From positions 310,001 through 374,000 of the forward strand of contig NZ_CALPCP010000001.1 in NCBI RefSeq assembly GCF_943192995.1: 64,000 nt of DNA, written 5' to 3'. Numbering within the stretch: the first letter of the stretch is position 1; each line of letters begins with the position of its first letter. A model generated the notes under the pieces. The model saw nothing but the letters and a program-made list of their open reading frames with translations. It searched no databases and was not told the origin of the DNA. The translations under genes and the position numbers were made by a program. This DNA comes from Flintibacter muris. Lineage in GTDB: Bacteria > Bacillota > Clostridia > Oscillospirales > Oscillospiraceae. Of the stretch, positions 1 to 64,000 are shown one piece after another.

Positions 1-770
1 CGGGCGGCGTTGATGCCCGCCTTCTGGGCGGCCAGGACGGCGGCGTACACCTCCTCCATCTCCGCGGTGGGGTGGCCCAGGGCCACAGTGCGGGTCATGT
101 CAGAGCAGTAGCCCTCCACCTTGCAGCCAAAGTCCATGGTGATGAACATGCCCATGTCCACCACCTGGTCGCCGGGAACGGCGTGGGGCCGGGAGCCGTT
201 GGCCCCCGCCGCCACAATGGGGTCGAATGACACCTTGTCCCCACCCCGGCTGAGCAGCTCATACACCAGCCGGGCGGCGATCTCCCGCTCCGTCATGCCG
301 GGGCGGATGAAGTTGAGGATGGCCCGGAATGCCTCGTCGGTGATCTCCTGGGCCCGGCGCATCAGGGCCAGCTCCCCCTCGTCCTTGGCGGCCCGCAGGC
401 CGTCCAGCAGCTTCTGGGCCGGGGTGAGGATGCCGGGCAGCTCCTGGGTGTACTTCCGGTGGCTGTCCACCGTCATGGCGCCGCTTTCAAAGCCGATATT
501 GTGGAGCTTTTCCCCCTCAATATACTCCTTGGCAAAGGCCATATGCCCCTTCTCCGGGGTGGTGAGGACAATTTCCGCCCCCTGTATCTGCTCCCGGGCG
601 GCCTCAATGTAGCGGCCGTCGGTGGAGTATTGGGCCCCGCTCCGGGTGACCAGCAGCAGGCCCTCCCCGTGAAAGCCCAGGGCGTAGCGCTCCCCGGACT
701 CGCTGGTGATGAGCATGGCGTCCAGGCCGTACTCCGGCAGCTGGGCGGAAATTTTTTCAATGTGGTTCAT
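1..770 (-). CDS. Xaa-Pro aminopeptidase-type M24 metallopeptidase (3' end outside window)
   Basis: Cytoplasmic peptidase of the M24 (pita-bread) family, which removes an N-terminal residue next to proline using two metal ions. The visible 256 residues hold the creatinase-like N-terminal domain (about 1-125) and the start of the catalytic domain. Visible active-site residues are His196 (motif RPHAVPG) and the metal-binding pair Asp213 and Asp224 (MDFG and SDMTRT). The remaining ligands (His, Glu, Glu) lie beyond position 1. The ATG at 768-770 is preceded by a GGAGGA ribosome site. No signal peptide is seen. The family assignment is firm; the exact substrate is not shown by sequence. Confidence 0.9.
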   Translation of the reverse strand, partial: MNHIEKISAQLPEYGLDAMLITSESGERYALGFHGEGLLLVTRSGAQYSTDGRYIEAAREQIQGAEIVLTTPEKGHMAFAKEYIEGEKLHNIGFESGAMTVDSHRKYTQELPGILTPAQKLLDGLRAAKDEGELALMRRAQEITDEAFRAILNFIRPGMTEREIAARLVYELLSRGGDKVSFDPIVAAGANGSRPHAVPGDQVVDMGMFITMDFGCKVEGYCSDMTRTVALGHPTAEMEEVYAAVLAAQKAGINAA

Positions 771-826
771 AGTGATTGACTCCTCCCGGTCATTGTGATT
801 GTACAGGGGTGGCCTTTGGCCCGTCC

Positions 827-930
827 CACGGAAATCAATGTTCAGAACATCCTGTAGGGCGGGACGACTCGGCCCGCCGCAGGTTGGCGGGTTTTGCAGG
901 CGGCGCGCCGGGGTCGTCGCGCCCTACAGG
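827..930. repeat. Palindromic intergenic repeat, family A, copy 1
   Basis: Starts with CACGGAAATCAATGTTCAGA and contains a long imperfect inverted repeat (TGTAGGGCGGGACGAC against GTCGTCGCGCCCTACA). Two longer copies lie at 15387-15518 and 29264-29390. The right arm overlaps the stop codon (TAG of CTGTAGGGC) of the TIM-barrel gene next to it, so the repeat supplies that gene's end. It may also act as a transcript-ending hairpin. Confidence 0.8.
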
Positions 931-1778
931 CAGTTCTCATATATCCGTTTCATGGTCAGCGCGTCCTCCGCCTGGGTGCCGGCGGACTCGCAGATGAAGG
1001 TGGGCGACCACCCCCGGCGGGCGATTTCGGCGGCCAGGGGAGCCCAGTCCGGGCCGTAGCCGCCGTCGTCGTCGAAGGTGCGGTGGCACTTCTCCCCGCC
1101 CTTGGGGGTAAACTCAATGTGGGAGAAGTGGCTGTGGAAGGCGGAGGCCCGCTCTTGCCCCAGCACCTCCTCCACCCGGTCCAGCATGCGGCAGAAGGCC
1201 TCCTGGCCGTCGTCCGCCCCCAGAGAGCGGGCGTACAGGTGGCCGAAGTCGATACAGGGGACCAGCCGCCCGTCCAGAGTACACAGCTCCAGCACCTCGT
1301 CCAGGTCGCCCAGCTGGTTGATCTTGCCCATGGTCTCGGGACAGAGGGTGATCTGACCATACCCCTGTCCGTCACAGGCGGAGATCACCTCCGCCAGGGA
1401 CTTTTTCGCAATGTCCAGCGCCTCCCGCCGGCTGCGCTTCATCAGCGCCCCGGAGTGGATGATGACCCGTCCCGCTCCCATCCACCGGGCCACCTGACAG
1501 CCGGCGGTGATGTAGCCAATGGTCTTTTTCAGGGAATCCGGGTCCGGATTGGCCAGATTGATGAAGTAGGGGGCGTGGAGGGACAGAGAAATGCCAGCCG
1601 CCCGGGCGTTTTCGCCCACCTTTCGGGCGGTATCCTCCCCCACGTGGACCCCCTTGCCGCACTGGTACTCGTAGCAGTCCAGGCCGAAGCCGGCAATCCA
1701 CCCGGGGGCGGCCAGGGAGGATTTGTGGACTTTGGAAAAGCTGTCGCAGTTGCCCGCCGGGCCGAATATCGCGCTCAT
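924..1778 (-). CDS. Endonuclease IV / xylose isomerase-like TIM barrel protein
   Basis: 284-residue member of the AP endonuclease 2 superfamily (endonuclease IV, sugar-phosphate isomerase/epimerase TIM barrels), with a length typical for endonuclease IV. The motif SLHAPYFINL (66-75) is the endonuclease IV signature. Further candidate metal ligands are His108, Glu148, Asp177/His180, His215/His217 and Glu264. The late Asp-x-His ligand pair appears altered (EKCHR, about 229-233), so AP-endonuclease activity is likely but not certain; an uncharacterised isomerase is the alternative. The ATG overlaps the stop of the YqeG gene by four bases (ATGA), so the two are translationally coupled. Confidence 0.8.
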   Translation of the reverse strand: MSAIFGPAGNCDSFSKVHKSSLAAPGWIAGFGLDCYEYQCGKGVHVGEDTARKVGENARAAGISLSLHAPYFINLANPDPDSLKKTIGYITAGCQVARWMGAGRVIIHSGALMKRSRREALDIAKKSLAEVISACDGQGYGQITLCPETMGKINQLGDLDEVLELCTLDGRLVPCIDFGHLYARSLGADDGQEAFCRMLDRVEEVLGQERASAFHSHFSHIEFTPKGGEKCHRTFDDDGGYGPDWAPLAAEIARRGWSPTFICESAGTQAEDALTMKRIYENCL

Positions 1779-2281
1779 ACAAAGGGCCTCCTTTTCCCCA
1801 GCAGGCGGAAGGGGGTCTCCACCGCGTAGCGGATGTACCGCCCCGGATTGCCCGCCAGACGGATGGGCTCCACCAGCAGGGGGGTGACCCCGGCGTTGTT
1901 GGCCCCCAGGGTGTCGGTAAAAATCTGGTCCCCCACCATAACGGTTTCCCGGGGCTTTGCCCCCATCCGCTCCATGGCCTGGAGGTAGCCCGCCCTTTTG
2001 GGCTTGCCCGAGTGCCCCTGATAGGGGATGCCAAGCTGCCGGGCAAATTCCCGGGCCCGGCCGGGCTTGCGGCTGTTGGAGAGGAGAAACAGCGCAATGT
2101 TGTTGGCCTCCAGCTCCTCCTTCCAGGCCGCCACCTCCGCCGGAGGCCGGGTCACTTTGTAGGGGACCAGCGTGTTGTCCAGGTCAGCCAGCACCAGCTT
2201 GATCCCCTTTTCCGCCAGCGCCCTGGGGGAGATGTGAGTCACCGAGGGGTAGACCCCCCGGGGTATGGGTGATAAGGGCAT
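1775..2281 (-). CDS. YqeG family HAD-IIIA phosphatase
   Basis: 168-residue HAD-superfamily hydrolase. Motif I is LADLDNTLVPY (Asp33 nucleophile, Asp35), motif II the Ser of LLSNS (about 68), and motif III/IV is VMVGDQIFTD (Asp118, Asp123). The DLDNT start and the size match YqeG/GEP4-like phosphatases, related to mitochondrial phosphatidylglycerophosphate phosphatase; the bacterial substrate is not established. The ATG at 2281 has an AAAGGAG site at correct spacing. The frame is open further upstream, but that stretch is repeat-family B DNA, so longer starts are rejected. Coupled (4-base overlap) to the TIM-barrel gene. Confidence 0.88.
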   Translation of the reverse strand: MPLSPIPRGVYPSVTHISPRALAEKGIKLVLADLDNTLVPYKVTRPPAEVAAWKEELEANNIALFLLSNSRKPGRAREFARQLGIPYQGHSGKPKRAGYLQAMERMGAKPRETVMVGDQIFTDTLGANNAGVTPLLVEPIRLAGNPGRYIRYAVETPFRLLGKRRPFV

Positions 2282-2300
2282 GGGCGTTCTCCTTTCCCAA

Positions 2301-2433
2301 AAGGCCCCCTTCGCAAAGGGGGCTCCCGCGAAGCGGGTGGGGGTTTTCCATGAAAAACAGATGCGTTTCGATTGGGAAAACCCTCCGTCATTTGCCTGGC
2401 AAATGCCACCTCCCTTTGCAAAGGGAGGCTTTT
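2301..2433. repeat. Palindromic intergenic repeat, family B, copy 1
   Basis: About 133 bases with two palindromic ends (AAGGCCCCCTTCGCAAAGGG on the left, CTCCCTTTGCAAAGGGAGG on the right) and an internal CCCTCCGTCA segment. A second near-full copy in opposite orientation is at 48204-48336 and a half copy at 40391-40434. The structure suggests a small non-autonomous (MITE- or REP-like) element; it carries no gene. Confidence 0.8.
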
Positions 2434-2517
2434 CCGCTGTTCTATTCCCTGATCCGGTTTCATAAACTGTACAGCATAGTATATCACAGGAAGAAACTTC
2501 GGACAAGGGGGATTCCT

Positions 2518-3333
2518 ATGCCACAGGACACCTTTATTATCACAATTCCGCCCCGGCAGCTGCCCGCCCTCCGGGGCTGGCAGACCCTTCCCGCCCACCT
2601 GGCCTACCGCCTGGGGCCGGGCCCCCACCTGTTCCGGGCGGACAACACCGCGCCCAGAGGGGGGCTGATGGTGGTGGATGACCGGGACTTCGACGGCCTG
2701 GGTCCCACCGGTCCGCTGTGCCAGGAGGTTTTGCGGGAGTGCCAGGCCCGGGGCTTCTCCGGGGCCATCCTGGACTTTGAAAACCGTCTGCCCCCCCTGG
2801 AGCAGATTGCCGGCCATTTGGATGAGCAGTTTGCCCGCCGGGGCTGGACCCTGTATGTCACCGAGCGCTATGGCCGCCACGCCCCCCATGCCCGGGTGAT
2901 GATCCCCTCCGCTCTGTCCGGGGGCTCCCTCCAGCGGCGGCTGGAGGAGGCGCTGGAGCGGTTTGGGGAGAGCCGGGTGGTGCTGGCCCTGGAGAAGTCG
3001 TCGGAGGACTTTTTTCTCCCCTCCCCCACCGGCAGCGGACAGCCCCTCACCCAGCAGGAGCTGGAAAACTTAAAGGCCCGGCTGTCCCCCTCCATCTTCT
3101 TCTCCTCAGACCTGTGCGCCCGGTATTTTACCTACATGAGCCGGGAGAACGGAGCCCACTTTGTCCTCTTTGACGACGGCGACACCCTGCGGCGCAAGGT
3201 GGAGGTGGGACGCAAGCTGGGCATACACACCTTCCTGGCTCCCTGGGCCGAGGTGGCCTCCTGCGCCGCCCAGCTGGGCATCCCCAAAAAACCGGAACAA
3301 AGACAGGTCCGCAGCAACGTCAACAGGTCATAG
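2518..3333 (+). CDS. Protein of unknown function
   Basis: 271 residues, soluble, no signal peptide or membrane segment. Not recognised by family. Regular alternation such as GLMVVDDRDFDG, GFSGAILDFENRLP and WTLYVTERYG, and the late GIHTFLAPWAEV, looks like beta/alpha repeats with acidic residues at strand ends, suggestive of a TIM-barrel or glycosidase-like fold; this is inference only. The ATG at 2518 is preceded by AAGGGG. Upstream in-frame codons lie in repeat B and are not used. The gene stands alone between the divergent YqeG gene and a bidirectional terminator. Confidence 0.7.
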   Translation: MPQDTFIITIPPRQLPALRGWQTLPAHLAYRLGPGPHLFRADNTAPRGGLMVVDDRDFDGLGPTGPLCQEVLRECQARGFSGAILDFENRLPPLEQIAGHLDEQFARRGWTLYVTERYGRHAPHARVMIPSALSGGSLQRRLEEALERFGESRVVLALEKSSEDFFLPSPTGSGQPLTQQELENLKARLSPSIFFSSDLCARYFTYMSRENGAHFVLFDDGDTLRRKVEVGRKLGIHTFLAPWAEVASCAAQLGIPKKPEQRQVRSNVNRS

Positions 3334-3371
3334 AAAAAAGCGGCGCAGTCGAGAGACTGCACCGCTTTTTG
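3334..3371. terminator. Bidirectional intrinsic terminator
   Basis: AAAAAGCGG-C-GCAGTC / GACTGC-A-CCGCTTTTT with a GAGA loop, flanked by A-run and T-run. It separates the convergent 2518-3333 gene and nifJ. A second stem, CCACCGCTGCT/AGCAGCGGTGG at 3392-3418, sits just after the nifJ stop. Confidence 0.85.
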
Positions 3372-3434
3372 ATCATTCAAATCCTTTTATGGCCACCGCT
3401 GCTGAAAAGCAGCGGTGGTTAATCATTGGAAGAA

Positions 3435-6400
3435 TTACTCCTCGCCAAACATCTTCTCCAGACGGGTCAGCTTGTCGTAACGCTTCTTGGCGGTCTCCTC
3501 ATTGAGGGCGAACAGCTCCTTGGCGCGGTCGGGGAAGGACCGGGTCAGGGCGGAGTAGCGGGCCTCGTTCATGAGGAACTCCTGGTAGCCGCCGGCGGGA
3601 ACCTTGCTGTCCAGGGTGAAGGGGTTCTTGCCCTCCTTCTTCAGGTCGGGGTTGAACCGGAACAGGTTCCAGTAGCCGCACTCCACGGCCTTCTTCATCT
3701 CAACCTGGCAGTTGGCCATGCCGCCCTTGATGGAGTGCATCTCGCAGGGAGAGTAGGCAACGATCAGGGAGGGGCCGTGATAGGCCTCGGCCTCAGCGAT
3801 AGCCTTCAGGGTCTGGTTGGGGTTGGCGCCCATGGAGATCTGAGCCACATAGACGTAGCCATAGGTCATGGCGATCTCGGTGAGGGACTTCTTGGGCATC
3901 ACCTTACCGGCGGCAGCAAACTGGGCCACCTGGCCGATATTGGAGGACTTGGAGGCCTGTCCGCCGGTGTTGGAGTAGACCTCGGTGTCGAAGACAAAGA
4001 TGTTCACATCCTCGCCGGAGGCCAGGACGTGGTCCACACCGCCGTAGCCGATGTCGTAGGCCCAGCCGTCGCCGCCGAAGATCCACACGGACTTCTTGGC
4101 CAGGTAGTCCTTCTCGGCCAGGATGTCAGCCACCAGCTTGCAGGCGTCGCAGTCGCAGAACTTGGCGCCGGAGGCCTTCAGCTCCTGGGCGTGGGCCAGC
4201 ATGGCGTCCTTCTTGTCGCCGAAGACCTTGTCGGCCTCGGGGCTGGAGATAAAGGCAATGCAGGCGTCTACAGGCATGATGCTCTCTTCCAGCAGCTTGA
4301 TATACTCCTTGGTGGCCTCCTGGTTGGCCTTGCCGTCCTCCATGGTGTCCAGCCACTTCTGGGCGGCGTCCTTCAGGGGCTGATAGGCGTGAGGCACCTC
4401 AATCAGGGCCTTGGTCTTCTCAGCCAGGCGGGCACGGACGGCCTTCTGGCCCAGGTACATGCCCAGACCATGCTCGGCGTTGTCCTCAAACAGGGAGTTG
4501 GCCCAGGCGGGACCCTTACCCTCGGGAGTGGTGGCGTAGGGAGAGGTAGCGGCGGGGCCGCCCCAGATGGAGGAACAGCCGGTGGCGTTGGAGATATACA
4601 TCCGGTCGCCGAAGAGCTGGGTAATCAGACGGGCATAGGCAGTCTCGGCGCAGCCGGCACAGGAGCCGGAGAACTCCAGCAGGGGCTTCTTGAACTGGGA
4701 GCCCTTGACGGACAGGTCGGCCATCTCCTCCTTGACGGAGACGTTGGCCACCATATAGTTGAACACGTCCTGCTGGGCGGCTTCCTGCTCCTGGGGCACC
4801 ATGGCCAGAGCGTCCACCGGGCAGGTCTTCACGCACACGGAGCAGCCCATGCAGTCCAGGGGGCTGACGGCAATGGTAAACTTGTACTGGCCCTTGCCCT
4901 TGCCGGCCTTGACGTCCACAATCTTGGCGGCCTCGGGGGCGTTCTTGGCCTCCTCCTCGGTGAGGGCGAAGGGACGGATGGTGGCGTGGGGGCAGACATA
5001 GGAGCACTGGTTACACTGGATACACTTGGAGGAGTCCCAGGCGGGCACGGCCACGGCCACGCCGCGCTTCTCGTAGGCGGCGGCGCCCAGCTCAAAGGTG
5101 CCGTCGGCGTAGGGGGAGAAGGCGGAGACGGGCAGGGAGTCGCCGTCCATGCGGTCCACGGGGTCCAGCACGTTGCTCACCAGGTCCACCAGCTTGGCGG
5201 GACCGGTGTGCTTGCTCTCCACAGGCTTATCCTGCGCGTCCTTCCAGGAGGCGGGAACCTCAAACTTCTTGAAGGCGGTGGCGCCGGCGTCGATAGCCTT
5301 GTGGTTCATATCCACAATGTCCTGGCCCTTCTTCAGGTAGGAGTGGGTGGCGGCGTCCTTCATATACTGGATGGCCTCGGCCTCGGGCATCACCTTGGCC
5401 AGCTTGAAGAAGGCGGACTGGAGAATGGTGTTGGTGCGCTTGCCCATGCCGATCTCCTGGGCCAGATCAATCGCGTTAATCAGGTAGACCTGGATGTCGT
5501 TCTCAGCGATATACCGCTTGGCCACGGCGGGCATGTGCTTATCCAGCTCCTCAGCAGTCCACTGGCAGTTAATCAGGAAGGTGCCGCCGGGCTTCACGTC
5601 CCGGACCATGGGGAAGCCCTTGACAATATAGGCGGGCACGTGGCAGGCCACAAAGTCGGCCTTATTGATATAGTAGGGGGCGCGGATGGGCTGGTCGCCA
5701 AAGCGCAGATGGCTGACGGTTACGCCGCCGGTCTTCTTGGAGTCGTACTGGAAGTAGGCCTGCACATACTTGTCGGTGTGGTCGCCGATAATCTTGATGG
5801 AATTCTTGTTGGCGCCCACGGTGCCGTCGCCGCCCAGACCCCAGAACTTGACCTCAATGGTCCCCTCAGCGGCGGTGTTGGGGGCCTTCTTCTCCTCCAG
5901 GGAGAGACCGGTGACGTCGTCCACGATACCGATGGTGAACTTCTTCTTGGGCTCGGCCTTGGCCAGCTCCTCGTATACGGCAAACACGGAGCGGGGCGGG
6001 GTGTCCTTGGAGCCCAGGCCGTAGCGGCCGGCGATAACGGTCTTGTCGCAAATGCCGTTCTCAGCCAGAGCGGTGATTACGTCCTGATACAGGGGCTCAC
6101 CCAGGGAGCCGGGCTCCTTGGTGCGGTCCAGCACGGCAATCTTCTTGCAGGTGGCGGGGATGGCAGCAATCAGCTTGTCGGCCCGGAAGGGGCGGTACAG
6201 GCGGACCTTGACCATGCCCACCTTCTCGCCGTGGGCGTTCATATAGTCGATTACTTCCTCAGCCACGTCGCAGAAGGAGCCCATGCAGATGATGACGCGG
6301 TCAGCGTCGGGGGCGCCGTAGTAGTTGAACAGCTGATAGTCGGTGCCCAGCTTGGCGTTGATCTTGCCCATATACTCCTCGACGATCTCGGGCAGGGCGT

Positions 6401-7109
6401 CGTAATACTTGTTGCTGGCCTCGCGGTGCTGGAAGAAGATATCGCCGTTCTCGTGGGAGCCGCGCATGGTGGGGTGCTCAGGGTTCAGAGCCCGGGCCCG
6501 GAAGTCGGCTACGGCGTCCATGTCCACCATCTCGGCCAGGTCCTTGTAGTCCCAAATGGCAACCTTCTGGATCTCGTGGGAGGTGCGGAAGCCGTCGAAG
6601 AAGTTGATGAAGGGAACCCGGCCCTTGATGGCGGCCAGATGGGCCACGGGGGCCAGGTCCATAACCTCCTGCACGTTGCCCTCAGCCAGCATGGCAAAGC
6701 CGGTCTGGCGGCAGGCCATCACGTCGGAGTGGTCGCCGAAGATGTTCAGCGACTGGGCGGCCACGGTACGGGCGGACACGTGGAACACGCCGGGCAGCAG
6801 CTCACCGGCGATCTTATACATGTTGGGGATCATCAGCAGCAGGCCCTGAGAGGCGGTATAGGTGGTGGTCAGAGCGCCCGCGTTGAGAGAGCCGTGGACG
6901 GTACCGGCGGCGCCGGCCTCAGACTGCATCTCAATGACCTTTACGGTATTGCCAAAGATGTTCTTCTGACCCTGGGCGGCCCACTGGTCCACGTAGTCCG
7001 CCATGGGGCTGGACGGCGTAATGGGGTAAATGCCGGCTACCTCGGTAAAGGCGTAGCTGACATACGCAGCGGCGTTATTGCCGTCCATGGTTTTGAATTT
7101 TCTTGCCAT
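3435..7109 (-). CDS. nifJ: Pyruvate:ferredoxin (flavodoxin) oxidoreductase
   Basis: 1224-residue single-chain PFOR that converts pyruvate and CoA to acetyl-CoA, CO2 and reduced ferredoxin in the cytoplasm; the main pyruvate-oxidising step of clostridial fermentation. Domains in order: pyrimidine-binding TPP domain with the YPITPSSPMA motif near residue 30, middle domain II, gamma domain, a two-cluster ferredoxin domain (CIQCNQCSYVCPH at about 690 and CMGCSVCVKTCPV at about 745), then the pyrophosphate-binding TPP domain with GGDGWAYDIG and the GSCAGCAE cysteines of the proximal cluster. Length and order match the family. Monocistronic, with its own promoter and about 180 bases of leader. Confidence 0.98.
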   Translation of the reverse strand: MARKFKTMDGNNAAAYVSYAFTEVAGIYPITPSSPMADYVDQWAAQGQKNIFGNTVKVIEMQSEAGAAGTVHGSLNAGALTTTYTASQGLLLMIPNMYKIAGELLPGVFHVSARTVAAQSLNIFGDHSDVMACRQTGFAMLAEGNVQEVMDLAPVAHLAAIKGRVPFINFFDGFRTSHEIQKVAIWDYKDLAEMVDMDAVADFRARALNPEHPTMRGSHENGDIFFQHREASNKYYDALPEIVEEYMGKINAKLGTDYQLFNYYGAPDADRVIICMGSFCDVAEEVIDYMNAHGEKVGMVKVRLYRPFRADKLIAAIPATCKKIAVLDRTKEPGSLGEPLYQDVITALAENGICDKTVIAGRYGLGSKDTPPRSVFAVYEELAKAEPKKKFTIGIVDDVTGLSLEEKKAPNTAAEGTIEVKFWGLGGDGTVGANKNSIKIIGDHTDKYVQAYFQYDSKKTGGVTVSHLRFGDQPIRAPYYINKADFVACHVPAYIVKGFPMVRDVKPGGTFLINCQWTAEELDKHMPAVAKRYIAENDIQVYLINAIDLAQEIGMGKRTNTILQSAFFKLAKVMPEAEAIQYMKDAATHSYLKKGQDIVDMNHKAIDAGATAFKKFEVPASWKDAQDKPVESKHTGPAKLVDLVSNVLDPVDRMDGDSLPVSAFSPYADGTFELGAAAYEKRGVAVAVPAWDSSKCIQCNQCSYVCPHATIRPFALTEEEAKNAPEAAKIVDVKAGKGKGQYKFTIAVSPLDCMGCSVCVKTCPVDALAMVPQEQEAAQQDVFNYMVANVSVKEEMADLSVKGSQFKKPLLEFSGSCAGCAETAYARLITQLFGDRMYISNATGCSSIWGGPAATSPYATTPEGKGPAWANSLFEDNAEHGLGMYLGQKAVRARLAEKTKALIEVPHAYQPLKDAAQKWLDTMEDGKANQEATKEYIKLLEESIMPVDACIAFISSPEADKVFGDKKDAMLAHAQELKASGAKFCDCDACKLVADILAEKDYLAKKSVWIFGGDGWAYDIGYGGVDHVLASGEDVNIFVFDTEVYSNTGGQASKSSNIGQVAQFAAAGKVMPKKSLTEIAMTYGYVYVAQISMGANPNQTLKAIAEAEAYHGPSLIVAYSPCEMHSIKGGMANCQVEMKKAVECGYWNLFRFNPDLKKEGKNPFTLDSKVPAGGYQEFLMNEARYSALTRSFPDRAKELFALNEETAKKRYDKLTRLEKMFGEE

Positions 7110-7297
7110 AGAGGTTCCCTACTTTCTTCCTAATTTTGCAAGGTGGTAAAAGGTGTTTCTCTGCTCTATTTTACAAGCCTGTCCCCATAGAACCAATGAT
7201 GAAAACAGTTATGTTTTTCATAATCAAATGGTTATATCCGGACAGACCCGCGCCGCCCCTGGCAGACCGGGCGCGGCTTGGGACTCCATACAGATAT

Positions 7298-7326
7298 AGT
7301 GTAACACTTTTCCAAGACTTTGTAAA
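7298..7326 (-). promoter_or_regulatory. nifJ promoter
   Basis: Minus-strand -35 TTTACA (7321-7326), 17-base spacer, -10 TACACT (7298-7303). The 7110-7454 gap otherwise holds the ~180-base nifJ leader and the lipoprotein terminator. Confidence 0.65.
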
Positions 7327-7390
7327 CTTTTCTTATGAATTTTTCCCTTCAAAATTTAGAGTGGTAAAGCGAGATTTTTCATGAAAAAAG

Positions 7391-7427
7391 CAAAAAAGCC
7401 GCCCCGCCGTTCAGCCCGGCGGGGCAG
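7391..7427 (-). terminator. Terminator of the lipoprotein gene
   Basis: Minus-strand stem GCCCCGCCG/CGGCGGGGC followed by GGCTTTTTTGC, just after the lipoprotein stop. Confidence 0.8.
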
Positions 7428-7454
7428 CGTTTAAGTAAAGGGTTATGGCTGCGA

Positions 7455-8147
7455 TCAGCCGCCCATGGCGGTGGTGGAAATCAGCTCGCCAAACTTGTTG
7501 GCATCCTTGGGCACCCAAACCTTCTTGGCCGTGCCGTTGACGTCCATATCGACCAGCTCAAAGTCCACATCAAAGTCAGCGGTCTTGTCGGTGGGCTTGA
7601 TGTCGGCGATTACGTCGGCCATAGCGCTGAGAATCGCGCCGAAGGCGGCCTCCATGTCGCCGCTCTCCAGGATGGAGGGGTCCAGATTGTTCATGGCCTC
7701 GGTCATAGCCTGGGTCAGCGCCTCGGGGTCAAAGGTGTTCACAGTGCAGGTGACCACGGCGGTGGCGGCCTTCTCGTCAGACTCCTTCACCTTGGCGGTG
7801 AGCTCCACGCCGCTGAACATGGACACAAAAGCGTCCACAAAGGCCTGCATCTCTTCGGTGGTAACGGTCATACCCTGGCCGGAGAACTGGGAGGCCAGTT
7901 CCTCCGCCAGCTCAGCGTAAAGGCCGCCTTCCTCCAGGCCCCAGTCGGAGCGGGCCTCCGCCTCGCTGGCGTAGCCGAACAGCTCTACAGCCTTGGACGC
8001 GTCGTCCTTCAGGATCATGTTAAACAGGGCCTCGGCGACCTGATCGCCGGCAATAGGCTCCTCTTTCTTTCCGCAACTGGTGAGAGTCAAAGAGAACAGC
8101 ATGACCATCGCCAGCAGCAGCGCGGGAATTCTACGGGTTAGTTTCAT
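7455..8147 (-). CDS. Secreted lipoprotein of unknown function
   Basis: 230 residues. A short basic start, hydrophobic stretch and lipobox LTSC (Cys25) mark a lipoprotein anchored to the outer face of the membrane. The mature part has a helix-rich first half (GDQVAEALFNMILKDD) and a later half of beta character; it resembles clostridial DUF5105/DUF4878-like lipoproteins but I cannot fix the family. The ATG at 8147 is chosen because AAGGAG lies eight bases upstream; an in-frame GTG three codons earlier is too close to that site. Confidence 0.75.
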   Translation of the reverse strand: MKLTRRIPALLLAMVMLFSLTLTSCGKKEEPIAGDQVAEALFNMILKDDASKAVELFGYASEAEARSDWGLEEGGLYAELAEELASQFSGQGMTVTTEEMQAFVDAFVSMFSGVELTAKVKESDEKAATAVVTCTVNTFDPEALTQAMTEAMNNLDPSILESGDMEAAFGAILSAMADVIADIKPTDKTADFDVDFELVDMDVNGTAKKVWVPKDANKFGELISTTAMGG

Positions 8148-8191
8148 TAATGTCACTCCTTTTCAACATTCGGCACTTGGCCGTAAGGTTT

Positions 8192-8220
8192 ATTATACGA
8201 GGGCAAATCAGGAAAATCAA
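8192..8220 (-). promoter_or_regulatory. Lipoprotein gene promoter
   Basis: Minus-strand -35 TTGATT (8215-8220), 17-base spacer, -10 TATAAT (8192-8197). Confidence 0.7.
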
Positions 8221-8264
8221 CCAGCAAAATAGAAATTTATGAAATCTTAATCTCTCGCCTTCTG

Positions 8265-8293
8265 TTGCATTTTTCACCAAAAACCGTTACAAT
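8265..8293 (+). promoter_or_regulatory. comM/yifB promoter
   Basis: -35 TTGCAT (8265-8270), 17-base spacer, -10 TACAAT (8288-8293), 38 bases before the ATG. Confidence 0.65.
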
Positions 8294-8330
8294 AGTTTTG
8301 AACAAAATTCACTTACCAGGAGGTGGGAAC

Positions 8331-9848
8331 ATGGTACAATCCATCCAATCCCTGGGGCTTCACGGAGTCACCGGCTATCTGGTAACCGCTGAGTGCGACC
8401 TGTCCAGCGGCCTGCCCGCCTTTACCGTGGTGGGCCTGCCGGACGCCGCCGTCAATGAGGCCCGGGAACGGGTGCGCTCCGCCATCAAGAACTGCGGGTT
8501 CACCTTTCCCGTCAGCCGTATCACCGTCAACCTGGCCCCGGCCCATTTGAAGAAGATAGGCACGCTGTATGACCTGCCTATGCTGGTGGGCATTCTGGCC
8601 GCCGGCAAGCAGCTGCGGCTGCCTAAGGAGAACTGCGCCTTTATCGGAGAGCTGTCCCTGTCCGGCCAGCTGCGGCCCTGCGCGGGCATGCTGTCCATGG
8701 CCTTGGCCGCCAAGCGGGAGGGCATTGAAGCTTTGTATGTCCCGGAGGAAAACGCCGCCGAGGCCACCCTGGCTGAGGGACCGGTTGTCTACCCCGTCCG
8801 GGACGTGGAGCAGCTGGAGCGCCACCTGATGGGCGAGGAACCTATCGCCCCTGCCCCGCCCTGGATACCCAGTCCCGCCGCCTTCCGCTGTCCCGATCTG
8901 GCCGAGGTGAAGGGCCAGGAGCAGGTGAAGCGGGCACTGGAGATTGCCGCCGCCGGGGGACACAGCATCCTCATGTCCGGCCCGCCGGGGACGGGCAAGT
9001 CTATGCTGGCCCGCCGTCTGCCCGGCATTCTGCCCGACATGACCAGACAGGAAGCCCTGGAGTGTACCGAAATCCACTCCATTATGGGCCAGACCAGCGC
9101 CAGACAGCCTCTGATTACCCTGCGGCCCTTCCGCTCTCCCCACCACACCGTGTCCGCCACCGGCATGTCCGGCGGCGGCTCCAACCCCCGGCCCGGAGAA
9201 ATTTCCCTGGCCCACAACGGGGTGCTCTTTCTGGACGAGCTGCCTGAGTTTCCCAAGGAGGTGCTGGAGGTCCTGCGCCAGCCCCTGGAGGACGGACAGG
9301 TGCAGATCTCCCGGGCGGCGGGCACCGTCACCTACCCCGCCCGGTTCATGCTGGTGTGCGCCATGAACCCCTGCCGGTGCGGCTGGTACGGCCACCCATC
9401 CGGCCGGTGCCGCTGCTCCCAGGCTGAGGTGAAAAAATACCTGTCCCGGCTGTCCGGCCCTCTGCTGGACCGGCTGGACCTGTTTGTAGAGGTGTCCCCC
9501 CTGGAGTTTGATGAGCTGGCCCAGCGGGAGCGGGCGGAGACCTCCGCTCAAGTGAAGGAGCGGGTGGACGGGGCCCGTGCTCTTCAGACCAGGAGGCAAA
9601 AGGACACTGGCGTGCCCAGCAACGCCCAGCTCACCCGGGAGAGCCTGGACCGCTTCTGCGCCCTGGACGAGGGCTGCCAGCGGCTGATGAAGGGGGCCTT
9701 CGACCGCATGGGCCTCACCGCCCGCAGCTATGACCGTATCCTTCGGGTGGCACGCACCATTGCCGACCTGGACGGCGGCGAGGATATCACCCCCGCCCAC
9801 CTGGCCGAGGCCCTTCAATACAGGCCGCCGGAATATCTGCGGCGTTGA
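8331..9848 (+). CDS. YifB/ComM family Mg-chelatase-like AAA+ ATPase
   Basis: 505 residues. The N-terminal ChlI-like domain starts with AFTVVGLPDAAVNEARERV (about 30-48). The AAA+ core has Walker A GPPGTGKS (217-224) and Walker B LFLDE (299-303), followed by a Cys-rich insert CRCGWYGHP (about 367) and the C-terminal Mg_chelatase_C helix bundle. ComM is a hexameric branch-migration helicase acting in natural transformation in Gram-negatives; the role in Firmicutes is less clear. The ATG at 8331 has an AGGAGG site seven bases upstream. Confidence 0.93.
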   Translation: MVQSIQSLGLHGVTGYLVTAECDLSSGLPAFTVVGLPDAAVNEARERVRSAIKNCGFTFPVSRITVNLAPAHLKKIGTLYDLPMLVGILAAGKQLRLPKENCAFIGELSLSGQLRPCAGMLSMALAAKREGIEALYVPEENAAEATLAEGPVVYPVRDVEQLERHLMGEEPIAPAPPWIPSPAAFRCPDLAEVKGQEQVKRALEIAAAGGHSILMSGPPGTGKSMLARRLPGILPDMTRQEALECTEIHSIMGQTSARQPLITLRPFRSPHHTVSATGMSGGGSNPRPGEISLAHNGVLFLDELPEFPKEVLEVLRQPLEDGQVQISRAAGTVTYPARFMLVCAMNPCRCGWYGHPSGRCRCSQAEVKKYLSRLSGPLLDRLDLFVEVSPLEFDELAQRERAETSAQVKERVDGARALQTRRQKDTGVPSNAQLTRESLDRFCALDEGCQRLMKGAFDRMGLTARSYDRILRVARTIADLDGGEDITPAHLAEALQYRPPEYLRR

Positions 9849-9873
9849 TAGCGTATCGAAATTGTGCTACAAT
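9845..9873 (+). promoter_or_regulatory. Promoter for the toxin-like transcript
   Basis: -35 TTGATA (9845-9850), 17-base spacer, -10 TACAAT (9868-9873). It points into the 9880-10190 stretch that ends with the 28-residue toxin-like gene. Confidence 0.6.
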
Positions 9874-10074
9874 ATCCATACATAATGCGAGGAAGGTATG
9901 ATATAGCACAGACAACCTTGAGGCGGTTGGCCCACCGTTTGCACCCCGTTCCCAAGACGCAGCCCAGCGAAGCGGCTGCGTTTTGGAGAGGCGGAGCAAG
10001 GAAGCGAAAGGAGGAATACCCGTGAGGGTGTTCCGACGGAAGCGGACTTTGCGACGACGAGGGAGGTGGTGCAG

Positions 10075-10161
10075 ATGTGGAAGGAACGGAGATTCGAAGC
10101 AAGCTGTTTTCTGGCAGGTACGGCAATCCTCATGTCCCTGTTTTCCATAAATGCGTGTTAG
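10075..10161 (+). CDS. Small hydrophobic peptide, type I toxin-like
   Basis: 28 codons, ATG at 10075 with GGGAGG eight bases upstream. The peptide has a charged start (MWKERRFEAS) and one hydrophobic helix (CFLAGTAILMSLFS). It sits on a transcript with a long leader, ends inside the arm of a stem (GTTAGCCGC/GCGGCTAAC, 10157-10189), and faces an antisense promoter at 10246-10274. This layout is that of type I toxin-antitoxin loci and is the same as the holin-like locus at 17858. The toxin role is inferred. A second overlapping frame (GTG 10022 to 10150, Arg-rich) is the alternative product. Confidence 0.5.
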   Translation: MWKERRFEASCFLAGTAILMSLFSINAC

Positions 10162-10189
10162 CCGCCCGGTCCCTACCCGAGCGGCTAAC
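10157..10189. terminator. Stem at the end of the toxin-like gene
   Basis: GTTAGCCGC and GCGGCTAAC arms with a CCGG/CCCG inner pairing. It overlaps the stop codon. There is no clear T-run, so it may be shared by sense and antisense RNAs rather than act as a classic terminator. Confidence 0.5.
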
Positions 10190-10245
10190 ATGTTGTTAGC
10201 TAATTGACTTGGGCTGACCGTCAGTCACAGCGCCCTTCTGCGTTT

Positions 10246-10274
10246 GTTGTATCGTCAAGCGTGCCGTTTGTCAA
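10246..10274 (-). promoter_or_regulatory. Antisense promoter facing the toxin-like gene
   Basis: Minus-strand -35 TTGACA (10269-10274), 17-base spacer, -10 TACAAC (10246-10251). Transcription from it would run across the stem and the 28-residue gene. Confidence 0.55.
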
Positions 10275-10310
10275 GTTCACGGGTAACTACCCAATAAAAA
10301 GGTAAATTTA

Positions 10311-10853
10311 TCATACTCTTTTAATTGGATGTCTGATAACCGTTTTCCATTTCTCAGGTGGAATTTTTCTTGCATCGGACATGTAAATTTCGTGATGCAG
10401 CCTGTTTTTGCTGAAGTCATTTACATATCCGTTCTGTTCCAAATAGGCGTTCATCAAAGCGACTGTCGCAGGTTCATTATCAAACGGACCTATGTGTATG
10501 ATTTGAATGCATAGACCCTCATGGATAGTTATCAACTCCGCCGATGAACAATCCAGCTTTTTCTTGCAGTTTCTACCGCCCACTTAAAATCTGCATGGCT
10601 AACAAAATCCGGCAAGAGGCGGTACAACATACTCAAAGAAACCCTCGATTTTATGATCTGTCTTATAACTCATTTTTAAGGTGTATGCTATGGCATATAG
10701 AACGCTGATTGCCTGCTGATATGCTCCGCCTGCTTCGTTAGGATCACCTTTGCCCTTTACAGCGATATAATTCGCCTTCGGAACATTTACAATCTCTGGT
10801 TTATTCTTTGGCATATAAAACTCTTAATACTCTTTCTTAAAGTCAAAAGCCAT
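10311..10853 (-). pseudogene. GyrI-like small-molecule-binding domain protein, decayed
   Basis: The reading frame begins MAFDFKKEY and then meets TAA where the family has a Lys codon (KEYKEF), resumes as MPKNKPEIVNVPKANYIAVKG, and breaks at PPLAGF. After the break the homology resumes in another frame as LPDFVSHADFKWAVETA, runs through KKKLDCSSAE and ends KTVIRHPIKRV. About 20-25 central residues expected between PPL-GF and LPDF are missing. A nonsense change plus an internal deletion with frame change therefore inactivate the gene. Intact relatives (about 200 residues) bind small molecules or drugs. It is the last gene of the minus-strand run below the WYL regulator. Confidence 0.85.
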
Positions 10854-10889
10854 ATTTACATCTCCCAGTTGCATTATCCGGCAGCAGCG

Positions 10890-11303
10890 TTACTTTCTGT
10901 TCGGCCTTCTTTTGATTCTCAGCAGCTTCATGAAATCATCAAACAAAGAAGTATCCGCCGGTGTAAACATCATCCATTTTCCGTCATGGTAAGTCTGCGT
11001 TTCGTCATATGCTTCCTGAACTTCTTTGGAGTAATTTCCTTTCTCTGCTTCAAACTTCAGCCGTTCTTCCTTCCCCAGGATCACCATAAAGCCTACACAG
11101 TTTTCTCTTGCGTATAACGCACACAGCGTTTTTCCGCCCCGGCGGTATTTATATTCGTATTTCCATGCTTTGCCGCCTTGATTCCACAGCCGGTCCATGT
11201 CATATTTTTCATCAATCAACGCGCACAGCTTACTCCATACATCATACAGCGATTTCCCAACCAGAGCTGTCATCACTTCTTCGCTGGGGGTTGTATCAAG
11301 CAT
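10890..11303 (-). CDS. DUF3788 family protein
   Basis: 137 residues, soluble. Features typical of DUF3788 are the KLCALIDEKYDMDRLWN start, the central KAWKYEYKYRRGGKTLCALY, and the FMVILGKEE strand. Function unknown; proteins of this family commonly accompany GyrI-like and zinc-ribbon genes in Clostridia, as here. The ATG at 11303 has AAGGAG upstream and lies three bases after the zinc-ribbon stop, so the two are co-transcribed. Confidence 0.85.
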   Translation of the reverse strand: MLDTTPSEEVMTALVGKSLYDVWSKLCALIDEKYDMDRLWNQGGKAWKYEYKYRRGGKTLCALYARENCVGFMVILGKEERLKFEAEKGNYSKEVQEAYDETQTYHDGKWMMFTPADTSLFDDFMKLLRIKRRPNRK

Positions 11304-11306
11304 AGC

Positions 11307-11579
11307 TCACTCCTTTCTCCACCGTTTCAGGGTGGGGAACCAGCTTTTCATCATCTTCTCGGCCTCCTCCCGGGGGCCGAAGGGGTGGCCGTTCTCCTCG
11401 TTGAACTTCAGGTTGAAGGCGATGATATCGTCCATAGTTGCGTCGGGGGCGGTAAAGGCCCCGTTTTGGTAGCAGTAATGGCAGTAGTCGCCGCTGAGGG
11501 CGCCGCTGGTCTCGGTGCCTTTGTCCTCGGGCTTATCCAGGGGCATGCCGCAGCACTGACAAAATTTTCTTTCTTCCAT
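11307..11579 (-). CDS. Small zinc-ribbon protein
   Basis: 90 residues. A zinc ribbon of CQCCGMPL (residues 8-15) and CHYCYQNGAF (about 33-42) is followed by a short helical tail. This matches the putative zinc-ribbon family (CxxCGMPL ... YCxYCYxNG) often found beside WYL regulators. Function unknown. AAGGAGG ribosome site; downstream partner is DUF3788. Confidence 0.85.
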   Translation of the reverse strand: MEERKFCQCCGMPLDKPEDKGTETSGALSGDYCHYCYQNGAFTAPDATMDDIIAFNLKFNEENGHPFGPREEAEKMMKSWFPTLKRWRKE

Positions 11580-11660
11580 TGGAAAAACCTCCTTATATTG
11601 GACGGGGTCTGTGCCTCCGTCTCTGACATAAGGATACGCCCTGAAACCTGACAGGGTCTG

Positions 11661-12566
11661 TCAGGTTTCATAAACTTCCAAGGATTTTTTCAGCTCCTCC
11701 CGCAAAATGTCCCGCCAGCAGTCCGGTGAAAGCACCTCCAGCTGACTGCCAAAGGACAGCAGAAAGGACAGCAGCCACTGATCCTCAGGGAAGGTACAGC
11801 TTACCAGCAGATGTCCGTCTGGCTGGGCGGCAATCTCCTTGGGGTGAAAGTAGTCCCGCACACGCCAGGCGGCGGAGGGGGCAAAGCGCAGCCGCAGATC
11901 CACCCCCCGGTATTCCTCCGGCATAGGGGCTTCCAGCTGCTGGGGAGGCTGCCGGGGCGGACAGGCTCCCTCCTCCAGGGCCAGCTTTTCCATCCGCACC
12001 AGGCGGAAAATGCGCCAATCCTGCTTTTGCCTGCAAAAGGCGGACAGATACCAGCATCCCGACTTGAACACCAGCCGGGCGGGCTCCACAGTCCGGCGGT
12101 TCTCCTCCCCGGCGGAGTTGTAGTAGGTGAAGGAAAGAGGCCGACACTCCAAAATGGCCTCCTTCACCCGGGAAAAGTTCTCCCGCTCCACAGCACCGCT
12201 GCCCCAGTCGGTGAAGTCCACCTCCAGCCAGCCGTCCCCCTTCTGGCGGAACAGGGCGGACACACGGGACAGCGTCTCCCGCTCCCGCATCCCGCCAGTA
12301 GCCAGTATAGCCTGGAGGGCAAACAGAATTTCCTTCTGCTGCTCCTGGGACAGCAGCGCCTTATCCAGCACAAACTGGTCCATCAGGCAGATTCCGCCCC
12401 CCTGGCCCTTCTGGGCGAACACCGGAATGCCGGCGGCGGACAGAGCGTCAATGTCCCGGTAAATGGTGCGCTCCGACACCTCCAGTCTCCGGGCCAGTTC
12501 TCCGGCGGTGAGGGAGCGCTTTTCTATTAAAAGGTAAAGGATTTCAAAGAGACGTCCGTTCTTCAT
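11661..12566 (-). CDS. WYL-domain (YafY-type) transcriptional regulator
   Basis: 301 residues. The N-terminal winged HTH (LTAGELARRLEVSERTIYRD, about 19-38) is followed by a linker and a WYL domain (FTYYNSAGEENRRTVEPARL, then KSGCWYLSAFCRQ) and a C-terminal WCX region. WYL domains sense nucleotides or small ligands and control stress or defence genes. Its ATG overlaps the Sir2 stop by four bases. Likely targets are itself and the following zinc-ribbon/DUF3788/GyrI genes (inference from position). Confidence 0.92.
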   Translation of the reverse strand: MKNGRLFEILYLLIEKRSLTAGELARRLEVSERTIYRDIDALSAAGIPVFAQKGQGGGICLMDQFVLDKALLSQEQQKEILFALQAILATGGMRERETLSRVSALFRQKGDGWLEVDFTDWGSGAVERENFSRVKEAILECRPLSFTYYNSAGEENRRTVEPARLVFKSGCWYLSAFCRQKQDWRIFRLVRMEKLALEEGACPPRQPPQQLEAPMPEEYRGVDLRLRFAPSAAWRVRDYFHPKEIAAQPDGHLLVSCTFPEDQWLLSFLLSFGSQLEVLSPDCWRDILREELKKSLEVYET

Positions 12567-13288
12567 CGGAGCTCAATCTGTTCCAGCACCTGGCCGATGG
12601 GCAGGTTAATGGCCAGGCTGGCCCGGCTGTCGCAGGGGGTGGAGCTCTTGTTGATGAGCACCAGACGGCTGCCCCGGTAGTAGTTGATGAGCCCGGCGGC
12701 GGGGTAGACCGCCAGGGAAGTCCCGCCAATGATAAGCAGGTCCGCCGATTGCAGGTCAGACACCGCCCCTTCAATGGTGGCGCTGTCCAGTCCCTCCTCG
12801 TAGAGCACTACGTCGGGCTTGACCGTCCCGCCGCAGACGCATTTGGGCACCCCCTGCCCCGCCTTGATATCCTCAACGGCGTAAGGCTTATGGCAGCGCA
12901 TGCAGTAGTTGCGGTGGACTGAGCCGTGGAGCTCCCACACCCGCCGGGACCCCGCTTTCTGGTGCAGGCCGTCGATGTTCTGGGTGACCACGCTCCTCAG
13001 CCTGCCGGCCGCCTCCAGCTCAGCCAGCTTTTTGTGGGCGGCGTTGGGCTGGGCGTCTAGGCAGAGCATCTTGTCCCGGTAAAAACGGTAAAACTCCTCC
13101 GGCTTGGCGTCGAAGAAGGTACGGCTCAAAATCTCCTCCGGGGACCAGGCGTATTTTTGATTGTACAGTCCGTCTACACTGCGGAAATCCGGGATGCCGC
13201 TCTCAGTAGATACTCCCGCCCCGCCAAAAAAGACAATGGCGCGGCTTTCGTCGATCCACTGCTGTAGGGTTTTGACCTTTTCATCCAT
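12563..13288 (-). CDS. cobB: Sir2-family NAD-dependent protein deacylase
   Basis: 241 residues, a sirtuin that removes acyl groups from lysine using NAD. The NAD-binding signature GAGVSTESGIPDFRS is near residues 21-35, TQNIDGLHQKAG near 100, the catalytic His in ELHGS, and a zinc site formed by CMRC and CVCG. Standard length. ATGA overlap with the downstream WYL regulator marks an operon. The start has an AAAGGAGG site. Confidence 0.94.
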   Translation of the reverse strand: MDEKVKTLQQWIDESRAIVFFGGAGVSTESGIPDFRSVDGLYNQKYAWSPEEILSRTFFDAKPEEFYRFYRDKMLCLDAQPNAAHKKLAELEAAGRLRSVVTQNIDGLHQKAGSRRVWELHGSVHRNYCMRCHKPYAVEDIKAGQGVPKCVCGGTVKPDVVLYEEGLDSATIEGAVSDLQSADLLIIGGTSLAVYPAAGLINYYRGSRLVLINKSSTPCDSRASLAINLPIGQVLEQIELR

Positions 13289-13400
13289 GGAAGACCCTCC
13301 TTTAAAAGTAAAAATCGTCAGCCTTTCTTGTCCTTTACAGAAAATAAAACCGTAAATTTTTTGTTTCCTACGCTTCTTTTATCAGATCGTTTTTTGAAAG

Positions 13401-14108
13401 TCAGTCGTCCAGCATGCGGTAGCCGATGCCCAGTTCGGTGTGGATGTATTTGGGATCGGAGGGGTTTTCCTTCAGCTTGCGGCGGATGTTTGCCATGTTG
13501 ACCCGCAGGATCTGGTTGCTCCCGCTGCCCCCGTAGGGGCCCCAGATATGCTCCAGAATAAAGTCGTAGGTAAGCACCTTGCCTGCGTGGATGGCCAGCA
13601 GCTCAATAATCTTGAACTCATTCTGGGTAAAGTGGATCTCATTTTCCCCCAGCAGCACCTGATGCCTGGCCAGGTCGATGGTAAGGTCCTTGATCTGGTA
13701 GACGCTGCGCTGGATGCCCTGGCTCAGCTTCAGCCGGTCGGCCCGGCGCAGGGCGGAGCGGATGCGGGCCAGCAGCTCCGACACACCGAAGGGCTTTACC
13801 ACGTAGTCGTCCGCCCCCATGTCCAGGGCCCGGACCTTCTCCGACTCCCGGTCCCGGGCGGAGATGATAATCACCGGTACCTCGCGGGGCAGTCCCCGGA
13901 GCTGGGCCAGAATCTCCAGCCCGTCCATATCGGGCAGTCCCAGGTCCAGCAGCACCAGGTCGGGGCCATGGGAAAAGAACAGGGACAGCCCCTCCTTTCC
14001 AGTGTAGGCGGGGATGGTGCGGTATTCGTTGGCGTTCAGGGCCCGGCTGATGAAGTTGCTGATGGCCCGCTCGTCCTCAATAATCAGGATGGTCTGTCTT
14101 TCGCTCAT
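13401..14108 (-). CDS. OmpR/KdpE-family response regulator
   Basis: 235 residues. Receiver domain with phospho-acceptor Asp55 in LVLLDLGLPDMDG, conserved Lys in VVKPFG (about 107), and a C-terminal winged helix (FTQNEFKIIELLA ... LRVNMANIRRKL). It is closest in look to KdpE and is paired with a KdpD-like kinase. No kdpFABC potassium pump genes are seen in the window, so the target is unknown. Confidence 0.9.
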   Translation of the reverse strand: MSERQTILIIEDERAISNFISRALNANEYRTIPAYTGKEGLSLFFSHGPDLVLLDLGLPDMDGLEILAQLRGLPREVPVIIISARDRESEKVRALDMGADDYVVKPFGVSELLARIRSALRRADRLKLSQGIQRSVYQIKDLTIDLARHQVLLGENEIHFTQNEFKIIELLAIHAGKVLTYDFILEHIWGPYGGSGSNQILRVNMANIRRKLKENPSDPKYIHTELGIGYRMLDD

Positions 14109-14147
14109 GTTTCCTCTCTTTCTGTGCGGGGGCGGACATATTTGCCC

Positions 14148-15299
14148 CTAGGAGGTGGGCAGGCCGAAGCGGAACACCGCTCCGCCGGACGGATGGTTTT
14201 CGGCGGTGAAGAAGCCGCCGTGGGCCTTGACGATGCTCTGGCAGACGGACAGGCCTATACCCATCCCCCGGGTGGCGTCACCGGACAGGGGCATGGGCTG
14301 GCCGGCCTTGACGGCCTGGCGGACCTCCGGGGACAACCCCCGGCCCTGATCCCGAACCTCCACCATGGCCCAGTCGTCCTGCCGGTAGAGGCGCAGGACA
14401 ATGTGCTCGGTGTCTCCGGAGTGGCGGATGGCGTTTTCCAAAAGGTTGACAATCACCTGCTTGACCAGCAGCGGGTCCATGGGCAGGTAGAGGATGTCCT
14501 CCGACAGGTCCAGCTCAATGTGGTAGCTGGGAAAGCGCCGCCGGGTGGTGAGCAGGGCGTCTCCCGCCACCTCCTCCAGCATCTCCTCCCGCTTTTTCAA
14601 AGGTATGGTGCCGTCCTGAACCCGGGTGACAGACAACAGGTTTTCCACCATGACAATCAGCCCGTCGGCGTCCTGCTTGATGTCGGACAGCATGGCCAGA
14701 TTTTTTTCTGAAATTTCCGGGCTGGACAGCAGTACCGAAGCCGCCCCGGAGATGGAGGTCAGGGGGGTGCGCAGGTCGTGGGACACCGCCCGGAGGATGT
14801 TCTCCCGGATGGAGACCCGGTCAGACTGGAGCTGGATCGCGTTTTTTTCCGCGTTGAGCTTCTCGTTCTGTGCATAGAGAAGCTTTGTCTTTTTCTCCCG
14901 GCGGACGGCCTCGGTGGCCTGCTTCTTGACCCGGGCGGTGAGAGCGCACACCACGCAGGAGATGGCAATCATGGACAGCATAGCCACCGGATAGCCTGTG
15001 CGGCTGAGGGAAAAGACGGCGTAGGGCTCCATAAAGTACACATTGATGCTGAACGCCCCAATGATAGAGGCGGCAATGCCGTAGAAATATCCGGAGGTGA
15101 GCAGGGAGATGAGCACCACCGCCAGCACAAACACCAGGGCGGAGTTGTTTTCCCCGCCGGTGTGGGTGATGAGGACGCTGCTGATCCAGTAGGCGGCACA
15201 CAGAAACAGCACCGTAACCCCCAGGTTCCGGGGGACGGCGGGGATGCGGTGGGCCTGTACGTCCAGCCAGTGGTACAGGTCTTTCAATCGCTGGAGCAT
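14148..15299 (-). CDS. KdpD-like sensor histidine kinase (C-terminal half type)
   Basis: 383 residues. Three or four membrane helices with a DUF4118-like region (about 25-122), coiled linker, HisKA with His174 in RAVSHDLRTPL, and HATPase with NLLENAIRH, DQGRGL and GIGLSVC. The large N-terminal KdpD and USP domains are absent, so this is the short kinase form. It precedes the response regulator by 39 bases in one operon. Signal unknown; potassium or turgor sensing is only a guess from similarity. Confidence 0.9.
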   Translation of the reverse strand: MLQRLKDLYHWLDVQAHRIPAVPRNLGVTVLFLCAAYWISSVLITHTGGENNSALVFVLAVVLISLLTSGYFYGIAASIIGAFSINVYFMEPYAVFSLSRTGYPVAMLSMIAISCVVCALTARVKKQATEAVRREKKTKLLYAQNEKLNAEKNAIQLQSDRVSIRENILRAVSHDLRTPLTSISGAASVLLSSPEISEKNLAMLSDIKQDADGLIVMVENLLSVTRVQDGTIPLKKREEMLEEVAGDALLTTRRRFPSYHIELDLSEDILYLPMDPLLVKQVIVNLLENAIRHSGDTEHIVLRLYRQDDWAMVEVRDQGRGLSPEVRQAVKAGQPMPLSGDATRGMGIGLSVCQSIVKAHGGFFTAENHPSGGAVFRFGLPTS

Positions 15300-15352
15300 G
15301 GCCCTTCCTCCCTCCCGAATTCCAGGCCCCTTGGGCGGGGACCTTTGATAGA

Positions 15353-15381
15353 ATTATAGCAAAAATCCCCCAAAAGGTAAA
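15353..15381 (-). promoter_or_regulatory. Promoter of the kinase/regulator operon
   Basis: Minus-strand -35 TTTACC (15376-15381), 17-base spacer, -10 TATAAT (15353-15358). Confidence 0.65.
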
Positions 15382-15386
15382 GAGCG

Positions 15387-15518
15387 CACGGAAATCAATT
15401 TTGGCGCTGCAGGGCGGGACGACCCCGACGCGCCGTTGGCAACAGCTGCCAGCCGGAGGCGGGCCGAGTCGTCCCGCCCTACAGCCACAGCTGGATTTTC
15501 TGAACATTGATTTCTGTG
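15387..15518. repeat. Palindromic intergenic repeat, family A, copy 2
   Basis: Fullest copy: inverted ends CACGGAAATCAATTTT and TTCTGAACATTGATTTCTGTG-type, enclosing GGGCGGGACGACC / GAGTCGTCCCGCCC arms. It fills most of the gap between the kinase operon and the queT promoter and holds no gene. Confidence 0.85.
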
Positions 15519-15536
15519 TGACGAGCGGAATGGGGG

Positions 15537-15565
15537 TTTACAAACTTCTCCCTTTATGCTACAAT
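15537..15565 (+). promoter_or_regulatory. queT promoter
   Basis: -35 TTTACA (15537-15542), 17-base spacer, -10 TACAAT (15560-15565). It predicts a leader of about 100 bases. Confidence 0.65.
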
Positions 15566-15572
15566 GCCTCTT

Positions 15573-15675
15573 GACGAGTTTTTGCCATCTCGTCCAAGCA
15601 CCGGAAAATCTTTTAATCCGGTGTTCGTTCGGCGGACACCCCGCCGTTCTCTAAACAAAAAATGGAGGTTTTTTT
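15573..15675 (+). promoter_or_regulatory. Structured queT leader, candidate preQ1 riboswitch
   Basis: Three hairpins in order: GACGAG/CTCGTC, CACCGGA/TCCGGTG with a pyrimidine-rich loop, and GGCGG/CCGCC, then an A-rich strand running into the GGAGG ribosome site. The order of hairpin, short linker, small GC hairpin and ribosome site is like the preQ1-II class, which is known to control this transporter family. Sequence identity to the class was not established. Confidence 0.4.
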
Positions 15676-16203
15676 ATGCGCAAATTTACTGTCCGAGACA
15701 TTGCCCTGGCCGCCATGGTGGCGGCGCTGTACACGGTGATGGGGTACTTCGCCAACATTTTTGGTCTGGCCTATGGCCCCATCCAGTGCCGCTTTGCCGA
15801 GGCCCTCACCGTTCTGCCAGTTGTGTTCCCAGCCGCCGCGCCGGGACTGGTTGTGGGCTGTTTCCTCACCAATCTGCTCTCCCTCTACGGCCCCTTTGAT
15901 GTGGTATTTGGCACCCTGGCCACCGCCATTGCCGCATGGCTCACCATGAAAATGCCCCGCTGGTATCTGGCGGCGCTGCCCCCGATTCTCGTCAACGCTG
16001 TGATCCTTCCCCCCATGTGGGCCTGGGCGGAAGTCGGAGCGATCAATTCCGCCTTTTGGGCGGCCTGCGGATTCAATGCAGTTACCTTTATGGTGGGCGA
16101 AGCAGTCGCCTGTTATGTACTTGGCACTCTGCTGCTGACCGCTCTGCCCAAGGTGCCTGTTCTGCGGCCCTTTGTCCGAAAACCGGACCTGGCCCAGCCC
16201 TGA
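15676..16203 (+). CDS. queT: QueT family queuosine-precursor transporter (ECF S component)
   Basis: 175 residues with five or six membrane helices. Hallmarks of QueT (formerly DUF988) are the basic start RDIALAAMVAALYTVMGY, the loop IQCRFAEALTVLP and NLLSLYGPFDVVFGTLAT. As an energy-coupling-factor S component it is expected to bind preQ1/queuine-type precursors and work with a shared EcfAAT module located elsewhere. Ribosome site GGAGG. Followed by a strong terminator, so it is a single-gene unit with a structured leader. Confidence 0.88.
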   Translation: MRKFTVRDIALAAMVAALYTVMGYFANIFGLAYGPIQCRFAEALTVLPVVFPAAAPGLVVGCFLTNLLSLYGPFDVVFGTLATAIAAWLTMKMPRWYLAALPPILVNAVILPPMWAWAEVGAINSAFWAACGFNAVTFMVGEAVACYVLGTLLLTALPKVPVLRPFVRKPDLAQP

Positions 16204-16283
16204 AACGAATAAGACTGCCCAAAGGAAAGAACTAGAAAGTTTTCTTCTCAATTACTGCCAAGACAGCCGAGTAAGGGAGAAAT

Positions 16284-16334
16284 GGTCCCAGGAATTGACA
16301 GGAAGTTAATTTCTGGGACCATCTTTCTGTTTTT
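16284..16334 (+). terminator. queT terminator
   Basis: GGTCCCAGGAATT/AATTTCTGGGACC stem followed by ATCTTTCTGTTTTT. Confidence 0.8.
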
Positions 16335-16362
16335 AGAAAGCCTTTCCTGATTTAAAATTTTC

Positions 16363-16391
16363 TTTACAGTGAATCGCTTTCATGTTATAAT
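16363..16391 (+). promoter_or_regulatory. dapL promoter
   Basis: -35 TTTACA (16363-16368), exactly 17 bases, consensus -10 TATAAT (16386-16391). It starts a leader of about 160 bases. Confidence 0.8.
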
Positions 16392-16397
16392 CCGAAT

Positions 16398-16559
16398 AAG
16401 AAGCAAAGCGTGTCCGCTTTCTGAAAAAGAGTGCTAAAAAAGTAAGAAACCGCTGCTGGACAATGGTTGCGGTGGTGTATCTTTTTTGCCTCCCAGAAAG
16501 GGAAGACACGCCTTGCGGTGTGTCTTTCTTTTTAAATTATCCCCAAGGAGTGGTCCTTT
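16398..16559 (+). promoter_or_regulatory. dapL attenuator leader with terminator and possible antiterminator
   Basis: A strong terminator (AAGACACGCC/GGTGTGTCTT, 16503-16526, then TCTTTTT) lies between the promoter and the ribosome site of dapL. The segment GCGTGTC at 16408-16414 is perfectly complementary to GACACGC (16505-16511) in the terminator's first arm and could form an antiterminator. A hairpin ACCGC/GCGGT lies between. It does not fit the lysine riboswitch or T-box consensus. A regulatory element of unknown ligand is inferred. Confidence 0.6.
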
Positions 16560-17780
16560 ATGGTAAAAATCAATGAAAACTTTCTAAAACTGCCTGGAAG
16601 CTACCTGTTCTCTGAGGTCAACCGGCGCATTAACGCCTATACCGCCGGCCATCCTGAGGCCAAAATCATCAAGCTGTCCATCGGCGATGTAACCCGGCCC
16701 CTGGTGCCGGAGGTCATCAAGGCTATGCACGCCGCTGTGGAGGAGCAGGGCACCGCCGAGGGCTTCCATGGCTACGGCCCGGAGCAGGGCTATGAGTTCC
16801 TGCGGGAGGCCATTGCGCGCAGTGACTACAAGCGCAGAGGCGTAGATGTGTTGGCAGGGGAAATTTTTGTCTCCGATGGCGCCAAGAGCGACTGCGGCAA
16901 CATCGGCGATATTTTTGGCGTGGACAACGTGGTGGCGGTGTGCGACCCGGTGTACCCCGTCTATGTGGACACCAACGCCATGGCCGGCCGGGCCGGGGAG
17001 TATCAGGAGGAGTTGGGCAAGTGGAACCGCCTGATTTACATGCCCTGTGTGGAGTCCAACGGCTTTTCTCCTGAGCCGCCCAAGGAGATCCCGGATATCA
17101 TCTATATCTGCTCCCCCAACAACCCCACCGGCGCGGTGATGACCAAGGATCAGCTGACGGTTTGGGTGGATTACGCCAACGCCCACGGCTCTATTATTCT
17201 GTATGACTCCGCCTACGAGTGCTTTATCACCAGCGACAACGTACCCCACACTATTTTTGAGGTGGAGGGGGCCCGCACTTGCGCTATTGAATTTCGTTCC
17301 TTCTCCAAGACCGCCGGCTTCACCGGCAACCGCTGCGCCTATACCGTGGTACCCATGGAGCTGGAGCGGGGCGGCGTCAAGCTGAACACCCTGTGGAACC
17401 GGCGCCAGACCACCAAGTTTAACGGAGTGCCCTATGTTGTGCAGCGGGGTGCCGCCGCCATCTACACCGAGGAGGGCCAGAAGCAGATCCTGGCCAATAT
17501 TGACTACTACCGTGAGAACGCCCGGGTAATCCGGGAGGGGCTGACTGCCGCCGGTCTGACCTGCTTCGGCGGAGTGGACGCCCCCTATATCTGGCTGAAA
17601 ACGCCAGACGGTGTGGGCTCCTGGGACTTTTTCGACCAGGTACTGGCCCAGGCCAACGTGGCTACCACCCCCGGCGCCGGCTTTGGCCCCAGCGGAGAGG
17701 GCTACATCCGCCTTACCGCCTTTGGCGAGGCGGAGGCTACTAGGACCGCTGTGGAGCGGGTAAGGAACATGTTCCGCTAA
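16560..17780 (+). CDS. dapL: LL-diaminopimelate aminotransferase
   Basis: 406 residues, PLP fold-type I aminotransferase converting tetrahydrodipicolinate to LL-diaminopimelate in one step, for lysine and peptidoglycan. Start [20 protein letters not shown] and [11 protein letters not shown] are typical. The PLP lysine is Lys250 in [12 protein letters not shown], and the late [14 protein letters not shown] holds the substrate-carboxylate Arg. Full length. Preceded by a terminator-containing leader and followed by a terminator. Confidence 0.96.
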
Positions 17781-17784
17781 CGGT

Positions 17785-17816
17785 AAGAGACCGCCTGAAA
17801 AGGCGGCCCTCTTTTT
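17785..17816 (+). terminator. dapL terminator
   Basis: AAGAG-CCGCCT/AGGCGG-CTCTT stem with GAAA loop and T-run. Confidence 0.75.
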
Positions 17817-17857
17817 GCGCTTCTGCCTTCTGAGCTGCAAGGAAGGGGGGCTGCCCA

Positions 17858-17938
17858 GTGAGTACATCTGAGGTTTTGCAGCTGTGCCTTGTTATCATTG
17901 GCATTTGCGGCTTGTTTCTCCAGGATAAAAAGAAGTAA
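17858..17938 (+). CDS. Putative holin-like type I toxin
   Basis: 26 codons, GTG start with a GGGGGG-rich ribosome site. The peptide begins MSTSEVLQL, has one hydrophobic helix and ends FLQDKKK. This matches the Firmicutes putative holin-like toxin family (MST-E-L start, single helix, NKKK/DKKK tail). The gene runs into a stem (AAGTAACCG/CGGTTACTT) typical of these loci and an antisense promoter lies just beyond. Expected to act at the membrane when the antisense RNA is lost. Confidence 0.75.
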   Translation: MSTSEVLQLCLVIIGICGLFLQDKKK

Positions 17939-17972
17939 CCGTCCCTGCTCCCACAGCCGGCGGTTACTTCCA
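17932..17972. terminator. Shared stem at the toxin 3' end
   Basis: GAAGTAACCG and CGGTTACTTC arms around a CCCTGCTCCCACAGCC loop, overlapping the toxin stop codon. Possible terminator for the toxin mRNA. Confidence 0.65.
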
Positions 17973-17990
17973 AGTAATCAACTTTATATT

Positions 17991-18018
17991 ATTATATCCG
18001 CTTCCCATGAATTGTCAA
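17991..18018 (-). promoter_or_regulatory. Antitoxin promoter
   Basis: Minus-strand -35 TTGACA (18013-18018), 16-base spacer, -10 TATAAT (17991-17996). Both hexamers are perfect consensus. Confidence 0.75.
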
Positions 18019-18053
18019 GAGACAAAGTGGTGAATTGTCAAGAGACAAAGTGG
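18009..18053. repeat. Tandem 23-base direct repeat
   Basis: GAATTGTCAAGAGACAAAGT-GG occurs twice (18009-18030 and 18032-18053) with one base between. Each unit contains the inverted repeat TTGTC-AAGA-GACAA and a minus-strand TTGACA. Confidence 0.85.
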
Positions 18054-18120
18054 GGGCTTTTTTTTGTGTGTTTCTTGTGATATACTTGTCCATAACATAT
18101 TCCAATCTGCGGAGGCGCCT

Positions 18121-19587
18121 ATGCTGTTTAACTCCCTGACCTTTCTGATTTTCTTTCCCTGCGTCTTTATTTTGTATTATGCTCTGCCCTTCCGGTTCCG
18201 GAAGTACATGCTGCTGATTGCCAGCTACTACTTCTACATGTGCTGGAAGCCGGAATTTATTGTGCTGATTTTGTTTTCCACCCTGGTGGACTACTGCTGC
18301 GGTTTGGGAATGGTGCGTTGGCCCAGGTGGAAAAAATGGCTGCTGGCGGTCAGTCTGACTATGAATTTGGGGCTGCTGTTCTTCTTCAAGTATCTGAACT
18401 TTTTTGGAGAGAGCCTCACCGCTCTATGCCGGGCGGTGTCGATACCCTTCTCCGCCCCGGCGCTGAACATCATTTTGCCGGTGGGCATCTCCTTCTACAC
18501 CTTCCAGACCCTGAGCTACACCCTGGATATCTACAAGGGCAAGCTGAAGCCGGAGCGGGACTTTGTCACCTTCGCTCTGTTTGTCTCCTTCTTCCCTCAG
18601 CTGGTGGCAGGCCCTATCGAGAAGGCCTCCAACCTGCTGCCCCAGCTGAAGCAGGAGCATAAATTCTCCTACAAAAACGTCACCTGGGGGGCCAAGCTGA
18701 TGGCCTGGGGCTTTTTCAAGAAGATGGTGGTGGCCGACCAGCTGGCTGTGCTCATTGTGGACCCGGTGTATCAGAATCTGGAGCAGTATCAGGGCGGGAC
18801 GCTGGTGATTGCCACCTGCGCCTTCGCCTTCCAGATCTACTGCGACTTTGGCGGCTACTCCGACATCGCCCGGGGCTGTGCCAAAATGATGGGCATTGAC
18901 CTGATGGTCAACTTCAAGTCCCCCTATTTCTTCTCCCACTCTATCAGCAACTACTGGCAGCGCAATCATATCTCCCTGAGCCAGTGGTTCACCGAATATG
19001 TCTACATCCCTCTGGGGGGCAGCCGAAAGGGAAGGGCGAAGCAGTACCTGTTTACCACGATCACCTTCTTCCTCAGCGGACTGTGGCACGGGGCGGAGTG
19101 GTCCTTTGTGATCTGGGGGCTGCTTCAGGCGGTGTATCTCAACCTGGAACGGGCCTTTCACCGGTCCAAAGAGCCGCCCAAGTCCCCGCCCCTCCATCTG
19201 CTGGCTGTTTTGACCACCTTTGCCCTGTCCTGCTTCTCCCTGATCTTCTTCCGGGCGACCAATATTGGGGACGCCCTCTATGTGGTCCGGCACGCGCTGT
19301 GGGGGATCGGTGATCCGGCGCTGTACTGCAAGGCCCTTCTGGCAAATCTGACGGGCCTGGAGGCCATGAATCTGGGGATGCGCCATGCGGCCTTTCTGGC
19401 GGGGGCGCTGGGGCTGCTGTTCCTCTTTGATTTGGCCGACGAGAAGACAGACGCCATTGCCATGGTGTCCCGCTGGCCGCTGGCCGTCCGGTGGGGGTGC
19501 TACCTGGGGCTGGTGATGATTGTGCTGATCTTCGGCGTCTACGGCCCGGGCTACGATGTAAGGGCCTTTGCCTATTTCCAGTTCTGA
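18121..19587 (+). CDS. MBOAT family O-acyltransferase (AlgI-like)
   Basis: 488 residues with about ten membrane helices; start MLFNSLTFLIFFP is typical of AlgI/DltB-like MBOAT proteins. The conserved active-site His is His323 in LSGLWHGAEW, preceded by RNHISLSQWF. It is expected to move acetyl groups across the membrane for O-acetylation of a surface polysaccharide. The SGNH-like partner follows after eight bases. ATG 18121 is used; the frame is open upstream but overlaps repeat DNA and lacks a site. Confidence 0.92.
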   Translation: MLFNSLTFLIFFPCVFILYYALPFRFRKYMLLIASYYFYMCWKPEFIVLILFSTLVDYCCGLGMVRWPRWKKWLLAVSLTMNLGLLFFFKYLNFFGESLTALCRAVSIPFSAPALNIILPVGISFYTFQTLSYTLDIYKGKLKPERDFVTFALFVSFFPQLVAGPIEKASNLLPQLKQEHKFSYKNVTWGAKLMAWGFFKKMVVADQLAVLIVDPVYQNLEQYQGGTLVIATCAFAFQIYCDFGGYSDIARGCAKMMGIDLMVNFKSPYFFSHSISNYWQRNHISLSQWFTEYVYIPLGGSRKGRAKQYLFTTITFFLSGLWHGAEWSFVIWGLLQAVYLNLERAFHRSKEPPKSPPLHLLAVLTTFALSCFSLIFFRATNIGDALYVVRHALWGIGDPALYCKALLANLTGLEAMNLGMRHAAFLAGALGLLFLFDLADEKTDAIAMVSRWPLAVRWGCYLGLVMIVLIFGVYGPGYDVRAFAYFQF

Positions 19588-19595
19588 GGTGAGCC

Positions 19596-20648
19596 ATGAA
19601 GGATAAACTGAAATTTTTCTATAAAACTCTGGCCTTTCTGGTGCTGCTGGGGCTGATTTTGTACCCCGTCCAAAAGGTGATGGCCCGCAAATCCCTGTCC
19701 GGGGCCTGGGACATGACCAACAAGGTGGGGGGCTTTTACAACGAGGAGCCTGACCAGTTTGAGGTGATGTTCTTCGGTCCCAGCCACGCCTACGCCGCCT
19801 TCAGTCCCCTGGTGATCTGGGAGGAGACGGGGGTTAAGAGTTACGTTTTCGCCACCCAGCAGCAGCCCCTGTGGGCCACCTATACCTACATTAAGGAGGC
19901 GCTGAAACAGCAGTCCCCATCCCTCATTGTGCTGGAGTGCCGCATGGCCTTCGGGGATCAGGAGTACTATATCGAGGGCAACAAGGGCAAGGACATCGGG
20001 GTGACCTACTCCTATATGGATGAGCTGCCCCTGTCCTGGAACAAGGTGGAGCTGGCCATGCAGTCCGCCCCTGACTGGGAGAACCGCTTTGGGACGCTGT
20101 TCAACTTTATGATGTACCACAGCCGCTGGGACGAGCTGAGCCGGACGGACTTCACCTTCCGCCGCTCCCAGGCCCGGGACCCCTACAAGGGCTTTGTTAT
20201 GCTGGAGCCTCAGGGGGCCTCCCAGCCCCGGCCCGCCATTGAGGGCATTGAGGAGACCGCCCCTCTGCTGGAAAAAAATCAGCACTGGCTGGAGGAGATT
20301 ATCAAGCTGTGCCGGGCGGAAGGAATTGAGCTTTGGATTGTAAAAAGCCCCTCCAACCTGGAACTGGAGGAGAAGCCCCTCCTCAACACCGTGAGAGCCA
20401 TTGCCGCCCAGAACGGCGTGCCCTTCCATGACTTTAATGAGGACTACTACGCAATCGGCCTGACTGAGGACATGTTCTACGACGCCCACCATCTGGACGC
20501 TCTGGGGGCGACCCGGTTCAGCCGGTATTTTGCGGATGAGCTGTCGGCGGCCCGGCCCGGCCTGAAGACCGACTCCGGCGACCCGGTGTGGACGGCGGAT
20601 CTGGAGCGCTATCAGGCGGCGCTGGAGGCGCTGAACGGGGCCGCATAG
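19596..20648 (+). CDS. Membrane-anchored SGNH-hydrolase-like acyltransferase partner
   Basis: 350 residues. One N-terminal membrane helix (about 8-28), then an extracellular SGNH/DltD-AlgJ-like domain: nucleophile motif FFGPSHAY (Ser63) and the late Asp/His block DAHHLDALGA (about 293-302). Such proteins transfer or remove acyl groups on polysaccharide, using acyl groups delivered by the MBOAT protein encoded just upstream. The motif Gly-Pro-Ser-His varies from the usual Gly-Asp/Ser-Ser-His, a difference also seen in MBOAT-linked members. The acceptor polymer is unknown. Confidence 0.82.
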   Translation: MKDKLKFFYKTLAFLVLLGLILYPVQKVMARKSLSGAWDMTNKVGGFYNEEPDQFEVMFFGPSHAYAAFSPLVIWEETGVKSYVFATQQQPLWATYTYIKEALKQQSPSLIVLECRMAFGDQEYYIEGNKGKDIGVTYSYMDELPLSWNKVELAMQSAPDWENRFGTLFNFMMYHSRWDELSRTDFTFRRSQARDPYKGFVMLEPQGASQPRPAIEGIEETAPLLEKNQHWLEEIIKLCRAEGIELWIVKSPSNLELEEKPLLNTVRAIAAQNGVPFHDFNEDYYAIGLTEDMFYDAHHLDALGATRFSRYFADELSAARPGLKTDSGDPVWTADLERYQAALEALNGAA

Positions 20649-20684
20649 AGGCGGGCACAAAATACGCGCCCCTACAATCCCTCC

Positions 20685-20722
20685 AAAAACAGCGGGAAGC
20701 CCGAGGGGTTTCCCGCTGTTTT
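20685..20722 (+). terminator. Terminator of the O-acylation pair
   Basis: AAACAGCGGGAA/TTTCCCGCTGTTTT stem with T-run. Confidence 0.85.
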
Positions 20723-20727
20723 GACCA

Positions 20728-20756
20728 TTGACTTCCCAAATCCCGGTGCGTATAAT
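20728..20756 (+). promoter_or_regulatory. Antiporter promoter
   Basis: -35 TTGACT (20728-20733), 17-base spacer, -10 TATAAT (20751-20756). Confidence 0.8.
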
Positions 20757-20804
20757 ACAGGGACGCCCGAAGAGACTCGGGCGGTTGTTCTGGAGGGAAG
20801 AAAT

Positions 20805-21986
20805 ATGGAATCTTATACTTATCTGCTGCTGTTGGCAATTATTCTGCTGTCTACCAAGGTGTTTGGCATCCTTACCGAGCGGGTCCACCTGCCCCAGGTG
20901 GTGGGGGCGCTGCTGGCGGGCATTATCATGGGCCCCAGCGGCTTTGGCGTGCTGGAGAGCACCGACTTTCTGGTGAAGGCGGCGGAAATCGGCGTAATCA
21001 TGCTCATGTTTACCGCCGGTATCGACACCGATATGAAGGAGCTGAAAGAGACCGGGGTTCAGGCCAGCGTCATTGCGGTATTGGGCGTGTTTGTCCCTTT
21101 GCTGCTGTGCGGCGGGCTGTACTTCTTTTTCTTCTGCGGCGGAGAGCCTACCGCCTATAATCTGCTGAAATCCGCCTTTATGGGCTCGGTGTTTTCCGCT
21201 ACCTCCGTATCCATTACGGTGGAGACCCTGAACGAGATGGGCAAGCTGAAAACCAGAACGGGAACCACCCTGCTCAGCGCCGCTCTGATTGACGATATTA
21301 TCGGCATTGTGGTGCTGTCTGTCCTCAGCGCCTTCAGCTCCGGGGACTCCGACCCGGTGCAGGTGCTGGTCCACATTGTGCTGTTCTTTGCCTTTGTGCT
21401 GGTGGTGGGTCTGGTGGTACGCCGGGTGTTCAGCTACATTGCAGAGGACCACTGGCACAGCCGCCGGGTGGCGGTATGGGCTTTGGCCTTCTGCCTGCTG
21501 ATGGCCTACTGTGCCGAGGAGTGGTTTGGCGTGGCCGATATCACAGGGGCCTATTTTGCCGGACTGATCCTGTGTAACGTGACCAAGGCCCGGAAATTTG
21601 TGGCCAAAAAGTTTACCGTTACCTCTTATATGGTGTTTACCCCGGTGTTTTTTGCCAGCGTGGGTATGAAGACCAACCTGCGGGACATGAACTCCAGTAT
21701 CCTGGTCTTCGCGCTGCTGCTGGTGCTGGCCGCGGTGCTGTCCAAGGTGGTGGGCTGCGGCCTGGGCGGCCTGGCCTGCAGGCTGAGCCAACATCAGTCC
21801 CTGGTGGTGGGCATCGGCATGGTGGCCCGCAGCGAGGTGGCCCTGATGGTGGCCCAGCGGGGCATCAGCGCTGGAATGATCGACCCGTCTATTTTGCCCG
21901 CCATTGTCCTGGCGGTCATCTGCTCGGCATTGCTGACGCCGGTGCTGCTGAAAATGGCCATTTCCAAAGGCCCGGAACTGGCTTGA
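20805..21986 (+). CDS. Kef-type (CPA2) cation:proton antiporter, membrane domain only
   Basis: 393 residues with 12-13 membrane helices. Features of the Na+/H+ exchanger (CPA2) fold: LPQVVGALLAGIIMGPSGFG in helix 2, TAGIDTDMKEL, the ion-site Asp pair region LIDDIIGIVVLS (about 160-172), and VGMVARSEVALMVAQRG late. No C-terminal RCK/TrkA domain, so nucleotide gating is absent or supplied elsewhere. Exports K+ or Na+ in exchange for protons; ion not determinable. TGGAGGG ribosome site. Confidence 0.9.
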   Translation: MESYTYLLLLAIILLSTKVFGILTERVHLPQVVGALLAGIIMGPSGFGVLESTDFLVKAAEIGVIMLMFTAGIDTDMKELKETGVQASVIAVLGVFVPLLLCGGLYFFFFCGGEPTAYNLLKSAFMGSVFSATSVSITVETLNEMGKLKTRTGTTLLSAALIDDIIGIVVLSVLSAFSSGDSDPVQVLVHIVLFFAFVLVVGLVVRRVFSYIAEDHWHSRRVAVWALAFCLLMAYCAEEWFGVADITGAYFAGLILCNVTKARKFVAKKFTVTSYMVFTPVFFASVGMKTNLRDMNSSILVFALLLVLAAVLSKVVGCGLGGLACRLSQHQSLVVGIGMVARSEVALMVAQRGISAGMIDPSILPAIVLAVICSALLTPVLLKMAISKGPELA

Positions 21987-21992
21987 CGATTG

Positions 21993-22029
21993 AAACCTCC
22001 CATCCGCGATTGGCGGATGGGAGGTTTTC
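21993..22029. terminator. Bidirectional terminator
   Basis: AAACCTCCCATCCGC/GCGGATGGGAGGTTT stem with GATT loop between the convergent antiporter and the 86-residue gene. Confidence 0.85.
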
Positions 22030-22288
22030 AGTTTATTTCCGCCGCCCGCGCCTCCAGCCAGGCGGCGGTCTGGGCCAGACCCTCCTCGGTGACCGGAAAG
22101 GCGGCCGTGGCGGAAATCTCACTCAGGTCCATGGCCAGGGGGCCCCGCCAGAGCTGGACGGTGAGCTGCTTTTCCGCTGCTCCCTCGGGGGTCTCCGGTT
22201 TGATAAAAAACCGGGTATTGCCCAGACTGCCATACCAGCTGTTGCCGTTCTCCCAAAAGAGGAGGGTGGGAATCTCAATGTGATTCAA
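22028..22288 (-). CDS. Small soluble protein of unknown function
   Basis: 86 residues with a TTG start (22288) that has AAGGAGG nine bases upstream; longer starts lack a site. Content such as IPTLLFWENGNSWYGSLGN, RFFIKPE, LTVQLWRGPLAMDLS, FPVTEEGLAQTAAWLEARA suggests a small beta-rich fold with a final helix. It resembles unnamed short conserved proteins of Oscillospiraceae; no function can be given. Confidence 0.7.
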   Translation of the reverse strand: MNHIEIPTLLFWENGNSWYGSLGNTRFFIKPETPEGAAEKQLTVQLWRGPLAMDLSEISATAAFPVTEEGLAQTAAWLEARAAEIN

Positions 22289-22354
22289 AGATGACGCGCC
22301 TCCTTGTTTTTTCTCTATTATGCCAGATGAACGGGGAATTGTAAAGCGCCCCGC

Positions 22355-22381
22355 ACCGATCAGGGCCGCCGACATAGTATG
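22355..22381 (+). promoter_or_regulatory. Mother-cell sigma (E/K)-like promoter upstream of the collagen-like gene
   Basis: AC (22355-22356), 16-base spacer, CATAGTATG (22373-22381), near the sigma-K pattern AC-N16-CATANNNTA. No sigma-A hexamer pair is evident in this gap. A short stem TGTGGC/GCCACA follows. The match is partial, so this is a suggestion. Confidence 0.35.
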
Positions 22382-22428
22382 GTATGTGGCACCGCCACAT
22401 CCACTACTTTGAATTGAAGGAGTGCGTT

Positions 22429-22908
22429 ATGAATCGATACTATGCTTCTGACTGGGAGCAGAGCAGTCAGAACGGCGTTGTGGCCCGGCTGACCGGGTGC
22501 AGCACCGGCTGCGGCTGCAACACCGGGTGCAGCACCGGCTGCGGCTGCAACACCGGCTGCAACACCGGCTGCGGCTGTAACACCGGCTGCAACACTGGCT
22601 GCGGCTGCAACACCGGCTGCAACACCGGCTGCTCTACGCCTACGCTGCCCCCTGTACCTCCCTGTCCGGGTCCTGGACCCAGCCCCTTCCCGCCCTGTCC
22701 CGGAACCGGCCCCACCGGTCCCACTGGTCCCCAGGGTTACCCCGGTCCTGAAGGTCCCACAGGCGGCCTTGGGTTAGTACGGCTGATTCCGAAAAATAAC
22801 ACGGGGCAGGTTGTCCCCATCCAGACGAATCTCCCGAATGATACCGTACCAGAAGTCCCGGCGGCGCGCCCGGTCCAAGGCGGCGTAAATTGGACCAAAG
22901 CCGCCTGA
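22429..22908 (+). CDS. Collagen-like protein, 5' part of an interrupted gene
   Basis: The ATG at 22429 has GAAGGAG upstream. The real coding part runs to about 22763: a short start (MNRYYASDWEQ), a Cys-rich block of repeated GCNTGCG / GCSTGC units (about 24-68), a Pro-rich linker, and the first Gly-X-Y triplets ([19 protein letters not shown]). It then enters the inserted element and reads the recombinase gene in antisense to a stop at 22908, so an uninterrupted transcript would add about 48 foreign residues. The rest of the gene is at 27080-27943 in the same frame. Clustered Cys plus collagen repeats are typical of clostridial spore or surface fibres; location is inferred. Confidence 0.85.
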   Translation: MNRYYASDWEQSSQNGVVARLTGCSTGCGCNTGCSTGCGCNTGCNTGCGCNTGCNTGCGCNTGCNTGCSTPTLPPVPPCPGPGPSPFPPCPGTGPTGPTGPQGYPGPEGPTGGLGLVRLIPKNNTGQVVPIQTNLPNDTVPEVPAARPVQGGVNWTKAA

Positions 22909-24141
22909 CAGAAGCTCTTCCGGAAGCTGGGGGACGGGAGGAGGGGAGGCGGCTCCGCCGGCCTGCTGGAGCTGAAGGGAATATTTGGAATAGTCCTGCC
23001 GGTACTGCTCCAGGGTGATGAGTTCATTGACATACAGGTCCTTGAGGCGCTCCAGCCGGCGGCGGATGGTCCCCTGACCGGGCCCGGACCGCCGGGGCTG
23101 GACAGGCTCAACGCTCCAGAACAGCTCCCACCGGTCCAGCTCTTTGGCAAGCTGGAGGAGAAGCCACTGCTCCAGCCTGCTTTCGCTCATTTGCCGCCGG
23201 TGGGGGCAGCTGTGCTGGACGCAGGCGTTGCGGCAGCGGTACAGATAGTATTCTCGCCCGCCTGATGCGCTGTAGGACCCGGACATCCTGCGCCCGCAGC
23301 AGGCGCACCTCACCAGTCCGGAGAACAGGTAGACCCGCCCCACGGGGCTGCGGCGGATGGAGCGGGACTCCAGCTGCTTCTGGATGGCGTCGAACTCCTG
23401 GGGAGGGATGAGGGGCTGGCAGTAGCTGGGATTATCCCGATAGGCCCCCTTATACAGCGGATTGCGCAGCATGCGGCGGACGGTGTGGTCCTGGAGGAAC
23501 AGCCCGTAGGTATCCTGAATGTGGCGGGCGGCGGCGCCGGCGGAGCCGTGGGTGCGGTAGTGATGAAAGAGGGCCTGGGCGATGTCAGCCGTCTCCGGGT
23601 CGGGGACGACGTGCTTGTTTCGGATGGTCAGACCCAGGGGGAGGGAGCCGGTGATGACCTCGCCCCGAGCCACCTTGCTGTCAAAGACGAATTTGATGCG
23701 GTCGCTGTCCCGGTCGCTCTCGTCCTGGGCCACGGACAGGCGGATGTTGATGTACAGCCGGCCGTTGGTAGTCTCGGTGTCATAGTGCTCCTGGGTGGTC
23801 TTCCAGGCCACGTTGTGGGCGTCCAGAATTTCCTGGATCTTGTAGTAATCAGCCACACTGCGGAACCACCGGTCCAGCTTGATGAACAAGATTACGTCAA
23901 TCCTGCCCGCTTTCACGTCCTCCAGCATGCGCATGAATTCCTTCCGGTTGGCGTACTTTTTTCGGGCGCTCTTGCCCTCGTCAATGTAGCAGCCGGCCAC
24001 AGTGTAGCCGTTTTTTTTGGCAAATTCCTCCAGGTCCTCTCGCTGGGCGGGGAGGGAGTAGCCCTTTTTGGCCTGCTCCTCGGTGGAGACCCGGATGTAG
24101 AGCGCCGCCCGGCGGGGCCGGGCATCCTTTGTCTGAGACAT
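22774..24141 (-). CDS. Large serine recombinase
   Basis: 455 residues. N-terminal resolvase domain with catalytic Ser in YIRVSTEEQ (about 19) and the conserved Arg-rich DRWFRS region (about 88-93); recombinase domain with PLGLTIRNKHVVPD and RRMLRNPLYKGAY; zinc ribbon with CACCGRRM and CRNACVQHSC; then a C-terminal coiled-coil region that ends IIREIRLDGDNLP. This is the class that integrates and excises phages and sporulation-gene intervening elements. AAGGAGG ribosome site. The gene ends about 10 bases from the left junction, as is usual for integrases beside their att site. Confidence 0.93.
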   Translation of the reverse strand: MSQTKDARPRRAALYIRVSTEEQAKKGYSLPAQREDLEEFAKKNGYTVAGCYIDEGKSARKKYANRKEFMRMLEDVKAGRIDVILFIKLDRWFRSVADYYKIQEILDAHNVAWKTTQEHYDTETTNGRLYINIRLSVAQDESDRDSDRIKFVFDSKVARGEVITGSLPLGLTIRNKHVVPDPETADIAQALFHHYRTHGSAGAAARHIQDTYGLFLQDHTVRRMLRNPLYKGAYRDNPSYCQPLIPPQEFDAIQKQLESRSIRRSPVGRVYLFSGLVRCACCGRRMSGSYSASGGREYYLYRCRNACVQHSCPHRRQMSESRLEQWLLLQLAKELDRWELFWSVEPVQPRRSGPGQGTIRRRLERLKDLYVNELITLEQYRQDYSKYSLQLQQAGGAASPPPVPQLPEELLSGGFGPIYAALDRARRRDFWYGIIREIRLDGDNLPRVIFRNQPY

Positions 24142-24246
24142 GGCGATCCCTCCTTATACCTCAGGCTATGCGGCACGGGGAGAGGTTTATCCCTAAGCAT
24201 AAAAGGCGGGAGGCGGCCATAGGCTGTGGCGAAGGAGGCGGTCGGG

Positions 24247-24390
24247 ATGGAGGACGGCTGTGAGAACGGGCTGGATATTAGGCTGTATTGCGATACGCTG
24301 GCCTGGGTGCTGGAGGAACAGTATGGAGTGAAGCTGGTGTGTACCCCGCGGCCCAAAGCCAGGACCGGAGAGGAAACAGAGCAAATGTAA
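24247..24390 (+). CDS. Small protein of unknown function in the element
   Basis: 47 residues, ATG 24247 with AAGGAGG upstream. Sequence starts MEDGCENGLDIRLYC and contains DTLAWVLEEQYGVKLV, one helix plus a strand. It looks like short conserved proteins near phage tail-fibre genes, but the function is unknown. An overlapping upstream frame (24168-24263, Lys/Arg-rich, no clear ribosome site) is less likely. Confidence 0.55.
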   Translation: MEDGCENGLDIRLYCDTLAWVLEEQYGVKLVCTPRPKARTGEETEQM

Positions 24391-24421
24391 TCGGGCCGCA
24401 AGTTGTACGCGGGAGTGCAAC

Positions 24422-24466
24422 AAAACCTCCTTTCCCGGTATTTGTAGTACCAGGAAAGGAGGTTTT
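24422..24466 (+). promoter_or_regulatory. Hairpin that buries a ribosome site
   Basis: AAAACCTCCTTTCC (24422-24435) and GGAAAGGAGGTTTT (24453-24466) form a perfect 14-base stem with a 17-base loop. The right arm contains the AAGGAGG ribosome site of the 24471 gene and ends in TTTTT. It could act as a terminator and as a translation block. Confidence 0.75.
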
Positions 24467-24470
24467 TAGT

Positions 24471-25097
24471 ATGTTTATACTCTATGCGGACAAAAACCAG
24501 CTGACTGTCCGGCAGCGGGAGACAGTAACCAGCGGCTCGGTGGATGTATATCCGGTGCGGTTTGAGTTTTCGGAGGATTGGGACGGTCTGAGCCGTACCG
24601 CAGTGTTCCATGGGGGTGGGGAGAGCCGGTCCGTCCTGTTGGACGGAGGAGGGGAGACGACCATTCCCTGGGAGGTGCTGGAGGTTCCCGGCCGCCGCCT
24701 GCTGGCCGGTGTGCGGGGCACCCGGGGCGGAACGGAGGTTCTGCCCACTCTCTGGGTGGACCTGGGGCCCGTTTGGGAGGGAGCGGACACCGGCCAGCCC
24801 GCCCAGCCGCCCACCCCAGACCTGTGGGAGCAGAGGCTGGAATCCAGAGGCAGCGCTCTGCGGCGGGACGGACAGAATCTGTCGCTGATGTCGGGGGACA
24901 GGACGCTGTCCACCGTGCAGCTTCCAAAGGGAGAGATAAGCGTCCCCTACACCATCGGCCACGGGCTGAAACAGGAGGGGAACGTGGTAGCAGTGGACGC
25001 CGTAAGCGATTTTTCCGGCGACAACACCCTGCCCATCACCGCGGCGGCGGTACAGCTGGCCGTGGGAAATATTGAAGCTTTACTGGAGACAATTTAA
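24471..25097 (+). CDS. Phage tail/baseplate fibre-type protein
   Basis: 208 residues. The N-terminal domain (MFILYADKNQLTVRQRETVT ... VRFEFSEDWDGLSRTAVF ... TIPWEVL) is a beta-sandwich typical of baseplate or fibre adaptor proteins in Firmicutes prophages. The C-terminal part (IGHGLKQEGNVVAVDAVSDF ... PITAAAVQLAVGNIEALLETI) is a common shaft motif at the ends of phage fibres. Role inferred: part of a receptor-binding or surface-fibre assembly. First gene of a three-gene set; its ribosome site is buried in a hairpin. Confidence 0.7.
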   Translation: MFILYADKNQLTVRQRETVTSGSVDVYPVRFEFSEDWDGLSRTAVFHGGGESRSVLLDGGGETTIPWEVLEVPGRRLLAGVRGTRGGTEVLPTLWVDLGPVWEGADTGQPAQPPTPDLWEQRLESRGSALRRDGQNLSLMSGDRTLSTVQLPKGEISVPYTIGHGLKQEGNVVAVDAVSDFSGDNTLPITAAAVQLAVGNIEALLETI

Positions 25098-25110
25098 AGG
25101 AGGGAAAATT

Positions 25111-25689
25111 ATGAGTATCGCAGCTGAAATCAGCAGAATTCAGAGCGGCCGCAACACCATCCGGGCCAAGCTGGTGGAACTGGGCATGGCGCAGAACACT
25201 GACGGGCTGGACAAGCTGGCCGCCGCAGTAGAGGGGATGGAAAACCGGGGGGCCGTGTCCGTCACGGTTCAGGAGGGGGACACCTATACCATCCCCAAGG
25301 GCTACCACAATGGCAGCGGAACGGTTTCCGGCGTGTCCGGCGGCGGAAACTACGGCTTGCAGTCCAAGTCCGCCACCCCCACCAGGCTCCAGCAGAATAT
25401 TACCCCGGACGCGGGCTACTATGGCCTGTCTGACGTGACCGTGGCCCCCATCCCCGAGATGTATCAGGATGTGAGCACAGTCACCGCCGGGGCTGGGGAT
25501 GTGCTGACAGGGAAGATGATTGTGGACGCCGCGGGCAGGACCGTTGCCGGTGTGATGCCAAACAACGGGAAGATTACCGCTTCTATGGACGGCCTGACCA
25601 TCTCCAGTGTATCAATTCCCGCCGGTTACACTGCCGGAGGCACAGTGACCTTGAGCGGCGACATTGAGGACGCGCTGGCGGCGATCTGA
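25111..25689 (+). CDS. Phage-fibre-type protein
   Basis: 192 residues, ATG 25111 with AAAGGAGGG. Begins with a helix (MSIAAEISRIQSGRNTIRAK) and GLDKLAAAVEGM, then short beta repeats with YTIPKGYHNGSGTV, NITPDAGYYGLSDVTVAPIP and SVSIPAGYTAGGTVTL, ending IEDALAAI. These helix-plus-beta-repeat blocks recur in clostridial prophage tail proteins. No signal peptide. Thirteen bases from the previous stop. Confidence 0.65.
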   Translation: MSIAAEISRIQSGRNTIRAKLVELGMAQNTDGLDKLAAAVEGMENRGAVSVTVQEGDTYTIPKGYHNGSGTVSGVSGGGNYGLQSKSATPTRLQQNITPDAGYYGLSDVTVAPIPEMYQDVSTVTAGAGDVLTGKMIVDAAGRTVAGVMPNNGKITASMDGLTISSVSIPAGYTAGGTVTLSGDIEDALAAI

Positions 25690-25698
25690 GGTGAGGCC

Positions 25699-27048
25699 AT
25701 GAGTGTACACAGTGAGATTGACAGGATCAGGGAAAATATCGCCCAGGCTTACTCCGCCGTGGGGGACAGAGGGGGGACGCTGCCTGAGCAGCGAAACAGC
25801 GGGAATCTGGCTGAGGCCATCCGCAGTATTACCGGGGGCAAAACCGGCACAGAAGCGCCGGCCCCGGAGGAGGTCTACAGGACTGCCCGCCCGGCGAGCT
25901 GGCTGACAATCCCTGAGCCCGAAGACGACGAGATGTATCTGCTGGTCCATATTACAGACGGCTTGAGCACGCTGCTGGCCTTTACAGTGACCTGTTCTGG
26001 AAGCTATACTGTTGAGCTGGGCACCATCAGTGAAGGGGGCGTGTTCAGCGCGCTGTTCTCCACCGCCGCTGCCAGTGGAGATGTCTATGAGACGGAGCTG
26101 TTCGCCAGCGCATACGACGGCCTGACGGACAGCGGAATGAAGCAGGCGGTGGTCAGAATCACCGGGACCGATATTCTGACCTGGGAGCCCTCCGCCCACA
26201 GTGGGAAAACTGCGCCCCTCAATTTTTCCGGGTGGAATATTGTGGAAATCAAGTGCCGCCTGCCCAAAGGAACGGCGGTGCTCTGCGGGAACGGGACAAA
26301 AAACCGGGAGCTGAGAGGGCTCCGATTTTTTACCTGGGACGGGCCCGGCAGAGCGGCAAGTATGAGCGGTATGTTCAATAATTGCAGTGCCCTGACCGCC
26401 GTGTTAAAGCTGGATACCAGCGGCGTGACAGATATGAGCAATCTGTTCAACGGCTGCGCCTCCCTTACCGCCATTCCCGAGCTGAATACAGCGAATGTGA
26501 CAAATATGAACAGCATGTTCAAGGGCTGCGCCTCCCTTGCCGCAATTCCCCTGCTGGACACAGCCAAGGTGACGGATCTGGGTTATTTGTTCTCCGGATG
26601 TGCGCACCTTCTAAGCGTTCCACCGCTGGATACGTCGAAGGCGGCAAATATGACCAACATGTTCTACGGATGCAGCGCGATTGCGGCGGTTCCACCCTTG
26701 GATTGTACAGAGGCGACAGCTATGGGAAATATTTTTTCGGGCTGTTACGCACTGACTGATATTCCTGTGCTGAAGGTGGCCAAGGCGGCTTCTGTGGGCA
26801 GTATGTTTTATAACTGCCTCAGCCTGGGTGAGATCAGGTTTGACCCTGCAGTAACGGGGTGGACGGGAGGAGCCATATCGCTGCAAAACTGTTCTATGGG
26901 ACATGAGGCTCTGGTCCGCCTGCTGAACAGCCTGCCGGAGGTTACCACCGCCAGGATTCTTACGCTGACCGGAAACCCAGGCGCTGAGGAACTGACCGAA
27001 AGCGAAAAAGCTGTCGCAAATAGGAAGAACTGGACAGTGAAAGTGTAA
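25699..27048 (+). CDS. BspA-like (DUF285) repeat protein with phage-fibre N-terminus
   Basis: 449 residues. The start ([32 protein letters not shown]) matches the N-terminal helix of its neighbour, suggesting a shared attachment part. From about residue 215 there are six or seven repeats of the DUF285/BspA leucine-rich type ([48 protein letters not shown]), a protein-binding array. No signal peptide, so secretion or virion attachment is unexplained. Stop lies 32 bases before the right junction. Confidence 0.75.
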
Positions 27049-27079
27049 ATTCCAGTGTACTAATCACACCCCTCCTACC

Positions 27080-27943
27080 GGACCCACCGGTCCTCAGGGA
27101 ATTCCCGGCCCCGCCGGTCCTGCTGGTGCTACCGGTGCTACGGGCGCCACCGGCGCCCAGGGCCCCGCCGGTCCTGCTGGTCCTGCTGGTCCTACCGGCC
27201 CTGCCGGTGCCACAGGTGCTACAGGCGCCACCGGCGCCCAGGGTCCCACTGGTCCTGTTGGTGCTACTGGCGCTACAGGCGCCCAGGGCCCCACTGGCCC
27301 TGCTGGTGCTACTGGCGCTACAGGTGCCACCGGTGCCCAGGGTCCTGCCGGTCCTGTTGGTCCCACCGGGCCTGCCGGTGCCACAGGTGCCACAGGTGCT
27401 ACCGGTGCCCAGGGCCCCACTGGCCCTGCTGGTGCTACAGGCGCTACAGGCGCCACCGGTGCCCAGGGTCCTGCCGGTCCTGTTGGTCCCACCGGCCCTG
27501 CCGGTGCCACAGGTGCTACCGGTGCCCAGGGCCCCACTGGCCCTGCTGGTGCAGCTGGCGCTACAGGCGCCACCGGTGCCCAGGGTCCTGCCGGTCCTAC
27601 TGGTCCCACCGGCCCTGCCGGTGCCACAGGCGCTACAGGTGCCGCTGGTGCCCAGGGCCCCACTGGCCCTGCTGGTGCTACAGGCGCTACAGGCGCCACC
27701 GGTGCCCAGGGTCCTGTCGGTCCTACTGGTCCCACCGGCCCTGCCGGTCCTGCTGGCGCTGCCGGCGCCGCTGGTGCCGCTGGTGCTGAGGGTCCCACCG
27801 GTCCCACCGGCCCTGCTGGTCCTGCCATTACGCCTGGCCCTGCGGTGGCTAATCTGGATGGTGGGAGCGGAACCCCGGAGATTGTAGACAAGATCAATGA
27901 GCTGCTGGCCTCTTTGAGGACCGCCGGCGTGATTGCGACCTGA
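27080..27943 (+). CDS. Collagen-like protein, 3' part of the interrupted gene
   Basis: 288 codons open to TGA at 27941-27943, with no start codon of their own. The repeats are Gly-X-Y triplets rich in GPTGPAG, GATGAQ and GPVGPT, about 240 residues, then a short C-terminal block ([33 protein letters not shown]). The frame equals that of the 5' part: the join at CCCAC gives about 395 codons in total. The C-terminal helix is like the tail of collagen-like surface or fibre proteins in Clostridia. Without excision it lacks its start and should not be translated. Confidence 0.85.
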
Positions 27944-27956
27944 TTCCAACCTGATT

Positions 27957-27991
27957 GCCGGCGCTCCTGCTTTGGGGGCGCCGGCCATTTT
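27957..27991 (+). terminator. Stem between collagen-like gene and glycosyltransferase
   Basis: GCCGGCGCTCC/GGGGGCGCCGGC followed by CATTTTAT; terminator or attenuator. Confidence 0.6.
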
Positions 27992-28004
27992 ATAAGGAGG
28001 CTTT

Positions 28005-29135
28005 ATGGGGAAGTACAACATATGTGTTTATGCGATCTGCAAAAACGAGGAGCAGTTTGCGGACCGGTGGATGGACTCCATGCTGGAGGCGGACCGTGTG
28101 GTGGTGCTGGACACCGGCTCTGACGACAGGACAGTGGAGCGGCTGCGGGCTCGGGGAGCGGAGGTGACGGCAGAGACCATCACGCCCTGGCGCTTTGACA
28201 CGGCCCGGAACCGCTCCTTGGAGCTGGTGCCCCAGGATACAGATATCTGCGTCTGCACCGACCTGGACGAGGTATTCCATCCCGGCTGGCGCAAGGAGCT
28301 GGAAAAGGTCTGGGTGCCGGGGGCGGGACAGGCCTCCTACCGGTATACATGGTCCTTTAACGCCGACGGCTCCGAGGGCGTGGTATTCTGGTATGAGAAG
28401 ATCCACGCCCGTCACGGCTACCAGTGGGTCCATCCGGTCCACGAGGTGCTGAAATGGGTGGGGGAAGGGAGCCCTGGACCTATGGTGACGGCAGAAAACG
28501 TCCAGCTGGACCACCACCCAGACCCGGCCAAGTCCCGGAGCCAGTATCTGCCCCTTCTGGAGCTGTCTGTTCAGGAGGAGCCGGGAGACGACCGCAATGT
28601 CCACTACCTTGGCCGGGAGTATATGTACAAGGGCCGCTGGGATGACTGCATCCGAACTCTGAAGGGACATCTGGCCATGCCCACCGCCGTGTGGCGGGAC
28701 GAGCGGGCGGCCTCAATGCGGTATATTGCAAAATCCTGCTGGGAGAAGGGGGACCCGGCCCAGGCCAGGGACTGGTACCTCCGGGCCATTACCGAGGCCC
28801 CCCATCTGCGGGAGCCTTACACCGACCTGGCCCTCATGCTCTATCAGCAGGGGGAGTGGGAAGGGGTGCTCTACTTTACCGCCTGCGCCCTGGCCATTAC
28901 GGTACGTCCCCGGAGCTACATCTGTGAAGCCGCCGCCTGGGGCAGCCTGCCCCACGATCTGATGGCTATGGCCTTTTACTACACCGGAGCTTACAAAGAA
29001 GCGGCGGAGGAGGCGAGGAAGGCGTTGGCACTGGAACCGGGCAGCGAACGGCTGAAAAGCAACCTGGAGATTATGGAACAGGCCGCAAGAGGGCAGGAGA
29101 ATGGCCTCCGTTCAGGCTCAGCCGCTCCGCAGTAA
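28005..29135 (+). CDS. GT2 glycosyltransferase with TPR domain
   Basis: 376 residues. GT-A fold start NICVYAICKNEEQFADRWMD, then VLDTGSDDRTVE and the metal-binding acidic motif CTDLDEVF (about 85-92); His-rich VHPVHEVLKW follows. From about 190 the protein is helical TPR-like (NVHYLGREYMYKGRWDD, WYLRAITEAPHLREPYTDLA). Such enzymes sit beside collagen-like or tail-fibre genes and are proposed to glycosylate Thr in Gly-X-Thr repeats; that target is inference. AAGGAGG ribosome site; likely co-transcribed with the collagen gene once restored. Confidence 0.82.
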   Translation: MGKYNICVYAICKNEEQFADRWMDSMLEADRVVVLDTGSDDRTVERLRARGAEVTAETITPWRFDTARNRSLELVPQDTDICVCTDLDEVFHPGWRKELEKVWVPGAGQASYRYTWSFNADGSEGVVFWYEKIHARHGYQWVHPVHEVLKWVGEGSPGPMVTAENVQLDHHPDPAKSRSQYLPLLELSVQEEPGDDRNVHYLGREYMYKGRWDDCIRTLKGHLAMPTAVWRDERAASMRYIAKSCWEKGDPAQARDWYLRAITEAPHLREPYTDLALMLYQQGEWEGVLYFTACALAITVRPRSYICEAAAWGSLPHDLMAMAFYYTGAYKEAAEEARKALALEPGSERLKSNLEIMEQAARGQENGLRSGSAAPQ

Positions 29136-29263
29136 TTTTTAGAAAACGTCAAAAATCCTGACGAACGGGTCGGCCAGGGGACTGACCCCTACAGATGATT
29201 TGTAAGGGTCGCCGCCCTCGGCGGCCCGCTGGCCGCAATTTTGAAGATTGCAATTTACTCCCG

Positions 29264-29390
29264 CAGAAATCAATTTTAGCGCTATAGGCGGGACGACTCC
29301 GGTGTGCTGTTGGAAAAAGATTCCAACCGGCGGCGGGCCAAGTCGTCCCGCCTGCAAATTCGGCAGGACTTCTGAAAATTGATTTGCGTG
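29264..29390. repeat. Palindromic intergenic repeat, family A, copy 3
   Basis: Ends CAGAAATCAATTTT and AAAATTGATTTGCGTG with inner arms GGCGGGACGACTCC/AGTCGTCCCGCC. The gap 29136-29473 also holds a small GGTCGCCGCCCTCGGCGGCC palindrome (about 29206-29226) and the next promoter; no gene. Confidence 0.85.
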
Positions 29391-29408
29391 TTTTTACTCC
29401 CTTTAATG

Positions 29409-29437
29409 TTGACAGAAGGCTTGAAGGGGATTAAAAT
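29409..29437 (+). promoter_or_regulatory. Hybrid kinase promoter
   Basis: -35 TTGACA (29409-29414), 17-base spacer, -10 TAAAAT (29432-29437). The start point near 29444 excludes the in-frame GTG at 29441 as a start codon. Confidence 0.7.
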
Positions 29438-29473
29438 AAAGTGAATAGTTTTGCCGTGCTGGAGGGGACGATT

Positions 29474-32400
29474 ATGTATCGCTGCCATATGGAGTTTTAT
29501 CTGATTAACTGTCCGTCTGAGGTGTTGGAGACGATCCAGAAGCTGCCGCCGCTGGAATCCTTTAACCATTCTTTTCTGGACAGTAGTGAGCCCCGGCCGG
29601 CGCTGTTGGCCCGGGCGGATGTAATCTTGGCGGTCCCCTTGGGCGGTGAAGAGGCGGTTAAAGCGCTGGCGGAGGGGAAGAAGGAGTCGGCCCAGCTGAT
29701 TCTCCTGTCGGACAAGGAGCAGGTGGAAATCCTGGGGGACGGGTTGTCTCTGGCTGATGAGCTGTGGGTGCTGCCCATGTCTGAGGCGGAGCTGGTATTC
29801 CGGTTTACCCGCTGGCAGAAGAAGCAGAAGCAGAGTATGGAGCTGTGGCAGACCAGCCAGTACCTGGAGACCATCATCAACAACACCCCCAGCCTGGTCT
29901 GGTTCAAGGACAAGGACGGCGTTCACGAAAAGGTGAACGACAGCTTCTGCGCTACGGTAAATAAATCCAAGGAACAGGTACAGGGGAGAAGACACGCCTA
30001 CATCTGGGATGTGGAGGAGGACGACCCCGTCTGCATTGAGTCAGAGCGGACCGTCATGGAGTTGAAGAAGACCTGCATCTCTGAGGAGACCATCCAAACC
30101 GGTGGAGGAGAGCGGCTGCTTACCACCTACAAGTCCCCTCTGTACGACTGCGACGGCACTGTGATGGGCACTGTGGGCCTGGGTATCGACGTGACCCAGG
30201 AGCGGGCCTATGAGAAGGAGCTGATCGACAAAAACCGGGAGCTGGAGAATCTGTTTACCACCATGGACTGCGGCGTGGTGCGCCACAGCCTGGACGGCTC
30301 CCGCATCATCAGCATCAACCGGGCCGCCCTGGAGATCCTGGGCTATGAGTCGGAAGAGGCTATGAAGGCGGCCGGTTTTGATATGATTGCCTCCTCTGTG
30401 GTGGATGAGGATAAAGAGAGGCTGCGCGCCTGTATCCAGTCCCTGGTCAAGGTGGACGACAACGTGAATATCGAGTATCGTGTCCGCCACGTGGACGGGG
30501 ACATCCGCCACGTTATGGGAAATGTGAAGCTGGTGGAGGAGAACGGAGAGCTGTTATGCCAGCGCTTCCTTTTGGACTGTACCATTCAAAAGCAGCGTGA
30601 GGAGGAACAGCGCCAGTGGGAGAAGCGCCGCCAGGCGGAGCTGGTTCAAGCGCTGGCGATTGACTATAACCTGGTATGTGTGTTCGATCTGGACACCGGC
30701 CTGGGCGAGGCTCTGCGGAGCCACAAATGTGATCTGGGCGTGCTGGAAAACCTGTTCTCCGGCGAGCTGAGCCTGGAGGAGTGCATGGAACGCTACGTAA
30801 ATCAGTGCGTACATCCTGAGGACAGTGAGCAGATGAGGCAGATCTGTACACGGGAGCGCCTGCGCATTGAACTGGGGGCAAAGGGGCAGTTTTATGCCAA
30901 CTACCGTACAATTTGTGACGGCAGGCTGCGCTATTTCCAGATGAAGGCCGTGCGCACAGGGGACTGGGAGTCTACCCGGGCCGTGGTGCTGGGCTTCCGC
31001 AGCGTGGACGAGGAAACCCGCAAAGAGATGGAGCGGATGGATGTGCTGAAGGACGCTTTGGATCAGGCCAACCGGGCCAACAAGGCCAAGAGCGTGTTCC
31101 TGTCCAACATGTCCCACGACATCCGCACCCCCATGAACGCCATTATCGGCTTTACCGCCCTGGCCACCACCCATATCGACCAGCGGGACCAGGTGGAGGG
31201 CTATCTGAAAAAGATTATGACCTCGGGCAACCATCTGCTCAGCCTGATTAACGACGTGCTGGACATGAGCCGCATTGAAAGCGGCAAGATGTCGCTGGAG
31301 GAGAAGCCCTGCTCCATGCCCGACATCCTCCACGGCCTGCGCAGTATTGTGCAGGCGGACGTCCATGCCAAACAACTGGAGCTGTATATGGACGCGGTGG
31401 ACGTGGTAAATGAGGAGATATACTGCGACCGGCTGCGGCTCAACCAGATTTTGCTCAACCTGCTGAGCAACTCGGTAAAATATACCCCGGCAGGCGGGGT
31501 GGTCAGCATCCGGGTGACAGAGAAGCCCGGCGCCCCGGCGGGCCATGCCACCTATGAGTTCTGTATCAAAGATACGGGCGTGGGTATGAGTGAAGACTTT
31601 GTGTCCCGTATCTTCGAGCCTTTCGAGCGGGAGCGCAACTCCACCACCAGCGGCATCCAGGGCACCGGACTGGGTATGGCCATCACCAAGAACATTGTGG
31701 ATATGATGGACGGCGACATCTGGGTGAAGAGCAAACAGGGGGTGGGCACAGAGTTCACTGTAATCATTACCTTCCGCCTGTGTTCCGGGGAGAGGGAGCC
31801 CCAGACAATCCCGGAGCTGAAAAACTGCCGGGCCCTGGTGGTGGACGACGACTTCAACACCTGTGACAGTGTGTCCTGCATGCTCCAGCAGATCGGTATG
31901 CGGGCGGAGTGGACCCTGTCCGGCAAGGAGGCGGTGCTGCGCACCCGCCAGGCCGTGATGCGCGACGACAACTACAGCGTGTACATTATCGACTGGCTGC
32001 TGCCCGATATGAACGGCATTGAGGTGGCCCGGCGTATCCGAAAGGAGATCAACGAGCAGGTGCCCATTATCGTCCTCACTGCCTACGACTGGGCGGATAT
32101 CGAGGACGAGGCCCGGGAGGCGGGCATCAACGCCTTCTGTTCCAAGCCCCTGTTCCTGTCTGAGCTGCGCAGCTGCCTGGCCGGACTGGTAGGACTTGAG
32201 GGCGAGGAGAAGGAGAGCAGTCCGGAGGAGCCGGTCCACACCGGCCGTATCCTCCTGGTGGAGGACAACGAGCTGAACCAGGAGATTGCCACCGCCATTT
32301 TGGAGGAGGCGGGCTTCCAGGTTGAGACGGCGGAAAACGGGCAGCTGGCCGTGGAAAAGGTGTCCCAGTCACAGCCGGGCTGGTACCAGCTGGTGTTGAT

Positions 32401-32617
32401 GGACGTGCAGATGCCGGTGATGAACGGCTACGAGGCCACCCGGCACATCCGCAGGCTGGAGGACCACCGGAAGGCCGATATCCCCATCCTGGCCATGACG
32501 GCCAATGCCTTTGAGGAGGATAAACAGGAGGCCCTGCGCTCCGGTATGAACGGGCATATCTCCAAGCCGATCAACATCAGCAAGCTGTTGGAGACGCTGA
32601 ACGCTATGCTGAGCTGA
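29474..32617 (+). CDS. Hybrid sensor histidine kinase with two receiver domains
   Basis: 1047 residues, no obvious membrane segment, so probably cytoplasmic. Order: N-terminal region (1-110), PAS domains at about 120-235 (NNTPSLVWFKDKDG), 255-370 and a weaker one at 390-510, HisKA with His548 in SNMSHDIRTPMNAI, HATPase (about 650-765; DTGVGMS, GTGLGMAI), receiver 1 with Asp840 (IIDWLLPDMNG) and receiver 2 with Asp977 (LMDVQMPVMNG). No HPt domain or output domain is present, so a separate phosphotransfer protein is expected. Start ATG 29474 follows GGAGGGG. Confidence 0.93.
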   Translation: MYRCHMEFYLINCPSEVLETIQKLPPLESFNHSFLDSSEPRPALLARADVILAVPLGGEEAVKALAEGKKESAQLILLSDKEQVEILGDGLSLADELWVLPMSEAELVFRFTRWQKKQKQSMELWQTSQYLETIINNTPSLVWFKDKDGVHEKVNDSFCATVNKSKEQVQGRRHAYIWDVEEDDPVCIESERTVMELKKTCISEETIQTGGGERLLTTYKSPLYDCDGTVMGTVGLGIDVTQERAYEKELIDKNRELENLFTTMDCGVVRHSLDGSRIISINRAALEILGYESEEAMKAAGFDMIASSVVDEDKERLRACIQSLVKVDDNVNIEYRVRHVDGDIRHVMGNVKLVEENGELLCQRFLLDCTIQKQREEEQRQWEKRRQAELVQALAIDYNLVCVFDLDTGLGEALRSHKCDLGVLENLFSGELSLEECMERYVNQCVHPEDSEQMRQICTRERLRIELGAKGQFYANYRTICDGRLRYFQMKAVRTGDWESTRAVVLGFRSVDEETRKEMERMDVLKDALDQANRANKAKSVFLSNMSHDIRTPMNAIIGFTALATTHIDQRDQVEGYLKKIMTSGNHLLSLINDVLDMSRIESGKMSLEEKPCSMPDILHGLRSIVQADVHAKQLELYMDAVDVVNEEIYCDRLRLNQILLNLLSNSVKYTPAGGVVSIRVTEKPGAPAGHATYEFCIKDTGVGMSEDFVSRIFEPFERERNSTTSGIQGTGLGMAITKNIVDMMDGDIWVKSKQGVGTEFTVIITFRLCSGEREPQTIPELKNCRALVVDDDFNTCDSVSCMLQQIGMRAEWTLSGKEAVLRTRQAVMRDDNYSVYIIDWLLPDMNGIEVARRIRKEINEQVPIIVLTAYDWADIEDEAREAGINAFCSKPLFLSELRSCLAGLVGLEGEEKESSPEEPVHTGRILLVEDNELNQEIATAILEEAGFQVETAENGQLAVEKVSQSQPGWYQLVLMDVQMPVMNGYEATRHIRRLEDHRKADIPILAMTANAFEEDKQEALRSGMNGHISKPINISKLLETLNAMLS

Positions 32618-32872
32618 TAAAAACGCGACAAAATTGCGCCAAAAACAGGCGTCAACAAGAGACCGGCGCAGCTCGACAGCCGGAATCCACAGACCTAATA
32701 GCAATCATCAGCTTTGCTGCCACATGTAAGGGCGGCCTTTGGCCGCCCGACTGTTACAGGCAGACCCATTTGTTCCTGCGGGCGGCCCAAGGCGCAGAGC
32801 ACTTTTACCCTGATTTGGAGGGGGATGGAGATGGGATGGAAAGACTGGCGGATGAAAATTTTTTGAGACCTC

Positions 32873-32901
32873 TTGCACAGCCGGGGGAAATTTAGTATAA
32901 T
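32873..32901 (+). promoter_or_regulatory. Promoter of the SprA-like gene
   Basis: -35 TTGCAC (32873-32878), 17-base spacer, -10 TATAAT (32896-32901). The 32618-32937 gap otherwise holds a GGGCGGCC/GGCCGCCC palindrome near 32728-32750 and no gene. Confidence 0.7.
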
Positions 32902-32937
32902 GACTCCAGTAAATTTGCCAGGAAAGGGGTGCCCGCA

Positions 32938-33759
32938 ATGTCAGCCATCGGAGGGATCGGAGCCATTGGAAGCTATGGCAGCATCAGCGGTTACTACTCT
33001 ATTTATCAAAACAGAAATTCTTATCAGGCCTATCAAAACAAAAACGCAAACCCCAGAAGTACTGAACCGGTGAGTGCGGTGTCCCGGGCCCAGACTATCC
33101 CGGTGCAGCCGGTGGACAAGGTGCCCGCCGTCCAGCGGGGCGTGACTCAGGAGGCCCAGGAGGACAGCCGCTTCCAGTTTCCCACCATACGGGAGGGGGC
33201 CGACCCCGCCGAGATGGCGGTGCGGTCCCGCATCCGGTATCTGGATGAGGAGCTGGAGGGCAAGGAGAACGAACTGCTGTATTGGGACCGGTCCAAGGAG
33301 CTGGAGAAGCTGCTGGGCAAGAACCAGGAGCAGGACAGCCTGAAAGTTGGTCAGGAGGGCGAACAGAAGATTAGCCTGGAGGAGGGCGAAGAGTCCAAGT
33401 CCCCCCAGGAGGTCATGGAGGAGGCCGAGTGCCAGACCTGTAAGAACCGCAAATATCAAGACGGCTCTGACGACCCCGGCGTCTCCTTCAAGACGGCCAC
33501 CAACGTCGCCCCTGAGCAGGCTGCCGCCGCCGTGCGTGGCCATGAGCAGGAGCACGTGGTCCGGGAGCAGGCCAAGGCTCAGCGGGAGGACCGGAAGGTG
33601 GTCAGCCAGTCGGTAACCATCCACACGGATATCTGCCCTGAGTGCGGCGATGTGTACGTCTCCGGCGGCACCACCCGCACCACTACCAAGGCCAACCCGG
33701 TGGAGGAACCCCAACAGCAGGATGATGTGAAAAAGTCCGGCTTCCAGTCAATTATGTAA
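32938..33759 (+). CDS. SprA-related putative metalloprotein
   Basis: 273 residues. Gly/Ser-rich start (MSAIGGIGAIGSYGSISGYY), low-complexity middle with coiled-coil potential (DEELEGKENELLYWDRSKEL), then the conserved C-terminal block of the SprA-related family: CQTCKNRKYQDGSDDPGVSF, then AAAAVRGHEQEHVVREQA with an HExxH-type motif, and CPECGDVYVSGG. The HEQEH and Cys pairs suggest zinc binding; peptidase activity is proposed for the family but not shown. ATG 32938 fits the AAAGGGG site. Confidence 0.82.
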   Translation: MSAIGGIGAIGSYGSISGYYSIYQNRNSYQAYQNKNANPRSTEPVSAVSRAQTIPVQPVDKVPAVQRGVTQEAQEDSRFQFPTIREGADPAEMAVRSRIRYLDEELEGKENELLYWDRSKELEKLLGKNQEQDSLKVGQEGEQKISLEEGEESKSPQEVMEEAECQTCKNRKYQDGSDDPGVSFKTATNVAPEQAAAAVRGHEQEHVVREQAKAQREDRKVVSQSVTIHTDICPECGDVYVSGGTTRTTTKANPVEEPQQQDDVKKSGFQSIM

Positions 33760-33763
33760 AATG

Positions 33764-33795
33764 AAACAACCGGCCCGCTGGGCCGGTTGTTTTTA
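33764..33795 (+). terminator. Terminator of the SprA-like gene
   Basis: AAACAACCGGCCC/GGGCCGGTTGTTT stem with TTTTT. Confidence 0.85.
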
Positions 33796-33869
33796 CTTGC
33801 AACCAGCTAAACCGGCAGAGGCTCCTTTGGCGGCAGGAAATACACAACAAGGACCTTTTGATAAAACCC

Positions 33870-33898
33870 TTGCAATTACAGTGCTGTTCCGCTATAAT
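33870..33898 (+). promoter_or_regulatory. leuS promoter
   Basis: -35 TTGCAA (33870-33875), 17-base spacer, -10 TATAAT (33893-33898). Only about 50 bases of leader remain. Confidence 0.7.
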
Positions 33899-33956
33899 AA
33901 CATGGAAATGCTGTCGATTCGGCCATCAGGCCAGACGATACAGGAGAGTGTTTGCA

Positions 33957-36461
33957 TTGAAGTACGATTTTACCGCCATTGAGAAGAAGTGGCAGACAAA
34001 GTGGAAGGACGAAAAGACCTTCGCCTGCCAGAACGGCGACACCAGCAAGCCGAAATTTTACGGCCTGGTGGAGTTCCCCTACCCCTCCGGAGCGGGCCTG
34101 CATGTGGGCCATCCCCGGCCCTACACCGCTATGGATGTCATTGCCCGGAAGAAGCGGATGGACGGCTACAACGTTCTGTTCCCCATCGGCTACGACGCTT
34201 TTGGCCTGCCCACTGAGAACTTTGCCATCAAGAACCACATCCACCCCGCTATCATCACCAAGCAGAACATTGAGAATTTCACCCGCCAGCTCCATATGCT
34301 GGGCTACTCCTTCGACTGGGACCGGTGTGTGGACACCACCGACCCCAACTACTACAAGTGGACCCAGTGGATTTTCCTCCAGCTGTACAAGCACGGCCTG
34401 GCCTACAAGACCACCATGCCGGTAAACTGGTGTACCTCCTGCAAGTGTGTGCTGGCCAACGAGGAGGTTGTGGAGGGCGTGTGCGAGCGGTGCGGCGCGC
34501 CGGTGGTCCGCAAGGAGAAGAGCCAGTGGATGCTGAAAATCACCGCCTACGCCCAGAAGCTTATTGACGGGCTGGACACTGTGGACTTTATCGACCGGGT
34601 CAAGACCCAGCAGCGCAACTGGATCGGCCGCTCCACCGGCGCGGAGGTCACCTTTAAGGCCACCACCGGGGACGATATCGTGGTCTTCACCACACGCCCC
34701 GACACCCTGTTCGGTGCGACCTATATGGTTATCTCTCCGGAGCACCGCTTTGTGAAGGAGTGGAAGGACAAGCTGCAAAACTGGGACGAGGTGGCCGCCT
34801 ATGTGGAGGAGGCGGGCCGGAAGTCCGACTTTGAGCGCACCGAGCTGTCCGCCGACAAGGAGAAGACCGGCGTGATGCTCCAGGGTGTGCGAGCTGTCAA
34901 CCCGGTGAACGGCCGGGAGATCCCCATCTTCATCTCCGACTATGTTCTGGCTTCCTATGGCACCGGGGCCATCATGGCCGTCCCCGCCCACGACACCCGC
35001 GACTGGGCCTTCGCCAAAAAATTTGGCTGTGAAATTATCGAGGTGGTTTCCGGCGGCGAGGACGTGCAGAAGGAGGCCTTCACCGCCAAGGACGACACCG
35101 GCATTATGGTCAACTCCGATTTCCTCAACGGCATGACCGTCAAGGATGCCATCCCTGCCATTACCAAGTGGCTGGAGGAGAAGGGGATCGGCCACGAGCA
35201 GGTAAACTACAAGCTGCGGGACTGGGTGTTCTCCCGCCAGCGCTACTGGGGCGAGCCCATCCCCATGGTATGGTGCGAGAAGTGCGGCTGGGTGCCTCTG
35301 CCCGAGGACCAGTTGCCCCTGCTGCTGCCCGAGGTGGAGAGCTATGAGCCCACCGACAACGGCGAATCCCCCATTGCCAAGATGACCGACTGGGTGAACA
35401 CCACCTGTCCCTGCTGCGGCGGAAGCGCCAAGCGGGAGACGGACACCATGCCCCAGTGGGCAGGGTCCAGCTGGTACTTCCTGCGGTATATGGACCCGGA
35501 CAACAAGGACGCTTTGGCCTCCAAGGAGGCGCTCGCTTACTGGGGCCAGGTGGACTGGTACAACGGCGGCATGGAGCACACCACCCTCCACCTGCTCTAC
35601 TCCCGTTTCTGGAACAACTTCCTCCACGATATCGGGGTGATTCCCCACGCTGAGCCCTACGCCAAGCGCACCAGCCACGGCATGATTTTGGGCAAAAACC
35701 CCCACTATGTGGGCAACGTGGAGACAGAGGAGGAGAAGCAGGCCCTCATTGACAAGTACGGCTCCCAGGCCATGCGCCCCTCGGTGAAGATGTCCAAATC
35801 CCTGGGCAATGTGGTCAACCCCGACGACGTGATCCGGGACTACGGCGCGGACACCATGCGGCTGTATATCATGTTTATCGGCGACTTTGAGAAGACCGCC
35901 ACCTGGTCGGATGAGTCAGTCCGGGGCTGCAAGAAGTTCCTGGACCGGGTGTGGAATCTCAGTGAAAAACTGAAAGAGGGGGACGGCTGCTCCGCTGAGA
36001 ACGAGATGGCGGTCCACCGGGCCATTAAAAAGGTGTCCGACGACATTGAGGCTATGAAGTTCAATACCGCCATCGCCGCGCTGATGTCCCTGGTCAACGA
36101 CTTTTACGCCAAGGGAGCTACCAAGGGCGACTATAGGGCTCTGCTGCTGATGCTGTCCCCCTTTGCCCCCCACCTGTGTGAGGAACTGTGGGAGATGAAC
36201 GGCTACGGCGGGCAGGTGTGCCTCCAGCCCTGGCCCGAGTACGACGAGAGCAAGACCGTGGCCGCTACCGCCAAGATGGCCGTCCAGGTGGGCGGCAAGG
36301 TGAAGGCCAATATCGTAGTGGCCGCCGACGCCTCCGACGAGGACGTGGTAGCCGCCGCTCTGGCCGAGCCCAAAATCGCCAAGCTGGCCGAGGGGATGAC
36401 CCTGGTGAAGTCCATCGTGGTCAAAGGCAAGCTGGTCAGCCTGATTTTCAAGCCCCAGTGA
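33957..36461 (+). CDS. leuS: Leucyl-tRNA synthetase
   Basis: 834 residues, class I synthetase charging tRNA-Leu. TTG start at 33957 with AGGAGAG upstream gives [13 protein letters not shown], the normal LeuS N-terminus. HIGH-type motif [11 protein letters not shown] (about 45-55), editing domain ([14 protein letters not shown]), tryptophan-rich [19 protein letters not shown] near 610, anticodon-binding domain and C-terminal domain ([14 protein letters not shown]). Full length. The short leader leaves no room for a T-box, which often controls this gene in Firmicutes. Confidence 0.97.
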
Positions 36462-36470
36462 TATCGAAAA

Positions 36471-36500
36471 AAGCCGCTCCCTTGCAAAGGGGAGCGGCTT
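36471..36500 (+). terminator. leuS terminator
   Basis: AAGCCGCTCCC/GGGGAGCGGCTT stem; weak T-run. Confidence 0.65.
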
Positions 36501-36597
36501 ACCTTGACACCATAGTAGAATTATGGTACATTTTGTGTGGGCACCGTTCAATACAGGCGAGGCGGTTCAGCTACACCACCCGAAAGGGGGTGAGCGT

Positions 36598-36963
36598 ATG
36601 CCGGTTACGGTGACATTTCATATGTGCTGTGGAGGTTTTGGTATGATTGTCTACTCGGTGCTTCTGTTTGCAATCGCAGCCTTATTTGTGGGTATTGCGG
36701 TTTCCATCTATAGGGGAAACATAAATCTGATTCATTCCTATCATCAGAAGCATGTAAAAGAGGCGGACCAGAGAGACTATGGAAAATCATTTTCAAAAGG
36801 GCTGTTTGTGCTTGCTGCTTCCCTGATTTTTAGTGGAGCGGTGGCCTTGTTTGAAGAAACAGTGCCCGTTGTAATGACTTCAATTGGTATTTTGCTGGTT
36901 GGAATGATAATAGCTTTTGTCGTGATTGCAAGGGTTCAAAAGAAATTTAACGGCGGATTCTAA
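36598..36963 (+). CDS. Small membrane protein (DUF3784-like)
   Basis: 121 residues with three membrane helices (about 12-32, 60-78, 86-106). The loop NLIHSYHQKHVKEADQRDYGK between helices 1 and 2 is typical of DUF3784 proteins. Function unknown. ATG 36598 has AAAGGGGG upstream. AT-richer than its neighbours. Confidence 0.75.
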   Translation: MPVTVTFHMCCGGFGMIVYSVLLFAIAALFVGIAVSIYRGNINLIHSYHQKHVKEADQRDYGKSFSKGLFVLAASLIFSGAVALFEETVPVVMTSIGILLVGMIIAFVVIARVQKKFNGGF

Positions 36964-36991
36964 GATTCACAGGCTGTTTACAAATCTTCTC

Positions 36992-37020
36992 TTGACAGAA
37001 TGGCCAAAAGGCAATATAAT
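36992..37020 (+). promoter_or_regulatory. rpsU promoter
   Basis: Consensus -35 TTGACA (36992-36997), 17-base spacer, consensus -10 TATAAT (37015-37020). Confidence 0.85.
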
Positions 37021-37095
37021 GGTAATGTTAAAGCCATAAACATGGCCCTACGTGAGCGGGAGACCCCCGCCGCGCGCGGAGGGAGGGAAATATAA

Positions 37096-37278
37096 ATGTC
37101 GGAAGTCCGTGTGAGAGAAAACGAGTCTCTGGAGAGCGCCCTGAAGCGCTTTAAGCGCAGCTGCGCCAAGTCCGGAGTGCTGGCCGAGGTCCGTAAGCGT
37201 GAGCACTACGAGAGCCCCAGCGTCAAGCGCCGCAAGAAGTCTGAGGCCGCCCGCAAGAACCGCAAGAAGTTCTACTAA
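37096..37278 (+). CDS. rpsU: 30S ribosomal protein S21
   Basis: 60 residues, basic, standard length. [19 protein letters not shown] and the C-terminal [17 protein letters not shown] are typical of S21, which joins the 30S platform and helps initiation. Own consensus promoter and terminator. Confidence 0.97.
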
Positions 37279-37285
37279 GAACCAT

Positions 37286-37326
37286 AAACCGCTGAGGGTT
37301 GTCCTTCGGCGGTTTTTATATTTTTG
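37286..37326 (+). terminator. rpsU terminator
   Basis: AAACCGC-TGAGG/CCTTCG-GCGGTTT stem followed by TTATATTTTT. Confidence 0.8.
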
Positions 37327-37346
37327 AGCAAAGGAGAAATTGAGGG

Positions 37347-37946
37347 ATGGACCTTTCCAGATTTCAATGGACAAGAGAGCCGAAGGCCTGCACAGTGGGG
37401 GAGGATCAGGTGGAGATTGTCACCAAACCCTGCACCGATCTTTGGCAAAGGACTTATTATCACTTTCAGAACGACAACGCCCCGGTTTTCCAGATGGAGA
37501 CGGAGGAACCATATTTCAGCTTTGTGGTGAAGACAGAATTTCAGGACAGCCACCGCCGGTTTGACCAGTGCGGCGTGGTGCTGTATCTGGACAGCGAGAA
37601 CTGGCTGAAGGCTTCTGTTGAGTACGAGAATGAGCAGTTTCAGCACCTGGGCAGCGTGGTCACCAATCTGGGCTGGTCCGACTGGGCCACAACAGCCATC
37701 GACGCCTCGGTGAAATCCATGTGGTATCGCCTCAGCCGCAGAGAGGATGACTACTGCATTGAGTGCTCCTCCAACGGAGAGGTATGGCAGCAGATGCGGA
37801 TCTGTCACATGCACCGGGGAGGCGGGAAGATCCGGTTTGGCATCTACGCCTGTTCCCCGGAAGACTCCTCCTTTCCGGCGGTATTCTCCCAAATGCGGCT
37901 GATAGAGTGCCAGTGGAAGGCCCACGACGGCCAGCAGCCGGATTGA
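37347..37946 (+). CDS. DUF1349 (concanavalin-like) protein
   Basis: 199 residues, cytoplasmic, beta-jellyroll. Landmarks are TYYHFQNDNAPVF, FDQCGVVLYLDSENWLKAS, YENEQFQHLGSVVTNLGWSDW and KIRFGIYACSPEDSSFPAVF, which fit DUF1349 (regulation-of-enolase-like lectin fold) proteins. Likely binds carbohydrate, but no activity is known. Followed by a hairpin that contains repeat C copy 1. Confidence 0.85.
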   Translation: MDLSRFQWTREPKACTVGEDQVEIVTKPCTDLWQRTYYHFQNDNAPVFQMETEEPYFSFVVKTEFQDSHRRFDQCGVVLYLDSENWLKASVEYENEQFQHLGSVVTNLGWSDWATTAIDASVKSMWYRLSRREDDYCIECSSNGEVWQQMRICHMHRGGGKIRFGIYACSPEDSSFPAVFSQMRLIECQWKAHDGQQPD

Positions 37947-37951
37947 TTGAA

Positions 37952-38078
37952 AACAGGAGCGGCGCCATATAGTCAACACACTTGAAAAAACACAGTTTGT
38001 GTTTTTTCATCCAGTGGACCATGGGCCCACTGGGCGTACAAAGCACGCACTTGTTGACTATAGTGTGCCGCTCCTGTT
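37952..38078. repeat. Repeat family C copy 1 nested inside a hairpin
   Basis: Repeat C (37968-38062) has ends TATAGTCAACA and TGTTGACTATA and an inner stem CCAGTGG/CCACTGG-type. It lies between the arms AACAGGAGCGGC (37952-37963) and GCCGCTCCTGTT (38067-38078), which could be a pre-existing terminator stem whose loop received the element. Other copies lack these outer arms. Confidence 0.8.
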
Positions 38079-38088
38079 ATGGCATTCC

Positions 38089-39411
38089 TTAGGCCCAGGG
38101 CAGCCAGCTTTGGCCGCCGCGGGCATTCATCATATCCAGCGCGCCGTCCAGCATCTCGGCGGCGTCGGCCATGGTGAGGGTGTCGGCCAGCTGAACAGCT
38201 CCGGCGGTATCCGCACGGATAATTCCCGAGGCGGACAGGTTGGCCGCCGCCTGGGCGGCCCAGTGGTCACTCCCGTCAAACGAGAAGACCGCCACCGGTA
38301 CGTCGGTAATTTCCAGCAGATTGTCCAGCATCACCGCCGCCTCGGCCCGGGAGATGGTATCCTCCGCGCCGAAAACAGGGGCGCCGTTTTCATCCCGGGA
38401 GCCCTGAACCACCCCCGCCTTCAGCGCGGCGGATACGGCCCCCTTGGCCCAGGTGGGGATGGCGTCGTCATCAGAGAAGCCGGTGAGAGTGACTCCCTCC
38501 AGGTCTTCCAGCCCGGCCACCGACATGGCCATGGTGAGGAACTGGGCCCGGGTGACGGTCTGGTCTGGGTCAAAGAAGTAGCGGCCGTCTACATACCGTC
38601 CCACGTAGATGCCCTCCTCCGCCAGACGGATGGCGGATTTCTGGATGGGGTGGCCAGACAGGTCGGAGTAGGTCACCTTGGTGTCCGGTTTGTCAATGCG
38701 CAGGGACACTTTGGCCTCGGGTGAGGTATTGCCCGCCGGGTCAATGGCCACATAGGTGAAGGAGTCGGAGCCGGTTTTGTTCTCATAAGGGGTATAGACA
38801 AACTGGCTGGAGCCGTCCTCCGCCAGGGTGACCGCCCCCCGGGCAGGAGTGGAGGTGAGCTGGAAGGTGAGGGCGTCCCCTTCTCCGTCCACCGCGTCAA
38901 AGTAGCCGGTGATGGCCACATTTTTGTAGGTGGTCAGCTCCATGTTCCGGGCTACCGGGGGATTATTGGTTTCGGTGAGAAGATAGATGGTTACTGTGGC
39001 CTGGGGAACCTCTAATTGAGAGGAGAGGGCAGGGGTGAACACCAGCGTTGTGGTGGTGACAGTGGGGGACTTGGCGCTCTGGAACCGCAGACCGGACAGG
39101 GCGGTGGCGTCCACATAGGCCCCAATCTCCACAGGTATGTCACCCATGCACAGCGTACCGGCGCCCGGGTCGGGCAGAGCTTCAATGGTGATGCCGCTGA
39201 GGGTGGTTTTGCCGTCAGGTTTGACCACAAAGTCCTCTGCGGCGAAGGGAATGGTGGAGCCGATCAGCCCGTTTTTGGAAAAATCCGCCACATAGGGGGC
39301 CTCTGTCTTTTTGCTCCAGAAAAAGGCGGAGGTTGGGATGGTCAGAGAGAGCGCCAGGGCCAGCGCCAGCAGGGGCGCGGCGGCCTGGCGGAGGGAATTG
39401 CCGCGTTTCAT
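38089..39411 (-). CDS. Secreted S-layer-homology (SLH) domain protein
   Basis: 440 residues. Signal peptide 1-29 (ALALALSLTIPTSAF). Two beta-sandwich regions follow: one around 40-140 and a cadherin-like/Ig-like one around 148-238 (NNPPVARNMELTTYKN, DSFTYVAIDPAGNTSPEA). C-terminal SLH modules start about 245 (SDLSGHPIQKSAIRLAEEG, FDPDQTVTRAQFLTMAM, FGAEDTISRAEAAVMLDN, HWAAQAAANLSASGII) and should bind cell-wall polymer. A cell-surface structural or binding protein; ligand unknown. Confidence 0.88.
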   Translation of the reverse strand: MKRGNSLRQAAAPLLALALALSLTIPTSAFFWSKKTEAPYVADFSKNGLIGSTIPFAAEDFVVKPDGKTTLSGITIEALPDPGAGTLCMGDIPVEIGAYVDATALSGLRFQSAKSPTVTTTTLVFTPALSSQLEVPQATVTIYLLTETNNPPVARNMELTTYKNVAITGYFDAVDGEGDALTFQLTSTPARGAVTLAEDGSSQFVYTPYENKTGSDSFTYVAIDPAGNTSPEAKVSLRIDKPDTKVTYSDLSGHPIQKSAIRLAEEGIYVGRYVDGRYFFDPDQTVTRAQFLTMAMSVAGLEDLEGVTLTGFSDDDAIPTWAKGAVSAALKAGVVQGSRDENGAPVFGAEDTISRAEAAVMLDNLLEITDVPVAVFSFDGSDHWAAQAAANLSASGIIRADTAGAVQLADTLTMADAAEMLDGALDMMNARGGQSWLPWA

Positions 39412-39466
39412 AGAGATACCTCCTTGAAAATGAGTGTATCTCTATTGTTTTGCCGTTTCAGGGAAA

Positions 39467-40093
39467 TTATGCGTTTTGATTGATGCTGCTGTTTTCGTCA
39501 GCCAGAGACATGATGGATACCTCAAAAGCGGTGCGCTCCTGAATCTGGCCGTCGATCTCCTTGGTGTATACCCGGCTCTGGAGGCGGCCCTCCAAGGCCA
39601 GGCGGTCGCCCACCTCCATGGCCCCGCAGCGGTAGGCCAGACTGCCCCAGGCAATACAGGGCAGGTAGTCCGCCCGGCCATAGCGGCGGTTGGCGGCCAG
39701 AATCATGTCACAAATGGTACGCCCAAGGGGGGTGGAACGAAGAACCGGTGGTTTACATAAGGTCCCAGACAGCTCCAGGTGGTTCTCGTCCTCCCCCTCC
39801 TCCTGGGACAGCGTTTTGGCAAAGACACTGACCACCAGCCGGCTGCCCACGCCGCTGCGGTTGTTAAATGTACGTACTTCCCCCGAGACAGTGAGGGGAC
39901 TGCCCGCATCCAGAGGAGGAAGGGCGCTCAGCTGCTCCCGGGAGGCCACCACATGGAGGGTGTCCTCCGCCCCGGACAGACGGCACACCGACAGGGGGAG
40001 CAGCATATACTCCACCCCGTGGTTTACATGGGAGAGGGAGGGCGGGGCGGCCAGCCGCCCCCGGAGAAAGATTTTGTTGTTATTCGTCTGCAT
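39467..40093 (-). CDS. Single-stranded DNA-binding-like OB-fold protein
   Basis: 208 residues with two OB-fold regions. The first begins NKIFLRGRLAAPPSLSH; the second (NHLELSGTLCKPPVLRSTPLGRTICDMILAANRRYGRADYLPCIAWG) is the SSB core, ending with VYTKEIDGQIQERTAFEVS. It lacks the acidic SSB tail and is not beside rpsF/rpsR, so it is an accessory SSB-like protein rather than the main SSB. AGGAG ribosome site. Confidence 0.82.
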   Translation of the reverse strand: MQTNNNKIFLRGRLAAPPSLSHVNHGVEYMLLPLSVCRLSGAEDTLHVVASREQLSALPPLDAGSPLTVSGEVRTFNNRSGVGSRLVVSVFAKTLSQEEGEDENHLELSGTLCKPPVLRSTPLGRTICDMILAANRRYGRADYLPCIAWGSLAYRCGAMEVGDRLALEGRLQSRVYTKEIDGQIQERTAFEVSIMSLADENSSINQNA

Positions 40094-40109
40094 AAAGCAA
40101 CACTCCTAT

Positions 40110-40283
40110 AGTCAAAGTACTTCAATAGAATGAAAAGATTCTTTTGAAGCCTGTGGCAATTTCCGCCGCAGAAGGCCGCATAAGCGGCCTGGCTTTGGAC
40201 TTTATAGGCAACACCTGCACCCAGCGGGCCGTTGCCCGCTGGATAAAAAACGCAAGCCGCGTTTTTCAAGTGTGTTGACTATA
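40110..40283. repeat. Repeat family C copy 3 plus an adjoining related palindrome
   Basis: 40203-40283 is a reverse copy of repeat C (TATAGGCAACA ... TGTTGACTATA). Next to it, 40110-40202 is another short inverted element (TATAGTCAAAG ... CTTTGGACTTTATA) with inner stems AAAGATTCTTTT and GGCCGC-ATAA-GCGGCC. Confidence 0.75.
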
Positions 40284-40390
40284 TCGTCAAACGACCAAGG
40301 GTCTGTTGCTTCCATCCTATGCAGCAGGAAGGAGAGGTATGTCCATAAAAAGGAAAACCGCCGGCAGTACCGGCGGTTTCAGACTATTAG

Positions 40391-40434
40391 AAAGCCTCCC
40401 TCTCTGAGGGAGGTGGCACGGCGAAGCCGTGACG
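40391..40434. repeat. Repeat family B, half copy
   Basis: AAAGCCTCCCTCTCTGAGGG followed by AGGTGGCACGGCGAAGCCGT matches the left half of the 48204 copy, then diverges. Confidence 0.75.
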
Positions 40435-40757
40435 TAAGCGTCAAATTTCCCCACGCCTTGCCAGAACTCAAAGGAAATGAGAAAATACAATAGAGTCTGG
40501 TGAGTGCCGTGTACTCTCATAAGGGGTTCTTCCTCTTTGGGTTCCTCATAGACAACGCCGCTGTCGTCGGTCGCGTCCTGTCCCTCCGGGGTCTGTGCAA
40601 AGGCGGTGACGGAAATGTATTTACAGGTAGACAGGAAACTATCACGATGAGTTCTATGCTCCAGGGGCTATTCTTTTATTATCTACTTCTACTGGAGCCA
40701 TTCAATTTTCAGTATTACCACATAATATGACATATCGAAAAGAGCGGAAAATAACGC

Positions 40758-40786
40758 TTGAGAAAGAGGGCGGTATCTGCTATACT
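40758..40786 (+). promoter_or_regulatory. Orphan promoter
   Basis: -35 TTGAGA (40758-40763), 17-base spacer, -10 TATACT (40781-40786). It reads toward the integrase remnant. Confidence 0.5.
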
Positions 40787-40910
40787 CATGGTGTAGTAGT
40801 GCGCTCTCTTTCTTTGTGAGAAAGAAGCCGAAGCATAGGAAAGAACTTGAAAGGCAGAGAATGTGGCAAAAGAATTTGTCAGAGAAGGAATGGGTTATAC
40901 TTAGCTCGAT

Positions 40911-41435
40911 TTGTTGACATGGCAGGGAGGACAGAGTGCTGAGCCGCATGAAGAAAACTTCGCGTCACCTGATAGGACGGCAGACGCATGGTTTGAGTTT
41001 TGGATTGAGAACATTATAGGTGATTTGGCCCCTAATACTCGCCGAAACTACCGTGAAAGGTATGTAAACAACATTCAAGCGGTAATTGGCAGGATGCTTC
41101 TGCAGGATGTGCTACCCATGCACTGCAAGAACATTCTGATTGGAATGGATGCCGATTACGCAGGCTCAACTATCCAACAAATCTATATCGCTATGGGTAC
41201 TGTGCTTTGCTCTGCTGTAATGAGTGGTGTGATCCCTAAACATCCTGTGGACGGGGTTAGATACACCAAGCCGGTGCGCGTTCCCAGTGATATCAAGTAT
41301 CTCACGGTTGAAGAAAAGGTACTTCAGAAGCTATTGGGTCATGTCAGTATCCAGACCGCCATGGATAAATATGTGCATGTGACAGATGACTCACTGACCG
41401 CCGGCGTACGACAATTTGAGGCCATCAAAATGTAA
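40911..41435 (+). pseudogene. Tyrosine integrase remnant
   Basis: 174 codons. The core-binding domain is recognisable (WFEFWIENIIGDLAPNTRRNYRERY ... SAVMSGVIPKHPVDGVR, shown here in parts), but YLTVEEKVLQKLLGHVSIQT joins the start of the catalytic domain directly to its end. The Arg and HxR catalytic motifs are deleted; only LLGHVSIQTAMDKYVHVTDD with the final Tyr remains. The N-terminal SAM-like arm is also gone. It cannot be active. Confidence 0.85.
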
Positions 41436-41553
41436 CTGCACATAAGTTAGTGGCAAAATGGTGAAGAAATGGTTCAGTAATGGTGAAGCTCCAAAGGAGC
41501 AAAACCTGAAAACCATTGATAAATCAGAACTTTCTAAGGAGATGTAAAGCAAT

Positions 41554-42642
41554 ATGAAATTAGGAATCGTAGGGTTGCCCAACGTGGGCAAGAGCACCCT
41601 GTTCAACGCCATTACCAACGCCGGCGCAGAGAGCGCCAACTATCCCTTCTGCACCATCGACCCCAACGTGGGTATGGTGGCTGTGCCGGATACCCGGCTG
41701 GACAAGCTGAGCGAGATGTACCACCCCAAGAAAACCACCCCGGCGGTGATTGAGTTTGTGGACATCGCCGGTCTGGTGAAGGGGGCCAGCAAGGGAGAGG
41801 GTCTAGGCAACAAGTTTTTGGGCAACATTCGGGCCACCGACGCCATTGTCCATGTGGTCCGCTGCTTTGACGACGACAATGTCATACATGTAGAAGGGGC
41901 CACCGACCCTATCCGAGATATTGATACCATCGACCTGGAACTGGTGATGGCCGATCTGGAGATGGTGGAGCGCCGCATCGACAAGGCAAAAAAGGCCGCC
42001 AAGGGGGACAAAAAGTTCCTTCAGGAGGCGGAGGACTTTGAGGGCCTGCGCTCCTGGCTCAACGATGGAAAATCCGCCCGAAGCTATACCCAGGTGGACA
42101 TTGGGGCCGAGTATCCTGACTGTGAACTGCTGTCCCTCAAGCCGGTGATCTACGCCGCCAACCTGGACGAGAACGGCTTTTCCGACCCCGCCGCCGTGGA
42201 CTACTACAGGCAGGTGGAGGAGCGGGCCCGGGAGCAGGGGGCCCAAGTGATTCCTGTATGCGCCAAACTGGAGGCGGAGATCGCTCAGTTAGAGCCCGAG
42301 GAGAAGCAGATGTTTTTGGACGACCTGGGGGTGGCGGAGTCCGGCCTGGACCGGCTGGTAAAGGCCAGCTATACCCTGCTCGGCCTGATCTCCTACCTGA
42401 CCTCCGGTGAGGATGAGTGCCGGGCCTGGACCATCACCCGAGGTACCAAGGCCCCTCAGGCAGCGGGCAAGATCCACTCCGACTTTGAGCGGGGCTTCAT
42501 TCGGGCTGAGGTTGTCTCCTATGATGACCTGATGGCCTGCGGCACTATGGCCGCCGCCCGGGAGAAGGGTCTGATCCGCTCTGAGGGCAAGGAATATGTG
42601 GTCCAGGATGGGGATATTATCTTGTTCCGGTTTAATGTGTAA
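41554..42642 (+). CDS. ychF: Redox-regulated ribosome-binding ATPase YchF
   Basis: 362 residues, Obg-related P-loop protein that prefers ATP. Walker [15 protein letters not shown] (7-20), [17 protein letters not shown] (switch region), coiled-coil arm (about 130-200) and C-terminal TGS domain ([20 protein letters not shown]). Ubiquitous; associated with ribosomes and oxidative-stress response. AAGGAG site 12 bases from the ATG, a little far. Confidence 0.97.
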
Positions 42643-42675
42643 AACATAATTTCATCATTGAAGCCTTGGAATTAC

Positions 42676-42718
42676 TGGGGGGTGCCATTCTATAATGGCA
42701 CCCCCTTTGATGTTTTCT
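42676..42718 (+). terminator. ychF terminator
   Basis: GGGGGTGCCATT/ATGGCACCCCC stem followed by TTTGATGTTTTCTTC. Confidence 0.85.
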
Positions 42719-42747
42719 TCTACCCTTACCAGGATTTTTTCGCTCAG

Positions 42748-42836
42748 TATAGTCAACACACTTGAAAAACGCGGTTTTTGTTCTTTATCCAGTGGGTCAA
42801 TGGCCCACTGGGCGTACAAAGCACACAAATGTTGCC
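42748..42836. repeat. Repeat family C copy 2
   Basis: TATAGTCAACACACTTGAAA start and an inner CCAGTGGG/CCCACTGG stem as in copy 1. The right end is worn (ATGTTGCCC). Confidence 0.8.
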
Positions 42837-42905
42837 CATGATGTTCAGCAGTTCCTTCTTGGAGTACTGTCTCTTTTTACCGCCCTTCAGCAGATCATAC
42901 AACAT
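42755..42905 (-). pseudogene. Gene fragment fused to repeat C
   Basis: Minus-strand ATG at 42905 opens MLYDLLKGGKKRQYSKKELL-type sequence for about 25 codons (to NIMGN near 42831). From there the frame runs through repeat C copy 2 and stops at 42755. The first part looks like a real protein start, soluble and Lys-rich, of unknown family; the repeat appears to have cut it off. The inverted repeat AGAACCTGT/ACAGGTTCT (42908-42929) lies just upstream. Confidence 0.45.
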
Positions 42906-43025
42906 AAGAACCTGTGAATACAGGTTCTAAGCTTGTGTGCATCCTTGCGCTGCTGTTAGCGGTCCTGCTGGCTCACAAGAATATTTCATTTCCGCTGTAA
43001 ATATCCATTGAAAACAATGATAGTA

Positions 43026-43982
43026 TTACACCAGATTACACAGCAGCGCCGCGCCGACGACGCCGGCGTCATTGCCCAAAGAGGCCTTCTCAATGCGGAC
43101 GTGGTTGGCCTTGTCAAAGCAGCCCCGCCAAACCAGTTCACGCAGGGGGGCCAGAAGCAGATCGTCTTCAGCGTTGCTCACGCCGCCGCCCAGACAGATA
43201 ATTTCGGGCTGGATAATGTTGACCAGGTTTATCATACCCACAGACAGCCCCTGGAGGTAGTTGGACAGCACCCGTTTAGCGGCGGCGTCCCCCAGGCGGG
43301 CGGCCTGGAAGGGTGTGCGGCCGGTCACCTTAAAGCTGTCGCCGTCCACAATGGTCCACAGCTCGCTGCTCCGGTTCCGTTCCATCTCCAGCCGGGTGAG
43401 CTGGATCAGGGCGGTGGCGGAGCCATACCGCTCCCAGCAGCCCCGTCCGCCGCAGCCGCACAGGATGCCGTTGGGCTGGATAATCATGTGGCCGACTTCC
43501 ATGCCGGCGTTGGCAAAGCCGGTGAACAGCTTGCCGTCAACAATCAGGCCGCCGCCAATACCGGTTCCCAGCGTAATCATCACCACCGGGTCGCAGCCCT
43601 TGGCCGCCCCTGCCCAGTACTCGCCCACGGCGGCGCAGTTGGCATCGTTGCCCAGGAAAACAGGGACATCCCACTCCTTTTGGAACATCTCCCGTAGGGG
43701 CACGTTTTTGTTCCGGAAGGGCATATTGGGGTTTTGGACAAACAGCCCCGCCTTGTTGTCCACTGCGCCGGGCAGCCCGATTCCCACCGAGTTGATCTGG
43801 GAGGGGTCAACCTCCCCCACCTCGCACAGCCGGCGGGCCATCCGTACCAGCTCCGCGCCGAACTGTTCCGCTGTCATGTCCTTAGCCACAGGGGTATTGA
43901 CCTTGTTGAAGATATGCCCCAGCTCATTCACCAGACCGGCCACCAGATTGGTGCCGCCTACGTCAATCCCAATATAATGCAT
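43026..43982 (-). CDS. glcK: ROK family glucokinase
   Basis: 318 residues. ATP-binding GIDVGGTNLVAGLV (about 4-17), the ExGH-type MEVGHMIIQPNG, and the zinc site CGCGGRGCWERYGS (about 170-183). ROK sugar kinase phosphorylating glucose at carbon 6. The ATG overlaps the hprK stop by one base (TGATG), so it is coupled to hprK: carbon-catabolite sensing and glucose phosphorylation in one operon. Confidence 0.9.
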   Translation of the reverse strand: MHYIGIDVGGTNLVAGLVNELGHIFNKVNTPVAKDMTAEQFGAELVRMARRLCEVGEVDPSQINSVGIGLPGAVDNKAGLFVQNPNMPFRNKNVPLREMFQKEWDVPVFLGNDANCAAVGEYWAGAAKGCDPVVMITLGTGIGGGLIVDGKLFTGFANAGMEVGHMIIQPNGILCGCGGRGCWERYGSATALIQLTRLEMERNRSSELWTIVDGDSFKVTGRTPFQAARLGDAAAKRVLSNYLQGLSVGMINLVNIIQPEIICLGGGVSNAEDDLLLAPLRELVWRGCFDKANHVRIEKASLGNDAGVVGAALLCNLV

Positions 43983-44935
43983 CAGTTTGTTCCTCCTTCT
44001 AATTGTTCCGCAAACAGCTTATCCATACGGTTGGTTAGCTCCTGGGCCGCGTTGTGGCCCATCTTGCGGTTACGGTTGTTCATAGCGGCCACCTCCACAA
44101 TGGCGGCCAGATTCCTGCCGGGCTTTACCGGAATAGTGGCACAGGGGACCTTCACGCTTAAAATCTCTGTAAAGTGGGCGTCCAGACCAAAACGGTCATA
44201 TACCGCTTTGTCGTTCCAGGGCTCCAGGTTGATAACCAGGTCGATCTCCTGAAAGGGCTTGATGGCTCCCATCCCCAACAGACGGCTGATGTCAATCACG
44301 CCGATGCCCCGCAGCTCCATATAGCCCCGAATCAGCTCCGGGGAGGTGGCCAGCAGGGTATGGCGGCTGGTCTCCTTAATCTCCACCGCGTCGTCGGCCA
44401 CCAGGCGGTGTCCCCGCTTCAGCAGCTCAATGGCCACCTCGCTCTTGCCCACCCCGGACTCCCCCTGGATGAGCACCCCCTCGCCGTAGACCTCCAGCAT
44501 TACACCCGATTGGGTGATCTGCGGCGCCAGATGGTTATACATGCTGCTGATGAGGGCGCTCATAAAGATGGAGGTCTGCAAGGTGCTGCGCAGTACCGTC
44601 CGATTGTGCTTTTCCGCCATCTCCAGGCACTCCGGGAAGGGGTCCATCCCCCGGGTGAGGATCAGGGCCGGCACCGGATAGGCCAGCAGACGGTCAAATC
44701 TCTCCAGCCGCTGTTCCGGGGTCAGATCTGTAAGAAAGGCCTGCTCAGTCAGCCCGATAAGCAGCAGCCGTTCGGTATCAAAATGCTCAAAAAAGCCTGT
44801 CAGGGGCAGGCCGGGCCGGTTGATGTCCAGGGCTCTCAGGGGTACGTTCTCATAATCGGGAGCCGTGCGCAGAATCTCCAGGTTGAACTCCTGGATAATC
44901 TCCCCCAGCTTCACGCTCTTTTGCTGCTCTGACAT
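43982..44935 (-). CDS. hprK: HPr kinase/phosphorylase
   Basis: 317 residues. N-terminal domain (1-128), catalytic His135 (MYNHLAPQ), Walker A GESGVGKS (158-165), the family signature MELRGIGVIDI (about 206-216), and the C-terminal helix region. Phosphorylates and dephosphorylates HPr at Ser46 in answer to glycolytic metabolites, the centre of catabolite control in Firmicutes. Full length. Confidence 0.96.
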   Translation of the reverse strand: MSEQQKSVKLGEIIQEFNLEILRTAPDYENVPLRALDINRPGLPLTGFFEHFDTERLLLIGLTEQAFLTDLTPEQRLERFDRLLAYPVPALILTRGMDPFPECLEMAEKHNRTVLRSTLQTSIFMSALISSMYNHLAPQITQSGVMLEVYGEGVLIQGESGVGKSEVAIELLKRGHRLVADDAVEIKETSRHTLLATSPELIRGYMELRGIGVIDISRLLGMGAIKPFQEIDLVINLEPWNDKAVYDRFGLDAHFTEILSVKVPCATIPVKPGRNLAAIVEVAAMNNRNRKMGHNAAQELTNRMDKLFAEQLEGGTN

Positions 44936-45006
44936 GGATCAGTCTCCTCTCCGCTGTGTATTCTGCACTATGCTCGGAGGCAAGCCCTCCGGTTTTTTCC
45001 TTTTTT

Positions 45007-45036
45007 AGTATAATCGACAGAGGGCTTTTCTGTCAA
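45007..45036 (-). promoter_or_regulatory. hprK-glcK promoter
   Basis: Minus-strand -35 TTGACA (45031-45036), 18-base spacer, -10 TATACT (45007-45012). Confidence 0.7.
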
Positions 45037-45048
45037 TCACTTGAGAAA

Positions 45049-45087
45049 TAAAAAATCCTCTGTGCCTAAGCACAGAGGATTTTTTAT
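45049..45087 (-). terminator. rpmB terminator
   Basis: AAAAATCCTCTGTGC/GCACAGAGGATTTTT stem with CTAA loop; symmetrical and able to work both ways. Confidence 0.85.
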
Positions 45088-45093
45088 GTTCCA

Positions 45094-45282
45094 TTACACA
45101 GCGCGGGTGACCTTACCGGAACGGAGGCATCTGGTGCAGACGTACACGTGAGTGGGGGTACCATTCACGATTGCCTTTACCCGCTTCACGTTGGGCTTCC
45201 AGGCGCGGTTGGAGCGGCGGTGGGAGTGGGAAACCTTGATGCCGAAGGTCACGCCCTTGTCGCAAAATTCGCATTTGGCCAT
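45094..45282 (-). CDS. rpmB: 50S ribosomal protein L28
   Basis: 62 residues. MAKCEFCDKGVTFG start, SHSHRRSNRAWKPN core and VCTRCLRSGKV end. The two Cys pairs (CEFC, CTRC) mark the zinc-binding form of L28. Start ATG 45282 follows GAGGTAAGC; the open frame upstream has no site. Single gene with promoter and terminator. Confidence 0.97.
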   Translation of the reverse strand: MAKCEFCDKGVTFGIKVSHSHRRSNRAWKPNVKRVKAIVNGTPTHVYVCTRCLRSGKVTRAV

Positions 45283-45342
45283 GTTGCTTACCTCCTCGCT
45301 ATGAGAATCTATGAAATCGCCTTTAAAAAAGCTTCGACTGAT

Positions 45343-45371
45343 ATCATAACAGATATTCCGTAGAAATGCAA
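45343..45371 (-). promoter_or_regulatory. rpmB promoter
   Basis: Minus-strand -35 TTGCAT (45366-45371), 17-base spacer, -10 TATGAT (45343-45348). Confidence 0.65.
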
Positions 45372-45418
45372 GCGTTTTTTTACAAAAAGAGGGTTTTAGC
45401 AAAACAGACATTGTCGTC

Positions 45419-45447
45419 TTGCCCAACGTCCCAAAAGCTGGTATACT
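45419..45447 (+). promoter_or_regulatory. polA promoter
   Basis: -35 TTGCCC (45419-45424), 17-base spacer, -10 TATACT (45442-45447). Confidence 0.6.
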
Positions 45448-45484
45448 ATAACATCAAGATTTTGAACTGAGGGAGACTTCCGCT

Positions 45485-48181
45485 ATGAAAAAACTGATGG
45501 TTATCGACGGCAATTCCATTGTCAACCGGGCCTTTTATGGGGTGAGCCAGAGCCTGACCACCCGGGAGGGCCAGCCCACCAACGCTATTTTCGGCTTTCT
45601 GAATATTATGAACAAGCTGCTGGACGAGGTCTCCCCTGACGCGCTGTGCGTCACCTTTGACCGGTCCGCTCCCACCTTTCGCCACCTGGCCTATGACCAG
45701 TACAAGGCCAACCGCAAGGGGATGCCCGACGAACTGGCCAGCCAGATGCCCCTTTTAAAGGAGGTGCTGTCCGCCCTGAACATCCCCATGTACGAGCTGG
45801 ACGGCTGGGAGGCGGACGACCTGCTGGGCACCATTGCCCGGCTGGACGAGGAGGACGGCTGGGATACAGTGATTGTCACCGGGGACAAGGACTCCCTCCA
45901 GCTGGTGACGGAAAAAACCACCGTCAAGCTGGTGTCCACCCGCATGGGCCACACCACCACCAGGGATGTCACCCCGGACAGCTTCCGGGAGGAGTACGGC
46001 TTTGACCCAAAAAATATGATCGACCTGAAGGCCCTCATGGGGGATTCCTCCGACAATTACCCCGGCGTCAAGGGGGTGGGGGAGAAAACCGCCATGGCAC
46101 TTATCCAGCTCTATCGCACCATTGCCCACCTGTATGACCACATGCCTGATATCTGCTCCGCCCCCAATGCGGCCGCCAAGCCCGGCCTGGTGAAGAAGCT
46201 GGCCGAGGGCCGGGAGAGCGCCTTTTTGTCCTACGATCTGGCCACCATCCGCACCGACGCCCCCATCACCTTCCAGCCGGAGGACAGCCTGCGTCGGGAA
46301 CCGGACAACGACCGGCTGTATCAGCTCTTCCTGAATCTGGAGTTCTCCAAGCTCATTGACAAATACCGCCTCACAGCCCCTCAGGGGGAGGTGAAAGCCG
46401 GCTCGAACATCCCCGCCGCTGTGGAAGGCGGCTGCTATCTGGAGACGGAGATTTCTCCGGAGTACGCCCAGGAGCTGCTGGAGCTGTGGCGGACCAAGGA
46501 GGTCGTGCACGTTGTTGCCCTTCCCTCACTGAATGCGGTATGCGTGGAGTGCCGCCTGAACGACGACGCCTGGAACGCCAGCCTGCTGCGAGCAGACAAG
46601 CTGGAAAACTACAACGAGATCATTCAGACGCTCTTCTCCGACCCCGCCATTAAAAAGGCGGCCCACGGGGTAAAAAAACTGTGCCGCGCCCTGCTGGCCG
46701 AGGGCATCACCCCCGCTGGCTTTGTGTTTGACACCGAGGTGGCAGCCTATCTTCTGGCCCCCAGTGACGGCAGCTACGAGCTGGAAAAGCTGGGCCTGAC
46801 CTACTACAGCCAGCAGTTCCCCAAGGCCGCAGTTTACCTGGAGGAGGAGGCCTTCAGCCCTCTGTCCGACCCGGAGCCCCCTGCCCAGGCCATGATGTGC
46901 CACAGCCTCCTCATTGACGATCTGCGGGAGACTCTCACCGCCCGGCTCAAGGAGCTGGATATGTGGCAGCTGTATGAGACGGTGGACCTCCCCCTGTGCC
47001 AGGTGCTGGCCGGGATGGAGACGGAGGGCTTTCTGATCGACCGGGGGGCGCTGGCGGAATTCGGCCATATGCTGTCAGAGCGCATCAATCAGGTGCAGAA
47101 CACCATCTACCAGCTGGCCGGGGAGGACTCCTTCAATATCAACTCCACCCAGCAGCTGGGCCGCATCCTTTTTGACAACCTGGGCCTGCCCCCGGTGAAA
47201 AAAACCAAAACCGGCTACTCCACCAACGCCGACGTGCTGGAAAAGCTGCGGGGAGAGCACCCCATCATTGAACACATTCTGGAGTACCGCCAGCTCACCA
47301 AGCTGAAATCCACCTACGCCGACGGCCTGGGAAAGGTGATCGGCCCGGACGGCCGCATTCACACCTCCTTCCAGAACACCGTCACCGCCACAGGGCGGCT
47401 CAGCTCCACCGAACCCAATTTGCAGAACATCCCTGTCCGCACCGAGCTGGGGGCGGAACTGCGGAAAATGTTCGCCGCCCCGGTGGGAAAGGTGCTGGTA
47501 GACGCGGACTACTCCCAGATTGAGCTGCGCCTGCTGGCCCACATGGCCGGGGACCAGGCCATGATTGACGGCTTTCAGTCCGGGGAGGACATCCACACCA
47601 TCACCGCCTCCCAGGTCTTCGGCGTCCCGGCGGCGGAGGTCACCCCCCAGATGCGCCGGAGCGCCAAGGCGGTAAACTTCGGCATTGTCTACGGCATCTC
47701 CCCCTTCTCCCTGTCCCAGGACATTGGTGTCACCGTCCAGGAAGCCAAGGACTATATGGACCGCTACTTTGCCCACTACGCCGGGGTCCGGGCCTATATG
47801 GACGGCGTGGTGGAACAGGCCAAACAGGCCGGGTATGTCTCCACCCTGTGGGGGCGGAGGCGGTGGATTCCCGAGATCAAGTCCTCCAACTTCAACACCC
47901 GCTCCTTTGGGGAACGGGTGGCCCTCAACGCCCCCATCCAGGGCACCGCCGCCGATATTATCAAGCTGGCTATGATCCGGGTGTGGGACCGGCTCAAGAC
48001 CGAGGGGCTGGAGGGAAAGCTGGTCCTCCAGGTCCACGACGAGCTGATTGTGGAGTGCCCGGAGGCGGAGGCGGAAACCGTCTGCAAGCTGCTCCAGGAG
48101 GAGATGGAGGGCGTAGCCGCCCTGTCCGTCCCCCTGCTGGCCGAGACCCACGCAGGGAAAACCTGGGCGGAGGCCCATTAA
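45485..48181 (+). CDS. polA: DNA polymerase I
   Basis: 898 residues. 5'-3' exonuclease domain (1 to about 290; DGNSIVNRAFYG, YKANRKGMPDEL, GWEADDLLG, VTGDKDSLQL, MGDSSDNYPGVKGVG). The central 3'-5' exonuclease fold (about 300-480) lacks a clear Asp-x-Glu metal pair, so proofreading is probably lost, as in many Firmicutes. Polymerase domain with motif A DYSQIELRLLAH, motif B RRSAKAVNFGIVYG and motif C VHDEL. Acts in Okazaki-fragment processing and repair. Confidence 0.97.
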   Translation: MKKLMVIDGNSIVNRAFYGVSQSLTTREGQPTNAIFGFLNIMNKLLDEVSPDALCVTFDRSAPTFRHLAYDQYKANRKGMPDELASQMPLLKEVLSALNIPMYELDGWEADDLLGTIARLDEEDGWDTVIVTGDKDSLQLVTEKTTVKLVSTRMGHTTTRDVTPDSFREEYGFDPKNMIDLKALMGDSSDNYPGVKGVGEKTAMALIQLYRTIAHLYDHMPDICSAPNAAAKPGLVKKLAEGRESAFLSYDLATIRTDAPITFQPEDSLRREPDNDRLYQLFLNLEFSKLIDKYRLTAPQGEVKAGSNIPAAVEGGCYLETEISPEYAQELLELWRTKEVVHVVALPSLNAVCVECRLNDDAWNASLLRADKLENYNEIIQTLFSDPAIKKAAHGVKKLCRALLAEGITPAGFVFDTEVAAYLLAPSDGSYELEKLGLTYYSQQFPKAAVYLEEEAFSPLSDPEPPAQAMMCHSLLIDDLRETLTARLKELDMWQLYETVDLPLCQVLAGMETEGFLIDRGALAEFGHMLSERINQVQNTIYQLAGEDSFNINSTQQLGRILFDNLGLPPVKKTKTGYSTNADVLEKLRGEHPIIEHILEYRQLTKLKSTYADGLGKVIGPDGRIHTSFQNTVTATGRLSSTEPNLQNIPVRTELGAELRKMFAAPVGKVLVDADYSQIELRLLAHMAGDQAMIDGFQSGEDIHTITASQVFGVPAAEVTPQMRRSAKAVNFGIVYGISPFSLSQDIGVTVQEAKDYMDRYFAHYAGVRAYMDGVVEQAKQAGYVSTLWGRRRWIPEIKSSNFNTRSFGERVALNAPIQGTAADIIKLAMIRVWDRLKTEGLEGKLVLQVHDELIVECPEAEAETVCKLLQEEMEGVAALSVPLLAETHAGKTWAEAH

Positions 48182-48203
48182 AGCTCCCGTCCCGCCGCAG
48201 CGA

Positions 48204-48336
48204 AAAAGCCTCCCTTCGCAAAGGGAGGTGGCACGGCGAAGCCATGACGGAGGGTTTTCCCCTATCGAAATACATCCATCTCTTGGAGAAACCCCCCACC
48301 GCCCTTCGGGCAGAGCCCCCTTTGCGAAGGGAGCCT
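48204..48336. repeat. Palindromic intergenic repeat, family B, copy 2
   Basis: AAAAGCCTCCCTTCGCAAAG ... GGAGGTGGCACGGCGAAGCC ... CCCCCTTTGCGAAGGGAGCC. Opposite orientation to copy 1 at 2301-2433. The gap 48182-48534 also has a GGCCGCCGAGGGCGGCGGCC palindrome (about 48453-48473) related to family A cores; no gene. Confidence 0.8.
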
Positions 48337-48534
48337 TACCCCTGCGGGGACAATAGGGCTCCTGACCACTTATCCCCCAAAAACGACCGACCATCCAAAA
48401 TCCCTTGCCGGGAGGATTTTCCTTTGATACACTAAGGATGACCCTAAGACCGGGCCGCCGAGGGCGGCGGCCCCTACTCCACACCCATCATGCGGGCGGA
48501 CAATGTCCACCTCTACAGGATAGGAGGTCATCCC

Positions 48535-48924
48535 ATGAAAACCCGTACCAACAAAATTCTGCTGGCATTGTTTTTGCTGTTGCTGGCTGTCTATGTTTTT
48601 CTCTTTGCGGACTGCTTTTCCCAGCTTCCTATCAACCCCACCCCTTTGCAGCAAGGGCTGGTTCTGCACCTTCACGGCATCCCTATGTTTTTGATTCAGC
48701 TGCTTCTGTACCGGCTGTCCAAGCCCTGGTGGTGGCATCTGGTCCCGGTTCTGCCTATGCTTGTGGTCGGACTGGGCTTTATGAGCTTTGCCGAGTGGTA
48801 TATCCTGGGGTGGATTCTTGTTGCGTGGTGGTGCGCCGCCCCGGCTATAGGCTGCGCTCTGGCCTGGGCAGTATACAGCTTTTGGAAGCTGTACCGGAAG
48901 GGAGATGTCCGCAATGCTGATTAG
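48535..48924 (+). CDS. Membrane protein of unknown function
   Basis: 129 residues with four predicted helices (about 8-28, 41-60, 66-84, 90-112). No recognised motif. AGGAGG site before ATG 48535. First of a run of five co-directional genes; overlaps the next by eleven bases. Confidence 0.72.
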   Translation: MKTRTNKILLALFLLLLAVYVFLFADCFSQLPINPTPLQQGLVLHLHGIPMFLIQLLLYRLSKPWWWHLVPVLPMLVVGLGFMSFAEWYILGWILVAWWCAAPAIGCALAWAVYSFWKLYRKGDVRNAD

Positions 48925-49195
48925 TACGGTCTTTTCGCTGTTTTCCACTCTCACCGCCTTCGCCATGCTCAGTGCGCCCTTCTGCGTGCTCCAGCTGGTC
49001 CTCTGCCGGTGCCCCATCAAAGCGGTCTGGCTGGCTCCGCCGGTGCTGTTCGGAGCGGGCTTTCTGTGGGGCTGGCAGTATCTGGAGCAGCACAGCAACT
49101 GGGACGCTCTGCTGGGCATTCTGGTTATGTGCCCCAGCCTCTTTGGCCTGATTGGAAGCGGAGTGGGCTGGCTGCTCTGGAAAAAACGTCCATAG
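48914..49195 (+). CDS. Small membrane protein of unknown function
   Basis: 93 residues with three helices (about 2-25, 35-50, 62-85), ending LLWKKRP. The ATG at 48914 fits the AAGGGAG site; an in-frame ATG at 48905 is too close to it. Overlap with the upstream gene suggests coupled translation and a two-part membrane complex (inference). Confidence 0.68.
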   Translation: MLISTVFSLFSTLTAFAMLSAPFCVLQLVLCRCPIKAVWLAPPVLFGAGFLWGWQYLEQHSNWDALLGILVMCPSLFGLIGSGVGWLLWKKRP

Positions 49196-49210
49196 TAAGG
49201 AGGGACTCCT

Positions 49211-49843
49211 GTGGAACACGCCGTTTATATCGTCTTTTCTGCCACACCCACCGGGATGGGCCGCCTTATCCGCAAGGCCACCCGCAACCGGTATAACCAT
49301 GTGTCCCTCTCCCTCAGCCGTGACATCCACAAGATGTACACTTTCGCCCGCCTCCACCGGACCATCCCCTTGTACGGCGGCTTTGTGGTGGAGTCCATCC
49401 TGCGGTATCAATCCTTCGCCGGGGCCGCCCGGGTGAAGATCTGCCGGGTGGAGGTGCCTGAGCCCCAGTGGACCTACCTCCAAAACCACCTGGAGCGGCT
49501 GTGGAACGAACGGGAGGAGTATATCTACAACACCCCCGCCGCCCTGGCCTCACTGGTCCACCTGCGGCCCGCCATCTCCAAGGCCTACACCTGTGTCACC
49601 TTTGTGCAGGACATTCTGGCCCGGCATCACCTGGCCGGAGTGGAGGAAACCGACTGCCCCACCGTCCGCTCCCTGGAGCGCCGGCTGGCCTCCTGTGTGA
49701 TTTATGAGGGCCCCGCTCCCGCCTCCGCCCAGGAGTGGGGGGAGGACGTTTACCCCATGGAGACCACCACCCGCTACGCCGTCTACACCACCGCCCGCCA
49801 CTTTGGACGGCTGGCCCTGCGGGTGCTGACGGGGGTGCCCTGA
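49211..49843 (+). CDS. Permuted NlpC/P60 (YiiX-like) cysteine hydrolase candidate
   Basis: 210 residues, GTG start with AAGGAGGG. No signal peptide. NRYNHVSLSL (about 27-36) offers the catalytic His and KAYTCVTFVQDIL (about 124-136) the Cys, in the permuted order (His before Cys) of YiiX/YebB-type papain-like hydrolases. Possible substrates are peptide or lipid-linked amide bonds. Assignment rests on the pattern and is moderate. Confidence 0.6.
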   Translation: MEHAVYIVFSATPTGMGRLIRKATRNRYNHVSLSLSRDIHKMYTFARLHRTIPLYGGFVVESILRYQSFAGAARVKICRVEVPEPQWTYLQNHLERLWNEREEYIYNTPAALASLVHLRPAISKAYTCVTFVQDILARHHLAGVEETDCPTVRSLERRLASCVIYEGPAPASAQEWGEDVYPMETTTRYAVYTTARHFGRLALRVLTGVP

Positions 49844-50077
49844 ATGAAACACAAACAATGGCTCTGGACAATCCTGTTGTTTTTAGGGAGCGCTCCTTTT
49901 GTGTTTGCTTTTGGCTTCTGCTTTGTCACAAGTCTGCTTGATTTCAGCGGAGTAGGCTTTCATAAAACATCATTTTTGGACTACTTGCTTATGTGGAGCT
50001 TTTTGTATTGGCCGGCTTATGTGGTTGGAACCGCTTTGATCGCCCTGTCCTTTGTGTTTAGGAGAAAATCATCATGA
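49844..50077 (+). CDS. Small membrane protein of unknown function
   Basis: 77 residues with two helices (about 8-30 and 45-70). The ATG follows the preceding stop directly (TGAATG) and its own stop overlaps the next start by four bases (ATGA), so it is part of a tightly coupled set. AT-richer than polA. Confidence 0.65.
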   Translation: MKHKQWLWTILLFLGSAPFVFAFGFCFVTSLLDFSGVGFHKTSFLDYLLMWSFLYWPAYVVGTALIALSFVFRRKSS

Positions 50078-50748
50078 CAGATAAAAACAGAGGAAACACA
50101 TACGGGATCATGGGTCTTGTTCTGGTATGCTGTGTGGTGATGGCCTTTGTTGAAACGGTCGTCGAACCGGTGTATGCTGTGAAATCAGCGGCAAAAGCTG
50201 TGGTCTTCCTATTGTTTCCACTCACATTCGCAAAAGCGGCAAGCATCAGGTTGTTTGACCGCTCCTTTGCTTTAAACAAAAAGAGCGTCCTGAAATTACT
50301 GGCGCTTGGCGCTTCCATCTATGCTATTATTATAGGAGGCTACGCGCTGACCACCAATATTTTCGATTATGCGTCCCTGGTCGCTTCCCTTTCAGCCGAT
50401 CAAAAGGTGGACAACGGCAGCTTTATTTGGGTCGCCCTCTATATCTCCTTTGGCAACTCGTTTTTGGAGGAGTTTTTATTCCGTCACGTCTCGTTTCTTC
50501 AATTATCAAAATACGCGGCCCGGAAGACGGCATATCTGTTCAGTTCCATCCTGTTTGCAGTGTATCACATCGCCATGATTGGCGCATCCTTTCCGCTGCC
50601 GCTGCTGCTTTTGGCAGTGGCTGGATTGACAGTTGGTGGATTGATTTTCGACTATGTGGATGAAAGAGATCAAACGATTTACAATTCGTGGATCATTCAT
50701 TTGTTCGCAGACTTTGCCATTATGACAATCTGGTATCTTCATATTTAG
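50074..50748 (+). CDS. CPBP family intramembrane metalloprotease
   Basis: 224 residues, six or more helices. CPBP/CAAX-protease motif 1 FLEEFLFRH (about 129-137), motif 2 FAVYHIAMIG (His near 161) and a late WIIHLFADF. These membrane-embedded proteases process prenylated or bacteriocin-related proteins or serve as immunity factors. Neighbouring small membrane genes hint at a peptide-handling locus, but no precursor peptide is visible. Confidence 0.85.
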   Translation: MTDKNRGNTYGIMGLVLVCCVVMAFVETVVEPVYAVKSAAKAVVFLLFPLTFAKAASIRLFDRSFALNKKSVLKLLALGASIYAIIIGGYALTTNIFDYASLVASLSADQKVDNGSFIWVALYISFGNSFLEEFLFRHVSFLQLSKYAARKTAYLFSSILFAVYHIAMIGASFPLPLLLLAVAGLTVGGLIFDYVDERDQTIYNSWIIHLFADFAIMTIWYLHI

Positions 50749-50760
50749 AGGAGTTTTTCT

Positions 50761-51216
50761 ATGTACTACGAAATCGTCCCCATGGACCGCAGCCACATCC
50801 CTCAGATCGCGGCACTGGAGCGGGAGTGCTTTACCGACCCCTGGAGCGAGCGCCTGCTGGAGGACGCCCTGTTCGACCCACAGGCCAGCTTTATCGTGGC
50901 CGAAGACGGGGAGGAGGGCAACATCCTGGGCTACGCCGGCCTCCACGCCGTGCTGGACGAGGGCTACATTGACAATATCGCCGTCGCCCCCGACGCCCGG
51001 CGGCACGGGGTGGCCTCCGCCCTGCTGGACGTGTTCTGCCGGTTTGGAGCGGCCAACCTGGCCTTCCTCACCCTGGAGGTACGCAAGTCCAACGCTCCCG
51101 CCATTGCCCTGTATGAGAAATTCGGCTTTCAGCAGGCCGGCCTGCGCCCCGGCTACTACCAGCGTCCAAAGGAGGACGCCGTCATCATGACCCGGGAGTT
51201 TTCAGAGCATCCATAG
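50761..51216 (+). CDS. rimI: Ribosomal protein S18-alanine N-acetyltransferase
   Basis: 151 residues, GNAT fold. Acetyl-CoA site RRHGVASALLD (about 80-90), ECFTDPWSERLLEDALFD near the start, and KFGFQQAGLRPGYY with the late Tyr typical of RimI. It precedes tsaD, a common neighbour in Firmicutes. GAGGAG ribosome site. Confidence 0.92.
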   Translation: MYYEIVPMDRSHIPQIAALERECFTDPWSERLLEDALFDPQASFIVAEDGEEGNILGYAGLHAVLDEGYIDNIAVAPDARRHGVASALLDVFCRFGAANLAFLTLEVRKSNAPAIALYEKFGFQQAGLRPGYYQRPKEDAVIMTREFSEHP

Positions 51217-51317
51217 TGCGCGGCAACCCATCGCTTTGTTACCATGTATCTTTTTACGAAAAGCGGCGGGCCAAGGCCGTCCCGCCCTGCGATATTCCCC
51301 TTGAAAGTGGTGTTTTT

Positions 51318-52328
51318 ATGAATATTTTAGCCATTGAATCCTCCTGCGACGATACCGCCGCCGCCGTGGTAAGGGACGGCCGGACGGTACTGTCCAGTTG
51401 TGTATCCTCCCAGATTGAGATGCACACCGTCTACGGCGGGGTGGTACCTGAAATCGCCTCCCGGAAGCATGTGGAGGCCATTTCCGCGCTGACGGACAAG
51501 GCTGTCTCGGACGCCGGGCTGACAAAAGCGGATCTGGACGCTGTGGCCGTCACCTATGCCCCTGGACTGATCGGGGCGGTGCTGGTGGGGGTCAACTTTG
51601 CCAAGGGGGCGGCCATGGCCCTGGACCTGCCCCTCATCCCTGTCCATCACGTGCGGGGACACATTGCCGCCAACTACATCACCCACCCTGATTTAGAGCC
51701 CCCCTTCGTCTGCCTGTGCGTCTCCGGGGGGACCACCGCCATTGTGGACGTGCGGTCCTACACGGAAATGGCTGTCCTGGGCTCCACCCGGGACGACGCC
51801 GCCGGGGAGTGCTTTGACAAGGTGGCCCGGGTGCTGGGTATCGGCTACCCCGGGGGCGGTCCCATGGACAAGCTGGCCCAGGGGGGAGATGACCAGAAAT
51901 ATGTCCTGCCTGTGGCCCACGTGTCCGGGGCGGAGCTGGATATGTCCTTTTCCGGGCTGAAAACCGCCAGTCTGAACCTGATCCACAACAGCCAGCAAAA
52001 GGGCGACGAGCTGGACCTGCCCTCCTTTGCCGCCAGCTTTGGCCGGGCGGTGAGCGACAGCTTGGTACCTCGGGTCATGCTGGCTGCCCGGAAAATGGGC
52101 TATGGGAAAATTGCCGTGGCCGGGGGAGTGGCCGCCAACAGCCGCATCCGGGCCGACCTCCAGGCCGCCTGCGCCCGCAGCGGAGACCGGCTCTTCCTCC
52201 CGGAACTGAAATTCTGCGGAGATAACGCCGCCATGATCGGCTGCCAGGGCTTTTATGAGTACCAGTCGGGCCGCACAGCCGGCTGGGACCTGAATGCCTG
52301 CGCCACCAGAGACATCTCCCTGGGATGA
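51318..52328 (+). CDS. tsaD: tRNA N6-threonylcarbamoyladenosine transferase subunit TsaD
   Basis: 336 residues. MNILAIESSCDDTAAAV start, metal ligands in HHVRGHIAANY (about 107-117), substrate motif GYPGGGPMDKLA, and CGDNAAMIG near the end. Makes t6A37 in tRNA with TsaB/TsaE, which are not in this window. The start at 51318 has only a weak GAAAGTGG site. The 51217-51317 gap holds a family A fragment. Confidence 0.95.
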   Translation: MNILAIESSCDDTAAAVVRDGRTVLSSCVSSQIEMHTVYGGVVPEIASRKHVEAISALTDKAVSDAGLTKADLDAVAVTYAPGLIGAVLVGVNFAKGAAMALDLPLIPVHHVRGHIAANYITHPDLEPPFVCLCVSGGTTAIVDVRSYTEMAVLGSTRDDAAGECFDKVARVLGIGYPGGGPMDKLAQGGDDQKYVLPVAHVSGAELDMSFSGLKTASLNLIHNSQQKGDELDLPSFAASFGRAVSDSLVPRVMLAARKMGYGKIAVAGGVAANSRIRADLQAACARSGDRLFLPELKFCGDNAAMIGCQGFYEYQSGRTAGWDLNACATRDISLG

Positions 52329-52452
52329 TATTGCGTTATGTCACCCGCACTGTGGAAAAACCTGTGGAAACTGTGGATAACTCCCCTGAGGTTTCCTTAT
52401 GCGCTTCTGTTATGTAAATCATTGGGCAAAAACTTGCTGATGCAGTAAATTA

Positions 52453-52486
52453 AATGCAGAAAAGGTTATTTCGCCTTTTCTGCATT
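52453..52486 (+). terminator. Possible tsaD terminator
   Basis: AATGCAGAAAAGG/CCTTTTCTGCATT perfect stem with a TTATTTCG loop; no strong T-run. Confidence 0.6.
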
Positions 52487-52553
52487 ATGTTATAGAAGAG
52501 GAAGCTGCTCAAACCAAAAAGACTGGGCCAAAGGAACAAAAGGAGGTCTATCC

Positions 52554-52652
52554 ATGAAACGTATAGCTGTGCTTCTGGCGGCGGTGGCCGCAAGCATTGG
52601 CATAGTGATGGCGGCCCTGGCCGCCGCATTCTCCCGTCGTGAGAATTATTAG
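52554..52652 (+). CDS. 32-residue membrane peptide
   Basis: ATG 52554 with a strong AAAGGAGG site. Start MKRIAVLLAAV, one Ala-rich hydrophobic helix, end FSRRENY. It sits alone between the tsaD stem and a strong terminator at 52688-52734, so it may be a separate small transcript. No promoter was clear. Function unknown. Confidence 0.55.
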   Translation: MKRIAVLLAAVAASIGIVMAALAAAFSRRENY

Positions 52653-52687
52653 TCAAAGAAACTCAGCTGTCAGTCCTCAAATATTTT

Positions 52688-52734
52688 GCCCCCAGATGCA
52701 GTGCTTCCGCTTGCCTGCATCTGGGGGCTTTTGT
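52688..52734. terminator. Terminator between small peptide and glycyl-radical enzyme
   Basis: GCCCCCAGATGCA/TGCATCTGGGGGC stem followed by TTTTGTC. Confidence 0.8.
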
Positions 52735-52780
52735 CTATCATCCGTTTTGGCCGGGGCGGTTCATGGGTTGGAGGGCGTGA

Positions 52781-55192
52781 TTACAGTGTCTGTTCTGTGC
52801 GGGCAATGATGTCGTCCTGGGTCTGGCGGGACAGCACATTAAAGAAGGCACTGTACCCGGCCACCCGGACAATCAGGTCCCGGTGGTCCTCCGGGTGGAC
52901 CTGGGCATCCAGCAGGGTCTCCCGGGAGACCACGTTATATTGCACATGGTAGCCATGGAGAGCATTAAAGAAGGCGCGGATCAGGGCAATGAGCTTGGTC
53001 TTGTTCTCCTCTCGGGACAACAGGGTGGGGGTCACCTTCTGGTTGAGGAGGACGCCGCCGGTAATATCGGCGGTGGGAAGCTTGGACACGCTTTTAAATA
53101 CTGCTGTGGGGCCGTGGACATCCATAGCGTGACTGGGGGAGCAGCCCTCGGCCAGGGGCTCACCGGCGTGACGTCCGTCCGGGGTGGCCAGGGTTCCTCG
53201 CCCCTGGCCCACATTGGCGGAGATGGAGGAGGTGCCCGCATACCGGATACCGCCGATAGGGCCCCGGCCAAAGCGGGTGTTGGGGTACTTCTTAATCTCG
53301 TCAATGTAGACGTTGTAGGCATCTACCACCAGCCGGTCTACATAGTCGTCGTCATTGCCGTACTTGGGGGCCTCGTGGATAAGCAGCTGGCGGATGCGCT
53401 CCCCCTCCTCCCCGGCAAAGTCACTCTGGAGGGCCTGCCACAGCTGGGCGGGAGTGAGCTGTTTCTCCTCAAAGACCAGCTTTTTGATGGCGGCCAGGGA
53501 GTCGGCCAGGTTGGCAATGCCCACCTGGAGGCCGCTGATAAAGTCGTACACCGCGCCCCCCTCCTTGAGGGTCAGCCCCCGGCCAATGCAGTCCTGGCAC
53601 AGGGCGGAACAGAGGATGTCGGGCACATCCTCCTCCAGCACCATGTCGCAGGCATTCTCAATGATGGCGCTGTGGCGGGTGAAGTCCCGAATTACCACAT
53701 CCCAGGCGCGGGCCAGCTGGTCGTAGGAGGTCATCTCCGTAAAGTGGCCCGCCCCCTGGGTCAGCTTTTTGCCGCTCTGGGGGTCCACGCCGCCGTTCAT
53801 GGCGATGAGCAGGGATTTGGGGAAGTTGAGGAAGCTCATGCCGGTACACCGGTAGCCCCACTTGCCGGGGACGGCCGTCTCTACACAGCCGATGGCGGAG
53901 TAGTTATAGGCGTCCTCCTCCTTCACTCCCCGGGAAATAAAGGAGGGGATGATGATTTCGTCGTTGTTGAAGGCGGGCATGCCAAAGCCCAGCTTTACCA
54001 CCTCAATGGCCTCGGACATGAAGTCCTCAGACAATCCGGCGTGGTAGCGCACCGTCAGGTTGGGCTGGGGCAGGCGGGTCTGGGCCACGCTGCGCAGAAT
54101 CAGGTAGGACATGGGGTTAACCGCGTCTCTCTTGTCCGGGGTCTGCCCCCCCACGGTGACGTTCTGGTACAGGGGGGACCCGGCAGAGAACTGGGTGTGG
54201 CTCCAGGAGCGGATCTTGTTGATGGTAAAGGTCTTGAGCCACAGGTTGGTCATCAGCTCGCAGGCGCTGTCTTCGGTAATCCGGCCTTCAGCCAGGTCTT
54301 TGGCGTAGTAGGGGTACAGGTACTGGTCCATCCGCCCGTAGGACAGGGAGTGGCCGTTGGACTCAATCTGGAGCACTAGGTGGACCAGCCACAGGGACTG
54401 CACCGCCTCCTGGAAGGTGTCCGCCGGCTGGTAGGGCACCTTGCGCAGGATACGGGCCATCTCGGTCAGCTCCTCTGCCCGCTGTGCGGGGGCGGACTTG
54501 GCCTGTTCCTCCGCCAGATTGGCATACCGGGCGGCAAAGGCCCGGACGGCGTCAATGACAATCAGAATGGCCCGGTAGAAGTAGGACTTTTTCAGATTTT
54601 TGCAGTCGGTCAGGTCCAGCTGTTCCAGGCAGGCCCTGGTGCGGGCCTCATAGTCCTTCAGCCCTAACCGCAGCAGATCGGCGTAGGCCACCGCCACATG
54701 GGCGTCGCCGGAGGTAATGTTGCCCTCGGCTTTGATGATGCCCAGGTCGTAGAACACCCGGCTGTCCGGGGGGATGGCGGCCAGTCCTCTGTCCAGCAGG
54801 GTGTTGTGCTGCCAGAAGGGGTAAATCTCCCGCAATTCCTCCTTGGTCTTCTCACTGATGCGGAATACATCGCCGTCCCGGCCCTCAAACTCATCCAGTT
54901 CCTGGATAACCCAGTCCATGGCGTACTCCGGAAAGATGGGGGCCGCCCGGTTGGCGGAGGCCTGATTGCCCGCCAGCAGGGTGTCGGGCTCAATGAAAAT
55001 GCTCATGTGCTCCAAAATGTTCTGGAGCATGTAGGCCCGTTTCAGGGTGACGGGCTGGTCGGCGTACTCCCGGTAACTCTGGGTGGTGAGGATGGCCCGC
55101 TCCGCGCACACCTGAGGCTCTGTCTCCAAAAGTTCCTCCCGGAAGTGGTTCATCCGGGCTGTCAGTTCTCCAAAATGCTGTGTATTTTTCAT
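52781..55192 (-). CDS. Glycyl-radical enzyme, dehydratase/lyase class
   Basis: 803 residues. The glycyl-radical motif RVAGYSAFFNVL places the radical at Gly779, 24 residues from the end. The thiyl Cys is Cys436 in IGCVETAV, followed by Glu; there is no Cys-Cys pair, so it is not a true pyruvate formate-lyase but of the Cys-x-Glu class (glycerol dehydratase, PflD/YbiW and related). Substrate is not fixed. Its neighbours, a DeoR-type regulator and a ROK sugar kinase, suggest a phosphorylated sugar or anhydro-polyol. ATG 55192 has AGGAGG upstream. Confidence 0.88.
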   Translation of the reverse strand: MKNTQHFGELTARMNHFREELLETEPQVCAERAILTTQSYREYADQPVTLKRAYMLQNILEHMSIFIEPDTLLAGNQASANRAAPIFPEYAMDWVIQELDEFEGRDGDVFRISEKTKEELREIYPFWQHNTLLDRGLAAIPPDSRVFYDLGIIKAEGNITSGDAHVAVAYADLLRLGLKDYEARTRACLEQLDLTDCKNLKKSYFYRAILIVIDAVRAFAARYANLAEEQAKSAPAQRAEELTEMARILRKVPYQPADTFQEAVQSLWLVHLVLQIESNGHSLSYGRMDQYLYPYYAKDLAEGRITEDSACELMTNLWLKTFTINKIRSWSHTQFSAGSPLYQNVTVGGQTPDKRDAVNPMSYLILRSVAQTRLPQPNLTVRYHAGLSEDFMSEAIEVVKLGFGMPAFNNDEIIIPSFISRGVKEEDAYNYSAIGCVETAVPGKWGYRCTGMSFLNFPKSLLIAMNGGVDPQSGKKLTQGAGHFTEMTSYDQLARAWDVVIRDFTRHSAIIENACDMVLEEDVPDILCSALCQDCIGRGLTLKEGGAVYDFISGLQVGIANLADSLAAIKKLVFEEKQLTPAQLWQALQSDFAGEEGERIRQLLIHEAPKYGNDDDYVDRLVVDAYNVYIDEIKKYPNTRFGRGPIGGIRYAGTSSISANVGQGRGTLATPDGRHAGEPLAEGCSPSHAMDVHGPTAVFKSVSKLPTADITGGVLLNQKVTPTLLSREENKTKLIALIRAFFNALHGYHVQYNVVSRETLLDAQVHPEDHRDLIVRVAGYSAFFNVLSRQTQDDIIARTEQTL

Positions 55193-55251
55193 AGTCCGCG
55201 ACCTCCTGTTCAAAACTGCCAGTGGGGAAGGCTTCCCCCAGGTTTGATCTC

Positions 55252-55280
55252 ATCATAGCAGACCTCGATCTGCAAGTCAA
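55252..55280 (-). promoter_or_regulatory. Glycyl-radical enzyme promoter
   Basis: Minus-strand -35 TTGACT (55275-55280), 17-base spacer, -10 TATGAT (55252-55257). Confidence 0.7.
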
Positions 55281-55302
55281 CGAAAACTTACGAATAAAAG
55301 TA

Positions 55303-55320
55303 TACAAATTTTCTTTTGTA
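55303..55320. promoter_or_regulatory. Candidate operator for the DeoR-type regulator
   Basis: Perfect inverted repeat TACAAA-TTTTCT-TTTGTA lying between the two divergent promoters, in an AT-rich patch. Operator role is inferred from position. Confidence 0.4.
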
Positions 55321-55340
55321 ACTTTGTGCCCTTTTGCGCC

Positions 55341-55370
55341 TTTACATGCCGCCCCTCAGGCTGGTATAAT
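55341..55370 (+). promoter_or_regulatory. Activase operon promoter
   Basis: -35 TTTACA (55341-55346), 18-base spacer, -10 TATAAT (55365-55370). Confidence 0.7.
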
Positions 55371-55400
55371 GGTGGTACAATTGACAGGAGGCTTTTGTCC

Positions 55401-56171
55401 ATGGAACTGACCGGCCATATCTTTAACATTCAAAAATTCAGCATTAACGACGGCCCCGGCATCCGTACCACCGTCTTTTTTCAGGGCTGTCCCCTGGCCT
55501 GCCGCTGGTGCGCCAACCCGGAGTCCCAAAACCGGTATGCCGTCCAGGCCCAGCTGCTCAACGACGACCGGTGCCGCCGCCGGGAGGTGACGGTGGACCA
55601 GGTTATGGCCGAGGTCTTGCAGGACAAGCCCTTCTATGACCAGTCCGGGGGCGGAATGACCCTGTCCGGCGGGGAGGTGCTCCAGCAGGCGGATTTTGCC
55701 GCCGCCCTGTGCCGGGCGGCCCGGGCTGAGGGGGTCCACACCGCTGCGGAGACCACCGGTTTCGCCTCGCCGGAGCATTTCCGGATGCTGCTGGAGGAGA
55801 TCGACCTTCTCCTGATCGACGTCAAGCACTTCGACCCCGGCAAACACCGGGAGGGCGCCGGGGTGGACAACCGGCTCATCCTGGATAACCTCCGTACTGC
55901 CGCCGCCTCAGGCAAGCCTATGATCGCCCGCATCCCGGTGATTCCCCGGTTCAACAGCACGCTGGAGGACGCCAGCGGGCTGGCCCGGCTTCTGACCGGC
56001 CTGGAGGTGAAGGAGGTCCATCTGCTCCCCTTCCACCAGTTCGGGGAACGGAAGTACCAGCAGATGGGCGTCCCCTACGACTACGACGGTACAGACCAGC
56101 TCCATCCGGAGAACCTGACGGATTACCGCCAGATCTTTCTGGACGCCGGGTTGGACTGCACCTTCCGATAA
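55401..56171 (+). CDS. Glycyl-radical enzyme activating protein (radical SAM)
   Basis: 256 residues. Radical SAM cluster motif Cys30-x3-Cys34-x2-Cys37 (FFQGCPLACRWCANPES), GPGIRTTVF just before it, and SGGEVLQQADF for SAM binding. It should make the glycyl radical on the divergently encoded enzyme. The usual insert with two ferredoxin-like clusters of dehydratase activases is missing; only a short QNRYAVQAQLLNDDRCRRRE segment remains, so it has one iron-sulfur cluster, like PFL-activase. Confidence 0.92.
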   Translation: MELTGHIFNIQKFSINDGPGIRTTVFFQGCPLACRWCANPESQNRYAVQAQLLNDDRCRRREVTVDQVMAEVLQDKPFYDQSGGGMTLSGGEVLQQADFAAALCRAARAEGVHTAAETTGFASPEHFRMLLEEIDLLLIDVKHFDPGKHREGAGVDNRLILDNLRTAAASGKPMIARIPVIPRFNSTLEDASGLARLLTGLEVKEVHLLPFHQFGERKYQQMGVPYDYDGTDQLHPENLTDYRQIFLDAGLDCTFR

Positions 56172-56186
56172 CAGGGAGGTGCCGCT

Positions 56187-56933
56187 ATGAAACGAGCGCG
56201 GGAGTCGCAGATTCTGGAGCTGCTGTCCCAGTGGGGACGGATGGAGGTCACTGTCCTGGCCCAGCGGCTTGGGGTGTCCCAGGTGACGGTGCGAAAGGAC
56301 CTAGACGCCCTGGAGGAGCGGGGTATCCTCCGCCGGGAGCACGGCTTTGCCGTGCTGGGCAGTCCGGACGATGTAAACGGCCGGCTGGCCGTCCACTACG
56401 AGGAGAAGCGGCGCATTGCCCAAAGGGCGGCGGAGCTGGTGTCCCCCGGAGAGACAGTGATGATTGAAAGCGGAAGCTGCTGCGCCCTGCTGGCCGAGGA
56501 GATCGCCCAGAGCAAGCCAGGGGCCACCATCATCACCAACAGCGCCTTTATCGCCAGCTACATCCGTCGGGCGGAGGGGGCCAGGGTGGTACTGCTGGGG
56601 GGCGACTTTCAGAATGACAGCCAGGTCATGGTGGGCCCCATCCTCAAGGTGTGCGCCCGGCAGTTCTATGTGGAGCACCTCTTTGTGGGGGCGGACGGCT
56701 GGTCCCGGGAGCTGGGCTTTGCCGGAAGCGACCATCTGCGAGTTCAGGCCGTGCGGGATATGGCAGAGCATGCGGGCCAGGTGGTGGTGGTCACGGAGAG
56801 CGGAAAATTTGCCCAGCGGGGCACGGTCCCCCTGAACCTGACCGTCTCCGCCGTGGTTACCGACGGCGGGCTTACCCAGGAACAGGCTGCCGCCCTGGAG
56901 GGGGCGGATATTCAGGTCTGTCAGGGCCAATAA
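56187..56933 (+). CDS. DeoR/GlpR family transcriptional regulator
   Basis: 248 residues. N-terminal HTH (MEVTVLAQRLGVSQVTVRKD) and a C-terminal DeoRC sensor domain (SGSCCALLAEEI, ITNSAFIASYIRR, VVVVTESGKFAQRG) that binds sugar phosphates. Placed 15 bases after the activase. Likely represses this locus, possibly at the inverted repeat 55303-55320, until the phosphorylated sugar appears. Confidence 0.92.
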   Translation: MKRARESQILELLSQWGRMEVTVLAQRLGVSQVTVRKDLDALEERGILRREHGFAVLGSPDDVNGRLAVHYEEKRRIAQRAAELVSPGETVMIESGSCCALLAEEIAQSKPGATIITNSAFIASYIRRAEGARVVLLGGDFQNDSQVMVGPILKVCARQFYVEHLFVGADGWSRELGFAGSDHLRVQAVRDMAEHAGQVVVVTESGKFAQRGTVPLNLTVSAVVTDGGLTQEQAAALEGADIQVCQGQ

Positions 56934-56961
56934 ATCCCCATTTGTTGGAAGGAGATTGTCT

Positions 56962-57900
56962 ATGAGCGCTTATCGAATCGGCATTGACGCAGGAGGAACC
57001 AAGGTGGCCTACGGCCTGTTTGACCGGGAGAACAATCTGCTGGACCGCTTTCAGCAGCCCACCCCTGTGGAGGCGGACGGCCCGGCCTTCTGCGCCATGG
57101 TGGAGGACAGCGTCCGTGCGCTGCTGGAGAAAAACCGCCTCACTCCGGGGGAGCTGGAGGGGGTAGGCCTTTGCATGCCCTCCTTTATCCTCTTTGACCA
57201 GGGATATGTGTGCATGACCTCCGCAATGGTGAACATCCGGGATTTTGCCATGCGGGACTACCTGTCCCGGCGGCTTGGGGTCCGGGTGGTGCTGGACAAC
57301 GACAGCAACGTGGCCGCCCTGGCCGAACACCGCTTTGGCGCAGGACAGGGCAGCCGGAACATGATTTACATGGCCGTCAGCACCGGAATCGGAAGCGGAC
57401 TGATTCTCAATGGCCAGCTCTTCCGGGGCAGCTATGGCTGGGCCGGAGAGTGCGGCCACATGCTGATTACCCCGGATGAGGGAGAGCTGTGCGGCTGTCA
57501 GAACCGGGGGTGCTTTATGTCCTGGGCCTCCGGACGGTTTATCCCCATTCAGATTCGGAAGAAATCCGCCGGGCGGCAAACCTGCCTGGACCTGGGACCT
57601 GGCCTTGACGGCGCGGAGCTGCTCCGGGCCTGTCAGGGGGGGGACCCCTTTGCTCTGGAGATGCTGGACCAGGCCGCCCGCTATATCGGGGTGTGCGCCT
57701 TCAACATCTATCAGCTGCTTAATGTCAACCTCTACGTCTTCGGCGGAGGGCTGGTCAACTTCGGTCCCCTCCTCTTTGACCGGGTACGGGCGGAATTTGA
57801 CCGCCGCAACCACATCCCCCAGCCGGTGGACTTTCGATTTGCCCAGCTGAAACAGGATTTTGGCATCATTGGCGCGGCGGAACTGCTGCGGGATACATAA
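56962..57900 (+). CDS. ROK family sugar kinase
   Basis: 312 residues. GIDAGGTKVAYGLF (7-20) phosphate-binding start, LDNDSNVAALAEHRFG catalytic Asp region (about 103-118), GECGHMLITPDEGE and CGCQNRGCFMSWASG zinc site. Uses ATP to phosphorylate a hexose or related polyol. In this setting it probably makes the substrate of the glycyl-radical enzyme or the inducer of the regulator. GGAAGGAG site at ATG 56962; an in-frame TTG two codons earlier is not favoured. Confidence 0.88.
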   Translation: MSAYRIGIDAGGTKVAYGLFDRENNLLDRFQQPTPVEADGPAFCAMVEDSVRALLEKNRLTPGELEGVGLCMPSFILFDQGYVCMTSAMVNIRDFAMRDYLSRRLGVRVVLDNDSNVAALAEHRFGAGQGSRNMIYMAVSTGIGSGLILNGQLFRGSYGWAGECGHMLITPDEGELCGCQNRGCFMSWASGRFIPIQIRKKSAGRQTCLDLGPGLDGAELLRACQGGDPFALEMLDQAARYIGVCAFNIYQLLNVNLYVFGGGLVNFGPLLFDRVRAEFDRRNHIPQPVDFRFAQLKQDFGIIGAAELLRDT

Positions 57901-57934
57901 AAAACCGCCGTGGAGCAATCCACGGCGGTTTTTA
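57899..57934 (+). terminator. Terminator of the activase operon
   Basis: AAAACCGCCGTGG/CCACGGCGGTTTTT stem; symmetrical. Confidence 0.85.
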
Positions 57935-57973
57935 TCATCAACCAGCAGCTTTTGGTATGTTCGGGCTTTCTTA

Positions 57974-58324
57974 TTACAGCCCCAGGCCGCCCAGGTTCAG
58001 TCCTCCGGTGAGGGACTGCATGGTGCTGGCGGCGTCCGCGTCAGCGGCACGCATGGCCTCGTTGACAGCGGCCACAACCATGTCCTGGAGCATCTCCACA
58101 TCCTCAGGGTCCACGGCTTCCGGATCAATGGTCAGGTTTTTCAGCTCATGCTTGCCGTTGACCGTGGCGGTGACCATCCCGCCTCCAGAGGCGGCAGAAT
58201 ACTCCTTCTCCTGGAGCTCCTGCTGCATGCGCAGCATGTCCTGCTGCATCTTCTGGGCCTGCTTAATCATATTCATGTTCATTCCGCCGCCCATACCGGG
58301 CATACGGCCATATCCTTTTGCCAT
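57974..58324 (-). CDS. YbaB/EbfC family nucleoid-associated protein
   Basis: 116 residues. Met/Gln-rich helix start (GGMNMNMIKQAQKMQQDMLRM in part), GGGMVTATVNGKHELKNLTIDPEAVDP (central strand block, quoted in part) and MLQDMVVAAVNEA. Binds DNA as a dimer. Directly downstream of dnaX as in most Firmicutes; recR, the usual third gene, does not follow here. Confidence 0.93.
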   Translation of the reverse strand: MAKGYGRMPGMGGGMNMNMIKQAQKMQQDMLRMQQELQEKEYSAASGGGMVTATVNGKHELKNLTIDPEAVDPEDVEMLQDMVVAAVNEAMRAADADAASTMQSLTGGLNLGGLGL

Positions 58325-58348
58325 AACAAAAAACTCCTCTCTGGCAGA

Positions 58349-60094
58349 TTATTGAATGGTAATATTGTCCAGACCGCCAAAGGACATCAAATCGTCCAGG
58401 GGGTCCTTTTCCGCCGCAGGGGGCGCGGGCGACTGCGCTGGTTCCTCCGGCGGGGGAGTTCCGGTAACTACGCTGACCTGGGGCTGTCCGCCAAAGGTGG
58501 CGGCCGCCGCCTGAGCCAGCTTTTCCAGCACCGCCGGCTTGTTCAGCATAGAGCGGGTGAACTCGCTGTCCACCCACAGGGTGAGCTTCCCGTTTTTCCA
58601 AACGCCGGTCACCTTGGCGGGATTGTTTAAATAGGGCATCACTGTGGGGGGCACCTTCCCCCGCAGTCCCGCCGCGAAAGAGGGCCAAAAGCGGCTGTCG
58701 CCGCCCCCCTGGCCCGCAGGGGTGGTCTGCGTGGGAGCCGGAGCGGGCCTGACAGCCCCAGGCCTGGGCGGTTCCGCCTTTGGAATGGGCTCCGGCGAGT
58801 CAAAAATAAAGTCAGCTTCTTCTGGGGGCTCCTCCGGCAGAGGAGGGCGGTCATCCTCCCAGGGGGGACGGCTGTCCACAGCCGGCTCAGCCGGTTTGGG
58901 CGGGGCCTTGACGGGCTCCGTGGCCGGGGCAGATACCGGGGCTGAAATTCCCTGGGCAATTTTTTCCTCCAGCCGGGCGATCCGGGCGGACAGCCCGGCA
59001 AAGGACTGGTCCAGGCTCTCGTCGCTGAGACGGATCAGGCACAACTCCGCATCGGTGCGCCGGTTGGCGCTGCGGGACAGCCCGGCGGCGGTGTCCTGGA
59101 GGAGGGTAAGCATTTGCAGCAGCCGCTGGGCGGACAGCTGTTCCCCCAGACGGCGCAGAGTGGCCTCATCATAGCCCCCGGCCATCAGGGCTCCACAGCC
59201 CTGGGGGGCTGTCTTGCGCAGCAGCAGGTCCCGGGCCAGGGAGGACAGCTCCCCCAGCACCGAACCCACATCCTTGCCGTTGGCATACAGCCGGCCCAGG
59301 GTGTCCAGGGCGGCAGCTGTGTCCCGCCGGGCCAGCTGGTCCATAAGGTTGGCGGTCTCCACATTGCCGGCCAGGCCCAGGGTATCCAAAATAGCCTGCT
59401 CATCCACGGCGGACTTACCCCCGGCGCACTGGTCCAGCAGAGACAGAGCGTCCCGCAGGCCGCCGTCAGCCAGGCGGGCCAGCAGGGCGGCCCCCTCCGG
59501 GGTCAGGGGGATTTTTTCCTCCGCCGCCACATACTCCAGCCGCTGGGCGATCCGCATGGGCAAGATCCGCTTGAAGGCAAACTGCTGGCACCGGCTTTTG
59601 ATGGTGGCGGGTACCTTGTGCAGCTCAGTGGTGGCCAGGATGAACAGCAGATGGGAAGGCGGCTCCTCCAGAATCTTCAAAAGCGCGTTAAAGGCGGCGG
59701 TGGACAGCATATGGACCTCGTCCACAATGTACACCCGTTTTTGGACGGCGGCGGGGGTATACACCGCCTCATCCCGCAGGGCCCGGACCTGGTCCACGCC
59801 GTTGTTGGAGGCGGCATCCAGCTCCAGCACGTCCAAAATGGAGCCGTTTTCAATCCCCAAGCAGGCGGGGCAGGCGTTGCAGGGGTTGCCCTGCTGGGGA
59901 TTTTGGCAGTTTACCGCCCGGGCCAGAATTTTGGCGCAGGTGGTCTTGCCCGTCCCCCGGGTGCCGGTGAACAGGTAGGCGTGGGAAAGCCGCCCCGCCG
60001 CCGTCTGACGCTTCAGGGTGTCGGTGATGTGCTCCTGACCCACCACATCGTCAAAGGTACAGGGCCGCCATTTGCGGTATAACGCCTGGTACAC
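58349..60094 (-). CDS. dnaX: DNA polymerase III subunit gamma/tau
   Basis: 581 residues. GTG start at 60094 after a GGAGGTG site gives the normal MYQALYRKWRPCTFDDVVGQ N-terminus; the open frame upstream is not used. AAA+ clamp-loader domain with Walker A GTRGTGKT (44-51), zinc Cys63/72/75/78, and sensor regions; then domain III, a Pro-rich linker (about 380-470) and a tau-like C-terminal region. Loads sliding clamps at the replisome. Confidence 0.96.
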   Translation of the reverse strand: MYQALYRKWRPCTFDDVVGQEHITDTLKRQTAAGRLSHAYLFTGTRGTGKTTCAKILARAVNCQNPQQGNPCNACPACLGIENGSILDVLELDAASNNGVDQVRALRDEAVYTPAAVQKRVYIVDEVHMLSTAAFNALLKILEEPPSHLLFILATTELHKVPATIKSRCQQFAFKRILPMRIAQRLEYVAAEEKIPLTPEGAALLARLADGGLRDALSLLDQCAGGKSAVDEQAILDTLGLAGNVETANLMDQLARRDTAAALDTLGRLYANGKDVGSVLGELSSLARDLLLRKTAPQGCGALMAGGYDEATLRRLGEQLSAQRLLQMLTLLQDTAAGLSRSANRRTDAELCLIRLSDESLDQSFAGLSARIARLEEKIAQGISAPVSAPATEPVKAPPKPAEPAVDSRPPWEDDRPPLPEEPPEEADFIFDSPEPIPKAEPPRPGAVRPAPAPTQTTPAGQGGGDSRFWPSFAAGLRGKVPPTVMPYLNNPAKVTGVWKNGKLTLWVDSEFTRSMLNKPAVLEKLAQAAAATFGGQPQVSVVTGTPPPEEPAQSPAPPAAEKDPLDDLMSFGGLDNITIQ

Positions 60095-60151
60095 TGTCTG
60101 TTCACCTCCAAAAGGCTCCCTCTCTGATGGAGGAAAATTAACTCGGCACAG

Positions 60152-60432
60152 AGCAAGACCGCACACCGGCCTTTGAAGCGCGGGACATACCCGTTACCTG
60201 GACAGCCGGCTCAAGACCAGTGAACCCACGGCACACGCGTCCAAACGCTTAGTGCTGCTCGGTTCCCCGCCTGACACGGTTCACGCCAGCCACGTTGCGC
60301 GGGACCGGTCTGTCATCACTGCTTTTCCAGGGCAGACGATACCTCCACACGTCCGGGGGCCGGGATTCATCCCCGCTGCAGCGGATTGCGGGTACAGGGC
60401 ACCGCTATCTCCCCGACTAGTGCGGCCTTGCT
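60152..60432 (-). ncRNA. ffs: Signal recognition particle RNA (large bacterial type)
   Basis: Domain IV is clear on the minus strand: GTGTCAGGCGGGGAACCGAG then CAGCACTAAGC. The 5' part GCGGTGCCCTGTACCCGCAA resembles B. subtilis scRNA. The ends pair (GCAAGGCCGCAC at 60420-60431 with GTGCGGTCTTGC at 60153-60164), giving about 280 bases with an Alu domain. Its place just upstream of dnaX matches the Firmicutes gene order. Confidence 0.9.
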
Positions 60433-60462
60433 CCGTACCGAGACGGAATAAAGGCTTTTCAT

Positions 60463-60491
60463 ATTGTACTATACTTTTTCCAGTTTCGCAA
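60463..60491 (-). promoter_or_regulatory. SRP RNA promoter
   Basis: Minus-strand -35 TTGCGA (60486-60491), 17-base spacer, -10 TACAAT (60463-60468). Confidence 0.6.
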
Positions 60492-61000
60492 CGATTATTT
60501 TCGAAAATTTTAATGGTGCAGGCAGTAATGGTCATATGCAGGATCAGGATACTTGCCCGTTAGAGGTCTGGCTAACACTTCGGAACCTTGTAAAAGACGC
60601 ACATACTGACAATCAAGAAACCTTATTAGAAGGGGACTGGTATTTTTCCTTTGTTATAGGCCGTAGTCAGTCTCCAGAAGTAATTTCACTTCCCGACACC
60701 GAGGTAATGGCAATGGTCTTGGATACGCACGAAGAAATTCCGGTTATAGTCACTAATATTGAATTGACTAATACTGGCTTACGCTTGCAATATACACATG
60801 AAGAAGGAACGCTATCCCTTTCTAACCAAGAAATTAGGGTAGTATTGGAGAATGGCAAGATCATCGGTAATAACGGCGGTATTGGAAGTCCAACTGAGGA
60901 CAACCTTGCTATGAAATTCTCCTACCAGTGGCTTGTTCCTGTAAATTTGAATGAAGTTGCTGTCATCCTAATTGGTAAAACGGAAGTCAATGTCCTGTGA
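60464..61000 (+). pseudogene. 5'-truncated DUF4179/DUF5643-like fragment
   Basis: An open frame of 178 codons whose beginning overlaps the SRP RNA promoter and has no ribosome site. From about residue 33 it reads as a beta-sandwich (LEVWLTLRNLVKDAH, GDWYFSFVIGRS, EEIPVIVTNIELTNTGLRLQ) like the extracellular end of clostridial anti-sigma or DUF4179 proteins. The N-terminal cytoplasmic and membrane parts are missing. Base composition is clearly AT-richer than the neighbours, suggesting imported DNA. Confidence 0.5.
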
Positions 61001-61043
61001 TACCCTTCACAGCAAATAATTTCCCTGCCAAGAGTTGAAGCAG

Positions 61044-61081
61044 AAGGACAAGGCCCAAGCCTTGTCCTTCCGCTTTATTTT
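61044..61081. terminator. Bidirectional terminator
   Basis: AAGGACAAGGC/GCCTTGTCCTT stem with CCAA loop between the fragment and the DUF6033-like gene; T-rich on the plus side. Confidence 0.75.
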
Positions 61082-61092
61082 GAGAGGGATAA

Positions 61093-62100
61093 TCACAAAA
61101 TTGCCACGCCGCTCCAAACCTGGGCCTGCGTGATTGCCAGAACGGTTTCGGTGGGGACACCGGCGATCTCGTCGCCGAAGATCGCTTGCAGATTTCCGCC
61201 CGTCAGCATGGCGGCAAGCTGGGATTTTGCTGCGCTGGCCGAAAGCAGATCGGAGGCTTGCATACGCCGCTGAATCTGTTTCTCCACCGCCAGCTTCATA
61301 AACTCGGTGTGGCGGGCCATACGCAAATCCCACCAGCTTTCTTCATCGTCAGAGCCGCTCTTGGAATAGGTGATCTCACCGCCCGCACTGGAAGAACAGG
61401 CGTTACAGATATTCCCGTCCTCACCGATGGCAACGGCCTGGGACATATCCCATGTACTACCGGGCATGATGGCCTCGTTCCGCGCTGCGTCAAAGGCAAA
61501 CCATGTATCAATCTTCGCAAAAATCTCCTGGGCGTAGGCGCTGTCTGTCTCCATGCGCTCCTGCACCTTGGGATGGATGACCACAGCCTTGCTCCCAGGC
61601 GGGACGTTGCCCAGGGCGTGAATCTCCTTGGGAGCGGTAAACCTGCCGTCTATGGAGCCGTAGAAGGGATTGGCCCCGGTGGGCTGCCAATTCTCCAGTG
61701 TTTCCTTCGCTTTGTCCCCCTCCTGATATAACAGGTAGTGGGGGTAGTCGTTCCGCGTCCTCCAATAGCCGCTGCTGGCGTCAAAGACGTGATAGACCAG
61801 ATTGGGGTACTTGGCTTTCAGCATCGTTTCCAGGGAAGGTGCCTCCACGGATTCTACACCCGCCGCCTGCACCTGTCCGGCGGACCGCACCGACAAATCC
61901 ATCATCAGGCTGGTGGGCATCGCCGCCATGCCTGCCAGACCGCCCAGGCCAGTGGTGAACGTGTCGGCCCTGCTTCTGCTGGCCTGTGCCGCCATATCCA
62001 TGAAGCTGCTGCCCTGCGTCCCGGTCTGCTTTGTTTCACGGGACTTTGTGGGGGTGCTGTATGTCTGTGTCCCGTAACTCGGTTGAATCGTATTGCTCAT
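61093..62100 (-). CDS. DUF6033-like protein of unknown function (paralogue 2)
   Basis: 335 residues, no signal peptide or membrane helix. The N-terminus is low-complexity and carries SSFMDMAAQASRSRAD, shared with the next gene (SSFLDMAAKVSRGTAD). Later parts: MLKAKYPNLVYHVFDASSGY, PPGSKAVVIHPKVQERMETD and a Cys/Ser segment ICNACSSSAGGEITYSK. Function unknown. Twenty-one bases after the stop of its paralogue; same operon as the GHKL kinase. Confidence 0.72.
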   Translation of the reverse strand: MSNTIQPSYGTQTYSTPTKSRETKQTGTQGSSFMDMAAQASRSRADTFTTGLGGLAGMAAMPTSLMMDLSVRSAGQVQAAGVESVEAPSLETMLKAKYPNLVYHVFDASSGYWRTRNDYPHYLLYQEGDKAKETLENWQPTGANPFYGSIDGRFTAPKEIHALGNVPPGSKAVVIHPKVQERMETDSAYAQEIFAKIDTWFAFDAARNEAIMPGSTWDMSQAVAIGEDGNICNACSSSAGGEITYSKSGSDDEESWWDLRMARHTEFMKLAVEKQIQRRMQASDLLSASAAKSQLAAMLTGGNLQAIFGDEIAGVPTETVLAITQAQVWSGVAIL

Positions 62101-62121
62101 TGTATCACCCTTCCTGTTTCA

Positions 62122-62895
62122 TTACATATTGAGGAAAAACATATTTGCTCCTGCCGGTAAAGAAATCTCCGGCGTAACGGTGGGGGCAGATACCATCCGC
62201 ATTTTCAGCAGATCACCGATATTGGAAAAGGACTTTTCCAGCGCCTCGGCTTGTGCGGTACGCTCCCACATCGCCCTGCGTTCCGCTGCCGCCGCCGCAG
62301 CCTGCTCTTGATACTGCCGCTGCTGTTCCACTTTTTTCTTGGCCTTTTCCGCATTGATCCTGTTTACCTCGGCCACACGCTCCGGGGAATCACCACAACC
62401 ACCGATATAGGTCACACTTCCATCCTCATGGATTACCACGCCGCAAGGCTCATAGTTAAGGCCCTGGGCGGCGAACTGTGCTTTCAATCTTGGAGTAGCA
62501 TTGAAAAAATCATCAATCTTCTGCTCGTAATACGCTGCCTTTTCCGGGTCATTTGCCATATCCTCTAAAATGTTGGGCGCAATCACAACGCTGTTGCCGT
62601 TCATGCGACCGCCCGCTTTTTGAAGGCTGGCTTGGTCTTTTCCGACGCTCTGAATCGTGATCTGTCCGTATTTGTTTTCCAGGTGTTTCTTGTAAGCATC
62701 AACATTTGATGTTTCACCCTCGTTGGTGACTTCTGGCCTGCTGCTGATTTCCAGCATGTCAGCCGTGCCTCTGCTGACCTTTGCCGCCATATCCAGAAAA
62801 CTGGAAGTCCGTGCCGCCGCACTCCGAACGGTGCGGTTTTCGAGCAGGGGGCTATACATCCTGTTCAAATATCTGCAATCAATCATGCCGCTCAT
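62122..62895 (-). CDS. DUF6033 family protein (paralogue 1)
   Basis: 257 residues. Shared segment SSFLDMAAKVSRGTAD near 31-46, KKHLENKYGQITIQSV, NSVVIAPNILEDMANDPEKA, GVVIHEDGSVTYIGGCGDSP, then a long coiled coil (about 175-215, EKAKKKVEQQRQYQEQAAAA). Function unknown. Its ATG overlaps the kinase stop by four bases, so its dose is tied to the sensor kinase. Confidence 0.78.
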   Translation of the reverse strand: MSGMIDCRYLNRMYSPLLENRTVRSAAARTSSFLDMAAKVSRGTADMLEISSRPEVTNEGETSNVDAYKKHLENKYGQITIQSVGKDQASLQKAGGRMNGNSVVIAPNILEDMANDPEKAAYYEQKIDDFFNATPRLKAQFAAQGLNYEPCGVVIHEDGSVTYIGGCGDSPERVAEVNRINAEKAKKKVEQQRQYQEQAAAAAAERRAMWERTAQAEALEKSFSNIGDLLKMRMVSAPTVTPEISLPAGANMFFLNM

Positions 62896-64000
62896 AAACT
62901 ACTCCTTTCCTGCAATAGAACTGTTGCGGAAAATTCCTGTTGAACTGCTTTCAACTCCAATTCTCCCATATACTTCTCCGCCTCCCGGCGCACGTTGGCA
63001 AGACCGATGCCGTGCATGGAGGCGTCCTCCTGTTTCGTTGTGGCAGGCAAGCCGTCCTGCCCGAATACCACCTCACCCGTGAAAGAGTTTTTGACCTCGA
63101 TCAGAAAGAAACGTCCTTTTCTCTTTCCAATCAGCACGATAAACCGCTCACCCTCGCTGACCTTCTCGCAAGCCTCCACCGCGTTTTGCAGAAGATTTTG
63201 AAGGATGATACCCACATCAAAGGCATCATAGGCCCCTGGATCGGGGTAATGGAACTCCACCTGGAAACGGATGCCCAGGTCAAGGCTCCGCCGCCGTGTA
63301 TCGTTGACGATCACATCCGTGACCGGGTTGCCTGTCTGGAGCGTCAGCTCAAAGCCGTTCATGCTCTCGTCCAGCTTGGCGATATAGTCCTCCAGGCTGG
63401 CGTACTCGCCGCGACCGGCCAGCCCCTTGATATTGGTCAGATGGCCCCGCATTTCATGTTTCAGTTGGCGGATGCGGGCGTAGAACTGTTCCGCCTCATG
63501 GATGCGCGCCCGGATCGCCTGTGTCTGCTGACGCTCCATAAAATAGGTACCCTGTTCCTCCCGCAGCGCCGCCATCCCCTGCTGAAAGGCGATGGTCAGC
63601 CAGGCCCCGGCGTAGAACAGCAGGGCCAGTACCGGCACTACCGCCAAAAACGCCGGGTGGCGCTCATAGAGCTGAAGCAGAACGCCGTCCTCGAACTCAA
63701 TCAGCAGTCGGGAAATCATTTGCCCGAACAAAATCCCCGCCGTTGGCACTAAGCTGATATAGCACAGTTCCCGCCGTTGGAGCGTCATTCGCTGTTTTCT
63801 CATTTGACGCTGGAGGGCATAGAGCATGACAGCCAACAGAGTGGCATGGGACACCAGGAACAGCATAACCAGCAGGGCGGCGCGGAGAAAGACCGCCTTT
63901 GGCGGTTCCAGTTGGAAGGGCAGCGACCGCTCCACGATGAAGTACAGGCTTTGCACCATCAGGCCGCTGGAAATCCTGGCGTTAAAATAGAGCAGCGTCA
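62892..64000 (-). CDS. GHKL-type sensor histidine kinase (start outside window)
   Basis: The frame stays open from the internal ATG at 63959 to the window end (TLLYFNARISSGL precedes it), so the N-terminus is beyond 64000. At least three membrane helices, then a dimerisation helix with His in IRQLKHEMRGHLTNIKGL, and a GHKL ATPase domain (ILQNLLQNAVEAC, IGLANVRREAEKY). This is the AgrC/LytTR-linked kinase type, often reading peptides. No response regulator is visible; it may lie past the window end. Confidence 0.9.
   Translation of the reverse strand, partial: TLLYFNARISSGLMVQSLYFIVERSLPFQLEPPKAVFLRAALLVMLFLVSHATLLAVMLYALQRQMRKQRMTLQRRELCYISLVPTAGILFGQMISRLLIEFEDGVLLQLYERHPAFLAVVPVLALLFYAGAWLTIAFQQGMAALREEQGTYFMERQQTQAIRARIHEAEQFYARIRQLKHEMRGHLTNIKGLAGRGEYASLEDYIAKLDESMNGFELTLQTGNPVTDVIVNDTRRRSLDLGIRFQVEFHYPDPGAYDAFDVGIILQNLLQNAVEACEKVSEGERFIVLIGKRKGRFFLIEVKNSFTGEVVFGQDGLPATTKQEDASMHGIGLANVRREAEKYMGELELKAVQQEFSATVLLQERSSL

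Follow-up and report, generated by a model that had tools for sequence, protein, structure and literature searches.

How did a collagen-like gene come to lie in two pieces on either side of a recombinase-bearing insert, and might the pieces be rejoined? We considered this question for a locus within a 64,000-nucleotide stretch of the Flintibacter muris genome (contig NZ_CALPCP010000001.1, positions 310,001 to 374,000), hereafter the window, to whose first base all coordinates refer. Our comparisons suggest that the insert is probably removed by an excision programmed in the mother cell, as in the skin and SPbeta elements, with a new kind of target; the excision itself is predicted from the DNA.

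The divided gene and its att sites

The gene, its borders and its 3′ neighbour are arranged as follows.

22429..22760, + strand: 5′ part of the collagen-like gene (Cys-rich block and first Gly-X-Y triplets), ending at the crossover
22753..22786, no strand assigned: attL, with the crossover AC at 22759-22760 and the element arm GTAC at 22777-22780
27051..27081, no strand assigned: attR, with the element arm GTAC at 27057-27060 and the crossover AC at 27077-27078
27079..27943, + strand: 3′ part of the collagen-like gene (Gly-X-Y repeats and C-terminal tail; PF01391)
28005..29135, + strand: glycosyltransferase-2 and TPR gene (domain search; conserved homologues)

The Cys-rich half starts with the ATG at 22429 and runs on into Gly-X-Y codons, and the 3′ part continues in the collagen frame, with no earlier stop, as far as the TGA at 27941-27943 (288 codons including the stop), a frame in which the list of open reading frames holds none of 60 or more residues with a start codon. 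The repeats are collagen-like by PF01391 (134.1 bits against a cut-off of 27.2). Between the halves lies a serine-integrase element of 4,318 bp (22761-27078), with a central AC as the predicted crossover (22759-22760 and 27077-27078). An earlier, sequence-only reading of this DNA had placed the halves correctly, in one and the same frame, with the same outer coordinates and the same 288 codons. The right-hand core that it paired with GGTCCCACAGG, namely GGACCCACCGG (27080-27090), was nine bases off, and we rejected it in favour of CCTCCT[AC]CGG at 27071-27081, which gives the rebuilt attP the geometry of related loci and the rejoined gene a gap-free alignment with its orthologues. In the attP rebuilt from this core, GTAC lies exactly 16 nt from the central AC on both sides, and 8 of the 17 related loci have a whole attP with this same GTAC-N16-NN-N16-GTAC geometry. 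The element therefore has a quasi-symmetric attP with a central dinucleotide, and attL and attR at its edges. Between the arms of attL and attR, 14 of 24 positions are complementary, a value reached by 0.12% of 20,000 shuffles. When the core was scored freely, an out-of-frame CC placement tied with AC at 14, and only the identity around the core (6/8 vs 2/8) put AC ahead; it is the match to phage attP sites that decides for AC as the predicted core.

Joined at this core, the gene measures 1,197 nt (398 amino acids and a stop) and is in frame, reading GGTCCCAC up to the crossover and CGGACC beyond it. The join aligns without gaps across the junction with all six uninterrupted orthologues compared, whereas the 1,188-nt join proposed earlier, although in frame as well, falls one Gly-X-Y triplet short. 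An in-frame join proves little by itself, because any precise excision restores the gene as it was before insertion; the agreement with six orthologues indicates that excision at AC would restore the reading frame of the intact gene. The sequence-only reading had staked its candidate programmed rearrangement beforehand on the existence of relatives with an intact joined gene and on a product that stays in frame at the real core. Such relatives were found and the corrected product is in frame, and the rearrangement stands as a candidate on both grounds.

Could the split instead be an artefact, in which two repeat-rich collagen fragments were misjoined around a phage fragment during assembly? 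Collagen repeats do break assemblies, and for 7 of the 24 genomes classed the tail lies on a contig that stops inside the gene. We consider this explanation extremely improbable here: the arms at the two edges rebuild a phage-type attP, the neighbours on both flanks are conserved in relatives, and other genomes show comparable splits. The glycosyltransferase-2 and TPR gene stands immediately 3′ of the collagen-like gene, and a homologue was found in 28 of the 29 other tail loci (L088-L116).

The element and its relatives

Five genes are present between the att sites.

22774..24141, − strand: large serine recombinase, 455 aa (Resolvase, Recombinase and zinc-ribbon domains; Pfam, and alignment with five relatives)
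24247..24390, + strand: small open reading frame, 47 aa, candidate recombination directionality factor (relatives in related phages)
24471..25097, + strand: 208-aa phage-type protein (match to phrog_19695)
25111..25689, + strand: 192-aa phage-type protein (match to phrog_13589)
25699..27048, + strand: DUF285/BspA-type repeat protein, 449 aa (phrog and domain searches)

Thirteen bases separate the end of the recombinase gene from the left crossover, in keeping with the left-edge position noted earlier. Its product exceeds the cut-offs of PF00239, PF07508 and PF13408 and matches the phrog_95 integrase at 4e-105, and the motif YIRVS, whose serine we take to be the catalytic one, is invariant across six aligned recombinases. 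An assignment to XisF, the excision recombinase of the fdxN element, was rejected (141 bits against an NCBIfam equivalog cut-off of 375). Against the phage collection, the integrase has 26 matches with E values of 1e-40 or lower, the top one being 37% identical; in the genome itself no second recombinase copy near this similarity was found. The 47-aa protein has nine relatives besides the window's own, and is 28-40% identical to the six that were aligned, which a single-sequence search had found at E values from 9e-8 to 0.0096; searches gave no match of known function. A scan of viral contigs for further relatives yielded four loci, two of them on contigs already in the comparison set; the sequence of another (L192) ends before an integrase could appear, and L194 was set aside as probably a chance match.

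The collagen-like gene is split in 10 of the 17 resolvable genomes of the genus, by at least two integrase types, both of which can be joined in frame at an AC inside a Gly-Pro-Thr codon. Related integrases split this same gene at G403/L006 and G452/L005 and on the viral contigs L163 and L164, and at L007 the integrase adjoins a different collagen-like gene. One near-identical phage segment occurs in two forms, joined to the collagen gene (L164) and with a whole attP (L165); the two are 99.9% identical over 1,867 bp and diverge at the core. On core scoring, the AC in the Gly-Pro-Thr codon ranks first for G412 and G414, first for G445 on an identity tie-break (17/24, equal to an out-of-frame CG), and third for G403 and G370 (15 vs 16 in each). 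For the second integrase type (type B), recombination at CG, which would leave the gene out of frame, was rejected on this scoring. A second element in G426 was left out of the count because AC lies outside its three best placements.

These comparisons bear on one alternative, that of an ordinary decaying prophage: a phage family may use the collagen gene as its attB because the gene is dispensable, and the remnant in the window may no longer excise, so that the gene is simply knocked out. Related phages with a whole attP do exist, and the window copy has lost nearly all phage genes. Neither an empty site nor a circle junction was found in the window's assembly (a single exact pattern was searched for each in this one assembly, a result with no bearing on sporulating cells), and 29 of the 64 genomes of the genus have no tail match, though many are incomplete or divergent. 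Three observations argue against decay. First, what the element has retained is the recombinase and the 47-aa protein common to related phages, both open and with GGAGG-like ribosome sites, as judged by eye. Second, the 3′ part still comprises 288 clean codons. Third, G445 and G370 share a 3.7-kb element at the same spot, in which no phage gene was seen; its dS values (0.15 and 0.23) and those of its neighbours (0.16, 0.23 and 0.29; one value over 35 codons only) indicate about equal divergence, and its recombinase has a dN/dS of 0.145. We therefore think decay unlikely, and favour an element that may still be excised.

Promoter motifs of the sporulation type

If excision is programmed, what might control it? 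The genome encodes the sporulation sigma factors and Spo0A, and its own sigK is divided into two parts that have att-like borders and can be joined in frame. Three motifs were found at the locus.

22355..22380, + strand: sigma-K-type motif of the collagen-like gene, AC-N16-CATAGTAT (conserved in orthologues)
24163..24190, − strand: sigma-E-type motif before the recombinase, ATA-N17-CATAGCCT (pattern search)
24199..24225, + strand: sigma-E-type motif before the small open reading frame, ATA-N16-CATAGGCT (same position in relatives)

The first precedes the gene in all 24 orthologues read, as AC-N16-CATAGnAT in 23 and with AC-N17 in one, and the pattern AC-N16/17-CATAnnnT has a single match within 22301-27300, where shuffles gave an expectation of 0.53; from this motif we read a putative mother-cell control of the split gene. 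Before the small open reading frame, ATA-N16/17-CATAnnnT is present at seven of nine loci, three of the nine being near-identical to one another, and at all nine with (C/A)ATA, a relaxation chosen after the two strict misses were known. All nine motifs stand 48-49 nt before the start, against a background in the same loci of about 0.006 per 70 nt, a figure that includes the hits. The sigK motif, as a positive control, was recovered in 3/3 cases with the relaxed pattern and 0/3 with the strict one. In G445 and G370, whose mini-elements are of type B, neither sigma-E-type motif was found, and sigma-E control is therefore not supported for type B. The spore-surface role in the mother cell, a guess of the sequence-only reading, now has predicted motifs of both types in its favour.

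Excision might also be real yet unprogrammed: during growth the integrase would insert and remove the element at low frequency, and the fibre would be phase-variable and not under a sporulation switch. Metagenome contigs do show a single phage family both integrated and with a whole attP, and the recombinases of the nine relatives have no sigma-E-type motif in front (0/9), five of them matching a sigma-A-like pattern. The sigma-E-type motif before the small factor and the sigma-K-type motif before the target gene speak against such unprogrammed movement, as does the requirement of phage serine recombinases for an additional factor to excise, described in excerpts of PMC5595907 and PMC5025042. 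We judge it improbable, and return to excision programmed in the mother cell.

A proposed excision cassette and its known counterparts

We propose that a shrunken prophage landed in a collagen-like gene of the spore surface, under sigma-K in the mother cell, and that the insert may now be a natural minimal excision cassette, in which attL and attR enclose a serine recombinase, three cargo genes and a 47-aa protein that is probably the directionality factor. In the mother cell, sigma-E would switch on the small factor and, in the window, also the recombinase; attL and attR would recombine at AC, the 4.3-kb circle would leave the chromosome, and the rejoined 398-aa gene would be read from the sigma-K-type promoter, the element staying in the spore chromosome. 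The codons GGN CCN ACN GGN CCN (Gly-Pro-Thr-Gly-Pro) form a near-palindrome around AC, the shape that serine integrases want, so that a collagen-like spore gene may offer a row of ready landing pads. More tentatively, we speculate that collagen codons receive phages and mobile elements of unrelated kinds time after time, that these become mother-cell switches, and that a finished fibre can need one or more excisions besides the one that rebuilds sigK; this wider proposal is possible, but we lean somewhat against it.

If the proposal is correct, programmed rearrangement in spore-formers would go beyond a few cases in Bacillus and Clostridium: it would recur within a genus of gut bacteria and act there on a spore-surface gene. 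The codons of the target protein would explain why integrases choose it, one recombinase and one 47-aa factor would be on offer as a cassette, and a new family of candidate directionality factors would become testable.

The class with which we compared the element comprises the sporulation gene-intervening elements skin, SPbeta, gin, vfbin and yin; among the matches listed, in a search whose coverage leaves out most subscription journals, no paper described a collagen-like sporulation gene that holds a prophage. The target itself resembles BclA-type exosporium glycoproteins in its collagen repeats and sigma-K-type motif (sigma-K control is described for C. difficile in excerpts of PMC3789822) and has a glycosyltransferase gene alongside; unlike them, it has a Cys-rich N-terminus and its own C-terminal tail, and is a predicted, not an observed, spore protein. 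The 47-aa protein and its sigma-E-type motif recall two excision factors: SprB (58 aa), which with SprA suffices for sporulation excision of a stripped-down SPbeta (PMC4191935, excerpt), and CD1234 (72 aa), the sigma-E-controlled factor for skinCd (PMC5025042, excerpt). In Bacillus subtilis, SPbeta likewise combines a serine recombinase and a small factor within a spore-envelope gene, spsM (PMC4191935, excerpt). SPbeta, however, is a full phage with demonstrated excision and its target is needed for spore polysaccharide, whereas the window element is 4.3 kb long, is known from sequence alone and interrupts the gene of a collagen-like protein. The C. difficile skin also lies in a mother-cell gene, sigK, with a small factor under sigma-E (CD1231/CD1234; PMC5025042, excerpt); it differs in target and integrase, the window gene being predicted to act downstream of sigma-K, with sigK split separately in the same genome. 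The gin element in gerE of Bacillus cereus likewise pairs a serine recombinase, GirC, with an additional factor, GirX (PMC5595907, excerpt), but spans 28.6 kb with three recombinases and no phage-related genes, against 4.3 kb, one recombinase and phage-type cargo here. Finally, yin in yabG of Clostridium botulinum is prophage-like, has a sigma-K-regulated target and was seen both integrated and as a circle (PMC10747680, excerpt); yin is reported from one isolate, whereas the collagen-like gene is interrupted in ten or more genomes, through two types of integrase.

Structure of the split gene and its crossover

The window (310001-374000 on contig C1 of genome G000; 4.52 Mb, 126 contigs) contains a collagen-like gene whose two parts are separated by an insert of 4,318 bp, arranged as follows.

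22429-22760: collagen-like gene, 5′ part, a Cys-rich block and Gly-X-Y triplets, broken after GGT CCC AC
Inside the insert (22761-27078): serine recombinase of 455 aa, reading towards the left edge and ending there
Inside the insert: 47-aa ORF, reading away from the left edge
Rest of the insert: three phage-type genes
27079-27943: collagen-like gene, 3′ part, to the stop codon

This structural reading of a gene split by an element is nearly certain. The sequence-only reading had proposed that the two parts join in frame, and this holds: the joined gene, 1,197 nt long, aligns to six uninterrupted orthologues. The join itself has been corrected; the earlier version lacked one triplet that those orthologues have. 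A glycosyltransferase gene lies 3′ of the collagen-like gene in 28 of 29 other loci with its C-terminal tail.

The rebuilt attP of the element is GTAC-N16-AC-N16-GTAC when AC is taken as the central dinucleotide. A crossover at AC in a Gly-Pro-Thr codon gives perfect in-frame Gly-X-Y for six edge pairs (the window, G403, G445, G370, G412 and G414). By symmetry score alone, AC ranked outright first only in G412 and G414; it shared the top rank in the window and G445 and came third for G403 and G370. We compared the att sites of 17 loci with related integrases, namely five of the eight loci of a first set and all 12 of a second, the three excluded having integrase identities of 26-28%. A whole attP with the GTAC-N16 spacing adjoins the integrase in eight of the 17, with AC, AT or GT at its centre. 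Another eight have a half site, which continues into a collagen-like gene in L005, L006, L163 and L164 and does not do so in L008, L166, L167 and L168. In the remaining locus, L007, GTAC is absent at the expected place, though a collagen-like gene adjoins. Over 1,867 bp, L164 and L165 share 99.9% identity, and they diverge at the core, past which L164 enters a collagen gene and L165 the second phage arm. L163 is reversed, its integrase edge adjoining the 3′ part of the gene, and its core is the palindromic AT. We also observed that the phages L158 and L169 have the same attP arms and different central dinucleotides (AC, AT), the palindromic AT being shared with the oppositely oriented L163. 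Separately, at L166 (match end 7368), a more distant integrase relative (57%) adjoins a short lipoprotein-like ORF and no collagen gene.

Why might this gene be the target? The Gly-Pro-Thr-Gly-Pro codons read GGNCCNACNGGNCC, which is near-symmetric around AC. In the rejoined gene there are 18 such sites; of those in the 64-kb window, the collagen-like gene contains 17 of 19 on the plus strand and all three on the minus strand. These near-symmetric sites may steer the integrases to the gene, which would agree with the symmetric spsM site described in PMC5595907.

Recurrence of the split in the genus

A conserved neighbour gene is present in 56 of the 64 genomes of the genus (20 of the stretches beside its 57 matches were read), and the C-terminal tail of the collagen-like gene in 35. 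We classified the 24 genomes with tail E-values up to 2e-15. The gene is split by an element in ten (G000, G403, G452, G426, G412, G445, G370, G414, G418 and G443), G418 and G443 being classed from the right edge only and the edges lying on separate contigs in G403, G452, G414 and G426. It forms a single uninterrupted frame in seven (G446, G416, G422, G453, G442, G413 and G310), and the contig ends within it in seven others (G419, G396, G402, G447, G439, G440 and G404). Among the 11 genomes with weaker tails, outside this classification, G421 has an uninterrupted frame. The single-contig genome G370 contains two collagen-tail copies (C1:11937-12308 and 116296-116667; L147, L150) that agree in their translation and in a 100-base edge.

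Two integrase types were distinguished. Type A, resembling that of the window, lies near the start of the repeats (G000, G403 and G452); type B, of 541-563 aa, lies further along them, and its gene was identified in G426, G412, G445 and G370. Judging from the edge sequences, G414, G418, G443 and the 3′ side of G452 probably carry type B. G452 has two different edges, and the middle piece sought between them was not found; in G426, two type-B-like edges flank a middle piece. In G370, a second, phage-like insert follows the 3.7-kb element.

Promoter motifs and sporulation genes

All 24 orthologues read have AC-N16-CATAGnAT (N17 in one) upstream of the collagen-like gene, with varying spacer sequence. 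In C. difficile, according to PMC3789822, the sigma-E and sigma-K -10 elements are alike, the -35 element is ATA for sigma-E or AC for sigma-K, and bclA1-3 are under sigma-K control. The consensus comes from Bacillus and C. difficile and is presumed to apply in this genus. In many orthologues a short inverted repeat, TGTGGC..GCCACA, was seen by eye after the sigma-K-type motif and ahead of the start codon (window 22381-22428).

Relatives of the 47-aa ORF occur in L004, L005, L006, L158, L160, L161, L162, L163 and L164, and L008 and L166-L168 contain diverged relatives. They were detected with a profile that combined seven of the sequences; none was found in L007, L159, L165 or L169, where at most 4.1 kb of sequence precedes the integrase. 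The window protein alone matched L164, L006, L004, L160, L005, L161 and L162 (E 9e-8 to 0.0096). Upstream of this ORF, ATA-N16/17-CATAnnnT occurs in seven of nine loci examined, and in all nine, always 48-49 nt before the start, when AATA is allowed, a relaxation made after the two misses were seen; L158, L161 and L163 are near-identical, so that the independent cases are fewer than nine. In these loci the background is about 0.006 per 70 nt. The sigK genes of three genomes, used as a control, had the relaxed motif in 3/3 and the strict motif in 0/3. The recombinase of the window is also preceded by a strict sigma-E-type motif, and the two motifs share one divergent gap; the expected number for the loose pattern in the full 5 kb is 0.14. 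Among nine relatives, none has a sigma-E-type motif upstream of the recombinase and five have a sigma-A-like pattern there. Neither a sigma-E- nor a sigma-K-type motif was found in the type-B element of G445 and G370.

The Spo0A domain was found in all eight genomes searched, and SigE passes its cut-off in G000. No SigK exceeded the strict TIGR02846 cut-off in eight genomes or in 14 control genomes; in G000, the SigK-type gene passes a subfamily model, NF004471. This gene is in two pieces, ending at YVSR on C25 (19893-20540) and resuming with IEKKALEKL on C78 (3844-3906) (L176, L179, L186). Its edges are att-like, its halves join in frame, and serine recombinases lie nearby on each of the two contigs. 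In G370, sigK matches at two places 22 kb apart (C1:883325-883804 and 906052-906243; L180, L181), one near a serine recombinase motif, and is broken at a different point, about profile position 65. The genus thus seems to have skin-like splits at more than one site.

Possible maintenance of the split and comparison with known elements

In G445 (L074) and G370 (L075), the type-B 3.7-kb element occupies the same place in the collagen-like gene, with the same 3,685-bp edge-to-edge spacing, and carries the type-B recombinase, a short ORF and, judged by eye, a chemotaxis-like gene that resembles one for a methyl-accepting chemotaxis protein. The divergence of its two genes is similar to that of three genes next to it, and dN/dS for the recombinase is 0.145. 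The shared place, the neighbour-like divergence and this ratio together suggest that the split predates both species and that the recombinase has been maintained in working order; they do not prove excision. Sporulation control of the target and a directionality-factor role for the 47-aa ORF are candidate assignments drawn from motifs and conservation. We consider it likely that excision of the element would act as a developmental switch of the collagen-like gene. Such an element would work in the same way as SPbeta and skin, which are excised during sporulation, and the computed join of the collagen-like gene shows the restored reading frame characteristic of that class.
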